Assembly: GCA_019234815.1 (NCBI GenBank)
Contig: JAFALA010000016.1
Span: 1-54,428 of the forward strand
DNA from: Burkholderiaceae bacterium
GTDB taxonomy: Bacteria; Pseudomonadota; Gammaproteobacteria; Burkholderiales; Burkholderiaceae_C
Length of the DNA stretch: 54,428 bases
Direction: 5' to 3'
This document shows positions 1 to 54,428 of the stretch, one piece after another (within the stretch, counting starts at the first letter, position 1; each line of letters starts with the position of its first letter). The position numbers and the translations under genes were made by a program. The notes under the pieces are model-generated. The model did no database searches and was not told the origin of the DNA. It saw only the letters and a list, made by a program, of their open reading frames with translations.

Positions 1-147
1 TCGGCCATGAACGAGATTGAGTGACTGGCGGGAAAGGTAGCGTGCCGCTGCGCGACCTGAACGCGAGATTCAAATCAGACGGCTAAGCATGTAGAACTGC
101 CTGGTGATGGCTTACGGACGCGGGTTCAATTCCCGCCGGCTCCACCA
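1..147 (+). ncRNA. ssrA: tmRNA (ssrA), 3' part
   Basis: The window opens inside the transfer-messenger RNA gene, which rescues stalled ribosomes. The 3' end has the T-arm CGGGTTCAATTCCCG and an encoded acceptor end GGCTCCACCA ending at 147. Upstream, GGCTAAGCATGTAGAACTGCC at 81-101 matches the segment before the acceptor half of bacterial tmRNAs. There is no room for the D-arm and anticodon arm of an ordinary tRNA. The 5' half and the tag reading frame lie outside the window. An integrase follows directly, as is common because tmRNA 3' ends are frequent integration targets. Confidence 0.88.
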
Positions 148-182
148 TTTACGGGTCCGCATAGGACCATAAAAGACCGGAA

Positions 183-218
183 GACCCAAGTAAATCAACG
201 ACTTGGGCCTTTTTCTTT
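183..218 (+). terminator. Rho-independent terminator after ssrA
   Basis: CCCAAGT (185-191) pairs with ACTTGGG (201-207) around a 9-nt loop and is followed by CCTTTTTCTTT. It sits 36 bases after the tmRNA end and probably ends its transcript. A direct repeat GTCCGCATAGG (155-165 and 219-229) brackets it. Confidence 0.7.
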
Positions 219-230
219 GTCCGCATAGGG

Positions 231-323
231 CCGGGTAAGAGCACTTGCAGCCATCAATCGACCGGGTAACATACCGGGTAACTGGCCTCTGAGGCTGTTA
301 CCCAACGTGGAGTTACCCGGTAT
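231..323. promoter_or_regulatory. Repeat cluster before the integrase (arm-type or operator sites)
   Basis: The motif ACCGGGTAAC occurs at 261-270 and 273-282, with a partial copy CCGGGTAA at 231-238. It recurs inverted as GTTACCC at 297-303 and GTTACCCGGT at 312-321. The 12-mer ATACCGGGTAAC (271-282) is exactly the reverse complement of GTTACCCGGTAT (312-323), which overlaps the integrase start codon. Between the tmRNA 3' end and an integrase gene, such clustered sites suit integrase arm-type binding or autorepression. The role is inferred from position only. Confidence 0.6.
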
Positions 324-1620
324 GGCTGCAAGCGACAAGCTCACGGACAAGGCGATCAAGGCTGCGATCAAGGCCGCCACTGAGGCGGGCAAGGCTCGCA
401 AGATCAATGACGGCAATGGCCTCGTTCTTGAGGCGCGGCCGACAGGTGTCGGCTGGTGGCGCTTTCGCTATTGGCTGGATAGCCGTGAGGGGATGCTGAG
501 TCTTGGCGTTTACCCTGATGTTGGATTGAAAGACGCCCGGGAGCGTCGCGACGACGCGAAGCGCCAAGTCGCAGCTGGCCAAGACCCGAGCACCGAGCGC
601 AAGGTGGCGAAGGCTGCGCGCGTGGCGCGGGCAGCGGTCGATCGGTTGGTGGACGAGGGCAAGCCCGTACCGGGCACGTTCGAGCACACGGCGCGTGAAT
701 GGCTGACGACGGTGCATCAGGCCAAGGTCAGTGCCGGCCACGCTGACCGGACGCGCATTCGCCTTGAGCAAGATGCTTTCCCATGGATTGGTCGTCGGCC
801 CATTGGCGAAATCCAGGGACCAGAGTTGCTGGCAATGCTGCGTCGGATAGAGGCCCGCGGCGCGATTGAAACCGCGCACCGACTCAAGGACTCCTGCGGA
901 CAGGTCTTCCGCTATGGCGTGGCGTGTGGTTTGTGTGAGCGAAACCCTGCTGCTGATCTTCGCGACGCACTGCAGCCGGTCCTGTCCCGCCATCACGCGG
1001 CCATCATCGAACCCAAGCAGGCCGGGAAGCTGCTGCGTGACATCGAAGAATACCAAGGGCACCCGATCACTAGGGCGGCTTTAAGACTGTCAGCAATGCT
1101 GTTGTTGCGGCCGGGCGAGTTGCGGCACATGGAGTGGGCTTGGATCGGTACCGAGAATGCGATGCTCACAGTGCCGGCCACGGCAATGAAACGCACCAGG
1201 GCAGGCAAGGAGTCCGGCGCACCGCACATGGTGCCCCTGGCCGCGCAGGCTTTGGTGGTGCTGAGCCAACTGCGCCAGATCACCGGAACCGGCCGCTATG
1301 TTTTTCCCGCACTTACGAGTAAGACACGGTGCATGTCCGAAAATACTGTACGCAGTGCCTTGCGTCGGATGGGCTATGCCAACGACGAGATGACTGCACA
1401 TGGCTTCCGAGCGATGGCGCGCACGATGGCCGCCGAACGACTAGGCGTAGCGCCCGAGGTCATTGAGGCGCAACTTGCTCATGCTGTATCCGATGCCCTG
1501 GGTCGAGCTTACAACCGTACCCAGTTCCTGGAGCAGCGGCGCGACCTTATGCAGCAGTGGGCTGATTATCTAGACCGGCTGCGCGATGGTGCGCAAGTCA
1601 TTGAGTTCCGCAGCGCCTGA
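322..1620 (+). CDS. Tyrosine site-specific integrase
   Basis: A 432-aa P4/phage-type tyrosine recombinase that would integrate the island at the 3' end of ssrA. The N-terminus (KLTDKAIKAA, then GWWRFRYW and LSLGVYPDVGLKDAR) is the arm-binding domain of this family. The central region (EHTAREWL onwards) is the core-binding domain. The C-terminal catalytic domain shows LLRPGELRHMEW with the first Arg, MTAHGFRAMARTMA with the His-x-x-Arg box, and QLAHAVSDALGRAYNRTQF with the second His and the catalytic Tyr. The ATG at 322 is chosen over a GTG at 307 because GGAG lies 9 bases upstream and the family starts here. No excisionase gene is visible. Confidence 0.93.
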   Translation: MAASDKLTDKAIKAAIKAATEAGKARKINDGNGLVLEARPTGVGWWRFRYWLDSREGMLSLGVYPDVGLKDARERRDDAKRQVAAGQDPSTERKVAKAARVARAAVDRLVDEGKPVPGTFEHTAREWLTTVHQAKVSAGHADRTRIRLEQDAFPWIGRRPIGEIQGPELLAMLRRIEARGAIETAHRLKDSCGQVFRYGVACGLCERNPAADLRDALQPVLSRHHAAIIEPKQAGKLLRDIEEYQGHPITRAALRLSAMLLLRPGELRHMEWAWIGTENAMLTVPATAMKRTRAGKESGAPHMVPLAAQALVVLSQLRQITGTGRYVFPALTSKTRCMSENTVRSALRRMGYANDEMTAHGFRAMARTMAAERLGVAPEVIEAQLAHAVSDALGRAYNRTQFLEQRRDLMQQWADYLDRLRDGAQVIEFRSA

Positions 1621-1748
1621 TACGGCAATAGTCATCCCCTCCACCCGGTCCGCTAGTACTCGCTGGAAAATGCAGAATGCGCTACAGCCGGAAATGACCC
1701 TGAGCGGACATTGGCAGGCTTTACTGGGGCATGCCGAATTGTTGATAT

Positions 1749-3077
1749 TTAGAGACGCGCACGTATCCACCGATCAATGTGACCGAATGTGCGGAGATCG
1801 TCATATATTAGGGAATGCCGTAGAGGGATGGAATTCCCAGTTGCCCATTTGCCGGAATCTTCCGTCGCGCTTAGCTGTACCACAGTCCATTCGCCCGAAG
1901 GGACGGTTTCGATAGAAAAATGAATGAATAGCGCAAGAGGAGATAGGCGTCCAAATGAAATTCCACTAAATACGCCGAATATAAGGCTTAATACACCAAT
2001 AAATATTGTTAAAGCACCAATGCTGTAGAGAATCATGAGCCATAAATTCCTGATTTCTTTAAATGTTGAGGCGCCAATCCACTCGATTGCATTTACGGCT
2101 GGGGTTTCGAGTCCGCACACACGAAACCCATAGCAGGCAGTTGCGGATATGGCAAACCAAATCAAAACAGATGTTAGCAAAAGTATTTGTGGTTTAACTA
2201 TTCCTCGAATTAATTGCCTCAAACAACTAATTATTTTGCTTGGCCCTCCTTTGTGATTATTTAATTTCAAAATGTGGAGTACTTGAAGGGTACGTAAGAT
2301 AAATCTAGAAAACCTTTCGACGATGGTTCCGATGAAGTGTGCAAAATTTAGTGCGGATCCAGCCTCATCTCCATCCATTCTTAGGAATAGGCATTTAGTT
2401 TGGTCCAAATTAGGGAATTCGTATTTATGGACAAACTTACAGATTTCGGCATTTAATTCTTGTTCCGGTCGATCAACTTGCTTGGCAAGTCGCCAAAACA
2501 CCACTCCAATAATTAAAAGGATAGTGCATATTTCTATCGCCAAGTCAGAGTCTTCAGGCCATGAATGTGTCTTAATTAGATCGGGGACAAATAGAGCGCT
2601 AAATAGTATTAGGAAGTATGAGCTTATGAGCATTAAGAAGGCGCCACCCTCTCGCATCGATTTTATCATTATTGACGCAACCGCGGTTGGAATGGCCTTA
2701 ATAAACGGTGTCGACATAAATATGGCGCCGTCAACGAATGAGTGAATGGCGGGGTTTTGTTGTAACGCCATTGCGGAGACCGTGCCTCCGTGACTGTGGC
2801 TAATAATAAATCGACGTCGATTAGGGAATTTTTCAGCAAGATTAAAAATAATTGCACTTAAAGATGCGGCAGCCTTTTGTCTTGATTCGTGACTATTATT
2901 TCCAGACCATTTGTATTGAATGAATGTAATGTCGGATTGTATTTGATTTAATAGATTGCGGCACAGCAATGATATATCTGGATTAGTCCAATTCGCGCCA
3001 GTGGCCCATGTGCCATGTACAAGGATGATGTCAATGCCATTCTTTTCTTTGATTTGATTTGTGTCTTTTTTGTCCAT
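1749..3077 (-). CDS. Membrane-embedded alpha/beta hydrolase, island cargo
   Basis: A 442-aa protein of unknown function. The N-terminal half is an alpha/beta hydrolase: the oxyanion segment VHGTWA (20-25), a YKWSGNNSHESR block typical of a poorly studied hydrolase group, and the nucleophile elbow SHSHGG with Ser95. Hydrophobic segments lie near 147-167, 182-197, 297-316 and 346-373. The candidate acid (Asp235 or Asp237 in MDGDEAG) and candidate His421 are separated by the last two segments, so the hydrolase domain seems to carry a membrane insertion. The ATG at 3077 follows GGGAG at good spacing; a TTG 14 codons upstream is less likely. The gene is much richer in A+T than its surroundings, a sign of transfer. 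A membrane lipase or toxin-like effector is possible but unproven. Confidence 0.72.
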   Translation of the reverse strand: MDKKDTNQIKEKNGIDIILVHGTWATGANWTNPDISLLCRNLLNQIQSDITFIQYKWSGNNSHESRQKAAASLSAIIFNLAEKFPNRRRFIISHSHGGTVSAMALQQNPAIHSFVDGAIFMSTPFIKAIPTAVASIMIKSMREGGAFLMLISSYFLILFSALFVPDLIKTHSWPEDSDLAIEICTILLIIGVVFWRLAKQVDRPEQELNAEICKFVHKYEFPNLDQTKCLFLRMDGDEAGSALNFAHFIGTIVERFSRFILRTLQVLHILKLNNHKGGPSKIISCLRQLIRGIVKPQILLLTSVLIWFAISATACYGFRVCGLETPAVNAIEWIGASTFKEIRNLWLMILYSIGALTIFIGVLSLIFGVFSGISFGRLSPLALFIHFSIETVPSGEWTVVQLSATEDSGKWATGNSIPLRHSLIYDDLRTFGHIDRWIRARL

Positions 3078-3317
3078 GCTGTAATTTCTCCCAAAATTAC
3101 CTAGACCAAACAAATTCAAACGATATTGCCACAGTTTTCAATTTCAAATACCATTGAACTGATTTTCTTTCCCTGGAAATAAGGATGAATCATAGGGGTT
3201 AGAAAGATTTTCATCAATTAAATGGCCATTTCGTGGTTTTAAGTGACCTTCAACTTAGATGTGAAATTCATTGACGAGAGAAAACTTTTACTTGCTCTCA
3301 ATGAAAAGGACCTAAGC

Positions 3318-4529
3318 CTACTTCACTCGAACATCTTGATTCAGAGAGACATGAGGAGGTTTTCCGTGCGTCCGGATTACTTGCCAACCGTTCCATCTTA
3401 CGTTGTTGAGATCTAAGTCTTGCTCCGCAATGCACATTAATGTCTGAAATTGATTCAGTGGATCGAGTAAGTGATGAGAGTAGAAGTCAAAGAAACCGTC
3501 GAAAATGACTGACACTGATTCATCGAGAATAAGGAGTGTGGGGCAGTATTTTCCAGACAGTCGGGCGGCCGCAGTCGAAAACTCAAGTAGTATTCTCTCC
3601 TTTTCGCGGCCACTTAGGTTTCGGAGCGGTAATCCTGGAGCGGTACCTTGCACGTCTGTAATTAGGGTGTATTGTTCAATATAATTCCCATCGCCATTGG
3701 TATTCAACTCGAGTCGCAGGTTCTGCACTTTGGCATGGGGAAACTGATTTACTTCGTCAATGAGTGAGTTAATAGCAGGCGCCGGCACGTTGAGAGCCTG
3801 CGCAAGCATTTCAGCATCATCAGTGATTGAATAATCAAAACGGCGAGGCTTGAATATCGCAAACCCAATTGGTACAAAAGCTACTGATTTTCCATCTATC
3901 GAATATTTTACCTCAGAGTTTCTAGCCGTCATCTCGAGATTTTGAAGCTTTGGATTTAGCAGTGATAGACGTAATTTGATGGGGTTGTGCTCGGCCGGCA
4001 TCCAGCGATCTAGCTTTGTGCAATCAAAAAGGCTGTTGATCCATTCCACAATTGCCGTCTTGCCAGTGCTGTTCGCTCCATAGATAAGGTTTAGTTTTGA
4101 AAACTGGAACGTCTGTGGCGCAGCAAACAATGGGCTTTGAACAATAGTAAGTTCATGAAGCCAACCAATCGGTGGATACAATCCTTCATGCTCAAGCGAT
4201 ACTCGAGCTTCATGGAGTGCTTTGTAACTAAGTAGCACCTCGGGCGGATACTTAACTCCACCGTTGTTGTCTACTATCTTGGCATGTCGCCCACATAACC
4301 AAATTCCGTTTCCCGGACTCTTAAGTTCAGCAGAGGTGAGCTTCCCTTGTCCCCTTGGACCACCCTTTGACGCGGAGTAGATGTGAGCAGCATAACCACT
4401 ATTCGAGACAAAATTAGTGTTGTGGCCCGGACCGCTTGTCCTTTGATTGCATGTGGGAAAACTGCATTGATGACCCGCGCTGGCGGCAATTAGCTCGCGG
4501 ACTTTTGGAGTGAAATTCTCGCGGGGCAT
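3318..4529 (-). CDS. HNH nuclease / ABC-type ATPase fusion, candidate defence protein
   Basis: A 403-aa two-domain protein. Residues 1-116 form an HNH-like module: C22 and C27 (CSFPTC), AAH49, GGPRG, then N74-GIWLC79 and H82 with D87, followed by the usual K-x-x-HE tail. Residues about 125-403 form a compact ABC/SMC-like ATPase: Walker A GANSTGKT (151-158), signature LSGREKERI (305-313) and Walker B TLLILDES (331-338) with D336 and E337. No H-loop His is evident and the usual long coiled-coil insert is missing. Septu-type defence uses a separate ATPase (PtuA) and HNH protein (PtuB); here similar activities share one chain in the reverse order. The start at 4529 is where the HNH family normally begins; the Shine-Dalgarno is weak. 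Function is inferred. Confidence 0.75.
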   Translation of the reverse strand: MPRENFTPKVRELIAASAGHQCSFPTCNQRTSGPGHNTNFVSNSGYAAHIYSASKGGPRGQGKLTSAELKSPGNGIWLCGRHAKIVDNNGGVKYPPEVLLSYKALHEARVSLEHEGLYPPIGWLHELTIVQSPLFAAPQTFQFSKLNLIYGANSTGKTAIVEWINSLFDCTKLDRWMPAEHNPIKLRLSLLNPKLQNLEMTARNSEVKYSIDGKSVAFVPIGFAIFKPRRFDYSITDDAEMLAQALNVPAPAINSLIDEVNQFPHAKVQNLRLELNTNGDGNYIEQYTLITDVQGTAPGLPLRNLSGREKERILLEFSTAAARLSGKYCPTLLILDESVSVIFDGFFDFYSHHLLDPLNQFQTLMCIAEQDLDLNNVRWNGWQVIRTHGKPPHVSLNQDVRVK

Positions 4530-4867
4530 GTTGATAGGTGTGCTCAGGTAAGCATAATGTGTTACGGGGAGGCAGGTGATGCCGATTAACATCAGAGCTG
4601 GCGTCCCAGCCTTTCTGATTGCGATTGCGGCACATCGACCTGGAGCGACCACTTGTATCGCTGGAGATACCGCTTGCCAGCGACCGCATAACGTGGAGGG
4701 GCCCGGCAGCTTGCGGTATACAGCGGCACGATGCAGGAATCCCAACGGCACTGTACGGCGCCTTGCCGCAATGAGCCCAATTCGACCGATCTGCTATTCA
4801 TCTTCAGCTTGAGCACCATACTTCTTCTCCACGTCCCTGTCCGCGCCGATCGACGCAGGGTGGATGC
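4530..4867. other. Gene-free stretch at the right edge of the island
   Basis: These 338 bases lie between the fusion gene and the flavoprotein gene. GC content returns to chromosomal level here, so the island's right boundary is probably inside. No second copy of the tmRNA 3' end (the expected attachment-site duplicate) and no convincing gene, promoter or terminator could be seen. Confidence 0.5.
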
Positions 4868-6163
4868 CTATTCCAGAAACAGGTTTTTGAGGCCTCTGAG
4901 GCTGACCAGGTGGCCCGGGTCGCTGGTCTCGCTCAGGATGCCGCTCATGCGCTGCAGCAATCGTGCGCTGCGTTGCGCTCGCCAGATGAGTAAATCGACC
5001 AGCCAGGGGGTGCCGTTGATGCGGTTGGCGCGCTCGTACTGGTCGTAGCGCGGTTGCAGTTGCCGCAAATCCTGCTCGTACCGCTCGCGCACCTGGACAT
5101 CGTCAAGCGTGTCGCGACTGTGTGCGCGGACCAAGGCAGCCGCGGCCAACATACCGGTTTCCATGGCCTTGCCTATGCCTTCGCCGGTAAAGGAATAGGT
5201 GGTGCCCGCAGCCTCGCCAATCACCATCAAGCCCGGGCGGCTCCAGCGTGCCCCGCGCAAGGAGAAGCGCAACGGCGCTCCTTTGAGGTCTCCGACCAGC
5301 CGGCCTTCGCGCATCAGAGTTGCCGCGGGCGCGTAATGCTGGCAAAAGGCGTCGAACAGCGTGCGCAGGTTCAGGTCCTTCTTGACGCCTTTGCTGTTCC
5401 TGAGCTCGCGGTGGCTGTCGGTCACGCCTACGCCAATATTGAAGCAATCGTCTGGCGCCGGAAAAATCCAGCCATAGCCGGGCCGGATGGCGCGGTGCCA
5501 GATCACTTCCATGTTCGGAATCTTGCCTACCAGCGTCGGCGCGCGCACGTAGCCGCGCAACGCAACGCCGCTTGGCGCTTGGCGTTCGCAAAGTCCCGCC
5601 ATCTGCAAGGGCCCGGAATTGGCGCCCGTGGCCAGCAAGACCCACTGGGCACGGACCTCGATGCTTTGGTCACCGTGCTTGATCGTGACCCCCGCCACGC
5701 GGCCTGAGGCGTCTTCCAGGACGCCTTCAAACCGATACGACGCCATGAAGCGCGCGCCGGCATCCACCGCGCCGCGGGTCAGGATTTCATCGAGCTCCTT
5801 GCGCGGCAGCACCGCCAAATTGCCGGGTACATCGACGCGTCCTCCCCGAGGTCCGATGCATCCCACATGCGTCACCTGCCGCGCGCGTGCCATCACTGGA
5901 TCCAGCAAGCCCAGGTGCTGCAGGGCCTGATGCGCGTCGGGAATCAGGCCGTCGCCGCAGACTTTGTCGCGGCCGAGCACGTGCTGGTCGATCAGGAGTA
6001 CATCCACGCCCGCCTGTGCCAGCTTGCGGGCGGCCGCACTGCCGGCAGGGCCTGCGCCAATGATGACTGTGTGGCAGGCCAGCGCAGTGTCTGAACGGCA
6101 GTGGGGCAGAAGCATGGCCATGGCGGTGGTGCTTGCGGGGTGTTCGAAAAAGATCGATTGCAT
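4868..6163 (-). CDS. Geranylgeranyl-reductase-family FAD oxidoreductase
   Basis: A 431-aa FAD-dependent oxidoreductase of the geranylgeranyl reductase / aromatic-ring hydroxylase-like superfamily. The N-terminal dinucleotide-binding motif is VIIGAGPAGSAAARKL, followed by an acidic strand end (LLIDQ) and the family signature DKVCGDGLIPDA. The second FAD motif, VIGEAAGTTYSFTGEGIGKAMETG, is near residue 315, where the first acidic residue is Glu rather than the usual Asp. Substrates of this family range from isoprenoids to lipids and pigments, and nothing nearby identifies this one. It is transcribed away from the diguanylate cyclase gene. The first 30 residues before the Rossmann fold are not conserved-looking, so a later ATG is possible. 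Confidence 0.8.
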   Translation of the reverse strand: MQSIFFEHPASTTAMAMLLPHCRSDTALACHTVIIGAGPAGSAAARKLAQAGVDVLLIDQHVLGRDKVCGDGLIPDAHQALQHLGLLDPVMARARQVTHVGCIGPRGGRVDVPGNLAVLPRKELDEILTRGAVDAGARFMASYRFEGVLEDASGRVAGVTIKHGDQSIEVRAQWVLLATGANSGPLQMAGLCERQAPSGVALRGYVRAPTLVGKIPNMEVIWHRAIRPGYGWIFPAPDDCFNIGVGVTDSHRELRNSKGVKKDLNLRTLFDAFCQHYAPAATLMREGRLVGDLKGAPLRFSLRGARWSRPGLMVIGEAAGTTYSFTGEGIGKAMETGMLAAAALVRAHSRDTLDDVQVRERYEQDLRQLQPRYDQYERANRINGTPWLVDLLIWRAQRSARLLQRMSGILSETSDPGHLVSLRGLKNLFLE

Positions 6164-6274
6164 TCATTCTAGGTTTGCCCGGAAACTCGCTCTGCGCGAT
6201 AACGCCGGATCGTCATGGCTTCCATGGCGTCTCGCCGCATGTCGGGCACAGGCCAGCCAAGACCGGAGCACATC

Positions 6275-7234
6275 ATGACGCTGACGGATGCACATGACTT
6301 CGAGACCGCAGGAGCCAAGGCCTTGACCTTATTGCGCAAGCGTTACGGCTACGACTTGTGGATGATCACCCGCCGAGAGGGGGACGACCTGATCACGCTG
6401 CAGGCAGAGGGCGGGGCGCCTTCGGCCAAGGCGGGAATGGTCTCGACATGGTCCGACTCTCTGTGCTATCGCATGGCAAGCAAGAAGGTGCCGCTGATTG
6501 CGCCCATCGTGGCGAATCAGCCTGAACTGCGCGATGCGCCGCTGGCCAAGGCCCATGAGATCAAGGCCTACATCGGCATGCCGCTGACGACGGCAGAGGG
6601 CGAATTCTTTGGGTCTTTGTGCGCGTTCGATGGCGCGGAACAGCCGCTTTTGCCAGCCGACGACCAGGAGCTGATCGAATTGGTCGCGGCGATGCTGACC
6701 TCCATGTTGCGATACGAGCTGCAGCTGACCCAGAGTCGACGGCATGCCGAGCGTCTGGCGGTAGATGCTCAGACCGATGCCTTGACGGGGCTCTACAACC
6801 GCAGGGCCTGGGACGATCTGCTCGAAAAGGAGGAGGAGCGCTGCCGGCGCTACGGGCATCCTGCGGCCGTGGTGGCGCTGGATCTCAATGGCTTGAAGCT
6901 CGCCAACGATACGCTGGGGCATGCCGCTGGCGATGAGCTCATCAAGCGGGCTGCGGCGGCTTTGAGGTCCGCCGCAAGAAATGTCGACATCGTGGCCAGG
7001 CTCGGTGGGGACGAATTCGGCATTCTGGCCGTCGAGTGCGATGCGGCGGGCGCAGGCGCGCTGCGCAGGCGAATTGACGTCAGCCTGGCGTCGGCGGGCG
7101 TCAGCGCCGCATGCGGTTTGGCGGTCCGAAAGCCCTCGGAAGGGTTGCTGGCGGCCAGCCAGGCGGCCGACCGGTTGATGTATGACGATAAGCGCGCCAT
7201 GAAGGCGCTCGGACAGCCCGGCATTTCAGCGTAG
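6275..7234 (+). CDS. GAF-GGDEF diguanylate cyclase
   Basis: A 319-aa cytoplasmic enzyme predicted to make cyclic di-GMP from two GTP. Residues about 5-150 form a GAF-type sensor domain (YIGMPLTTAEGEFFGSLCAFD). A helical linker leads to the cyclase domain (DALTGLYNRRAWDDLL). The active-site loop GGDEF is intact at 244-248, and RNVD at 235-238, exactly five residues earlier, is a canonical RxxD inhibitory site for product feedback. No transmembrane segment or EAL domain is present, so the signal is probably intracellular. The ATG at 6275 has GGAG six bases upstream, which favours it over an ATG at 6215. Confidence 0.92.
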   Translation: MTLTDAHDFETAGAKALTLLRKRYGYDLWMITRREGDDLITLQAEGGAPSAKAGMVSTWSDSLCYRMASKKVPLIAPIVANQPELRDAPLAKAHEIKAYIGMPLTTAEGEFFGSLCAFDGAEQPLLPADDQELIELVAAMLTSMLRYELQLTQSRRHAERLAVDAQTDALTGLYNRRAWDDLLEKEEERCRRYGHPAAVVALDLNGLKLANDTLGHAAGDELIKRAAAALRSAARNVDIVARLGGDEFGILAVECDAAGAGALRRRIDVSLASAGVSAACGLAVRKPSEGLLAASQAADRLMYDDKRAMKALGQPGISA

Positions 7235-7284
7235 CCGCGCGTCGTCGCAGACGACGCCGGGCTCACAATTGTCCGCACACGAAG

Positions 7285-7303
7285 TACACTAACGATTAGT
7301 GTA
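7285..7303. promoter_or_regulatory. OhrR-type operator before ohrR
   Basis: TACACTAACGATTAGTGTA is a perfect 8-bp inverted repeat with a 3-bp centre, 15 bases before the ohrR start. MarR/OhrR dimers bind AT-rich palindromes of this size at their own promoters, so this is the probable autoregulatory site. Confidence 0.75.
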
Positions 7304-7318
7304 TTTGCGTTCAATGCC

Positions 7319-7792
7319 ATGCCGTCAAAGCCGAAGTCTTCCGGGGGCAAGCCGACACGGTTGCCGTATTCCACCATCGACGAGAAGTTGTGCTTCGCGC
7401 TGTATTCCAGCTCGCTGGCCATGCTGCAAACCTACAAGCCCATGCTGGCGGCGCTTGGGCTCACTTATCCCCAGTATCTGGTCATGCTGGTGTTGTGGGA
7501 GGGCGACGGCGTATCAGTCAAGCATCTCGCGGAACGCTTGGGCCAGGACCCAGGTTCCGTCACGCCGCTGGTCAAGCGCCTGGACGAGGCCGGGTTCCTG
7601 GTGCGACAGCGAGATGTCCAGGATGAACGCAATCTGAACATCGAGTTGACCCAGAGCGGTCGCGCCTTGCAGGAGAAGGCGGAGGCCGCCAGCATGAAGT
7701 TCGCGCTGGCCTGCCATCTCACCCTGCCTGAGGGCGAGGAACTTCGCGACAAGCTGGCTGCCTTGAGCAAGACCTTGCGGGCCTCGACCTAG
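7319..7792 (+). CDS. ohrR: OhrR, organic-peroxide-sensing MarR-family repressor
   Basis: A 157-aa winged-helix regulator. Cys25 in DEKLCFALYSSS is the peroxide-sensing cysteine position of OhrR proteins. The recognition region SVKHLAERLGQDPGSVTPLVKRLDEAGFL and the wing with RDVQDERNLNIELT are typical of MarR. Oxidation of the cysteine would release DNA and induce ohr. The gene faces the ohr pair across a shared terminator, and a palindromic operator precedes it. Only one conserved N-terminal Cys is visible; whether it works by the one-Cys or two-Cys mechanism cannot be told with certainty. Confidence 0.9.
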   Translation: MPSKPKSSGGKPTRLPYSTIDEKLCFALYSSSLAMLQTYKPMLAALGLTYPQYLVMLVLWEGDGVSVKHLAERLGQDPGSVTPLVKRLDEAGFLVRQRDVQDERNLNIELTQSGRALQEKAEAASMKFALACHLTLPEGEELRDKLAALSKTLRAST

Positions 7793-7811
7793 CGTGCCAT
7801 ACAAAAAGGAA

Positions 7812-7834
7812 ATGCCCCGGACCAGCCGGGGCAT
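7812..7834. terminator. Terminator between convergent ohrR and the hydrolase gene
   Basis: ATGCCCCGG (7812-7820) and CCGGGGCAT (7826-7834) form a perfect 9-bp stem with a 5-nt loop. On the minus strand it is followed by TTCCTTTTTG, so it fits best as the end of the hydrolase/ohr transcript. The plus-strand side lacks a T run. Confidence 0.75.
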
Positions 7835-7865
7835 GCACAAGCCATGGGCAGGCTTGTGTGGGCGC

Positions 7866-8564
7866 TTATTCAGCCTTGGCGGCCTTGGCGGCCTGCTCGA
7901 TCACGGCAGCCACGGACTTGGCTTGGGAGATGTACACCGAATGGCTGCCGGACAACTCGACCACCGTCGAGCCGGCGCGCTGGGCCATGCCGCGTTGCGC
8001 TGCTGGCGGGATCATCTTGTCCTCCTTGGCGACGACGTACCAGCTCGGCTTGTTCTTCCATGACGCTTGGCTCACGGTGCCGCTCAGGGCCGCGACGCCC
8101 CAGGGCAACTGCGAGTCCGCCATGAAGGCCGCTTGCTGGGCCGGCAGGTCGGCGGCAAACGAGGCGGCGAACTTGGCCTGATCCAGCAGCAGGAAGCCGT
8201 CGGTGGGCGGCAGGATGGGTGGCACGGGTGCGCCCGGCACCGGATTCTTGATCAGCGAATCGACCGACTCGCCTTGATCGGGCGCGAAGGCCGCCACATA
8301 GACGAGACCCTTGACCTTGGGGTCGTTGCCGGCCTCGGTCGTGATGACGCCGCCGTAGGAGTGTCCGACCAGCAGCACCGGCCCCTTTTTCTGGGCGACC
8401 AGTCGGTGCACGTAGGCCACGTCGTCGGCCAGGGAGGTGGTCGGATGCTGGGCAATGCTCACGTCGTAGCCATCCTTCTTGAGGATGTTGTACACGGGCT
8501 CCCAGCCCGAGCCGTCGACGAAGCCGCCGTGGATGAGGATGATGCTCAGTGCCAGTCCGTTCAT
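7866..8564 (-). CDS. Alpha/beta hydrolase in the ohr locus
   Basis: A 232-aa alpha/beta hydrolase of the EstC/salicylate-esterase-like type. The oxyanion segment IILIHGGFVDGSGW is near the N-terminus, the nucleophile elbow GHSYGG follows, and a late Asp (KEDKMIP) and His (SGSHSVY) complete the triad. It lies 55 bases downstream of ohr on the same strand and so is probably co-induced by organic peroxides. It could hydrolyse lipid-derived esters or act as a perhydrolase; no substrate can be read from the sequence. The N-terminus starts almost at the first strand, so no signal peptide is present and a cytoplasmic location is expected. Confidence 0.85.
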   Translation of the reverse strand: MNGLALSIILIHGGFVDGSGWEPVYNILKKDGYDVSIAQHPTTSLADDVAYVHRLVAQKKGPVLLVGHSYGGVITTEAGNDPKVKGLVYVAAFAPDQGESVDSLIKNPVPGAPVPPILPPTDGFLLLDQAKFAASFAADLPAQQAAFMADSQLPWGVAALSGTVSQASWKNKPSWYVVAKEDKMIPPAAQRGMAQRAGSTVVELSGSHSVYISQAKSVAAVIEQAAKAAKAE

Positions 8565-8619
8565 GGTGAATTCCTTGGTGAATTGAGACTCGCAGCTGTT
8601 GGAGTCAGCTGCGGACGGG

Positions 8620-9045
8620 TCAGACGACGGTCAATACGACGTCGATGTTGCCGCGGGTGGCGTTCGAGTAGGGGCAGACCTGGTGGGCTGCTGCCACCAA
8701 CTCTTCGGCTGCCGCATGCTCGAAGCCGGGAATGGAGATGGCCATCGCGACCTGGATGCCGTAGCCGTTCGGAATGGGGCCGATGCCGACTTCAGCGGTG
8801 ATGGAGACGTCGTCCGGCACCTTGATCTTCTTCATGGCGCCGACCGCCTTCAATGCGCCGATGAAGCAGGCCGAGTAGCCGGCCGCAAACAGCTGCTCGG
8901 GATTCGTGCCGGCGCCGCCAGCGCCGCCGAGTTCGCGCGGGGTCGTGAGCGTGACTGACAGCGCGCCGTCGGCCGACCTGGAACTGCCCGTGCGGCCGCC
9001 CGTGGAAGTGGCCTGGGTGGTGTAGAGAACTTTGTCGAGCTTCAT
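8620..9045 (-). CDS. ohr: Ohr, organic hydroperoxide reductase
   Basis: A 141-aa thiol peroxidase of the Ohr/OsmC fold that reduces organic and fatty-acid hydroperoxides to alcohols. The two catalytic cysteines are present: C60 in [13 protein letters not shown] and C124 in [11 protein letters not shown]. Arg18 and Glu50 fit the other active-site positions, and the length is normal for the family. AGGA sits 8 bases before the ATG. The gene leads a probable two-gene transcript with the downstream hydrolase and is controlled by OhrR encoded nearby. Confidence 0.95.
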
Positions 9046-9170
9046 GGTGAGGTCCTGTGGAATTGAGGGTTGATTCGCAAGGCCATGCGTGGCCTTGCCC
9101 TGAACTCGGAAACCTTCACCTTGGAGCGGAGGCGCCGGGATGGCGGATGTCCGTGTTCATGTCCAGTAGT

Positions 9171-9200
9171 TTAGTGTGCTAATCATTTGTGCGCAAATTA
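9171..9200. promoter_or_regulatory. Possible OhrR site upstream of ohr
   Basis: TTAGTGTGCTAA (9171-9182) has inverted TTAG/CTAA arms and shares TTAGTGT with the perfect operator before ohrR. It is followed by ATTTGTGCGCAAAT (9185-9198), a near palindrome. About 125 bases separate it from the ohr start, which would need a fairly long leader. Confidence 0.5.
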
Positions 9201-9263
9201 AATACCATGAACCTGCAAAGGGCATGTGCGACAGATGGGTCAGCGTCGGAAATCTGAAGTAGT

Positions 9264-9306
9264 AAGGCCCGCCCGGTGGCCCGCTGCATGCCACGGAGCG
9301 GGCCTT
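9264..9306 (-). terminator. Stem-loop after the OPT transporter
   Basis: AAGGCCCGC (9264-9272) pairs perfectly with GCGGGCCTT (9298-9306), and an inner GTGGC/GCCAC stem continues the hairpin. It lies 25 bases beyond the transporter stop on the minus strand. There is no run of T, so termination is probable rather than certain. Confidence 0.5.
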
Positions 9307-9331
9307 GATCAGGCCTTCGCAGGAGAGAGCT

Positions 9332-11305
9332 TCAGCTGCTCATGCCCAGCACGGTCACCAGCATGGCCAGCAGGGCCTTGACGACCGATTCCCCGGCGAT
9401 CAGGCCAGAGGCGATGGAGACGCTGAACTCCTCCTGGCTGCGCTTGTGCAGGCGGCCCCACAGCGCGACCAGCAGCGCGCCGATGGCGAACGAGAAGGTG
9501 TTGCTGAACACGACCACCCATCCCAGGCCCAGGCCCATGGCCGAGGGCAGATAGGGCCGCGCCTTGGGGTACAGGCTCTCGAGCAGGGGCAGCACCACGC
9601 CAACCAGCGCGCCGATCAGGATGGCGATGCGCGCGCTCATGGGCAGGCTTTCGACGCCCGCCGACAGCAGCCGTGCCACGGCCACCCAGGTCTGGGTGGC
9701 GGGCAGCGGATACTTTTCCAGCGCATCGATATTGGGCACCATCAGGTACCAGGCGGGCACCACGGCTAAGGTGCCGAAGAAGACGCCGGTGAATTGCGCC
9801 AGGAACTGCTTGCGCGGGTTTGCGCCGAGCAAATAGCCGCTCTTCAAATCGGTCAGCAAGTCGGCCGAGGAGGTTGCCGCGTTGGCGCCGACGCCGGCGG
9901 CTGCCAGGTTGTGCGTGGCGTTGCCCGGCGAGACCACCGCGAACACCAACTGCATCACCTTGCCCATGGCGCCGATCGGGGTGATATCGGTTTCCCCCGT
10001 GGCGCGGCTGGCCACCATGGCCAGCACGAAGGACATGCCCACGGCAATCGCGCCAGCCCACCAGTGCACCCGGAAGGCGAGGTACTGGATCGCCACCAGC
10101 GCGATGGCCACGGGCACGACGCCGACCAGGAACCAGGTCCGCGGCACCTCGATGGCATTCATACGGGCCGCCAGGGTCCAGTCCTGCGCGCTGCCTGCCG
10201 GTTCAGCGGGCGTGTCGGAGCGTCCGACTTGCCGCAGCAACTTGAACGAGCGCGCCACGGTGCGCCATTGCAGTGCCAGCGAGCTGAAGCTTGCAAACAC
10301 CATCATGGCGGTGCCGCCCCACAGGGCCCAGCGCACGGGCTGGAATATCATGCCGCCGCCGACCAAGGGGATGGACGCCAGGTAGCCGGGCTCGCTGGCG
10401 TGCAAGGCGTCGATGCTCTGCAGCCAGGGTGTCAGTCCGAAGTAGAGCAGCGCGGAGGCCGCGAACATGGACAGCGACACCTTCAGGCCCACGATCATGC
10501 CGGCGGCGATCAGCAGCCCGCTGGGTTCGAATCCGAAGTTCATCAAGGGCTTGCCCGACACCAGCATGAAGCCCTGCTCCGGGACCAGGTCGGGCAGATG
10601 GATGTTGAACACCTTCTGCCGCATCCAGGCGAAGAAGCGACCCAGCGCGACAAACTGATCTTCCGCCGTGTTGAGCACGCCGATGATGCCGCCCGTCACC
10701 ATCGCGGCCAGCAGCGAATAGGCCTTGCGCAGCGTGGCGGCGTCGTGCTTGTAGAGGCTGGTCAGCGTTTGCGCTGCGGCAATGCCGGAGGGGAAGGGCA
10801 GTTGCTCCCGGTTGATCAATTGCCGCTTCATCGGGATGGCGATCAGGGTGCCCATCAGGCCGGTCGCCAGCGTGAAGGCCGCGACCAGCGGCCAGGCCAC
10901 ATGGCGGTGCATGGGATCCAGGATCAGCAGGGCGCCGAAGCTGGTGGCGATGGTGTTGCCGGTGGAGTAGCCGGCGGCCGACGCCGTCGACTGCATGCAG
11001 TTGTTCTCCAGGATGGACATGGGCCCGACCCGGTGCCCGGACAGGGCCCGCACCGCATTCCAGATGACGAAGGACAGCACGCAGGAGGTGATGGCCACGC
11101 CGAACGACCAGCCCACCTTCATTGTGGTATAGAGGTTGGAGATGGACATCAGCCCGCCCAGCAAGGCGCCGATGAGGAGCGCGCGCCAAGTCAGCTGCGG
11201 CATCTGGTCACCCTGGTAGACCTGCGTGTACCACTGCGCATCGTGGTCGGTTTCGGACGGTTGGGATGGCGCGGCGCCGGAGGCGTGGTCGGTACGACGG
11301 GTCAT
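9332..11305 (-). CDS. OPT-family oligopeptide transporter
   Basis: A 657-aa polytopic inner-membrane protein of the OPT family, which imports oligopeptides or metal chelates with protons. The N-terminal block LTWRALLIGALLGGLMSISNLYTTMKVGWSFGVAI is characteristic of the prokaryotic OPT group. NNCMQSTASAAGYSTGN, PFPSGIAAA and GANAATSSADLLTDLKSGYLLGANPRKQF are further conserved loops. More than a dozen hydrophobic segments follow one another. The gene stands alone, divergent from msrA. The substrate cannot be assigned: prokaryotic OPTs are poorly characterised. Confidence 0.9.
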   Translation of the reverse strand: MTRRTDHASGAAPSQPSETDHDAQWYTQVYQGDQMPQLTWRALLIGALLGGLMSISNLYTTMKVGWSFGVAITSCVLSFVIWNAVRALSGHRVGPMSILENNCMQSTASAAGYSTGNTIATSFGALLILDPMHRHVAWPLVAAFTLATGLMGTLIAIPMKRQLINREQLPFPSGIAAAQTLTSLYKHDAATLRKAYSLLAAMVTGGIIGVLNTAEDQFVALGRFFAWMRQKVFNIHLPDLVPEQGFMLVSGKPLMNFGFEPSGLLIAAGMIVGLKVSLSMFAASALLYFGLTPWLQSIDALHASEPGYLASIPLVGGGMIFQPVRWALWGGTAMMVFASFSSLALQWRTVARSFKLLRQVGRSDTPAEPAGSAQDWTLAARMNAIEVPRTWFLVGVVPVAIALVAIQYLAFRVHWWAGAIAVGMSFVLAMVASRATGETDITPIGAMGKVMQLVFAVVSPGNATHNLAAAGVGANAATSSADLLTDLKSGYLLGANPRKQFLAQFTGVFFGTLAVVPAWYLMVPNIDALEKYPLPATQTWVAVARLLSAGVESLPMSARIAILIGALVGVVLPLLESLYPKARPYLPSAMGLGLGWVVVFSNTFSFAIGALLVALWGRLHKRSQEEFSVSIASGLIAGESVVKALLAMLVTVLGMSS

Positions 11306-11623
11306 TCGGGTTCCTACTTACTGCATTGGGGCGCCACTGTAGGTCCTGAATGCCAGCGCTTTCCTACGGAAAAGCCCGGGTGGCAAGTCTCCCGGAAGTC
11401 TCCCGGGCCTAGCGTTCGTTGCGCATGTGCAAGGGTTTTCGGCAGTTGTGTATTCTGTGGATTCCCGGGGAATCCGAGTGGGAAGGGTTGGTTCAAGCCG
11501 ACTGCGTCAATCAACGCGGCATTTAGGAGCAATCCCAGGAAGCGGGTCGTCCCAGCGCGGGTATGCTTGGGCGGTTTTGCCTGGTGTACCTCAACAGAAG
11601 TTTGAAGAAGGTGTGAACGCGGC
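11306..11623. promoter_or_regulatory. Divergent control region OPT / msrA with palindrome and tandem repeat
   Basis: No gene is seen in these 318 bases. GGATTCCC (11459-11466) and GGGAATCC (11468-11475) form an 8-bp inverted repeat with a single central base, a plausible operator. Further left, an 11-bp unit AAGTCTCCCGG is repeated in tandem (11385-11395, 11396-11406) inside a larger hairpin whose arms are GCCCGGG (11374-11380) and CCCGGGC (11402-11408). Which regulator binds is unknown. Confidence 0.5.
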
Positions 11624-12172
11624 ATGAGCGTCGACAACAAAGACTTGCAAATCATCACCTTGGGTGGCGGATGTTTCTGGTGCCTGGAAGCCGTGTTCGA
11701 GCGGATGCGGGGCGTGGCGAAGGTCGAGTCCGGCTACAGCAACGGCCATGTGCGGGAACCCACCTACGAGCAGGTGTGCTCAGGGACGACGGGGCATGCG
11801 GAGGTGGTCCGGGTCAGCTTCGATCCAGACCAGGTGAGCTTGCGTACGTTGCTGGAGGTGTTTTTTTACATCCACGATCCGACGACCTTGAACCGGCAGG
11901 GCGCCGACCAGGGGCCGCAGTACCGCTCAGGCATTTATGTCCACAACGCCGAACAGGCCACCGTGGCCCGCGCGATGATGGCCGACGTGCAGGCCAAGCA
12001 CAGCGAGCCTCTTGTGACGGAGCTTGAGTCCGAGTCGAACTACTGGCCGGCTGAAGGCTACCACCAGCACTATTTTGAACGCAACCCCGAGCAGGGCTAT
12101 TGCGTGTTCGTGGTGGGGGCCAAGGTGGACAAGTTTGAGTTGAAGTTCAGCGAACTGATGCGCAAGGATTGA
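11624..12172 (+). CDS. msrA: Peptide methionine (S)-S-oxide reductase MsrA
   Basis: A 182-aa repair enzyme that reduces methionine-S-sulfoxide in proteins with thioredoxin. The catalytic motif GGCFWC is at residues 15-20, with the nucleophile C17. The conserved blocks ESGYSNGHVREPTYEQVCSGTTGHAEVV and DPTTLNRQGADQGPQYRSGIY are present, as is the C-terminal YHQHYFERNPEQGYC with a possible resolving Cys. No MsrB domain is fused. It lies near the Ohr locus, in line with oxidative-stress defence. Confidence 0.96.
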   Translation: MSVDNKDLQIITLGGGCFWCLEAVFERMRGVAKVESGYSNGHVREPTYEQVCSGTTGHAEVVRVSFDPDQVSLRTLLEVFFYIHDPTTLNRQGADQGPQYRSGIYVHNAEQATVARAMMADVQAKHSEPLVTELESESNYWPAEGYHQHYFERNPEQGYCVFVVGAKVDKFELKFSELMRKD

Positions 12173-12209
12173 AGCGCAGAAACTGAGGCGCAGGAACTGA
12201 CGAGCGTCC

Positions 12210-12845
12210 TCAGGGCGCCAAGCGCTCCTTGACCCAGACACCCTTGTCCAGTCGATAGCACATCCGGTCGTGCAGGCGCGACCGGCGGCCTTGCCAGAAC
12301 TCCCAGCGGTCGGGCACCAGGCGAAAACCTCCCCAATGAGGAGGACGCTCAGGATTCAGGCCATGCTGTGCCGCGGCCTTGGCGGCATTTGCCACCAGCA
12401 CCGCGCGTGAACCGATGACCTGGCTCTGCGGCGAAGCCCAGGCGCCCAGGCGTGAATCGAGCGGACGGCTCTTGAAATAGGCGTCGGACATGTCGAGCGA
12501 CACCTTTTCCACCCGGCCCTCGATGCGAACCACACGCTCCAGCTCCACCCAGTGAAATTGCAGCGCGGCGAACGGATGCGCGGCGAGGTCCCGGCCCTTG
12601 CGGCTGTCGTAGTTCGTGTACCAGACCAGGCCCTGCGCGTCGATCTCCTTGATCAGCACGATGCGGGTCGACGGCCGGCCATCGGCGCCGACGGTGGCCA
12701 GGGTCATGGCGTTGGGCTCCGGAATTTCAGCTTTGAGCGCTTCGTCCAACCAGTGCCTGAACTGTGTCAACGGTTCCGCGGCGATGGCGTTTTCGTCCAG
12801 TTCGGCGCGTTCATAACTCTTGCGCAGATCAGAAAGTTTGCTCAT
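12210..12845 (-). CDS. pdxH: Pyridoxamine/pyridoxine 5'-phosphate oxidase
   Basis: A 211-aa FMN enzyme that makes pyridoxal 5'-phosphate, the last step of vitamin B6 synthesis and salvage. Recognisable blocks are the substrate/FMN segment [25 protein letters not shown] FMN loop ([15 protein letters not shown]), [26 protein letters not shown] and the C-terminal [17 protein letters not shown] signature. The start at 12845 ([13 protein letters not shown]) gives the family's normal length; longer upstream extensions in frame look non-coding. It converges on msrA. PLP is needed by IscS and Kbl in this window. Confidence 0.96.
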
Positions 12846-12998
12846 GGGGTTGTGCCGGATAGGGAATTTACGTTCGTGGAATAACTTAAGTGAAGGTCCC
12901 ATTGTCGGGCACCGCGGCGCTCCATCATGCTTCAGTTGCACGGCCCAGGTGGTCGAGGACGTGGTGTGTCAGGCACCACGAGATGAAAGCAGGCTCGG

Positions 12999-13625
12999 AT
13001 GAACAAGCAACAACCGGTTGTACTGGTGCTCGCTGCAGGTCGGGGTCAACGCTTTCGTGGCGGTGGTCACAAGTTGATGCAGGCCCTGCAGGGCTCCACG
13101 GTATTGGGCACGACGCTGCGCAACGCCCAAGGCACGGGCTTGCGCGTGATGGCCGTGTGCTCCAAGGATGTGGCTGCGGTGGCGCGCGAGCATCTGGACG
13201 CCAGCGATGTCATCGTGATGCCGGAGCGCAACGCGGCCGGCGCGGCCCTGCCCTGGGGGCTGGGGCATTCGATCGCGGCAGGGGTGACGGCCAGCGGCGA
13301 CGCGGCGGGATGGCTGATCTGGCCCGGCGACATGCCATTCGTGCGGGCCCAGACCGGCCTGGCCGTGGCCGAGGCGATGCAGAACTATCCGATCGCATTT
13401 GCCCAATACAAATGGCGGCGCGGCCACCCCGTGGGATTCAATGCCGAACTGTTTTCGGAGCTGATGAACCTGACTGGAGACGAGGGTGCCAAGCGCCTGC
13501 TGTCGCGCTATCCGGCCCAAGGCATCGAGCTGAACGATGCGGGCATCCTGCAGGACGTCGACACCCTGGAAGACTTGCGGCGCATGCGCGCCGAGGCTGA
13601 AACCGCAGCCGGCAAGGAAAGCTGA
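12999..13625 (+). CDS. MobA/MocA-like nucleotidyltransferase
   Basis: A 208-aa NTP-transferase of the molybdenum-cofactor cytidylyltransferase/guanylyltransferase type. The N-terminal nucleotide loop VVLVLAAGRGQRFRGGGHKL carries the LAAGxGxRF signature and the conserved Lys. The metal-binding GDMP motif (IWPGDMPFV) and RRGHPVGF segment resemble MocA. MocA would convert molybdopterin to its CMP form for xanthine-dehydrogenase-type enzymes, but no such enzyme or cofactor gene lies nearby. Other sugar or lipid nucleotidyltransferases share this fold. Its stop codon is only 2 bases from that of the convergent cation transporter. Confidence 0.82.
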   Translation: MNKQQPVVLVLAAGRGQRFRGGGHKLMQALQGSTVLGTTLRNAQGTGLRVMAVCSKDVAAVAREHLDASDVIVMPERNAAGAALPWGLGHSIAAGVTASGDAAGWLIWPGDMPFVRAQTGLAVAEAMQNYPIAFAQYKWRRGHPVGFNAELFSELMNLTGDEGAKRLLSRYPAQGIELNDAGILQDVDTLEDLRRMRAEAETAAGKES

Positions 13626-13627
13626 AC

Positions 13628-14599
13628 TCAGCTGGCCTGCTCCTGCAGCGCCGGACGCACGACCGCATGGTCCAGGTCAGGGCAGCGCCAGGGGTCCAGG
13701 TGGGTCATCAGGTCGAGCACGCGGTGGCGTTGCATCACGCGCTGGCGGGCGGTCACCGAGATCTCGTGCCCGGCCTCGACGGTGATCAGGGCGTCGACCT
13801 CCAGGTGCGCATCGACCACGATCAGGTCGCCCATCTTGCGGGTACGCACGTCGTGCACGCCCTGCACGCCCGGAGTCTCCAGCAGGGTCTGCCGTATGGC
13901 TTCGACTTCCTGCACATTGGCGGAGCTGTCGACAAGATCCTGCAGCGCCGTCCAGCCGAATTCCCAGCCCATCTTGGCGACCATCAAGCCCACGATCAGC
14001 GCGGCGATCGGGTCGAGGATGGGATAGCCCGCCAGGTTGCCCAGGATGCCCAAGGCGACCACCAGGGACGATGCGGCATCTGAGCGGGCGTGCCAGGCAT
14101 TGGCCACCAGCATGCTGGAGCGCACGCGCGTGGCGATGGCGAGCATGTAGCGGAACAGCGTTTCCTTGGCCACCAGGGCCAGCCCGGCCACCCACAATGC
14201 GGTGATCTGCACATGGGGAATCTGCTCGGGCGCGGCAAGCTTTTGAATGGCGGTCGCCAGCATGCCCGCGCCCACGCCCAGCAGCAGCAGGCCCAGCGCC
14301 AGCGATGCGGCGGTCTCGAAGCGCTGATGCCCGTACGGATGGTCGGCATCCGGGTCTTTCTGGCTGTGCTGGTTGGCAAACAGCACGACAAAGTCCGCCA
14401 CCAGGTCTGACAGGGAGTGGATGCCGTCGGCCACCAAGGCCTGTGACCGGGTCAACAAGCCCACCGCCACTTGCAGCGCGCTCAGGCACAGGTTCACCAC
14501 CACGCTGACCCAGGTGCTGCGTGACGCCGCTGCGGTGCGTTCGGCTGTGGTCGCGGGGCTGTCGTCGAGATCGGGGAAATGATGATGCTGGTGGGCCAT
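13628..14599 (-). CDS. Cation diffusion facilitator (FieF-like) metal exporter
   Basis: A 323-aa inner-membrane efflux protein for divalent metals such as Zn, Fe or Cd. The N-terminus is His-rich (MAHQHHHFPDLDD). Six hydrophobic segments follow, with the metal-site motifs ALVADGIHSLSDLVADFVV in helix 2 (H/D ligands) and NAWHARSDAASSLVV in helix 5, the typical D-x-x-x-D / H-x-x-x-D pattern. The C-terminal cytoplasmic domain (VQEVEAIRQTLLETPGVQGVHDVRTRKMGDLIVVDAHLEVD) is the dimerising metallochaperone-like fold. The ATG at 14599 is preferred to a TTG two codons earlier. It follows the PPTase gene on the same strand. Confidence 0.93.
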   Translation of the reverse strand: MAHQHHHFPDLDDSPATTAERTAAASRSTWVSVVVNLCLSALQVAVGLLTRSQALVADGIHSLSDLVADFVVLFANQHSQKDPDADHPYGHQRFETAASLALGLLLLGVGAGMLATAIQKLAAPEQIPHVQITALWVAGLALVAKETLFRYMLAIATRVRSSMLVANAWHARSDAASSLVVALGILGNLAGYPILDPIAALIVGLMVAKMGWEFGWTALQDLVDSSANVQEVEAIRQTLLETPGVQGVHDVRTRKMGDLIVVDAHLEVDALITVEAGHEISVTARQRVMQRHRVLDLMTHLDPWRCPDLDHAVVRPALQEQAS

Positions 14600-14687
14600 G
14601 GGCAAGGTCCGGTGAAGATGGGAGGCGCTTGAGCTTCAAGCGCGCGTATTTTCTGACAAGTGTCGTGACGTTTGCTCGAAGCGGTCG

Positions 14688-15422
14688 TCACGGCGGATTC
14701 GATGGGTTGCGCCATGCCGCCGCCCCGAGCCAGGGTTCGGGGAGCGCCAGGCTTTGTATGACGCAGGACTCGGCCTGCGCCGCCAGGGCCGGGTGCCACT
14801 CTCGCAAGGCGTGTCCCAGGCATTTGATGGCGGCTTCATGCCGTGTCCATTCGACCCCAAATTGTCGCGCCAACTGCGTGTCGCCAAGCCCAGCGGCGTC
14901 CGCGCAGCGCCGAGTGGCCTCGGGGCCCAGGTACAGGGTGGCCACGTCCAGCGTGTCGGGCCAGGCTTGCACGCGCGACGGGTTGAACAGGTCAAACAGG
15001 TCGACACCGAGTTCGGCCTCGGGCCGCAGGGCGATCAGGCTGATCCCTTCCTCATGGCTGAGCGAAACGCCGACCGGTCCCATCGCTGCTCCTGTGACGT
15101 TTTCGGTGGATCGGACATGCCATTGAGGCGCCAAGCCGGGCTGGCGCGCCATGACGATGGCATCCAGCGCCACCTTCAGATGCGCGGCCAGGACCTGCCG
15201 CAGCACGCGCCGGGCCGCCAGGCGCTGCTGATCCCGGGTCATGCGATCGATGCGGCCCGTGCCGTCAGGGCTCGCGCGCCAGTCCAGCAGCAGGGCAGTG
15301 GTCCGGCCGCGCTGCAAATGGGGCCAATGGTGCGCCTGGCCGAGCGAGACGTCGTCCAGCGCGGGCCAGCGCCCGGCTTGCACGTGCTGCACTTGTATGC
15401 AGTCCTGGGGGGCTGCGTGCAT
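14688..15422 (-). CDS. 4'-phosphopantetheinyl transferase (Sfp type)
   Basis: A 244-aa Sfp-family enzyme that attaches the phosphopantetheine arm of CoA to carrier-protein serines. Diagnostic motifs are VGVSLSHEEG, ELGVDLFDL with the metal-binding Asp, and WTRHEAAIKCLG, a variant of the W-x-x-K-E-A-x-x-K box in which the first Lys is His. Its ATG overlaps the end of the upstream synthetase gene region, with one base between the synthetase stop and this start, implying translational coupling. Its partner is therefore almost certainly the carrier domain of that synthetase. Confidence 0.88.
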   Translation of the reverse strand: MHAAPQDCIQVQHVQAGRWPALDDVSLGQAHHWPHLQRGRTTALLLDWRASPDGTGRIDRMTRDQQRLAARRVLRQVLAAHLKVALDAIVMARQPGLAPQWHVRSTENVTGAAMGPVGVSLSHEEGISLIALRPEAELGVDLFDLFNPSRVQAWPDTLDVATLYLGPEATRRCADAAGLGDTQLARQFGVEWTRHEAAIKCLGHALREWHPALAAQAESCVIQSLALPEPWLGAAAWRNPSNPP

Positions 15423-15423
15423 A

Positions 15424-19431
<4,008 letters not shown>

Positions 19432-19853
19432 GCTGCCGCCAGCCTTTTGGGTCCCGCGTGGCGCTTGAAACAGATGGAATTCATGACATTTTTCTCGATT
19501 CAAAGGCTAGTTTATCGGCAGGGCGGCAGGGCTTGACGGAGGCGGCGGTGCGCCGTGCTGATGTGGTCAGTGCGATTTGATAGTTATTGGCATTGTTTCG
19601 ACAATCCGTGCGCTAAGTCACGAAATTGCTGATGCATGGAAAACACAGTGTTCATCGGCCTTCCTCAGGTATTCGTACTTTTGCGTCTGAATTCACGATC
19701 GCTTGAATTGACGGGCCTGGAGGGCCTTTTTTTGCGCTTTCATGCGCCGCAGAATGTGTTCATGCCCGATCGATATCGCGCACCGAGATGCAGATCAGAC
19801 GCATCAGGTGCAAGTCAAACGGGTGAGGCCACAGCGCAAACAAGGTGAACAAG
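19432..19853. other. Divergent intergenic region between the synthetase and exported-protein genes
   Basis: No coding sequence is convincing in these 422 bases. It must hold the promoter of the synthetase operon (minus) and of the exported-protein gene (plus). GGCCTGGAGGGCC (19714-19726) followed by seven T looks like a small terminator in the plus direction, ahead of any annotated gene, so a short RNA or attenuated leader starting near 19,600 is conceivable. No clear -35/-10 pair was identified. Confidence 0.4.
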
Positions 19854-20321
19854 ATGAATGCAGCTCAAGTGATCCGCTCCAGTGTTCTGACCCTCGTGGT
19901 GACTTTGTTCACGAATGCCTGCATGGCTGCTCCCCAGGCCTTGAGCGACGAGGAGCTGCGCGATACCAACGGCGGGCAGGCCAACACGGCGCTGAGCCTG
20001 GCGAATGCCGAAGCGATGGTGCCTTTTCTGGGCATGCTGGCCCTGGCGACCGAAGGTGCAAACGCCAGCACGCTGACACCAGCCGAATTCATGGCCGCGA
20101 TCAAGGCGCTGGGCATCAACAGCTTGCCGACTTCGCTGTACAACGGCCAAGCCGTGACGGAATCCACATTGACCGCGGGCAAGACCACGATCGACACCAA
20201 TCTGTCTTCGATGGTGGGCGCCGTCGCCGGCGTCAATACCGCTGGCGTGGGCAGCATGGGCACCGTCATCATTGCCAGCATGGAGGCAGGCAACACCAAA
20301 CTGTTTGTCTGGAACCACTGA
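19854..20321 (+). CDS. Small exported protein with LSDEEL...GG motif, unknown function
   Basis: A 155-aa protein I do not recognise as a named family. Residues 1-26 are a Sec-type signal (positive start, VLTLVVTLFTNA core, likely cleavage near CMAA). The mature N-terminus is APQALSDEELRDTNGGQAN. That LSDEEL-x-x-x-x-G pattern recurs at the mature end of several secreted proteins of proteobacteria, and also resembles a double-glycine leader. The rest is Ala/Thr/Ser-rich with no Cys, ending KLFVWNH. AAGG is 9 bases before ATG 19854; a GTG three codons upstream is less likely. A strong terminator follows, so it is transcribed alone. Confidence 0.7.
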   Translation: MNAAQVIRSSVLTLVVTLFTNACMAAPQALSDEELRDTNGGQANTALSLANAEAMVPFLGMLALATEGANASTLTPAEFMAAIKALGINSLPTSLYNGQAVTESTLTAGKTTIDTNLSSMVGAVAGVNTAGVGSMGTVIIASMEAGNTKLFVWNH

Positions 20322-20353
20322 ACCCTTCAGGAGCGGTTCGCTTTTCACCTGCT

Positions 20354-20380
20354 GGCCCGCGGATGCGGGCCTTTTTCATT
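20354..20380 (+). terminator. Rho-independent terminator after the exported-protein gene
   Basis: GGCCCGC (20354-20360) and GCGGGCC (20365-20371) form a 7-bp stem with the loop GGAT, followed by TTTTTCATT. It ends the single-gene transcript 32 bases past the stop codon and insulates the isc promoter. Confidence 0.88.
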
Positions 20381-20428
20381 GGCCCTCCGAACAGGGCGCT
20401 GAACAGGCCGCCGAGCGGGGCTTCTCAT

Positions 20429-20460
20429 AATTGAGTAAAATGGTCGGACATAAGTAAGGG
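20429..20460 (+). promoter_or_regulatory. Probable isc promoter with overlapping IscR site
   Basis: The AT-rich stretch around AATTGAGTAAAATGGTCGG and ACATAAGTAAGG lies 50-80 bases before iscR, where isc promoters carry type-1 IscR sites. It contains a TAAAAT-like -10 and partial dyad GAGTAAAA/GGTC. The match is by eye, and the exact hexamers are uncertain. Confidence 0.4.
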
Positions 20461-20510
20461 TTTTCTCCGGTGTGTGAGTTTCAGGGTCTGAGTGACCGAA
20501 GGAGAGTGAC

Positions 20511-21044
20511 ATGCGTCTCACGACCAAAGGCCGTTTTGCGGTCACCGCCATGATCGATCTGGCGCTGCGTGAAAACAGCGGTCCGGTGGCCTTGGCCGCC
20601 ATCAGCCAGCGGCAGCAGATCTCGCTTTCCTATCTGGAACAGCTGTTCGGCAAGCTGCGCCGCCACGAGCTGGTGGAAAGCACTCGCGGCCCTGGCGGCG
20701 GCTATTCGCTGGGCCGCAAGTCCGACCAGATCACCGTGGCCGATATCATTGTGGCCGTTGACGAGCCGATCGACGCCACAGGCTGCGGCGGCAAGGAAAA
20801 CTGCATGGGCGAGGACACCGGCCGCTGCATCACGCACGAACTCTGGACCAGCCTGAATGCCAAGATGATCGAGTACCTCGATTCCATCTCGCTGCGCAAG
20901 CTGGTGGACGATCAGGTGGCCAAGGGGGTCACCATCGAGCAGAACACGATCAAGCGGGCCATTTCCTCGCAGCCCGTGGTCAAGCCCATACGCATCACCG
21001 CCCCCAATTCCGTGTTTGCCCTGGGCAGCACCGTCAACAAGTAA
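20511..21044 (+). CDS. iscR: IscR, Fe-S-sensing Rrf2 regulator
   Basis: A 177-aa Rrf2-family repressor of the isc operon that binds a [2Fe-2S] cluster. The winged helix [19 protein letters not shown] and the recognition helix [15 protein letters not shown] are canonical. Cluster ligands C92, C98 and C106 lie in [22 protein letters not shown]; the last spacing is two residues longer than in E. coli, and H109 is available as fourth ligand. GAAGGAG is 7 bases before the ATG. Cluster-loaded IscR would repress this operon, so expression tracks Fe-S demand. Confidence 0.97.
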
Positions 21045-21058
21045 ACCGTTTGTTATTC

Positions 21059-22279
21059 ATGGATATGACCCCGCACTTCCCGATTTACATGGACTATGGC
21101 GCGACGACACCGGTCGATCCGCGCGTGGTGGACGCCATGGTGCCCTGGTTGCGTGAGCACTTCGGCAACCCGGCTTCGCGCAGCCACGCCTGGGGCTGGG
21201 AGGCCGAGGCGATCGTCGAGAAGTCGCGCGAGCAGGTGGCCGCGCTGATCGGCGCGGACCCGCGCGAGATCGTCTGGACCTCGGGCGCCACCGAATCCAA
21301 CAACCTGGCCATCAAGGGCGCGGCGAATTTCTACGCCTCGCGCGGCAAGCACATCGTCACCGTCAAGACCGAGCACAAGGCCGTGCTCGACGTGTGCCGC
21401 GAGCTGGAGCGCCAGGGTTTCGAGGTGACCTACCTCGACGTGCAGGAAGACGGCATGGTGAACCTGGATGCGTTCAAGGCCGCGCTGCGTCCCGACACCA
21501 TCCTGGCCTCGGTGATGTATGTCAACAACGAGATCGGCGTGATCCAGGACATCCCCACACTGGGCGCCATCTGCCGCGAGCGCGGCATCATCTTCCACGT
21601 CGACGCCGCGCAGGCCACCGGCAAGGTCGACATCGACCTGGCAACCCTGCCGGTCGACCTGATGAGCCTGGCCTCGCACAAGACCTACGGACCCAAGGGC
21701 ATCGGCGCGCTGTACGTGCGGCGCAAGCCCCGCGTCCGCCTGGAGGCGCAAATGCACGGCGGCGGCCACGAGCGCGGCATGCGTTCGGGCACCTTGCCCA
21801 CGCACCAGATCGTTGGCATGGGCGAGGCCTTCCGCATCGCGCGCGAGGAGATGGCCGTTGAGCGGCCGCGCATCCAGGCCTTGCAGCAGCGCCTGCTGAA
21901 GGGTCTGAGCGACATCGAGCAGGTGTTTGTCAACGGCAACCTGGAGCACCGGGTGCCGCACAACCTGAACATGTCGTTCAACTTCGTCGAGGGCGAGTCG
22001 TTGATCATGGGCATCAAGGGCATCGCGGTGTCGTCCGGATCGGCCTGCACCTCGGCCAGCCTGGAGCCCAGCTATGTGCTGCGCGCCCTGGGCCGCAGCG
22101 ACGAGCTGGCGCATTCGTCGCTGCGCATGACCATCGGTCGCTTCACAACCGAAGAAGAAATCGATTACGCCGTCAGCACGCTCAAGGACCGTGTGGCGAA
22201 GCTGCGCGAGCTGTCTCCGCTGTGGGACATGTACAAGGACGGCATTGACATCAGTGCCATTCAATGGGCTGCCCACTGA
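21059..22279 (+). CDS. iscS: IscS, cysteine desulfurase
   Basis: A 406-aa PLP enzyme that takes sulfur from cysteine for Fe-S clusters and tRNA thiolation. The N-terminus ([16 protein letters not shown]) has Gly where most IscS have Ser in the SATTP motif. PLP-binding Lys208 lies in [12 protein letters not shown], and the catalytic Cys330 in [14 protein letters not shown], on the long mobile loop of group I enzymes. Two starts, ATG 21059 and ATG 21065, are possible; neither has a clear Shine-Dalgarno, which would fit coupling to iscR ending 14 bases upstream. Confidence 0.96.
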
Positions 22280-22315
22280 GGGGCTGGCGCACGCAAGGAA
22301 TGCAGGAGAACTATC

Positions 22316-22702
22316 ATGGCATACAGTGACAAGGTCGTAGACCACTACGAAAACCCCCGTAACGTCGGCAGCTTCGAGAAGGGCGACGAGACCGTCGGCA
22401 CCGGCATGGTCGGCGCGCCGGCCTGCGGCGACGTGATGAAGCTGCAGATCAAGGTGAATCCGTCCACCGGTCTGATTGAGGACGCCAAGTTCAAGACCTA
22501 TGGCTGCGGCTCGGCCATCGCGTCGAGCTCGCTGGTGACCGAATGGGTCAAGGGCAAGACCCTGGACCAGGCGCTGGACATCAAGAACACCCAGATCGCT
22601 GAAGAACTGGCCTTGCCGCCGGTCAAGATCCACTGCTCCATCCTGGCTGAAGATGCCATCAAGGCGGCGGTGGACGACTACCGCGCCAAGCACGTTCAGT
22701 AA
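22316..22702 (+). CDS. iscU: IscU, Fe-S cluster scaffold
   Basis: A 128-aa scaffold on which IscS and ferredoxin build the [2Fe-2S] cluster. The three cluster cysteines are in [20 protein letters not shown] and [12 protein letters not shown], and the Asp in CGD is present. The LPPVK motif recognised by HscA appears as [15 protein letters not shown] stands 8 bases before the ATG. Length and order directly after iscS are canonical. Confidence 0.98.
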
Positions 22703-22749
22703 AAAACAGAGTTCGCAGAATTCGGAAAAAAAGATCGGGAAACAGCAGG

Positions 22750-23073
22750 ATGTCAGTCACCTTGACCGAAGCCGCGGCACGCCATGTGACGCGTTATATC
22801 GCCAAGCGCGGCCGCGGGGTCGGCGTGCGCCTGGGCGTGAAGACCACCGGCTGTTCGGGCCTGGCCTACAAGCTTGAATACGCCGACGAGGTGGGGCCGG
22901 ACGACGTGGTGTTCGAAGGTCATGGCGTGAAGGTGCTGATCGACCCCAAGAGCCTGCCGTATCTGGACGGTACCGAGTTGGACTTTGTGCGTGAAGGTTT
23001 GAACGAGGGCTTCAAGTTCCGCAATCCGCGCGAGAAGGATCGCTGCGGCTGCGGTGAATCGTTCCGGGTTTGA
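22750..23073 (+). CDS. iscA: IscA, A-type Fe-S carrier
   Basis: A 107-aa A-type carrier that passes clusters from IscU to client enzymes. The three conserved cysteines are in [16 protein letters not shown] and the C-terminal CGCGESF. The signature block [31 protein letters not shown] is typical. It sits between iscU and hscB as in other proteobacterial isc operons. Confidence 0.97.
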
Positions 23074-23090
23074 GCGTCGCTGGGTGTTGA

Positions 23091-23609
23091 ATGAATCTCG
23101 GCGACGACGATTTCAGTCTGTTTGACCTGCCCAGGCGTTTCGCGCAGGACCGCGCCGACATCGACGCCCGCTGGAAAACCTTGGCGGCCCAGGTTCATCC
23201 GGATCGGTTCGCATCGCACGGTGCTTCGGCACAACGCCTGTCCATGCAATGGGCCATGCGTGTCAACGAGGCGCACAAGCGGCTGCGTGATCCGCTCAAG
23301 CGGGCGGCCTATCTGTGTGAGCTTGGTGGTGTCGATCTGGAGGCGCACAGCAACACCCGCATGCCAGGCGACTTCCTGATGGAGCAGATGGCGTGGCGGG
23401 AAGCCTTGGATGACGCGCACGACGTGCTGGCCGTGCAGGCGCTTGATGAACAAGTCGCCGCGCGCGAGCGTGAATGGTTGGACAAGGCCGGGCACCTGCT
23501 GGACGACAAGAATGACGCGGCTGCCGCCGCGCAGCTGGTGCGGGCCCTGATGTTCGTGACGCGCTTTCGCGCCGACATCGACAAGCGCCTGGACGCATTG
23601 GGACATTAA
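23091..23609 (+). CDS. hscB: HscB, J-domain co-chaperone for Fe-S assembly
   Basis: A 172-aa co-chaperone that delivers IscU to HscA and stimulates its ATPase. The N-terminal J-domain starts FSLFDLPRRFAQD and carries the HPD tripeptide in AAQVHPDRFASHG. The C-terminal three-helix domain (FLMEQMAWREALDD, then the acidic helices) is the IscU-binding part. It is 6 bases from hscA, consistent with one transcript. Confidence 0.97.
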   Translation: MNLGDDDFSLFDLPRRFAQDRADIDARWKTLAAQVHPDRFASHGASAQRLSMQWAMRVNEAHKRLRDPLKRAAYLCELGGVDLEAHSNTRMPGDFLMEQMAWREALDDAHDVLAVQALDEQVAAREREWLDKAGHLLDDKNDAAAAAQLVRALMFVTRFRADIDKRLDALGH

Positions 23610-23615
23610 AACAAC

Positions 23616-25472
23616 ATGGCATTGCTGCAGATTTCAGAACCGGGCCAATCGCCCAATCCGCACGAGCGCCGCATCGCCGTGGGCATCGACCTGGGCACCA
23701 CGCATTCGCTGGTGGCTTCGGTGCGCCATGGCGTGGCCGAGTGCCTGCCGGATGAACAGGGCCGCGTGATTCTGCCGTCCGCCGTGCGCTATCTTGGCGA
23801 AGGGCGCCGGCAGATCGGTGTCGAGGCGCTGGAGCAGCAGTCGGAGGACCCTGAGAACACGGTGGTCTCGGTCAAGCGTTTCATGGGGCGCGCCCTGTCT
23901 GATATTGCCAACCGTGCGCATCTGCCTTACCAATTCGAAGACACGCCGGGCATGCTGAGCCTGGCCACCCGCGAGGGCCTGAAGTCGCCGGTCGAGATCT
24001 CGGCCGAGATTCTGGCGACCTTGCGCTACCGTGCCGAGGACAGTTTTGCCGACGATCTGTTCGGCGCCGTCATCACGGTGCCGGCTTATTTCGACGACGC
24101 GCAGCGTCAAGCCACCAAGGATGCGGCCCAGCTGGCCGGCCTGAAAGTGCTGCGCCTCATCAACGAACCTACCGCTGCAGCCATCGCCTACGGCTTGGAC
24201 AACGCCAGCGAGGGGCTTTATGCCGTCTACGACCTGGGCGGCGGTACTTTTGATATTTCGCTGCTGCGTCTGACGCGCGGTGTGTTCGAAGTCGTGGCCA
24301 CGGGCGGCGATGCGGCCCTGGGCGGCGACGATTTCGATCGCGCGCTGGCCGATTGGGCACTGGCTCAAAGCGGTTTGACGCTCAGCAGCGCCCACGACAA
24401 GCGTGCCGTGCTGGTGGCGGCGCGCCGGGCCAAGGAGGCGCTGACCGACCACGAGCAGACGACGTTGCATTGCAAGCTCAACGCGGGTGACTTGATCCTC
24501 GACGTGACGCGCGAGCAGTTCGAAATCCTCACCTCTGCCTTGCTCGACAAGACCCTGCAATCGGTGCGCCGCGTGCTGCGCGACGCCAAGGTCAAGGCCG
24601 AGGAGGTGCAGGGCACGGTGATGGTCGGCGGCTCGACCCGCATGCCTTGTGTGCGCGTGGCCGTGAGCCGACTGTTCGGCAAGGACGTGCTGACCAACCT
24701 CAATCCCGACGAGGTGGTGGCGCTGGGCGCCGCCGTCCAGGCCAACCAGTTGGCCGGCAATGCCGCCGACGGCGAGTTGCTGCTGCTCGACGTGGTGCCG
24801 CTCTCGCTGGGGCTGGAGACCATGGGCGGGCTGGTCGAGCGCGTGATCGAGCGCAATTCCACCATTCCCGTGGCCAAGGCGCAGGACTTCACCACCTTCA
24901 AGGACGGCCAGACCGCCATGGCCGTGCACGTGGTGCAGGGCGAGCGCGAACTGGTCAACGAGTGCCGCTCGCTGGCGCGCTTCGAGTTGCGCGGCATTCC
25001 GCCGATGGCGGCCGGCGCTGCGCGCATCCGCGTCAGCTTCCAGGTCGATGCCGACGGCTTGCTCAGCGTCTCGGCCACCGAGCTGACCTCGGGCGTCGAG
25101 GCCGCCATCAGCGTCAAGCCCAGCTACGGCCTGAGCGACGACCAGATCGCCGGCATGCTGAAGGACGGATTCGCCAGCGCCGAGTCCGACATGCAGGCCC
25201 GCGCACTGCGCGAGGCGCAGGTCGAGGCTGAGCGCATGGTGCTGGCCACGCATTCGGCGCTCGATGCCGATGGCGATCTGCTCGACGCGGACGAGCGTGC
25301 AGCCATCGACGAGCTGATGTCTACGGTTGTCAAATCGGCCCAGGGGCAAGACGCCGGCGCGATCAACTCTGCTGTCGAAGCCTTGGCCAAAGGCACGGAA
25401 GCCTTTGCCGCGGCGCGCATGAACCGTGGCATACGCCAGGCCTTGGCGGGGCGCAGCATCGATCAGATGTGA
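23616..25472 (+). CDS. hscA: HscA, Hsp70-type chaperone for Fe-S transfer
   Basis: A 618-aa specialised Hsp70. The nucleotide-binding domain shows [45 protein letters not shown] and [10 protein letters not shown]. The substrate-binding domain begins near residue 390 and would grip the LPPVK motif of IscU. The phosphate loop has THSL rather than the NSC/NSV of DnaK, as expected for HscA. Length is normal. Confidence 0.98.
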
Positions 25473-25504
25473 GCCAGATCGCAATCACTTTATCGGACAC
25501 CCTC

Positions 25505-25843
25505 ATGCCCACCATTAAGATCCTGCCGCACGCCGAGTACTGCCCGGACGGCGCCACCGTGCAAGCGCCCGCCGGCACCACGATCTGCGAGGCGCTGCTC
25601 GACAACCACATCGAGATCGAGCATGCCTGCGACCAGGTCTGTGCCTGCACCACCTGTCACGTGATCGTGCGCGAAGGCTTTGCCTCGCTCAGCGAGATGG
25701 AGGAGGGTGAGGAAGACATGCTGGACCGCGCCTGGGGCCTGGAGCCCAACTCGCGCCTGAGCTGCCAGGCCATCCTGGGGCAGAAGGACGTGACGGTCGA
25801 GATTCCCAAGTATTCGATCAACCACGCCAAGGAAAAGCACTGA
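25505..25843 (+). CDS. fdx: Isc-type [2Fe-2S] ferredoxin
   Basis: A 112-aa adrenodoxin-like ferredoxin that supplies electrons for cluster assembly. Ligands form the C-x5-C-x2-C...C set: EHACDQVCACTTCHV, with the last in RLSCQ. The acidic helix LSEMEEGEEDMLD is the partner-binding surface. ATG 25505 (MPTIKILPHAEYCPDG) is the family start; an in-frame extension upstream looks spurious. No iscX follows; instead tsaD begins on the next base after the stop. Confidence 0.96.
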   Translation: MPTIKILPHAEYCPDGATVQAPAGTTICEALLDNHIEIEHACDQVCACTTCHVIVREGFASLSEMEEGEEDMLDRAWGLEPNSRLSCQAILGQKDVTVEIPKYSINHAKEKH

Positions 25844-26881
25844 ATGCGCGTCCTGGGCTTCGAGTCTTCGTGCGACGAGACCGGCGTGGCGCTGGTCGAG
25901 GTGCCGGACCACGGGCACGGCCTGCCGCGCCTGCTCGCTCAAGCCCTGCACAGCCAGATCGCCATGCACCAGGCCTACGGCGGCGTGGTGCCGGAGTTGG
26001 CCTCGCGCGACCACATTCGGCGCGTGCTGCCGCTCACGAGAGACGTGCTACGTGATGCGGACCTGACCTTGGCGGATATCGACGTGGTCGCCTACACGCA
26101 AGGCCCCGGCCTGGCTGGCGCTTTGCTCGTGGGGGCGGGCGTGGCGGTGTCGTTGGCGGCAGCGCTCGGCAAGCCGGCGTTGGGCGTGCATCACCTGGAA
26201 GGGCACCTGCTGTCGCCGTTCCTGTCGGTGGACCCGCCGGAGTTTCCTTTCGTGGCCTTGCTGGTGTCGGGCGGCCACACGCAGCTGATGCGGGTCGACG
26301 ACGTCGGCAGCTACGAGATCCTGGGTGAGACCATAGACGACGCCGCTGGCGAAGCCTTCGATAAAAGTGCCAAGCTGCTGGGCCTGCCTTATCCGGGAGG
26401 TCCGCACCTGGCAAAGTTGGCGCAGGCGGGCAATCCACTGGCGTTCGAGTTGCCGCGTCCGCTGCTGCGCAGCGGCAAACCCGACTTCAGCTTCGCAGGC
26501 TTGAAGACGGCCGTGCTCACGCAGGTTAAGCGGCTCGGTGACGCACCCAGCGAGCAGCAGCGCGCCGACCTGGCTGCGTCCACGCAGGCGGTCATCGTCG
26601 AACTGCTGGTGCGCAAATCGCTGCTGGCGCTCAAAGAGACGGGACTGAAGCGCCTGGTGGTGGCGGGCGGCGTCGGCGCCAATGCGCTCTTACGCCAGGA
26701 ACTCAACGAGGCCTGTGCCAAGCGCAGCGTGCGCGTGCACTACCCTGAATTGAGCCTGTGCACCGACAACGGCGCCATGATCGCGATGGCCGCGGGCATG
26801 CGGCTGCAGCGCGACATGGGCCGCTTGCGGCGCGACGGCTCGTTCGAGGTCAAGCCTCGCTGGGACCTGGCGAGCGCCTGA
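25844..26881 (+). CDS. tsaD: TsaD, tRNA t6A37 threonylcarbamoyltransferase
   Basis: A 345-aa ASKHA-fold enzyme that transfers threonylcarbamoyl from threonylcarbamoyl-AMP to A37 of ANN-decoding tRNAs, with TsaB and TsaE. The N-terminus is [17 protein letters not shown], and the metal-binding histidines lie in [14 protein letters not shown]. The nucleotide loops [21 protein letters not shown] and [13 protein letters not shown] are present. Its ATG directly abuts the fdx stop, so it is probably expressed as the last gene of the isc operon. Confidence 0.97.
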
Positions 26882-26898
26882 GCGTTCCGGCCGATCGA

Positions 26899-27339
26899 TC
26901 AGCTGACCGTCAGGTGCGTGGCGCCCTTGGCCTGGCGCTTGGCCAGGCTCAGCGTCAGCACGCCATGGTCCATGCTGGCGCTGGAGTCCGACTGGCTGAT
27001 TTCTTCCGGCAACGTGAAGCTGCGCGAGAAGCGCGAGAACGAGCGTTCGCGGTAGATCACGCGCTCGCCTTCCTTCTTCTCTTTATCCTTGCGGACTTCG
27101 GCGTCGACATTGATGCGACGCCCGTCGATGGCGATCTTGACCGCCTCCTTGGGAACGCCAGGCATGTCCAGCTTGACGGTGTAGGACTTGTCGGTTTCGC
27201 TGACGTCCAGCGCCGGGCTGCGCATGGCGCTTTGGGCATTCTGGTTGTCGCCGCCCCAGGCGCCCAGGCTTTCGTCGAACAGACGCTCCAGGCTGCGGGT
27301 GAAATCGGACACATTGCGGTTCACGGGTACGAGAAACAT
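26899..27339 (-). CDS. Small heat-shock protein, Hsp20/alpha-crystallin
   Basis: A 146-aa holdase chaperone that binds unfolding proteins as oligomers. The alpha-crystallin domain runs from about SPALDVSETDKSYTVKLDMPGV to the end, with the AxxxxGVL-like signature SASMDHGVLTLSLAKRQ. The N-terminus (MFLVPVNRNVSDFTRSLERLFDE) matches the small Hsp20 group of Burkholderiales. AGGAGG stands 6 bases before the ATG at 27339, ruling out longer versions. A CCCCATTT on the minus strand (27512-27505) resembles an RpoH -10, but no good -35 accompanies it. It converges on tsaD. Confidence 0.92.
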   Translation of the reverse strand: MFLVPVNRNVSDFTRSLERLFDESLGAWGGDNQNAQSAMRSPALDVSETDKSYTVKLDMPGVPKEAVKIAIDGRRINVDAEVRKDKEKKEGERVIYRERSFSRFSRSFTLPEEISQSDSSASMDHGVLTLSLAKRQAKGATHLTVS

Positions 27340-27550
27340 GAGAGCCTCCTGAAAGGGTTGGTGCATCGTTGCAGTGCCGACGAACGGTGGGCATCGGCTT
27401 CCCATGCCATGAAGATTGCGCACGGCAGACGGCTTTTCAAGACGGTTTCGGCGTGCTTTTTGACCTGACGCAGAAATACTTGCCTGGCGTCCACCTGGCC
27501 CTTGAAATGGGGCTGCGGCGCCCACAATTGGATTCGCTTGGCCGACATGG

Positions 27551-27579
27551 GTGACGCCCGGCGCAATCTCATCTATAAT
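27551..27579 (+). promoter_or_regulatory. rpsO promoter
   Basis: GTGACG (27551-27556) and a consensus TATAAT (27574-27579) are separated by 17 bases, a good sigma-70 promoter. Transcription would start near 27585, giving a leader of about 170 nt before rpsO. Confidence 0.75.
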
Positions 27580-27584
27580 CGAAT

Positions 27585-27754
27585 GGCTTTGCTTCTTGGC
27601 TTCAAGAAAGTCATCTTGAAAGCAAAACGGCAAAGCGAAAAAGCACGGCATGGGTCGGTTTCACCCGTGGCCGCAAGTTAAAAACCTGGAAACCGTTTGA
27701 GTGTTGCACGGTCTGTGCAGCCCGGCGGCTTCCGATATTTCAAGGAACGCAAAT
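27585..27754 (+). promoter_or_regulatory. Long structured rpsO leader
   Basis: The leader can form nested hairpins: outer arms GCTTTGC (27586-27592) and GCAAAGC (27630-27636 region), and inner arms GCTTCAAGA / TCTTGAAAGC. A second potentially structured part lies around GGTCGGTTTCACCC. Ribosomal protein S15 represses its own mRNA through leader structures in several bacterial groups, by different folds. A similar role here is inferred from length and structure only. Confidence 0.4.
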
Positions 27755-28024
27755 ATGTCGACCGCCGATATCAAGAAGGCTGAAATCGTCAAGGCCAACG
27801 CCCGCAGCGCCAATGACACGGGCTCGCCCGAAGTGCAAGTGGCCCTGCTGACTGCCCGCATCAACGAACTGACCCCTCACTTCAAGACCCACGCCAAGGA
27901 CCACCACGGCCGCCGCGGTCTGCTGAAGATGGTCAATCAGCGCAAGAGCCTGCTGTCCTACCTGAAGAGCAAGGACGCTTCGCGTTACACCGCGCTGATC
28001 CAGAAGCTGGGCCTGCGCAAGTAA
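27755..28024 (+). CDS. rpsO: 30S ribosomal protein S15
   Basis: An 89-aa primary 16S-rRNA-binding protein of the small subunit platform. The sequence [42 protein letters not shown] with [24 protein letters not shown] is the canonical S15. AAGGA lies 9 bases before ATG 27755. It is followed by a terminator and then pnp, the usual proteobacterial pairing. Confidence 0.98.
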
Positions 28025-28043
28025 GCACCGCATGAGCATGGAG

Positions 28044-28081
28044 AGCCTGTCTGGATTGTTTGCCAGCACAGGCTTTTCTTG
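28044..28081 (+). terminator. Terminator between rpsO and pnp
   Basis: AGCCTGTCTGG (28044-28054) pairs with CCAG-C-ACAGGCT (28063-28074) with a single bulged C and an 8-nt loop, then TTTTCTTGTTT follows. Some transcripts would stop here, while readthrough would reach pnp. Confidence 0.85.
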
Positions 28082-28125
28082 TTTCTAAAGAAACGATTTT
28101 TTTGGAGTTGGGCTGAAGTGGCGAC

Positions 28126-28186
28126 GATGTGTCATTCCAATGTCTCCCCCGGCGTCGATGCCGCGGAAGTCGCTGGAATGGCATCC
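28126..28186 (+). promoter_or_regulatory. Long hairpin in the pnp leader, possible RNase III site
   Basis: GATG-TGT-CATTCCA (28126-28139) can pair with TGGAATG-G-CATC (28174-28185) around a GC-rich inner arm. A long stem just before pnp resembles the RNase III-cut hairpin through which PNPase represses its own mRNA in enteric bacteria. The parallel is inferred. Confidence 0.5.
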
Positions 28187-28254
28187 CGCCAAACCGAGTT
28201 CCACTCCCGGTCCTGGGCCGCACCGCAAGCGGTCCGATCACTGAGGAGAAATGC

Positions 28255-30396
28255 ATGAGCATGTTCAACAAAGTCAGCAAGACCTTCCAATGGGGTCAGC
28301 ACACCGTCACGATGGAAACCGGCGAGATCGCTCGCCAGTCGACCGGCGCTGTGGTCGTCAACATCGATGACACCGTGGTGCTCGCCACCGTAGTGGCCAA
28401 GAGCGAAGCCAAGGCCGGCCAGGACTTCTTCCCGCTGACGGTCGACTACCTGGAAAAGACCTATGCCGCCGGCAAGATCCCTGGCAGCTTCTTCAAGCGT
28501 GAAGGCCGTCCCAGCGAGCTGGAAACCCTGACCTCGCGCCTGATCGACCGCCCGATCCGTCCGCTGTTCCCCGAAGGCTTCTTCAACGAAGTCCAGGTGG
28601 TCGTGCACGTGATGTCGCTGAACCCTGAAGTGCAGGCCGACATCGCTGCGCTGATCGCCACCAGCGCCGCGCTGGCTGTGTCCGGCATCCCGTTCAACGG
28701 CCCGATCGGCGCCGCACGCGTCGGCTACGTCAACGGCGAATACGTGCTGAACCCCGGCAAGACGCAACTGCTCGATTCCAAGCTGGACCTGGTCGTCGCC
28801 GGTACCGAAGCCGCCGTGCTGATGGTCGAGTCGGAAGCGCAGCAACTGAGCGAAGAGATCATGCTGGGCGGCGTGGTGTTCGGCCACGAGCAAGGCAAGG
28901 TCACCATCAACGCGATCCATGAGCTGGTGCGCGACGCCGGCAAGCCGAGCTGGAACTGGACCGCACCGGCCAAGAACGAGCCCTTCATCGCCAAGGTCAC
29001 GGCCCTGGCCGAAGAGCAACTGCGCGCCGCCTACCAGATCCGCTCCAAGCAGGCTCGCACCACCGCCTGCCGCGAAGCCTATGCCAAGGTCAAGGAAGCC
29101 CTGACCGCCGAAGGCGTGGAATTCGACGGCGTCGAGGTCGACGGCCTGCTGTTCGAGATCGAAGCCCGCATCGTGCGCAGCCAGATCCTGGCCGGCGAGC
29201 CCCGCATCGACGGTCGCGACACCCGCACCGTGCGCCCCATCGAAATCCGTGCCAGCGTGCTGCCGCGCGCCCACGGTTCGGCCTTGTTCACCCGCGGCGA
29301 AACGCAGGCGCTGGTTGCCGCAACGCTCGGTACCGAGCGCGACGCGCAGACCATCGACGCGCTGGCTGGCGAGTTCACCGAACACTTCATGCTGCACTAC
29401 AACATGCCCCCGTTCGCCACCGGCGAAACCGGTCGCGTGGGCAGCCCCAAGCGCCGCGAGATCGGCCACGGCCGTCTGGCCAAGCGCGCCCTGGTGGCCG
29501 TGCTGCCGAGCAAGGAAGAATTCCCGTACTCGGTCCGCGTGGTGTCGGAAATCACCGAATCGAACGGTTCTTCGTCGATGGCCTCGGTCTGCGGCGGCTG
29601 CCTGTCCATGCTGGACGCCGGCGTGCCATTGAAGGCGCACGTGGCCGGCATCGCCATGGGCCTGATCAAGGACGGCAACCGCTTCGCCGTGCTGACCGAC
29701 ATTCTCGGTGACGAGGATCACCTCGGCGACATGGACTTCAAGGTGGCCGGCACCACGGCAGGCGTGACCGCGCTGCAGATGGACATCAAGATCCAGGGCA
29801 TTACCAAGGAAATCATGCAGGTGGCCCTGGCCCAGGCCAAGGAAGCCCGCCTGCACATCCTCGACAAGATGGTGTCGGCGGTGGCCACGGCCTCGTCCGA
29901 GGTGTCGGAATTCGCGCCGCGCCTCTACACCATGAAGATCAACCCCGAGAAGATCCGTGACGTGATCGGCAAGGGCGGCGCCACCATCCGCGCGCTGACC
30001 GAAGAAACCGGCACCCAGATCGACATCGGCGAAGACGGCACCATCACCATCGCCTCGACCGACGCCGACAAGGCCGCCCACGCCAAGAAGCGCATCGAAG
30101 AGATCACCGCTGAAGTCGAAGTGGGCAAGGTCTACGAAGGCCCCGTCACCAAGATCCTGGACTTCGGCGCCCTGATCAACCTGCTGCCCGGCAAGGACGG
30201 CCTGCTGCACATCAGCCAGATCGCCCATCAGCGCGTCGAGAAGGTGACCGACTTCCTGAAGGAAGGTCAGATCGTCAAGGTCAAGGTCCTCGAAACCGAC
30301 GAAAAGGGCCGCATCAAGCTGTCCATGAAGGCGCTGATTGACCGCGACGCCGCTCCGGCAGCGGATGCTGCGCCGACGGAAGCGGCAGCGGAGTAA
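28255..30396 (+). CDS. pnp: Polyribonucleotide nucleotidyltransferase (PNPase)
   Basis: A 713-aa phosphorolytic 3'-to-5' exoribonuclease, the exonuclease of RNA degradosomes. Two RNase PH-like cores are visible: the first with [27 protein letters not shown], the second with [13 protein letters not shown] and [22 protein letters not shown] domain ([20 protein letters not shown]) and an S1 domain ([35 protein letters not shown]) close the protein. GAGGAG precedes ATG 28255, and the length is typical. It follows rpsO. Confidence 0.98.
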
Positions 30397-30405
30397 AGCG
30401 TCGTC

Positions 30406-31395
30406 ATGAAAGCGATCGCCATCACCCGCCCGGGTGGTCCGGAGGTGCTTCAGCTGATCGACTGTCCCGGCCCGGCGGCGGGGGCAGGCGAGTGCTTGAT
30501 CGCGGTGGAGGCCTATGGCGTCAACCGGCCGGACGTGCTGCAGCGCAAGGGGGCCTACCCGCCTCCGCCCGGTGCCAGCGAATTGCCGGGGCTGGAGGTG
30601 GCGGGACGCATCGTGGCGGGCGATGAGGCCGCGTTGGCGGTGTCCGGCTTCAAGCTGGGTGATGCCGTGTGCGCCCTGGTGGCCGGCGGCGGCTATGCCG
30701 AGCTGTGCACGGCTCCGGTGCAGCAATGCCTGCCGGTGCCTGGCGGCTGGAGCATGGCGGAAGCCGCCAGCCTGCCTGAGACCTTCTTCACCGTCTGGTC
30801 CAACGTGTTCGAGCGCGCGCGCCTGCAGCCTGGCGAAAGCATCCTGATCCACGGCGGCAGCAGCGGCATCGGCGTGACGGCCATTCAACTGGCCAAGGCC
30901 CTGGGTGCGGCGCAGGTGATCACCACGGTGGGCAGCGCCGCCAAGGCGCAGGCCTGCCGGGATCTGGGGGCTGATCTGGCCATCAACTACCGCGAGCAGG
31001 ACTTCGTGGTCGAAGTGCTGGCTGCGACCGGCCAGCGCGGCGTGGACGTGGTGCTGGACATGGTGGCGGGCGACTACGTGGCGCGCAATGTGCAATGCCT
31101 GGCCGAAGACGGCCGCGCCGTGATCATCGCAGTGCAGGGCGGCTTGAAGGCCGGGTTTGACGCGGGCCTGGTGCTACGCCGGCGTCTGACGATCAGCGGC
31201 TCGACGCTGAGGCCGCGTCCTGTCGCCTTCAAGGCCGGCATTGCCCGGGCCTTGCGCGAGCGGGTCTGGCCTCTGCTGGAAGAGCGGCGCATCCAGCCGG
31301 TTATCTACAAGCAATTCAAAGCCAGCGAGGCGGCCCAGGCGCACGCCTTGATGGAGTCTGGCGCGCATGTGGGCAAGCTCGTGCTGAGCTGGTGA
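30406..31395 (+). CDS. NAD(P)H quinone oxidoreductase, PIG3-type zinc-free MDR
   Basis: A 329-aa medium-chain dehydrogenase/reductase of the quinone oxidoreductase (zeta-crystallin/PIG3) group. The N-terminal GroES-like domain has [33 protein letters not shown] without zinc ligands. The nucleotide loop is [23 protein letters not shown]. It would reduce quinones with NADPH. It begins 9 bases after the pnp stop and is followed 13 bases later by tpiA, so the three are likely co-transcribed. Confidence 0.9.
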
Positions 31396-31408
31396 GAGGA
31401 CGAATCTG

Positions 31409-32164
31409 ATGCCAAGTAATGTGACACGCAAGAAGCTGGTGGTCGGCAACTGGAAGATGCACGGCAGCCGCGCTGCGAATGCCGTGCTGCTGTCGGGTCT
31501 GAAGGACGAGGGGCCGTGGAATGCCGATGTGGCCGTCTGCGTGCCCTTTCCCTACATCACCGAGACGGCGCAGGCGCTGACGGGCCAGGCCGTGGCTTTC
31601 GGTGCCCAGGATTGCTCGGCGCACGAGCAGGGCGCCTACACGGGCGAAGTGTCGTCGGCCATGCTGGCCGACATCGGCTGCCGCTTTGTGATCGTCGGGC
31701 ATTCCGAACGCCGCGCCTATCACCATGAAAGCGACCAATTGGTCGCAGACAAGGCCAAGGCGGCCTTGGCCCATGGCGTCACCCCCATCGTTTGCGTGGG
31801 TGAGACGCTGGCGGAACGCGAGGCCGGCCAGACCGAGGCTGTGGTCAAGCGCCAGTTGGCAGCCGTGATCCACACGCTGACGCATTGCATTGGCGAGGTG
31901 GTGGTGGCGTACGAGCCGGTCTGGGCCATCGGCACCGGCTTGACCGCGACGCCCGAGCAGGCGCAGGCGGTGCACGCACTGTTGCGCAAGCAACTGCATG
32001 CGGCCACGCAAAAGGCCGATGCGATGCGCATTCTCTATGGCGGCAGCGTCAAGCTCGACAATGCGGCGCAGCTGTTTGTACAAGCCGACATCGACGGCGG
32101 ACTGATTGGCGGCGCCGCGCTCAAGGCGGCTGATTTTTCGGCGATTTGCCGGGCTGCATCCTGA
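31409..32164 (+). CDS. tpiA: Triosephosphate isomerase
   Basis: A 251-aa glycolytic enzyme interconverting dihydroxyacetone phosphate and glyceraldehyde 3-phosphate. The catalytic residues are in [12 protein letters not shown] (Asn-Lys), [10 protein letters not shown] (His) and [13 protein letters not shown] (Glu with the flexible loop). The phosphate-binding [11 protein letters not shown] and GLIGGAAL ends are intact. It is followed by secG, the common order in beta-proteobacteria. Confidence 0.98.
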
Positions 32165-32208
32165 ATGCGGGCGCCGGATCTTTTGAAATTCTGAATTGGG
32201 AAATTGAC

Positions 32209-32586
32209 ATGCAAGTGATGATGACTTTGGTGCAGGTGCTGCAGCTCTTGAGCGCCCTGTGCATGATCGGTCTGGTGCTGGTGCAGCACGGCAAGGGTGC
32301 CGACATGGGGGCCTCGTTCGGCAGCGGTGCGTCGGGCAGTCTGTTTGGCGCCACCGGCAGCGCCAATTTCCTGTCGCGCAGCACGGCAGTCTGCGCCACG
32401 CTGTTTTTCGTCTGCACGTTGACCCTGGCCTACATGGCCAGCCATCGCGACGCCATTCCGGCCAGTGACAGTCTGATCGACCGCTCGGCGCCCGCGGCGG
32501 CCGTGGCGCCTAGCGCCGTGGCTTCGGGTGCCGCTGCCATCCCCGGCGCAGCACCGGCTGTTGTGACGCCTGCTGCGTCAAAATAA
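32209..32586 (+). CDS. secG: SecG, preprotein translocase subunit
   Basis: A 125-aa inner-membrane subunit of the SecYEG channel. Two helices are seen: VLQLLSALCMIGLVLVQ at the N-terminus and VCATLFFVCTLTLAYMA near 65-85. Between them lies the diagnostic cytoplasmic loop HGKGADMGASFGSGASGSLFGATGSANFLSR. The C-terminal tail is Ala/Pro-rich and variable. ATG 32209 gives the family N-terminus. A tRNA-Leu gene follows. Confidence 0.97.
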   Translation: MQVMMTLVQVLQLLSALCMIGLVLVQHGKGADMGASFGSGASGSLFGATGSANFLSRSTAVCATLFFVCTLTLAYMASHRDAIPASDSLIDRSAPAAAVAPSAVASGAAAIPGAAPAVVTPAASK

Positions 32587-32721
32587 GCGCTTGAATTCAT
32601 CGGGAGCCTCGTAATTCCGGTATAGAATGCAAGGCTGTCTGGGAAGCAAATCCTCAAGCAACCCGGGTGGAGAAATGCCAGTGTGAATGTGTTCAAGGAA
32701 TGCATTCATGATGGCAAATGA

Positions 32722-32806
32722 GCCGACGTGGTGAAATTGGTAGACACGCTATCTTGAGGGGGTAGTGGCGAAAGCTGTGCGAGTTCGAGTCTCGCCGTCG
32801 GCACCA
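32722..32806 (+). tRNA. tRNA-Leu (anticodon GAG)
   Basis: The 85-nt gene has acceptor arms GCCGACG and CGTCGGC, a long variable arm, the T-loop GTTCGAGTC and an encoded CCA ending at 32806. The anticodon stem CTATC/GGTAG holds the loop TTGAGGG, giving anticodon GAG for CUC and CUU codons. TAGAAT at 32623-32628 could be its -10. The secG-tRNA-Leu-nuoA order is typical of Burkholderiales. Confidence 0.96.
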
Positions 32807-32920
32807 GGAATTTTCAGGGGCCAGTAGCAGTGGGTTAACATCATCGGATTGGAGTCCGGCGTGTTGATCTGGCTGGGTCCCAAACGAATTGAGGCGCCCT
32901 GTCGCGGCGAAAGTCGCAAA

Positions 32921-32985
32921 GGGACATGGCGGGCGCGTTCCGTGAGCGACATCTTGTCGTGAGCGGCGCGCCCGTTGCTTTTGTC
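32921..32985 (+). promoter_or_regulatory. Hairpin in the nuo upstream region
   Basis: GGGCGCG (32931-32937) pairs with CGCGCCC (32967-32973), and an inner CGAC/GTCG stem fills the loop; GTTGCTTTTGTC follows. In the 234-base gap between the tRNA and nuoA it could end the tRNA transcript or form part of the nuo leader. The nuo promoter itself was not identified. Confidence 0.4.
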
Positions 32986-33040
32986 GAATTGCCGTGATCC
33001 GGCCTGGAGGCTGGGTGCGGCGCAACCGAGAGCATGTGCT

Positions 33041-33400
33041 GTGAATCTGGAACTGTACCTCCCCGTCATCCTCTTCATCCTGGTCGGCGCAGTGGTAGGT
33101 ATAGCGCCCCAGCTCCTGGGCTATGCTCTCGGGCCCAACCGGCCGGATCAGGCTAAAAACTCCCCTTACGAATGCGGCTTCGAGGCCTTTGAAGACGCGC
33201 GCATGAAGTTCGATGTGCGCTACTACCTCGTCGCGATCCTGTTTATTTTGTTCGACCTGGAAATCGCCTTCCTGTTCCCCTGGGCAGTGACCCTGCGGGA
33301 AATCGGTGGCGCCGGTTTCTGGGCCATGATGATTTTCCTGGGCATCCTCGTTGTCGGCTTCGTCTACGAGTGGAAGAAGGGCGCCCTGGATTGGGAATGA
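33041..33400 (+). CDS. nuoA: NADH-quinone oxidoreductase subunit A
   Basis: A 119-aa membrane subunit of complex I near the quinone site. Three helices and the strongly conserved loop [47 protein letters not shown], including the loop Cys, identify it. The start is the GTG at 33041 ([12 protein letters not shown]), which matches the family N-terminus; no ATG fits. It opens the 14-gene operon. Confidence 0.96.
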
Positions 33401-33428
33401 CTGTTGACCCCTCGTCCAGCGGAATACG

Positions 33429-33495
33429 CTGGCCGGTCCCCCGAGGGGGCGCCAACCGTTGGTTGGCATGGTGGGCCGGCTTGGGGGCGGCCCGG
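33429..33495. repeat. Multi-hairpin GC-rich element between nuoA and nuoB
   Basis: Three consecutive perfect stems fill the nuoA-nuoB gap: CCCCC-GA-GGGGG (33438-33449), GCCAACC-GTT-GGTTGGC (33451-33467) and GGGCCG...CGGCCC (33473-33478 with 33488-33493). Such compact arrays look like a dispersed intergenic repeat or an mRNA-processing element. No second copy was noticed in this window. Confidence 0.6.
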
Positions 33496-33535
33496 CGCTC
33501 GGCCCGAAAGGGTGTGGCACGAATGAAAGCTTGCA

Positions 33536-34012
33536 ATGGGTATTGAAGGCGTTTTGAAAGAAGGCTTTGTCACCACCTCGGTGGACAAGCTGATCAACTG
33601 GTCCAAGACAGGTTCCCTGTGGCCCATGACCTTTGGTCTGGCCTGCTGCGCGGTCGAGATGATGCACGCGGGCGCGGCCCGTTATGACATTGACCGCTTC
33701 GGCATGCTGTTCCGCCCCAGCCCCCGCCAGTCCGATCTGATGATCGTCGCCGGCACGCTGTGCAACAAGATGGCGCCGGCGCTGCGCAAGGTCTACGACC
33801 AGATGGCCGAGCCGCGCTGGGTGCTGTCCATGGGCTCCTGCGCTAACGGCGGCGGCTATTACCACTACAGCTACTCGGTCGTGCGCGGCTGCGACCGCAT
33901 CGTGCCGGTCGACGTCTACGTGCCGGGTTGCCCGCCCACTGCCGAGGCGCTGCTGTACGGCATCCTGCAGTTGCAGGCCAAGATCCGTCGCGAAAACACC
34001 ATTGCACGCTGA
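33536..34012 (+). CDS. nuoB: NADH-quinone oxidoreductase subunit B
   Basis: A 158-aa subunit holding Fe-S cluster N2, the last electron carrier before quinone. Cluster ligands lie in [13 protein letters not shown] (adjacent cysteines), [17 protein letters not shown] and [17 protein letters not shown]. Length and motifs are complete. Confidence 0.98.
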
Positions 34013-34027
34013 AGGCTCGCTGAATTC

Positions 34028-34621
34028 ATGAGCAAACTCGACACCCTGCAAGCCACCCTGGAGAAGGTGTTTGGCAGCCAGATCATCGAACTCAAGCGCG
34101 AGCTCGACGAAATCACCATCCGCGTGGCGCCGAGCGATTACTTCGCCGTCGCCAAGACGCTGCGCGACCACTCGGAACTGCGCTTCGAGCAGCTGATCGA
34201 CCTCTGCGGCCTCGACTACAGCGGCTACAAGGAAGGCGCGTACGAGGGCCCGCGCTTTGCCGTGGCCTCGCACCTGCTGTCGGTCAACAAGAACTGGCGC
34301 CTGCGCCTGAAGGTGTTCGCGTCCGACGACGACTTCCCTTGCGTGGCAGCCGTGACGCCGATCTGGAATTCGGCCAACTGGTTCGAGCGCGAGGCCTTCG
34401 ATCTCTACGGCATCATCTTCGACGGTCATGAAGACCTGCGCCGCATCCTGACCGACTACGGCTTCATCGGCCATCCGATGCGCAAAGACTTCCCGACCTC
34501 GGGCCATGTCGAGATGCGCTACGACGCCGAGCAAAAGCGCGTCATCTATCAGCCGGTGACGATCGAGCCGCGTGAGATCACGCCGCGCGTGATCCGCGAA
34601 GAACAATACGGTGGCTTGTAA
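34028..34621 (+). CDS. nuoC: NADH-quinone oxidoreductase subunit C
   Basis: A 197-aa peripheral-arm subunit. The 30-kDa-subunit signature [40 protein letters not shown] is intact. It is separate from nuoD (6 bases apart), not fused as in enteric bacteria. It packs against NuoD around the quinone cavity. Confidence 0.98.
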
Positions 34622-34627
34622 ACAATC

Positions 34628-35881
34628 ATGGCCGACATCAAAAACTACACCCTCAACTTTGGTCCCCAGCATCCTGCGGCGCACGGCGTGCTGCGCCTGG
34701 TGCTGGAGCTTGACGGCGAAGTGATCCAGCGTGCCGATCCGCACATCGGCCTGCTGCACCGCGCCACCGAGAAGCTGGCCGAGAGCAAGACCTACATCCA
34801 GTCGTTGCCCTACATGGACCGTCTGGACTATGTGTCCATGATGTCCAACGAGCACGCCTACTGCCTGGCCATCGAGAAGATGCTGGGCATCGAGGTGCCG
34901 ATCCGCGCGCAGTACATCCGCGTGATGTTTGCCGAGATCACGCGCCTGCTGAACCACCTGCTGTGGATCGGCGCGCATGGCATCGACTGCGGCGCGATGA
35001 ACATCCTGATCTACGCGTTCCGCGAGCGCGAAGACCTGTTCGACATGTACGAGGCGGTTTCGGGCGCGCGCATGCACGCGGCCTATTTCCGCCCCGGCGG
35101 TGTCTATCGCGATCTGCCCGACACCATGCCGCAGTACCAGGTGTCCAAGATCAAGAACGCCAAGACCATCGCGATGCTGAACGAGAACCGCCAAGGTTCC
35201 CTGCTCGATTTCATCGACGATTTCTGTGCGCGATTCCCCAAAAACGTCGACGACTACGAAACCCTGCTGACCGACAACCGGATCTGGAAGCAGCGCACCG
35301 TGGGCATCGGCGTCGTCTCGCCCGAGCGCGCGCTGAACCTGGGTTTCACGGGCCCGATGCTGCGCGGCTCCGGCATCGCCTGGGACCTGCGCAAGACCCA
35401 GCCCTACGATGTCTATGCCAACATGGACTTCGACCTGGCCCTGGGCACGAATGGCGACACCTATGACCGCTATCTGGTCCGCGTGGAAGAAATGCGCCAG
35501 GCCAACCGCATCATCAAGCAATGCGTCGACTGGCTGCGCAAGAATCCGGGCCCGGTCATCACCGACAACCACAAGGTGGCTCCGCCTTCGCGCGTGGACA
35601 TGAAGTCCAACATGGAAGAGCTGATCCACCACTTCAAGCTCTTCACCGAAGGCTTCCGTGTGCCGGAAGGCGAGGCCTACGCAGCGGTCGAGCATCCCAA
35701 GGGCGAGTTCGGCATCTACATGGTCAGCGACGGCGCCAACAAGCCCTACCGCCTGAAGATCCGTGCGCCTGGTTTTGCACACCTGGCCGCGCTCGATGAG
35801 ATGGCGCGTGGCCACATGATCGCCGATGCCGTGGCCGTGATCGGCACCATGGACATCGTGTTCGGCGAAATTGACCGGTGA
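34628..35881 (+). CDS. nuoD: NADH-quinone oxidoreductase subunit D
   Basis: A 417-aa 49-kDa-type subunit that forms most of the quinone-binding pocket. The opening [26 protein letters not shown], with the quinone-site His, the [12 protein letters not shown] segment and the C-terminal [10 protein letters not shown] are all conserved. Related to NiFe-hydrogenase large subunits but without metal ligands. Confidence 0.98.
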
Positions 35882-35901
35882 TTGACGGCGGAATACCAGC
35901 G

Positions 35902-36408
35902 ATGAGCAGCAACGACTACGTCTTGAGTGATGCCACGAGGGCGCGCTTTGCGCGCGAGGTGGCGAAGTATCCGGCTGAGCAGAAGCAGTCGGCGGTGATG
36001 GCCTGCCTGTCCATCGTGCAGCAGGAGCAGGGCTTCGTGTCGCGCGGCGCCGAAGACGCGATTGCCGCGTACCTGGGCATGCCGGCGATCGCCGTGTACG
36101 AGGTCACCACCTTCTACAACATGTACAACCAGCGTCCGGTGGGCCAGTTCAAGCTCAACGTCTGCACCAACCTGCCTTGCCAGCTGCGCGATGGCCAGAA
36201 GGCGCTAGCCCACCTCTGCCACAAGCTGGGCGTGGAGGAGGGTGGTACCACCGCGGACGGTCTCTTCACCGTGCAGAAGAGCGAATGCCTGGGCGCCTGC
36301 GCCGATTCGCCGGTGATGCTGGTGAACGATCGCCAGATGTGCAGCTTCATGAGCAACGCGCGTCTGGACGAATTGGTCGATGTGCTCAAGGCACAGGCCA
36401 AGAACTAA
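35902..36408 (+). CDS. nuoE: NADH-quinone oxidoreductase subunit E
   Basis: A 168-aa thioredoxin-like subunit carrying [2Fe-2S] cluster N1a. Ligands are in [12 protein letters not shown] and [16 protein letters not shown] 35902 ([10 protein letters not shown]) is preferred over a GTG at 35878 that lies at the nuoD stop. Confidence 0.97.
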
Positions 36409-36421
36409 AGGGCTGGCTGCG

Positions 36422-37768
36422 ATGACTGCAACACTGGACCTCTCCAAGTTTCAAGCGACGGGTGTCGAGACCTGTTTCCATGACCGCCACATCGGCGCCC
36501 AGATCTATGCGGACCTGAATGGCAGCAACTGGCGCCTGAAGGACTACGAAGCCCGCGGCGGCTATGCCGCGCTGCGCAAGATCCTGAAGGCCGATGGCGG
36601 CGAAGGTTTGACGCAAGACCAGGTGATCGCCGAAGTCAAGGGCTCGGGCCTGCGCGGCCGCGGCGGTGCGGGCTTCCCAACCGGCCTGAAGTGGAGCTTC
36701 ATGCCGCGCCAGTTCCCGGGGCAGAAGTACCTGGTCTGCAACTCCGACGAAGGCGAACCCGGCACCTGCAAGGACCGCGACATCCTGATGTTCAATCCGC
36801 ACATCGTGATTGAAGGCATGATCATCGCGGCCTATGCGATGGGCATCACGGTCGGCTACAACTACATCCACGGCGAGATCTTCGAAGTCTATGAACGCTT
36901 CGAAGCCGCGCTCGACGAAGCGCGCGCCGCCGGCCTGCTGGGCGACAACATTCTCGGTTCGGGCTTCAGCTTCCAGCTGCACGCCCATCATGGTTTCGGC
37001 GCCTACATCTGCGGCGAAGAAACCGCCTTGCTGGAGTCGCTGGAAGGCAAGAAGGGCCAGCCGCGCTTCAAGCCGCCGTTCCCGGCCAGCTTTGGCCTCT
37101 ACGGCAAGCCGACCACGATCAACAACACCGAGACCTTTGCCGCGGTGCCCTGGATCATCCGCAACGGCGCGCAGCCCTACCTTGAGATCGGCAAGCCCAA
37201 CAACGGCGGCACCAAGATCTTCTCGGTCTCGGGCGACGTCGAGCGTCCCGGCAATTACGAGATCCCGCTCGGCACGCCATTCGCGAAGCTGCTGGAACTT
37301 GCCGGCGGCGTGCGCAAGGGCCGCCAGCTCAAGGCCGTGATCCCGGGCGGATCGTCCTCGCCGGTGCTGCCGGCCGAGGTCATGATGCAGTGCACGATGG
37401 ATTACGACTCGATCGCCAAGGCCGGCTCCATGCTGGGCTCAGGCGCCGTGATCGTGATGGACGACAGCCGCTGCATGGTCAAGAGCCTGCTGCGCCTCTC
37501 GTACTTCTACGCGCATGAATCCTGCGGCCAGTGCACGCCTTGCCGCGAAGGCACGGGCTGGATGTTCCGCGTGGTCGAGCGCATCGCCAACGGCCTGGGC
37601 CGGGCGGAAGACATCGATCTGCTGAACTCGGTGGCCGACAACATCCAGGGCCGCACCATCTGCGCGCTCGGCGATGCCGCGGCCATGCCGGTGCGCGCCA
37701 TGATCAAGCACTACAAGCACGAGTTCGTGCATCTCATTGAACACAAGACGGCCCTGGTGGCGGCCTGA
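36422..37768 (+). CDS. nuoF: NADH-quinone oxidoreductase subunit F
   Basis: A 448-aa subunit that binds NADH and FMN and carries a [4Fe-4S] cluster (N3), the electron entry point. [21 protein letters not shown] binds [21 protein letters not shown] binds FMN, and [16 protein letters not shown] with [12 protein letters not shown] provides the cluster cysteines. It starts 13 bases after the nuoE stop. Confidence 0.98.
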
Positions 37769-37781
37769 ACCAGGACAAGTT

Positions 37782-40106
37782 ATGGTTGAAATTGAACTCG
37801 ACGGCAAGAAGGTAGAGGTTCTCGAAGGCAGCATGGTCATGCATGCCGCCGAGAAGGCCGGTGCCTACATCCCGCATTTCTGCTACCACAAGAAGCTGAG
37901 CATCGCGGCCAATTGCCGCATGTGCCTGGTTGACGTGGAAAAGGCGCCCAAGCCTCTGCCCGCCTGCGCCACGCCGGTCACGCAAGGCATGATCGTGCGC
38001 ACCAAGAGTGAGAAAGCCGTCAAGGCCCAGCAGGGCGTGATGGAGTTCCTGCTGATCAATCACCCGCTGGACTGCCCGATCTGCGACCAGGGCGGCGAGT
38101 GCCAGTTGCAGGACCTGGCCGTGGGCTATGGCGGCAGCAAGTCGCGCTACACCGAAGAAAAGCGCGTGGTCTTCCACAAGAACGTCGGCCCGCTGATCTC
38201 GATGGAAGAGATGAGCCGCTGCATCCACTGCACCCGCTGCGTGCGTTTCGGCCAGGAAATCGCCGGCGTGATGGAGCTGGGCATGGCGCATCGCGGCGAG
38301 CATTCCGAGATCCAGACCTTCGTGGGCCGCTCGGTCGATTCCGAGCTGTCGGGCAACATGATCGACATCTGCCCGGTCGGCGCGCTCACCAGCAAGCCCT
38401 TCCGCTACAGCGCCCGCACCTGGGAACTGTCGCGCCGCAAGAGCGTCAGCCCGCATGACAGCACCGGCGCCAACCTGATCGTTCAGGTCAAGGGCAACTC
38501 AGTCCGCCGCGTCGTGCCGCTGGAGAACGAAGCCGTCAACGAATGCTGGATCGCCGACCGCGACCGTTTCAGCTACGAAGCGCTGAACAGCGACGAGCGC
38601 CTCACGCAGCCCATGATCAAGCAGGGCGGCCATTGGAAGAGCGTCGACTGGAGCGTCGCGCTCGACTACGTCGCCAACGGCCTGAAGAGCATCAAGGCCG
38701 ACCATGGCGCAGCCAGCATCGCCGCGCTGGGCTCCGAGCACAGCACGGTCGAAGAGCTGCACCTGCTGGCCTCGCTGGTGCGCGGCCTGGGCAGCGAGAA
38801 CATCGACACGCGCCTGCGCCATGTCGACTTTGGCAATCGCGCCGAAGCCGGCAAGGCCCATTGGCTGGGCATGCCGATCGAAGGCCTGTCCACGCTGGAC
38901 CGCGCCTTCGTGGTGGGCTCCTTCCTGCGCAAGGACCATCCGCTGTTTGCGCTGCGCCTGCGCCAGGCGGCCCGCCATGGCGCGCAAGTTTTGAGCCTGC
39001 ATGCGGCTGAAGACGACTGGCTGATGCCCGTCGCCGCGCGCATCACCGCTGCCCCCAGTGCCTGGGTGAACGAGCTGGCCAATGTGGCCGCTGCCGTGGC
39101 GCAAGAACAGGGCGTGCAAGCGCCCGCGGCCGGCACCGCGACCGACGCCGCGCTGGCCATCGCCAAGTCGCTGTTCGGCGGCCAGCGCAAGGCCGTGCTG
39201 CTGGGCAATGTCGCTGCCCAGCATCCGCAAGCCGCCAGCCTGCTGGCCCTGGCCCACTGGATCGCCGCTCAGACCGGCGCCAGCGTCGGCTACCTGACGG
39301 CCGCCGCCAACACGGTCGGCGCGCAACTGGTCAATGCCTTGCCGGGGCAGGGCGGTTCGAACGCCGCCGAGATCCTCGGCACGAAGCCCGCCAAGGCCCT
39401 GCTGCTGCTCAACACCGATCCGCTGCTCGACGCCGCCAACCCTGGCGCTGCCGCCAAGGCGCTGCAAGCCGCCGAGATGGTGGTCGTGATGAGCCCCTTC
39501 AAGACAGGCCTTGACTACGCCGACGTGCTCTTGCCCGTGTCGCCTTTCACCGAGACGTCCGGCTCCTTCGTGAACGCCGAGGGCCGTCTGCAAAGCTTCG
39601 TCGGCGTGGTGCGTCCCTTGGGCGAGACCCGTCCGGCCTGGAAGGTCCTGCGCGTGCTCGGCAATGTGCTGGGCCTGGAAGGCTTCAAGCAGGATACGTC
39701 CGACCAGGTGCGCCACGAGGCGCTCGGTGTGAATACCGACCTGAGCGCGCGCCTGAGCAACGCCACGCAGGCTGCTGTCCAACTGGGCGCTGCCGCTGCT
39801 GGCCTGGAACGCCTGACCGAAGTGCCCGTGTACGCCGCCGATGCGCTGGTGCGCCGCGCCAGCTCGCTGCAGCTGACGACCGATGCGCGTAACGCCGCAG
39901 TGGCGCGTCTGCCTTCGGCGCTGTGGAACCAACTGGGCCTGAGCGCCGGTGCATCCGTCAGCATCAGCCAGGACGGCGCCAGCGTGACCCTGCCTGCCCA
40001 ACTCGATGCCTCGCTGCCGGCCACGGTGGTGCGCGTGCCCGCAGGCTTGCCCGAGACGGCAGCGCTGGGCGCGGCGTTCGGCGCCCTGACGATTGCCAAG
40101 GTGTGA
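37782..40106 (+). CDS. nuoG: NADH-quinone oxidoreductase subunit G
   Basis: A 774-aa largest peripheral subunit, with a chain of Fe-S clusters. The N-terminal ferredoxin domain shows [15 protein letters not shown] and PACATPV. The His/Cys segment [17 protein letters not shown] and the 4Fe-4S motif [10 protein letters not shown] with [10 protein letters not shown] follow. The remaining 550 residues are a molybdopterin-oxidoreductase-like domain without a visible cofactor Cys. ATG 37782 begins [13 protein letters not shown]. Confidence 0.97.
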
Positions 40107-40110
40107 CCTC

Positions 40111-41208
40111 ATGATTGACAGTCTCTATCTCTCCGGCGCGTCCGTGTTCGGCGCCCTCTGGCCCCTGGTCTGGAGTCTGCTGAAGATCATCGTGGTGGTG
40201 GCACCGCTGATGCTCTTCGTGGCCTACCTGACGCTGTGGGAACGCAAGGCCATCGGCTGGTCGCAGATCCGTCCGGGCCCGAACCGTGTCGGTCCCTACG
40301 GCCTGCTGACGCCGATCGCCGACGCGGTCAAGCTGATCTTCAAGGAAATCATCCTGCCGTCGGCGGCCAACCGCGGCCTGTTCTTCTTGGGTCCCATCAT
40401 GACCATCATGCCGGCGCTGGCGGCCTGGGCCGTGGTGCCCTTCGGACCGCAGGCGGCCGTGGCCGACGTCAATGCCGGTCTGCTGTTCCTGATGGCCATC
40501 ACCTCGCTGGAAGTCTATGGCGTGATCATCGCCGGCTGGGCCTCCAACTCCAAGTACGCCTTCCTCGGCGCGCTGCGCGCCTCGGCGCAGATGGTCTCGT
40601 ACGAGATCGCCATGGGCTTCGCGCTGGTCGTGGTGCTGATGGTGACGGGCAGCATGAACATGAGCGACATCGTGCTGTCGCAAGGCCGCGGCATGTTCGC
40701 GCACATGGGCGTCAGTTTCCTGTCGTGGAACTGGCTGCCGCTGCTGCCGATCTTTGTCGTCTACTTCATCTCGGGCCTGGCCGAAACCAACCGCCATCCG
40801 TTCGACGTGGTCGAAGGCGAATCGGAAATCGTGGCCGGTCACATGATCGAGTACTCGGGCATGTCCTTCGCCATGTTCTTCCTGGCCGAATACGCCAACA
40901 TGATCCTGGTCTCGGCCTTGGCGGTGGTGATGTTCCTGGGCGGCTGGATGGCGCCGGTGTCGTTCAGCGCCTTCGGCATGGACACGCCCGCCTTCATCCA
41001 GAACACCATGCCGTTCTGGAACTGGTTCTGGCTGTTCGCCAAGACCTTCGTGGTCGTGACCATGTTCCTCTGGGTGCGTGCCACGTTCCCTCGCTTCCGT
41101 TACGACCAGATCATGCGTCTGGGTTGGAAGATCTTCATTCCGGTGACCTTGGTCTGGCTGCTCGTCGTCGGCCTGTGGATCCAGTCACCCTTCAACATCT
41201 GGCAGTGA
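40111..41208 (+). CDS. nuoH: NADH-quinone oxidoreductase subunit H
   Basis: A 365-aa membrane subunit linking the quinone cavity to the proton channels. The conserved first loop [37 protein letters not shown] and the acidic loop [30 protein letters not shown] identify it. About eight helices are seen. It starts 4 bases after the nuoG stop. Confidence 0.98.
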
Positions 41209-41224
41209 GAACGAGGTGTCTGCT

Positions 41225-41713
41225 GTGAGCTCCTTCAAGGACGTCATCAAGAGCTTCATGCTCACCGAGCTGTTCAAGGGCATGGCCCTGACCGGCCGGC
41301 ATTTCCTGTCGCGCAACATCACGGTGCAATTCCCGGAAGAGAAGACGCCGCTGTCGCCGCGCTTCCGCGGCTTGCACGCGCTGCGCCGCTATGAAAACGG
41401 CGAAGAGCGCTGCATCGCCTGCAAGCTCTGCGAAGCCGTGTGCCCCGCGATGGCCATCACCATCGAGTCGGATGTGCGCGAGGACGGTTCGCGCCGCACC
41501 ACGCGCTACGACATCGACCTGACCAAGTGCATCTTCTGCGGTTTCTGCGAGGAAAGCTGCCCGGTCGACTCGATCGTCGAGACCAGCATCTTCGAATACC
41601 ACGGCGAAAAGCGCGGCGATCTCTACTTCACGAAAGAGATGCTGCTGGCCGTCGGCGATCGCTACGAGCCTCAGATTGCAGCCCAAAAGGAGGCCGATGC
41701 AAAGTACCGTTGA
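41225..41713 (+). CDS. nuoI: NADH-quinone oxidoreductase subunit I
   Basis: A 162-aa subunit with two [4Fe-4S] clusters (N6a and N6b). Ligands are [12 protein letters not shown] and [12 protein letters not shown]. Two GTG starts compete; that at 41225 has GAGG eight bases upstream and gives the usual length, while the one at 41216 would overlap that ribosome site. Confidence 0.95.
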
Positions 41714-41745
41714 CCGCGAGGTTGGCGACACATTGCAGGAAACGT

Positions 41746-42387
41746 ATGGACATTACGACCGCTCTTTTCTATCTGTTCTCGGCCGTCTTGCTGGGCTCCG
41801 CCTTCCGTGTCATCACGGCCAGGAGCACCGTGCATTCGGCCCTGTTCCTGATCCTGGCGTTCTTCAACGCATCCTGCATCTGGATGCTGCTGAAGGCCGA
41901 GTTCCTGGCCATCACGCTGGTGCTGGTCTACATCGGCGCGGTGATGGTGCTGTTCCTGTTTGTCGTGATGATGCTGGACATCAACACCGACAAGCTGCGC
42001 GACGGCTTCTGGAAGCACATGCCGCTGGCCGCGTTGGTCGGTGTGTTCATCGCGCTGGAGATGGCAGCCATCCTGATGGGCGGCTTCCGCCTCAGCGATG
42101 CGCCTGAGTTGAGCGCCGAAGCATTGAAGCTTGGCAACACCAAGCTGCTGGGCATCCAGATCTACACCAATTACCTGTATCCACTGCAGATCGCCGCCGT
42201 GCTGCTGCTGGTGGCCATCATTGCCGCGATTGCGCTGACGCTGCGCCGCCGCAAGGATTCCAAGCTGCAGAACCCGTCGGAGCAGGTCAGGGTCAAGAAG
42301 GCCGACCGCCTGCGCATCGTCAAGATGGCGCCGACCGTTGAAGTACCGGCTGCGCCAGCTGCCGACAGCAATCAAGGAGCCGCATGA
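41746..42387 (+). CDS. nuoJ: NADH-quinone oxidoreductase subunit J
   Basis: A 213-aa membrane subunit with five helices. The start [36 protein letters not shown] and the helix-3 segment [18 protein letters not shown], with its pi-bulge region, are typical. The C-terminal tail after LRRRKDSK is charged and variable. Its end overlaps the nuoK start by 4 bases. Confidence 0.97.
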
Positions 42388-42707
42388 TGGGCGCTGTAAG
42401 TGGCTTGACCCTTGGACACTTTCTGACCCTGGGCGCGATCCTGTTCGCGCTGTCGGTGGTCGGGATCTTCCTGAACCGCAAGAACCTGATCGTGCTGCTG
42501 ATGGCCATCGAACTGATGCTGCTGGCGGTGAACCTGAACTTTGTCGCGTTCTCCCATTACCTGGGCGACATGGCAGGGCAGGTGTTCGTGTTCTTCATCC
42601 TGACCGTGGCGGCCGCCGAATCGGCGATCGGCCTGGCGATCCTGGTGGTGCTGTTCCGTAATCGGGCCAGCATCGATGTCGAAGAACTTGACGCCTTGAA
42701 GGGCTGA
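42384..42707 (+). CDS. nuoK: NADH-quinone oxidoreductase subunit K
   Basis: A 107-aa three-helix MrpC-like subunit. Conserved buried glutamates lie in [16 protein letters not shown] and [12 protein letters not shown], part of the proton path. It begins ATGATG overlapping the nuoJ stop, indicating translational coupling. It is slightly longer at the N-terminus than many NuoK, so the second ATG is possible. Confidence 0.97.
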
Positions 42708-42733
42708 CCAGCACAGATCGGGCGAACAAGAAC

Positions 42734-44782
42734 ATGTCTGCACAACTTTCTCAGAACATGCTGCTGGCCGTGCCACTGGCGCCGTTGTTCGGCGCCGTGG
42801 TGGCGGGCCTGTTCGGCAAAACCATAGGCCGCCGCGGCGCCCACACCGTGACCATTCTCGGCGTGCTGGTGTCCTTCATCATCTCGGTGATGACGCTGAT
42901 GGCCGTCAACGACGGTGCGCGCCTGAACCAGACCGTTTACGAATGGATGAACGTCGGCGGCCTGAAGATGGAAGTCGGCTTCCTGATCGACGGCCTCAGC
43001 GCGATGATGATGTGCGTGGTCAGCTTCGTGTCGCTGATGGTGCACATCTACACCATCGGCTACATGGAAGAAGATCCCGGCTATCAGCGCTTCTTCTCCT
43101 ACATCTCGCTGTTCACTTTCAGCATGCTGATGCTGGTGATGAGCAACAACTTCCTGCAGCTGTTCTTCGGCTGGGAAGCGGTGGGCCTGGTGTCCTATTT
43201 GCTGATCGGCTTCTGGTACACCAAGCCGACGGCCATCTTCGCCAACATGAAGGCCTTCCTGGTCAACCGCGTCGGCGACTTCGGCTTCATCCTGGGCATC
43301 GGCCTGCTGGTGGCCTACGGCGGTTCGCTGAACTACGCCGACACCTTTGCCAAGGCCAATGAACTGGCGCAGATCCAGTTCCCCGCGCCGCTGTGGGGCG
43401 ACAGCTGGATGCTGCTGTCGGTCGCCTGCATCTGCCTGTTCATCGGCGCGATGGGCAAGAGCGCGCAGTTCCCGCTGCACGTCTGGCTGCCCGACTCGAT
43501 GGAAGGCCCGACCCCCATTTCCGCGCTGATCCACGCCGCCACCATGGTGACGGCCGGCATCTTCATGGTCAGCCGCATGAGCCCCTTGTTCGAGCTGTCG
43601 GACACGGCGCTGAACTTCGTGCTGGTGATCGGTGCCATCACGGCGCTTTTCATGGGCTTCCTGGGCATCATCCAGAACGACATCAAGCGCGTGGTCGCGT
43701 ACTCGACGCTGTCGCAGCTCGGCTACATGACCGTGGCGTTGGGCGCCTCGGCCTACTCGGTCGCCGTGTTCCACCTGATGACGCACGCCTTCTTCAAGGC
43801 CCTGCTGTTCCTCGGCGCCGGCTCGGTGATCATCGGCATGCACCACGACCAGGACATCCGCAATATGGGCGGCCTGCGCAAGTACATGCCCATCACCTGG
43901 ATCACCTCGCTGCTGGGCTCGCTGGCCCTGATCGGCACGCCGTTCTTCTCGGGCTTCTACTCGAAGGACAGCATCATCGACGCGGTCAAGGCCAGCCACC
44001 TGCCGGCCGCCGACTTCGCCTACTTCGCGGTGCTGGCCGGCGTGTTCGTCACGGCCTTCTACTCCTTCCGCATGTACTTCCTGGTCTTCCACGGCAAGGA
44101 AAACTTCCACCACAAGCCCTTCCCCGGCGAGCACGATCACCACGACGATCACGGCCATGGTCACGACCACACGCCGCATGAATCGCCGGCCGTGGTCTGG
44201 GTGCCGCTGGTACTGCTGGCCATCCCCTCGGTGGTGATCGGTTACCTGACGATCCAGCCCATGCTGTTCGGCACCTTCTTCGCCGATTCGATCTTCGTCA
44301 ACGAAGCACTGCATCCCGCCATGCGCGAGCTGGCCGAGGACTTCCACGGCGGCGTCGAAATGGCCGTGCATTCGCTGACCTCGCTGCCCTTCATCTTTGC
44401 GGCCGCCGGCGTGGCATTCGCCTACGTGTTTTACATGGTCGCGCCGAGCATTCCGGCAGCCTTCGCCCGCACGCTGCGTCCGCTGATGGTGCTGCTCGAG
44501 AACAAGTACTACATGGACTGGATCAACGAGAACATCCTGGCCCCGCTGACCCGCGGCCTGGGCCTGGGCCTGTGGAAGGTCGGCGACCAGGGCGTGATCG
44601 ATGGTGTGCTGGTGAATGGCTCTGCCGCCGCGGTGGGTGGCGTCGCCGGCCTGGTGCGTCGCGTGCAGACCGGTCACCTCTATTGGTATGCCCTGGTGAT
44701 GATCCTCGGCGTGATCGGCCTGATGACGTGGCAGCTGTGGCCCTATATGTGGCCCCAATTCAGGACCTTGCTGGGTCTTTGA
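42734..44782 (+). CDS. nuoL: NADH-quinone oxidoreductase subunit L
   Basis: A 682-aa antiporter-like proton-pumping subunit, the distal one carrying the long lateral helix. FFGWEAVGLVSYLLIGFWY, the helix-7/8 block MGKSAQFPLHVWLPDSMEGPTPISALIHAATMVTAGIF and the C-terminal helix are present. A loop near residues 453-484 is unusually His-rich, with 11 His in about 32 residues (EHDHHDDHGHGHDHTPHE). Codon use here still matches the left part of the window. Confidence 0.98.
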   Translation: MSAQLSQNMLLAVPLAPLFGAVVAGLFGKTIGRRGAHTVTILGVLVSFIISVMTLMAVNDGARLNQTVYEWMNVGGLKMEVGFLIDGLSAMMMCVVSFVSLMVHIYTIGYMEEDPGYQRFFSYISLFTFSMLMLVMSNNFLQLFFGWEAVGLVSYLLIGFWYTKPTAIFANMKAFLVNRVGDFGFILGIGLLVAYGGSLNYADTFAKANELAQIQFPAPLWGDSWMLLSVACICLFIGAMGKSAQFPLHVWLPDSMEGPTPISALIHAATMVTAGIFMVSRMSPLFELSDTALNFVLVIGAITALFMGFLGIIQNDIKRVVAYSTLSQLGYMTVALGASAYSVAVFHLMTHAFFKALLFLGAGSVIIGMHHDQDIRNMGGLRKYMPITWITSLLGSLALIGTPFFSGFYSKDSIIDAVKASHLPAADFAYFAVLAGVFVTAFYSFRMYFLVFHGKENFHHKPFPGEHDHHDDHGHGHDHTPHESPAVVWVPLVLLAIPSVVIGYLTIQPMLFGTFFADSIFVNEALHPAMRELAEDFHGGVEMAVHSLTSLPFIFAAAGVAFAYVFYMVAPSIPAAFARTLRPLMVLLENKYYMDWINENILAPLTRGLGLGLWKVGDQGVIDGVLVNGSAAAVGGVAGLVRRVQTGHLYWYALVMILGVIGLMTWQLWPYMWPQFRTLLGL

Positions 44783-44803
44783 GCCTGGGGACGGAGAACA
44801 AGA

Positions 44804-46273
44804 ATGTTATTGAGTCTTGCCATTTGGATGCCCGTCATCAGCGGATTGTTTCTGCTGGCCCTGGGCCGTGACGACCAAGCCAAAACCGTGCGCTGGCTGG
44901 CGCTGGTGGCCGCGCTTGCGAGCTTCCTGGTCACCTTGCCTTGCATCATCGGTTTCGATGCCAGCACGGCGGCGATGCAGTTCGTCGAGAACGTGCCCTG
45001 GATCGAGCGCTTCAACTCGAACTACCACCTCGGCCTGGACGGCATCTCGATGTGGTTCGTACCGTTGACGGCCTTCATCACGCTGATCGTCGTGATCGCA
45101 GCGTGGGAGGTCATCGACACGCGCGTCAACCAGTACATGGGCGCCTTCCTGATCCTCTCCGGCCTGATGGTCGGGGTGTTCTCGGCGCTCGACGGCCTGC
45201 TGTTCTACGTGTTCTTCGAGGCCACGTTGATCCCGATGTACATCATCATCGGCGTGTGGGGCGGGCCGCGGCGCGTCTATGCGGCCTTCAAGTTCTTCCT
45301 CTACACGCTGGCCGGCTCGCTCTTGATGCTGATCGCGCTGCTGTACCTGTACTTCCAGTCGGGCGGCAGTTTCGACATCCTGGCCTGGCACCAGCTGCCG
45401 CTGTCGCTGCATGCGCAGGCGCTGCTGTTCTTTGCCTTCTTCGCCGCGTTCTCGGTCAAGGTGCCGATGTGGCCGGTGCACACCTGGCTGCCGGACGCCC
45501 ACGTCGAGGCGCCGACCGGCGGCTCGGTGGTGCTGGCCGCCATCATGCTGAAGCTCGGCGCGTACGGTTTCGTGCGGTTCTCGCTGCCGATCGCGCCGGA
45601 CGCCAGCCACCACTACGCGTGGTTCATCATCGCGCTGTCGCTGATCGCGGTCATCTACATCGGCTTCGTCGCGATGGTGCAGACCGACATGAAGAAGCTG
45701 GTCGCGTATTCGTCGATCGCGCACATGGGCTTCTGCACCCTCGGCTTCTTCATCTTCGACTCGATGGGGATGGAAGGCGCGCTGGTGCAGATGATCTCGC
45801 ACGGTTTCGTCTCGGGCGCGATGTTCCTGGGCATCGGCGTGCTGTACGACCGCGTCCACTCGCGCGATATCTCGGCCTACGGCGGCGTCGTCAACAAGAT
45901 GCCGTGGTTCGCGACCTTCGCGATGCTGTTCGCGATGGCCAACTGCGGCCTGCCGGGCACGGCCGGGTTCATCGGCGAGTGGATGGTCATCCTGTCGTCG
46001 GTCGGCTTCAATTTCTGGATCGGCGCGCTGGCTGCCACCGCGCTGATCCTGGGCGCGGCCTACACGCTGTGGATGTACAAGCGCGTCTACTTCGGCAACG
46101 TCGCCAACCACCACGTCGCCGAGCTGACCGACATCAATGCGCGCGAATTCTTCATGCTCGCGCTGCTGGCCGTCGCCGTCCTCGCGATGGGCCTGTACCC
46201 CAAGCCTTTCACCGACGTGATGCAGGTGTCGGTGGGCGAACTGCTGAAGCACGTCGCTCAGTCCAAGCTCTGA
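44804..46273 (+). CDS. nuoM: NADH-quinone oxidoreductase subunit M
   Basis: A 489-aa antiporter-like proton-pumping subunit. NYHLGLDGISMWFVPLTAFITL, FFEATLIPMYIIIGVWGGPRRVYAAFKFFLYTLAGSL and KVPMWPVHTWLPDAHVEAPTGGSVVLAAIMLKLGAYGFVRFSLP are the conserved blocks. About 60-70 codons in, the third-position pattern shifts toward GCG, TCG and CTC/CTG-rich use, a change that persists downstream. Confidence 0.98.
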   Translation: MLLSLAIWMPVISGLFLLALGRDDQAKTVRWLALVAALASFLVTLPCIIGFDASTAAMQFVENVPWIERFNSNYHLGLDGISMWFVPLTAFITLIVVIAAWEVIDTRVNQYMGAFLILSGLMVGVFSALDGLLFYVFFEATLIPMYIIIGVWGGPRRVYAAFKFFLYTLAGSLLMLIALLYLYFQSGGSFDILAWHQLPLSLHAQALLFFAFFAAFSVKVPMWPVHTWLPDAHVEAPTGGSVVLAAIMLKLGAYGFVRFSLPIAPDASHHYAWFIIALSLIAVIYIGFVAMVQTDMKKLVAYSSIAHMGFCTLGFFIFDSMGMEGALVQMISHGFVSGAMFLGIGVLYDRVHSRDISAYGGVVNKMPWFATFAMLFAMANCGLPGTAGFIGEWMVILSSVGFNFWIGALAATALILGAAYTLWMYKRVYFGNVANHHVAELTDINAREFFMLALLAVAVLAMGLYPKPFTDVMQVSVGELLKHVAQSKL

Positions 46274-46292
46274 TCGGCGCGGAAAGAACCCC

Positions 46293-47771
46293 ATGAATCA
46301 ATTGAACTGGCTGATCGTCTATCCCGAGATCTTCCTGCTGGTGATGACCTCGGTGGTCGCGCTCGTCGGCCTCGAGCCGGGGGCCGCCGGCCAGCGGCTG
46401 TCCTTCTGGGTCGCCCAGGCGTCGTTGCTGATCTTCTCGATCATGCACCTGCACCTGATGCAGGCCGACACCGTCTACGGCATGCAGCGCATGGTCGTGT
46501 CCGACCCGATGGGCCACCTGCTCGCCGCCGCCGCGGGCCTCGCGACCATGGTCACGCTCGGCTACAGCCGCCCGTACCTCGCGCCGCGCGACCTGATGAA
46601 GGGCGAATTCCTGTCGCTCGCGCTGTTTTCGCTGCTGGGCATCTCGGTGATGGTCTCGGCGAACAACTTCCTCGTCGTCTACGTCGGCCTCGAGCTGATG
46701 ACCCTGTCGCTGTACGCGCTGACCGCGCTGCGCCGCGACCACGCGATCTCGACCGAGGCCGCGATGAAGTACTTCGTTCTCGGCGCGCTGGCCAGCGGCT
46801 TCCTGCTGTACGGGCTGTCGATGATGTACGGCGCCACCGGCACGCTCGACATCCCGACGGTGCTCAACCGCGTCCATGCGGGGACCATCAATGGCTCGGT
46901 CCTGACCTTCGGCCTCGTGTTCATCGTCGCCGGTCTCGCGTTCAAGCTCGGCCTGGCACCGTTCCACATGTGGGTGCCCGACGTCTACCAGGGCGCACCG
47001 ACCGCGGTGACGCTGCTGATCTCGGCGGCGCCCAAGCTGGCGGCCTTCGGCATCACCATCCGCATCCTCGTCGAAGGGCTGACCGGCCTGGCGACCGACT
47101 GGCAGCAGATGCTCATCGTCCTGGCGGTGGCTTCGATGACCATCGGCAACTTCGCCGCCGTCGTGCAGACCAACCTCAAGCGCCTGCTGGCCTACTCGGC
47201 GATCGCGCAGCTCGGCTTCATGCTGCTGGGCCTGACGCCGACGGTGATCGAGCACAACACGCTCTCGGCCGCGAACGGCTACAGCTCGGCGATGTTCTAC
47301 ATCATCACCTACGTGCTCACCACGCTGGGCACCTTCGGCCTGATCATGTACCTGGCCCGCCACGGCTTCGAGAGCGAGGAGATCACCGACCTGTCCGGAC
47401 TGGCCAAGCGCTCGCCCTGGGTCGCCGGTGTCATGACGATCTTCATGTTCTCGCTGGCCGGCATCCCGCCGCTGGTCGGGTTCTACGCGAAGTTCGCGGT
47501 GCTCCAGGCGCTGGTCGCCACGAACGAGAGCGCCTACATCATCCTCGCGGTGATCGCGGTGCTGCTGTCGCTGATCGGCGCGTACTACTACCTGCGCGTC
47601 GTCAAGACGATGTGGTTCGACGAGCCGGCCGATGCCACGCCCATCCGCGGCGACGCCGGCACGGCTGTCCTGCTGGCGCTGAACGGCGCCGCGGCGCTGG
47701 TGTTCGGCCTGCTGCCCGACGGCCTGATGTCCCTGTGCCGGGACGCGGTGGTGAAAGCCCTGAACAGTTGA
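46293..47771 (+). CDS. nuoN: NADH-quinone oxidoreductase subunit N
   Basis: A 492-aa antiporter-like subunit closing the operon. SANNFLVVYVGLELMTLSLYALTAL, KLGLAPFHMWVPDVYQGAPTAVTLLISAAPKLAAF and LAYSAIAQLGFMLLGL carry the conserved Glu and Lys of the proton path. It starts 19 bases after the nuoM stop. A strong hairpin follows at 47830. Confidence 0.98.
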   Translation: MNQLNWLIVYPEIFLLVMTSVVALVGLEPGAAGQRLSFWVAQASLLIFSIMHLHLMQADTVYGMQRMVVSDPMGHLLAAAAGLATMVTLGYSRPYLAPRDLMKGEFLSLALFSLLGISVMVSANNFLVVYVGLELMTLSLYALTALRRDHAISTEAAMKYFVLGALASGFLLYGLSMMYGATGTLDIPTVLNRVHAGTINGSVLTFGLVFIVAGLAFKLGLAPFHMWVPDVYQGAPTAVTLLISAAPKLAAFGITIRILVEGLTGLATDWQQMLIVLAVASMTIGNFAAVVQTNLKRLLAYSAIAQLGFMLLGLTPTVIEHNTLSAANGYSSAMFYIITYVLTTLGTFGLIMYLARHGFESEEITDLSGLAKRSPWVAGVMTIFMFSLAGIPPLVGFYAKFAVLQALVATNESAYIILAVIAVLLSLIGAYYYLRVVKTMWFDEPADATPIRGDAGTAVLLALNGAAALVFGLLPDGLMSLCRDAVVKALNS

Positions 47772-47829
47772 CCACGTGGCTTGGGGCCCCGGGAAGCGCG
47801 ACACTACGCGTGAGGGGACCCGCCGCCCG

Positions 47830-47852
47830 ACGGCGCGCCACCGGCGCGCCGT
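47830..47852 (+). terminator. Strong hairpin after nuoN
   Basis: ACGGCGCGCC (47830-47839) and GGCGCGCCGT (47843-47852) form a perfect 10-bp stem with a 3-nt loop ACC; only TTGCGTT follows. It may end or attenuate the nuo transcript before the NUDIX gene, but lacks a proper T run. Confidence 0.55.
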
Positions 47853-47891
47853 TTGCGTTGTATGGACCCTGATTCTTCCCAGGTGGACTGC

Positions 47892-48533
47892 ATGAGCGAA
47901 AAGAAGCTGGAAGCCGTCGTCCAAGGCGGATCTCCGTTGCGCCACGGGGCCATCGTCGATCCGCAGCTGGTCGAGCGCCGCCTGCAATCGGAGGCGGTCT
48001 TCGAAGGGGACTTCCTGACGGTCCGGCGCGACCAGGTCGAATTGCCCGGGCGCCTGCGTGCCCAGCGCGAATACGTGGTGCATCCCGGCGCGGTCATGAT
48101 CGTGCCGATCGCCGACGACGGCCGGCTGGTGATCGAGCGGCAACATCGCTATCCGCTCGACATGGTCCTGCTGGAGTTCCCCGCCGGAAAGCTGGACGCG
48201 GGCGAGACCACGTTCGCCTGCGCGCGCCGTGAACTGGCCGAGGAAACCGGCTATCGCGCCCGTGAATGGGCTTGCGCGGGGCGGATGCACAACGCGCCGG
48301 CGTACTCCACCGAATTCATCGAGATCTGGTTCGCGCGCGGACTGGTCGAGGGCCCGCAGAACCTGGACGAGGGCGAGTTCGTCGATGTGCACCTGATGCC
48401 GGAGGCCGACCTGTTCGCGCTGGCCGCTCGCGGCGAAATGACCGACGCGAAGACCATGGTCGGCATGCTGCGCTTGCAGCAGTGGCGTGTCGGCGCATGG
48501 ACGCCGCAATGGCAGCAAGCGCCGACGCCCTGA
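47892..48533 (+). CDS. NUDIX hydrolase (ADP-ribose pyrophosphatase-like)
   Basis: A 213-aa NUDIX enzyme resembling ADP-ribose pyrophosphatase, which cleaves ADP-ribose to AMP and ribose 5-phosphate. The NUDIX box is complete: G-x5-E-x7-REL-x-EETG in the segment GKLDAGETTFACARRELAEE followed by TGY. The preceding VLLEFPAG and the following YSTEFIEIWFARGL are characteristic. ATG 47892 has AGGTGG upstream; earlier in-frame starts lack a ribosome site. It would recycle NAD-derived ADP-ribose, a fitting neighbour for complex I. Confidence 0.9.
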   Translation: MSEKKLEAVVQGGSPLRHGAIVDPQLVERRLQSEAVFEGDFLTVRRDQVELPGRLRAQREYVVHPGAVMIVPIADDGRLVIERQHRYPLDMVLLEFPAGKLDAGETTFACARRELAEETGYRAREWACAGRMHNAPAYSTEFIEIWFARGLVEGPQNLDEGEFVDVHLMPEADLFALAARGEMTDAKTMVGMLRLQQWRVGAWTPQWQQAPTP

Positions 48534-48546
48534 CCGAAGGAATGTG

Positions 48547-49002
48547 ATGAAAGTACTCGATCTGTGCTGCGGCACAGGCCATGTGTTCGAAGGCTGGTTC
48601 GCGTCTGAAGAGGAATACCACTCGCAGCGCGAATCCGGCATGCTCGATTGCCCGGTCTGCGGCAACGCCGATGTCGAGCGCCGTCCGAGCGCCCCGAGGC
48701 TGAACCTGTCGCGCGCACGCACGCCCGAGGCGGAGGAGGGGAGCCGGTCCGCGGCGGCGCCGGTGGCCGTCAACGGCCCGGCCGCGACGCGGCTGGTGGA
48801 AGCCGTTGCCGAGCTGCTGAAGAACACCCAGGACGTCGGCGACCGCTTTGCCGAAGAGGCGCGGCGCATCCACTACGGCGAGAGCGACGCGAAGGCCATC
48901 CGCGGCAAGACCACGCCGGAGGAACGCGAAGCCCTCGCTGACGAAGGCATCGAAGTCTTCACGCTCCCGGTCGGATTGCCGGACAAGGGCGCGCTGCAGT
49001 AG
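48547..49002 (+). CDS. DUF1178 family protein
   Basis: A 151-aa protein of the uncharacterised DUF1178 family. The N-terminus KVLDLCCGTGHVFEGWFASEEEYHSQRESGMLDCPVCGN has the family's zinc-ribbon-like cysteines. The C-terminal helix block (DVGDRFAEEARRIHYGESDAKAIRGKTTPEEREAL) is also typical. AAGGA is 7 bases before the ATG, and the gene follows the NUDIX gene by 13 bases, so they are probably co-transcribed. Function unknown. Confidence 0.9.
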   Translation: MKVLDLCCGTGHVFEGWFASEEEYHSQRESGMLDCPVCGNADVERRPSAPRLNLSRARTPEAEEGSRSAAAPVAVNGPAATRLVEAVAELLKNTQDVGDRFAEEARRIHYGESDAKAIRGKTTPEEREALADEGIEVFTLPVGLPDKGALQ

Positions 49003-49013
49003 CGCGCGGCGCT

Positions 49014-50450
49014 TCAAGGGTCCGGCAGCAGGACCCCCGGGTTGAACAGGCCCGCCGGATCGATTGCCTGCTTGATGGCTCGCATCATCGCGAGTGCCGC
49101 GGCCGGCTTGCGCGCGGCCAGTTCGGCGCGCTTCAGGCGCCCGATGCCGTGCTCGGCCGAAATCGTTCCGCCGAAGCGGATGACGACATCGTAGACGCAC
49201 GCGTTGATCGCAGCCTCGTGGCGATCGAGGAACGCGGCGGCGTCTTCGCCCTCGGGCACCTGCAGGTTGTAGTGCAGGTTTCCATCGCCGAGGTGCCCGA
49301 AGGTGATGTGCCGCGCCCCTGGCACCAGCGACGCCAGCGCGGCGTCCGCGGCGGTGACGAAGTCGGGCAGGGCGGACAGCGGGACGGCGATGTCGTGCTT
49401 GACGTTCAGCCCTTCGGCGCTCTGCGCCAACGGAATCGCCTCGCGCAAGGCCCACATCGTGCGCGACTGCGTGTCGTTCTCGGCCAGGGCGATGTCGAGT
49501 GCCTCCTCGTGTTCCAGCGCGGCCTCCAGCGTCCGTTCGGCGAGCGCCCGGACGCCGGCTTCGTCGTGCGGCGAAGCGATCTCGAACAGCACCGACCACG
49601 GCGAATGCGTGCCTTCGAGCGGCCGCCGCAGGTCCGGGTAGTGCCGCGCGACCAGGGCGAGCGAAGTCGCGTTCATCGCCTCGAAACCGACGAGTTCCGC
49701 ATCGAAGCTGTCGCGCAATCGGCGCATCAGCGCCACCGCGGTGGCCAGGTCGGCGCAGGCCGCCCAGCCGATCACGCGCGAGCGCGGCTGCGGGAAGAGT
49801 CGCAAGGTCGCCGCAGTGATCACGCCCAGCGTGCCTTCGCTACCGACGAACAGGTCGCGCAGGTCGTAGCCGGTGTTGTCCTTGCGCAGGCCGTCGAGCT
49901 GGCGCCAGATCTCGCCGCGCGCCGTCACTACTTCCAGCCCCAGGCACAGCTCGCGCGCATTGCCGAAGCGCAGCACCTGGGTGCCGCCCGCATTGGTCGC
50001 GAGATTGCCGCCGATCGTGCAACTGCCTTCCGCCGCGAGGCTGAGCGGAAACAGCAAGCCGGCCGCGGCCACCGCTTCCTGCAGCGCCTGCAGCACGCAG
50101 CCCGCTTCGACGGTGACGGTCTGGTTGTCGCGGTCGAGGTGCCGCACTCGATTCAAGCGGCGCGTGAGCAGCAGGACCTGGCGCCCTGTTTCGTCCGGTA
50201 CGCCGCCGCCGACCAGTCCGGTATTGCCGCCTTGCGGTACCAGGCTGACGCCCGGCTCCGAGGTGCAGCGCCGCACGACGGCCGCGACTTCCTCTGCCGT
50301 TCCCGGCAGGACCACGCAATGGCTGCGCCCGTGATAGCGCTTGCGCCAGTCGCGCTCGACGGCGCTCAAGGCCTGCCTGCCGTGCGTCGCCTCGGTGAGG
50401 ACATGCGGTGCGCCGACGATGGCGCGAAGGTCGTCGATCAGGACGCTCAT
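49014..50450 (-). CDS. FAD-binding oxidase (D-2-hydroxyacid dehydrogenase type)
   Basis: A 478-aa flavoprotein of the GlcD/D-lactate/D-2-hydroxyglutarate dehydrogenase family. The FAD segment VSLVPQGGNTGLVGGGVPDETGRQVLL, the PP-loop NLATNAGGTQVLRFGNARELCLGLEVV, and the C-terminal GHLGDGNLHYNL with the metal-binding His and the SAEHGIGRLKR block are intact. It probably oxidises a D-2-hydroxyacid and passes electrons to a quinone or flavoprotein. ATG 50450 (MSVLIDDLRAIVG) is chosen; long in-frame extensions upstream run through the DUF2069 gene in another frame. Confidence 0.92.
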   Translation of the reverse strand: MSVLIDDLRAIVGAPHVLTEATHGRQALSAVERDWRKRYHGRSHCVVLPGTAEEVAAVVRRCTSEPGVSLVPQGGNTGLVGGGVPDETGRQVLLLTRRLNRVRHLDRDNQTVTVEAGCVLQALQEAVAAAGLLFPLSLAAEGSCTIGGNLATNAGGTQVLRFGNARELCLGLEVVTARGEIWRQLDGLRKDNTGYDLRDLFVGSEGTLGVITAATLRLFPQPRSRVIGWAACADLATAVALMRRLRDSFDAELVGFEAMNATSLALVARHYPDLRRPLEGTHSPWSVLFEIASPHDEAGVRALAERTLEAALEHEEALDIALAENDTQSRTMWALREAIPLAQSAEGLNVKHDIAVPLSALPDFVTAADAALASLVPGARHITFGHLGDGNLHYNLQVPEGEDAAAFLDRHEAAINACVYDVVIRFGGTISAEHGIGRLKRAELAARKPAAALAMMRAIKQAIDPAGLFNPGVLLPDP

Positions 50451-50494
50451 GAACTGGAAATCTTTGGAACGGGGAACCGAACGGTTCCGCCGGT

Positions 50495-50905
50495 TCACTC
50501 GAAGGAGGGTGCGGTGGCCACCGCGCGCCGGCGCGCCTGCGACAACCGCCAGCGCACCTGGGTCGCGCAAGCGGCGAACAGCGCCAGCGCCAGAATGATC
50601 TCGATCGTCGAGAGCACCGGCACCGGCATTGGATCGCCGATACGCACCGACCCCTCCGCCACGTACAACCACACCACCAGGCTCACCCAGCGATACGTAT
50701 GCAGGCGATGACGAACCAGTCCCGGCAACGCGCAAGCGAGCGGCAAGGCCTTGAGCACCAGCGTGCCGTGGCCGATGCGCGCCCAATGCAGTTCCCAGCC
50801 CGCGCACAAAGCGATCAACGCCAATGCCGAGCACACCGCGAGCGCCCGGCTCGCCGCGGTGACGCGATCCGCTCGCTCGGCGGAAACTGTCGTGGGGTCA
50901 GCCAT
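50495..50905 (-). CDS. DUF2069 small membrane protein
   Basis: A 136-aa inner-membrane protein of the uncharacterised DUF2069 family. Four hydrophobic segments are seen (near 17-36, 46-60, 72-87 and 96-115), with the conserved YRWVSLVVWLYVAEGSVR between the second and third. It is divergent from the YihY gene, with only 19 bases between their start codons. It is followed 44 bases later by the FAD oxidase gene on the same strand. Confidence 0.85.
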   Translation of the reverse strand: MADPTTVSAERADRVTAASRALAVCSALALIALCAGWELHWARIGHGTLVLKALPLACALPGLVRHRLHTYRWVSLVVWLYVAEGSVRIGDPMPVPVLSTIEIILALALFAACATQVRWRLSQARRRAVATAPSFE

Positions 50906-50924
50906 GTTTGGCATCATATCTGTC

Positions 50925-52154
50925 ATGACCGATTCCCAGTTCGCGGCGGCCCAGGTTCGTTTGTCGCGTAGTTTCGAGACGCTGCGCACCTGGCCCTGGT
51001 TCGAGACCTTGCGCACTTTGCGAGAACGCTTTCGCGAAGACCGCCTGGGCCTGACTGCCAGCAGCCTGACCTTCACCACGCTGATCTCGCTCGTCCCGCT
51101 GCTGACCGTGACCTTGGCGGTGTTCACGGCCTTCCCGATGTTCGGCAGCTTCCAGGCCGGTCTCGAGAAGTACTTTCTCCAGACGCTCGTGCCGCCGACC
51201 ATCGCCAAGCCGGTGCTGGGCGCGCTCACGATGTTCGCGACCAAGGCGAGCCGGATCGGCGCCGCGGGGCTGATCGCCCTCGGCTTCACGGCGATGGCGT
51301 TGATGCTCACCATCGACCGCACCCTCAACGCGATCTGGCGCGTGCGCAAGCCGCGCCCGATCGCGCAACGCGTGCTGGTCTACTGGGCCGCGTTGACGCT
51401 CGGGCCCTTGCTCCTGGGCGCCAGCCTGACCCTGACCTCGTACGCGATCTCCGCCTCCAGCGGCATGGTGCAGGCGATGCCCGGGCGCGTGAGCGCGTCC
51501 TTGGCCGGCGTCGAGTTCGTCGCGCTGGTCGTTGCGATGAGCGCGCTCTACCACTACGTGCCGCATGCGCCGGTCGCGTGGAAGCACGCGTTCGCGGGCG
51601 GCTTGTTCGTCGGGATCGGGTTCGAGCTCGCCAAGCGCGGGCTGACGCTGTACCTGAGCGTGATGCCGAGCTACTCGAACATCTACGGCGCGTTCGCCAC
51701 GCTGCCGATTTTCCTGCTCTGGATCTACCTGGGCTGGGTGATCGTGCTGCTGGGCGCGGTCGTGGCCGCGTACGCGCCCAGCATCCAGTTGCGCCTGGTG
51801 AGCCACGGCAACCTGCCCGGCCAGCCCTTCGCGCTGGCGCTGGAGATCGTGCGCCGCCTGGGAGTCTGCGATGCGGACGGCAAGAGCGGGCTGACGGGCG
51901 TCGACCTCGCGACCTCGCTGCGCATCGATCCGCTGCAGATCGAGTCCGCGCTCGAGGCTTTGCTGAGTCTCGATTGGGTCGGCCGGCTGGACGAATCGGG
52001 GCAGGCGCGCTATGTGCTGCTATGCGACCCGAACCGCACGCCGCTCGCGCCCCTGGCCAACAGCCTGCTGCTTGCACCGATCGATCCGCTGGTGCCGGCG
52101 CGCCGGCTGATGCGCATCGACGATATCCGGCTGTCGGAGGTGTTGCCTGCATGA
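50925..52154 (+). CDS. YihY/BrkB family membrane protein
   Basis: A 409-aa inner-membrane protein of the YihY family, once misnamed RNase BN. EDRLGLTASSLTFTTLISLVPLLTVTLAVF opens six helices, and YHYVPHAPVAWKHAFAGGLFVGIGFELAKRGLTLYLS and YGAFATLPIFLLWIYLGWVIVLLGAVVAAY are family blocks. The C-terminal 110 residues form a winged-helix-like extension found in beta-proteobacterial members. ATG 50925 is chosen; ATG 50904 would overlap the divergent gene's start. No Shine-Dalgarno is visible. The stop overlaps the next gene. Confidence 0.87.
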   Translation: MTDSQFAAAQVRLSRSFETLRTWPWFETLRTLRERFREDRLGLTASSLTFTTLISLVPLLTVTLAVFTAFPMFGSFQAGLEKYFLQTLVPPTIAKPVLGALTMFATKASRIGAAGLIALGFTAMALMLTIDRTLNAIWRVRKPRPIAQRVLVYWAALTLGPLLLGASLTLTSYAISASSGMVQAMPGRVSASLAGVEFVALVVAMSALYHYVPHAPVAWKHAFAGGLFVGIGFELAKRGLTLYLSVMPSYSNIYGAFATLPIFLLWIYLGWVIVLLGAVVAAYAPSIQLRLVSHGNLPGQPFALALEIVRRLGVCDADGKSGLTGVDLATSLRIDPLQIESALEALLSLDWVGRLDESGQARYVLLCDPNRTPLAPLANSLLLAPIDPLVPARRLMRIDDIRLSEVLPA

Positions 52155-52771
52155 GGTTTCGTGTGTTGGCCCGGCCGCGCTGGTCCTGGATCGCGCTGGC
52201 GGTCTTCCTGGCGGTGCTCGCGGGGCTGGCTGCCGACATCGACTGGCGCGCCGGTCGCTGGCACGCGACGCTGCAGCAGGTCCGCTTCGTCGATCACCAG
52301 GAGAAGATCTCCGCGGCCGATGCCGCGGTCACGGTCACCGGCTACCTCGTCGCCACGATCGAGAGCGACGTCGACTTCTTCGCGCTCGCGAACGAGGACG
52401 CCGCGCATCCCAGCGTGGAGGCGTCGTTGTGCGACACGCATCAACCGCTCGGCGCCTGGCCCGATCCGCTGCCGAACGAGCCGGGACCGGGCGCCCGGCC
52501 GTTCAGCTATGCAGTGCTGATTCCTATGCGCGGGCGGGCCGTGGACCTGTCGAAGACCGGGGAGAACGTCTGCGTGCGCTTCCGGGCCGAGGCCCTGGCG
52601 CCGCTGAGCTGGGTCAAGTCGCGCCCGGTGGTCGTGCCGATCGACGACATGCTGCGCCTGCAGCTGGTGCGCTACGAACAACGCGGCGGCGGCGTGCAGC
52701 TCGCGCTCGATCCCGGCTGCGCGCCGCGCCTGTGCGAGCCGCATTTCTCGCCGGACGCGTTGAAGCCCTGA
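52151..52771 (+). CDS. Membrane-anchored hypothetical protein
   Basis: A 206-aa protein I do not recognise. An N-terminal hydrophobic segment (WIALAVFLAVLAGLAADI, residues about 12-29) is preceded by Arg residues, suggesting a membrane anchor with the rest in the periplasm. The body has four Cys, with SLCDTHQPLG, ENVCVRF and the C-terminal GCAPRLCEPHF, so disulfides are plausible. Its ATG overlaps the YihY stop by 4 bases, implying translational coupling and perhaps a shared role. A short CGGGC/GCCCG hairpin follows. Confidence 0.7.
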   Translation: MRFRVLARPRWSWIALAVFLAVLAGLAADIDWRAGRWHATLQQVRFVDHQEKISAADAAVTVTGYLVATIESDVDFFALANEDAAHPSVEASLCDTHQPLGAWPDPLPNEPGPGARPFSYAVLIPMRGRAVDLSKTGENVCVRFRAEALAPLSWVKSRPVVVPIDDMLRLQLVRYEQRGGGVQLALDPGCAPRLCEPHFSPDALKP

Positions 52772-52786
52772 CCGGGCTGCGCCCGA

Positions 52787-53368
52787 TCAACCCGGGTGCA
52801 CGACGACCAGCAGCGCGCGCACAGAGGCGTTGCCCGGATTGACGATGGCATGCGGCACGTCGACGGCGTAGCGTGCCGTCTCGTTGGCGGCCAGGCGCGA
52901 GACATCCGTTCCCGATCGCACTTCGAGCGCGCCGTCGCCGAGCACGCTCAGGTGCTCGCGCGAACCCGGCTCGTGCGCCTCGGACTCCAGCCGGCCGCCG
53001 GGCTGCACCGTGAGTTCGTACCACTCGAACTGCCCGGCCAACTCGATCGGACCCAGGATGCGCAGCTCGCACTTGCCGTCGGGGCTGCGCAGCGAAGGCG
53101 TGGCGTGGCCGGCGATCGTGGTGATGGCGGGCGGGGTGGGTCGATCACCGTCGAGCAGGGTTCCGAGCGCCACGCCCAGCGCATTCGCCAAACGCCAGAC
53201 CACCGCGACGGTTGGATTGGCCTGGTTGCGCTCGATCTGCGAGAGCATCGACTTGGACACACCGGCCAGCCGCGACAGCTCGTCCAGCGACAGGCCGCGC
53301 AATTGACGCAACTCGGCCAGGGTGTTGCCGACCCTCGGGGGCTCGGCGGCGGGATTGCGCGCCATCAT
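52787..53368 (-). CDS. XRE-cupin transcriptional regulator
   Basis: A 193-aa regulator with an N-terminal helix-turn-helix (LRQLRGLSLDELSRLAGVSKSMLSQIERNQANPTVAVVWRLANALGV, about residues 17-63) and a C-terminal cupin sensor domain (EPGSREHLSVLGDGALEVRSG, then AVDVPHAIVNPG). Such proteins usually sense a small molecule and control an adjacent catabolic gene. It is divergent from kbl, and the gap carries a perfect 16-bp palindrome, so it probably regulates kbl and itself, perhaps in response to threonine or glycine metabolism. ATG 53368 is favoured by GGAAA upstream; ATG 53365 is possible. Confidence 0.88.
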   Translation of the reverse strand: MMARNPAAEPPRVGNTLAELRQLRGLSLDELSRLAGVSKSMLSQIERNQANPTVAVVWRLANALGVALGTLLDGDRPTPPAITTIAGHATPSLRSPDGKCELRILGPIELAGQFEWYELTVQPGGRLESEAHEPGSREHLSVLGDGALEVRSGTDVSRLAANETARYAVDVPHAIVNPGNASVRALLVVVHPG

Positions 53369-53437
53369 TGTCGGTTTCCAGGGGTCTTGGCAGGTGCCGC
53401 TTGACGGCGCCGGCAAGGTTCAGGATACTGCATGCTC

Positions 53438-53453
53438 GTTCGATATATCGAAC
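53438..53453. promoter_or_regulatory. Perfect 16-bp palindrome between regulator and kbl
   Basis: GTTCGATATATCGAAC is fully self-complementary and central to the divergent region, 45 bases before kbl and 69 before the regulator. It is a strong candidate operator for the XRE-cupin protein. Confidence 0.75.
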
Positions 53454-53498
53454 ACCATAAAAAGCATTGAACTTGATTGTGCCTGAAGGACGCAGCCG

Positions 53499-54428
53499 AT
53501 GACCGTCGCCGCATTCAACCAACACATCCGGGAAGAGCTCGACGGCATCCGCGTGGCCGGCCTGTTCAAGTCGGAGCGCATCATCGCTACCCCGCAGGGG
53601 GCGACCGTTCGCCTGGCCGACGGGCGTGAGCTGATCAACCTGTGCGCCAACAACTACCTCGGCCTTTCCTCGCACCCGCGCGTGATCGAGGCGGCGCACG
53701 AGGCGCTGCGCACCCATGGCTACGGCATGAGCTCGGTACGCTTCATCTGCGGCACGCAGGATCTCCACAAGGAGCTCGAGCAGCGCCTGGCCCGTTTCCT
53801 GGGGACCGAGGACACAATCCTGTACGCGGCCGCGTTCGACGCGAACGGCGGCCTGTTCGAGCCGCTGCTGGGCGAACAGGACGCGATCATCAGCGACGCG
53901 CTGAACCACGCCTCCATCATCGACGGCATCCGCCTGTGCAAGGCCAAGCGCTTTCGCTACGCCCACAACGACCTGGCCGACCTCGAGCTGCAGCTGCGAG
54001 CCGCCGACGCCGCCGGTGCGCGCTTCAAGCTCGTGTTCACCGACGGCGCCTTCTCGATGGACGGCACCATCGCCCAGCTCGACAAGATCCGCGCGCTGTG
54101 CGACCGCTACGGCGCGCTGCTGGGCGTCGACGAATGCCATGCCACCGGCTTCCTCGGCGCACGCGGCCGCGGCACGCACGAGCATCGCGGCGTGTTCGGC
54201 AAGATCGACATCATCACCGGCACGCTGGGCAAAGCGCTTGGCGGCGCGAGCGGCGGTTATACGAGCGGGCGGCGAGAGATCATCGACCTGCTGCGGCAGC
54301 GCTCGCGCCCCTATCTCTTCTCGAACACGTTGGCCCCCAGCATCGCCGGCGGCTCGATCAAGGCGATCGAGCTGCTGATGGCCTCGACAGCGCTGCGCGA
54401 AAAGCTCGAATCGAACACGCGGCTGTTC
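53499..54428 (+). CDS. kbl: Glycine C-acetyltransferase (2-amino-3-ketobutyrate CoA ligase), 5' part
   Basis: The first 310 codons of a PLP enzyme that cleaves 2-amino-3-ketobutyrate with CoA to glycine and acetyl-CoA, the second step of threonine breakdown. [76 protein letters not shown] and [16 protein letters not shown] are diagnostic. PLP-binding Lys245 lies in [16 protein letters not shown]. The gene runs off the window, and tdh would be expected next. The usual FSMDG block is present. Confidence 0.96.

What the first reader, a model, noticed from the sequence alone, without database searches (positions are those of the whole stretch)
3318..4529. Single-chain HNH nuclease / ABC ATPase fusion on a tmRNA-linked island
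The sequence joins an N-terminal HNH-like module (C22, C27, H49, N74, H82) to a compact ABC-type ATPase (Walker A 151-158, signature 305-309, Walker B 331-338). Septu defence uses an ATPase and an HNH nuclease as two proteins, with the ATPase gene first; here the order is reversed and both sit in one 403-aa chain with no long coiled coil and no obvious H-loop. Its A+T-rich composition, integrase and tmRNA context point to mobile cargo. A minimal self-contained defence nuclease is the inference.
Basis: partly seen in the sequence, partly recalled or inferred. Interest (0 to 1): 0.75.

Follow-up and report, generated by a model that had tools for sequence, protein, structure and literature searches.

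The report
One-protein HNH nuclease with SMC-like head
A 403-residue protein on a likely mobile island joins a nuclease domain of the kind found in the bacterial immune effector Cap5 to a predicted ATP-binding head like those of SMC and Rad50 proteins; it belongs to a family seen in eleven bacterial phyla that likely acts as a single-gene defence against phages, although trigger, target and the defence itself are untested.

The parts
3318..4529 (-). HNH-ABC fusion gene, 403 aa, start codon at 4529
4176..4529 (-). HNH nuclease domain of Cap5 kind, residues 1-118
4383..4385 (-). codon of H49, invariant His, aligned with His56 of Pseudomonas syringae Cap5
3321..4166 (-). predicted SMC/Rad50/RecF-like ATP-binding head, residues 122-403
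4056..4079 (-). Walker A, GANSTGKT, residues 151-158
3603..3617 (-). ABC signature, LSGRE, residues 305-309
3519..3539 (-). Walker B, TLLILDE, residues 331-337; the Glu is kept in 18 of 82 members
1..147 (+). 3' end of the tmRNA gene at the contig edge, presumed attachment site
307..1620 (+). tyrosine-recombinase integrase (Arm-DNA-bind_3, Phage_int_M, Phage_integrase)
1749..3119 (-). alpha/beta-hydrolase-like second cargo gene; not a conserved partner (0 of 38 loci)

Best explanation
This 403-residue protein, one of a widespread family, carries a Cap5-type HNH nuclease domain joined to a predicted SMC/Rad50-like ATP-binding head, and it likely works as a one-gene anti-phage effector in which the nucleotide-bound head would hold the nuclease off until infection changes that state and lets it cut nucleic acid, probably DNA. 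Shown here: the two domains and the families they resemble, the unbroken conservation of the main nuclease residues, the drift of the ATP-hydrolysis residues, the sporadic distribution, the defence and mobile neighbours. Inferred: that the head dimerises around ATP as SMC heads do, that it binds more than it hydrolyses, that it takes over the sensing and oligomerising role that the SAVED domain has in Cap5, that the outcome is abortive infection, and that DNA is the substrate.
Against: No experiment. PDC-M68A is only a candidate family. The tool does not say how many neighbour ORFs lie behind the PADLOC models, models are redundant, and the control is one genome. The window's own island shows no other PADLOC match, and neither its hydrolase nor its integrase recurs in the 38 loci. 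Phylum labels do cluster on the tree (15 changes, shuffled mean 22, 0 of 200 as low), so transfer is not proven. The Walker-B Glu and the H-loop His drift, so the head could be a mere scaffold; the window protein itself keeps the Glu. The usual third HNH His is absent. The tRNA array of L004 points to RNA, not DNA.
Confidence: 0.6

Rival explanations
1. The nuclease cuts class II tRNAs (Leu, Ser, Tyr; those with a long variable arm), as retron-Eco7 and one Septu do with tRNA-Tyr, and stops translation; relatives such as L004 carry cut-resistant spare tRNAs as antidote.
For: L004/G299: five tRNA genes, Leu(caa) Ser(gct) Ser(tga) Tyr(gta) Leu(tag), same strand, 26 bp before the fusion gene; the genome has an ordinary long-armed copy of each elsewhere; both array Leu are 77 nt without the long variable arm; a Pnkp RNA-repair gene follows convergently. 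L004 lies in the 4-row group with the window protein. PtuAB precedent: PMC13096335, PMC11555353 (passages).
Against: One locus of 38 scanned has the array; none of 43 HNH-only genome loci has an array beside the gene (15 viral HNH-only loci not scanned); Pnkp is beside 1 of 38 loci, while 9 of 36 genomes hold it somewhere. The HNH domain is closest to DNA-cutting Cap5. The array tRNAs differ from the host's all over, not only in the arm. L004 is a metagenome bin and the test was thought of after seeing it.
Confidence: 0.22
2. An OLD/Gabija-like restriction enzyme: the head scans or clamps DNA like Rad50 or RecF and positions the HNH domain to cut invading DNA directly, without cell suicide.
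For: Closest folds of the head are DNA-handling SMC, Rad50 and RecF heads; GajA is in the list.
Against: No coiled coil in the model, no TOPRIM match; Walker-B Glu replaced or missing in 64 of 82, which speaks against an ATP-driven machine.
Confidence: 0.2
3. A mobile-element maintenance gene or a weapon between mobile elements (against plasmids or rival islands) rather than an anti-phage system.
For: Beside relaxase, coupling-protein and integrase genes.
Against: HNH module shared with CBASS and STAND proteins; company of phage-defence genes.
Confidence: 0.12
4. A housekeeping DNA-repair or metabolic protein.
For: Head resembles RecF.
Against: Full fusion in 1 of 299 sampled genomes of the own family and 1 of 399 of the order, the own genome each time.
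Confidence: 0.02

Closest known systems
Cap5 (HNH-SAVED effector of CBASS)
   Different: SAVED cyclic-nucleotide sensor replaced by an SMC-like head; no CD-NTase match beside it; third HNH His absent
Septu / retron-Eco7 PtuA-PtuB
   Same: an ABC ATPase and an HNH nuclease work together; both active sites needed in Septu EcB88 (PMC13096335, passages)
Gabija GajA, OLD, PARIS AriA
   Same: SMC/OLD-like ATPase coupled to a nuclease; GajA among fold matches
   Different: the nuclease there is TOPRIM and, in GajA, C-terminal (PMC10440598, passage)
HNH linked to OLD-ABC ATPases as a gene dyad in BREX neighbourhoods (PMC12839542, passages)
   Same: same pair of activities side by side
   Different: described there as genomically linked; a Cap5-type single-chain fusion was not in the passages seen
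PDC-M68A and HNH modules on NACHT/STAND proteins
   Same: same HNH module at the N-terminus
   Different: other domains behind it

Membership tests
Cap5 / CBASS | Cap5-type HNH domain | tested here: met
Cap5 / CBASS | SAVED domain | tested here: not met
   residues 122-403 match SMC/Rad50/RecF heads; in the 25 of 49 PADLOC families shown, the effector matches end by residue 145
Cap5 / CBASS | CD-NTase gene alongside | tested here: not met
   no PADLOC match in hydrolase; integrase only mad1 0.024; none in 31 window ORFs beyond 4867 and 12 ORFs of contig C118; ORFs under 160 aa not scanned
Septu | separate ptuA and ptuB genes | tested here: not met
   one open frame, likewise in 36 of 80 kept loci
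Septu | PtuB-type HNH domain | tested here: inconclusive
Septu | PtuA-type ATPase | tested here: inconclusive
   PADLOC PtuA 0.0011 over residues 144-196 only; a chain of Septu complex 8eea among fold matches, not above SMC heads
OLD / Gabija | C-terminal TOPRIM nuclease | tested here: not met
   head runs to the C-terminus; no TOPRIM among the 7 Pfam families at E 1
SMC / Rad50 / RecF heads | head fold with Walker A, signature, Walker B Asp | tested here: met
SMC / Rad50 | coiled-coil arm | tested here: not met
   no long helix pair in the head of the model
canonical ABC ATPase | catalytic Walker-B Glu and H-loop His | tested here: not met
   Glu present in the window protein but in 18 of 82 members; His at 368 in 0 of 45 and 7 of 37
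anti-phage defence system | protects against phage | not testable with these tools
   needs a plaque assay

The most novel reading that the evidence does not exclude
A new class of immune protein: a Cap5-type nuclease under direct control of a nucleotide-occupied SMC-like head that no longer needs to hydrolyse ATP, with class II tRNAs as target, and with some loci that carry their own antidote, a set of spare Leu, Ser and Tyr tRNAs in front of the gene, of which the Leu have lost the variable arm.
Probability: 0.18. Interest if true: 0.88.

Novelty: new variant of a known kind. Interest (0 to 1): 0.58.

Why it matters
If true, one gene of 1.2 kb holds sensor, switch and nuclease, which would make it one of the simplest Rad50-like immune proteins and a good test case for how nucleotide-binding heads restrain nucleases, an open point for Septu, Gabija and OLD. 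It also shows that the Cap5 nuclease domain is a plug-in module shared by cyclic-nucleotide, STAND-like and SMC-like partners. The tRNA-array locus gives a direct, cheap test of whether such nucleases aim at tRNA.

Tried and rejected
Septu as parent: not favoured, on the HNH domain; the weak PtuB match does not exclude remote kinship. A chimera or artefact of this contig: rejected, the fusion recurs in other genomes. The hydrolase or the integrase as obligate partner: neither matches at 1e-3 in 38 loci (43 stretches, five of them second copies; the queries find themselves in the window). A second tRNA array: none in the 37 other loci (four have a single tRNA gene); L118 is L004 again and L120-L123 are L016, L009, L012, L017 again; none beside the gene in 43 HNH-only genome loci, L040 having seven tRNA genes some 7 kb off; G1170 has only a 3' remnant of the gene and short tRNA-like matches. 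Pnkp as a general partner: no. A promoter before the L004 array: no sigma-70-like site; no terminator between array and gene was listed. A direct repeat of the tmRNA end inside the window: none; the only other copy in the genome is the full tmRNA gene at the edge of contig C118, whose last 147 nt equal window 1-147, so the far end of the island stays undefined. Viral contigs: nothing with the single protein, one full fusion (L082) of 16 loci with the alignment. A loose ARAGORN run gave noise and was not used. The fold lists of the whole model are filled by the head; HNH rows came from the domain model.

Papers: passages only, except PMC8568899 (section 9 and passages). The ABC-ATPase classification of Krishnan 2020 (PMC7544218) and the PtuAB structure paper (PMC12318543) are not held, so I cannot exclude that this fusion is listed there. 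Searches for such a fusion; none of the listings or passages seen describes it; one search found 0 papers for six fusion names. Searches for class II tRNA targets. That ATP inhibits PtuAB is recalled; that GajA is inhibited by nucleotides is in a passage of PMC10440598. That catalytic Glu and H-loop His drive ABC hydrolysis, and that SMC heads dimerise around ATP, is general knowledge, not from a call.

Full report
What is there. The ORF runs on the minus strand from 4529 to 3318 and gives 403 residues. Pfam sees only weak AAA matches at Walker A (AAA_13 0.00026, AAA_23 0.00097, below their cut-offs). PADLOC sees residues 3-112 as an HNH effector of CBASS (5.9e-20; SAVED_HNH 5.4e-19) and as PDC-M68A (2.6e-20), and residues near Walker A weakly as LmuB, GajA and PtuA (25 of 49 families shown).

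The family. A search of 5.77 billion proteins gave 139 at E 1e-3 or better, the window's own included; 120 were listed, and 104 of these cover 90% or more of the protein. I aligned 45 of the 139 (A1). A scan of genome contigs with A1 found 159 loci, 80 kept. Scoring the encoded proteins with the two halves of A1 shows 36 of the 80 as full fusions (L041 weakly, 1.7e-9), plus 1 of 16 viral-contig loci; L034 is broken by a stop; the other 43 genome loci hold the HNH module with other partners. On plasmids 3 of 140 matching records cover at least 80% of the protein, in phage records 0 of 6.

Context. The window island lies behind a tmRNA 3' end, with an integrase, a hydrolase and this gene, G+C 0.448 against 0.635. 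The contig edge falls inside the tmRNA; the full tmRNA gene ends exactly at the edge of contig C118, which fits a branch at an attachment site but does not prove it. In the sampled own family 1 of 299 genomes (this one) has the full fusion, 16 have an HNH-range match, 2 an ATPase-range match alone; in the order 1 of 399 (E 1e-20); in the class of L004's genome 5 of 399 (E 1e-20). A tree of 35 loci plus the window protein has 11 phyla; the window protein groups with an Opitutales and a Thauera member (97 SH-aLRT), then with the Terriglobia member L004 (98). Phylum labels need 15 changes where 10 is the least, against a shuffled mean of 22, so they do cluster; the tool warns that extra changes are no proof of transfer. 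Neighbours: of 313 ORFs of at least 160 residues within eight genes of 37 loci I gave 216 (within five genes) to PADLOC; 158 and 349 models were matched at 1e-10 by the two halves (25 of each shown), among them JetA, type I, II and III RM, pAgo with SIR2, MADS, GajA, LmuB, PDC-S06, while 43 ORFs of the window's own genome matched none. Many models describe one protein, so these are not counts of genes. Pfam: Phage_integrase in 7 of 107 ORFs of the first half, at most one of 109 in the second; housekeeping and metabolic families are present too. The nearest relatives sit beside a TrwC relaxase and TrwB-like coupling protein (L002), SIR2, HNH_2 and HEPN genes (L003), an integrase (L005); a Bacillota plasmid match (93% covered, 27.8% identity) lies between restriction-modification genes and an integrase, a Sphingomonas one beside a transposase and a HEPN gene.

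The tRNA lead. L004, in the window protein's own group, has five tRNA genes at 9495-9956, same strand, 26 bp before the fusion gene at 9983: Leu(caa), Ser(gct), Ser(tga), Tyr(gta), Leu(tag). Four reach the Rfam gathering score; Ser(tga) is called by ARAGORN alone. The genome has 60 Rfam tRNA matches, 4 of them in the array. Of the 56 others I read 11, chosen mainly for length, and found one ordinary copy of each of the five anticodons, 85-94 nt long. The array copies agree with them in 55-69 of 87-101 aligned columns, and the two array Leu are 10 and 8 nt shorter. With at least 9 class II genes among the 56, five of five by chance is of the order of 1e-4, a figure reckoned after the fact. A Pnkp RNA-repair gene lies convergent. 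Retron-Eco7 and one Septu cut tRNA-Tyr in the variable loop, PtuAB of retron-Eco4 lowered no tRNA, and another Septu was reported to cut DNA (PMC11555353 and PMC13096335, passages). But no other locus of 38 has such an array, and the L004 protein departs from A1 at the invariant W379 and G381. I hold it as the most novel reading, not the best one.

Verdict. It is a new variant: a Cap5-type nuclease under an SMC-like head, in a wide, sporadic family in mobile and defence surroundings. Defence is likely, DNA the more likely substrate, class II tRNA the bold alternative.

Noticed in passing
L004:9495-9956: Five extra tRNA genes, all class II isoacceptors, directly before the fusion gene; both Leu copies lack the long variable arm.
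   Followed up: partly
L004:11348-15307: Pnkp RNA-repair enzyme (PNKP_ligase) convergent with the fusion gene, its frame running on from a transporter-like fragment at the contig end.
   Followed up: partly
window 1749-3119: Alpha/beta-hydrolase-like protein as second island cargo; only partial, remote matches on three plasmids.
   Followed up: partly
window 1-147 and G000:C118:1-373: Two contigs share the last 147 nt of the tmRNA; one ends exactly at its CCA.
   Followed up: partly
L061:9983-13639: The HNH module is fused to a TPR-GreABC-PIN protein of 1218 residues.
   Followed up: no
L050:9998-14389 and L075:10001-12856: The HNH module is fused to a protein with the NACHT C-terminal domain NCAB2 and to an nSTAND3 protein.
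   Followed up: no
L190:488-1594 (AJ512680.1): Lysogenic-conversion ORF2 of phage P2-EC46 begins with the same HNH module.
   Followed up: no
L011:659-1885 and L012:9989-11260: Walker A Lys replaced by Arg in two fusion members.
   Followed up: no
G1170:C68 (L178:134-388): 3' remnant of an L004-like fusion gene at a contig start, with unrelated sequence before it.
   Followed up: partly
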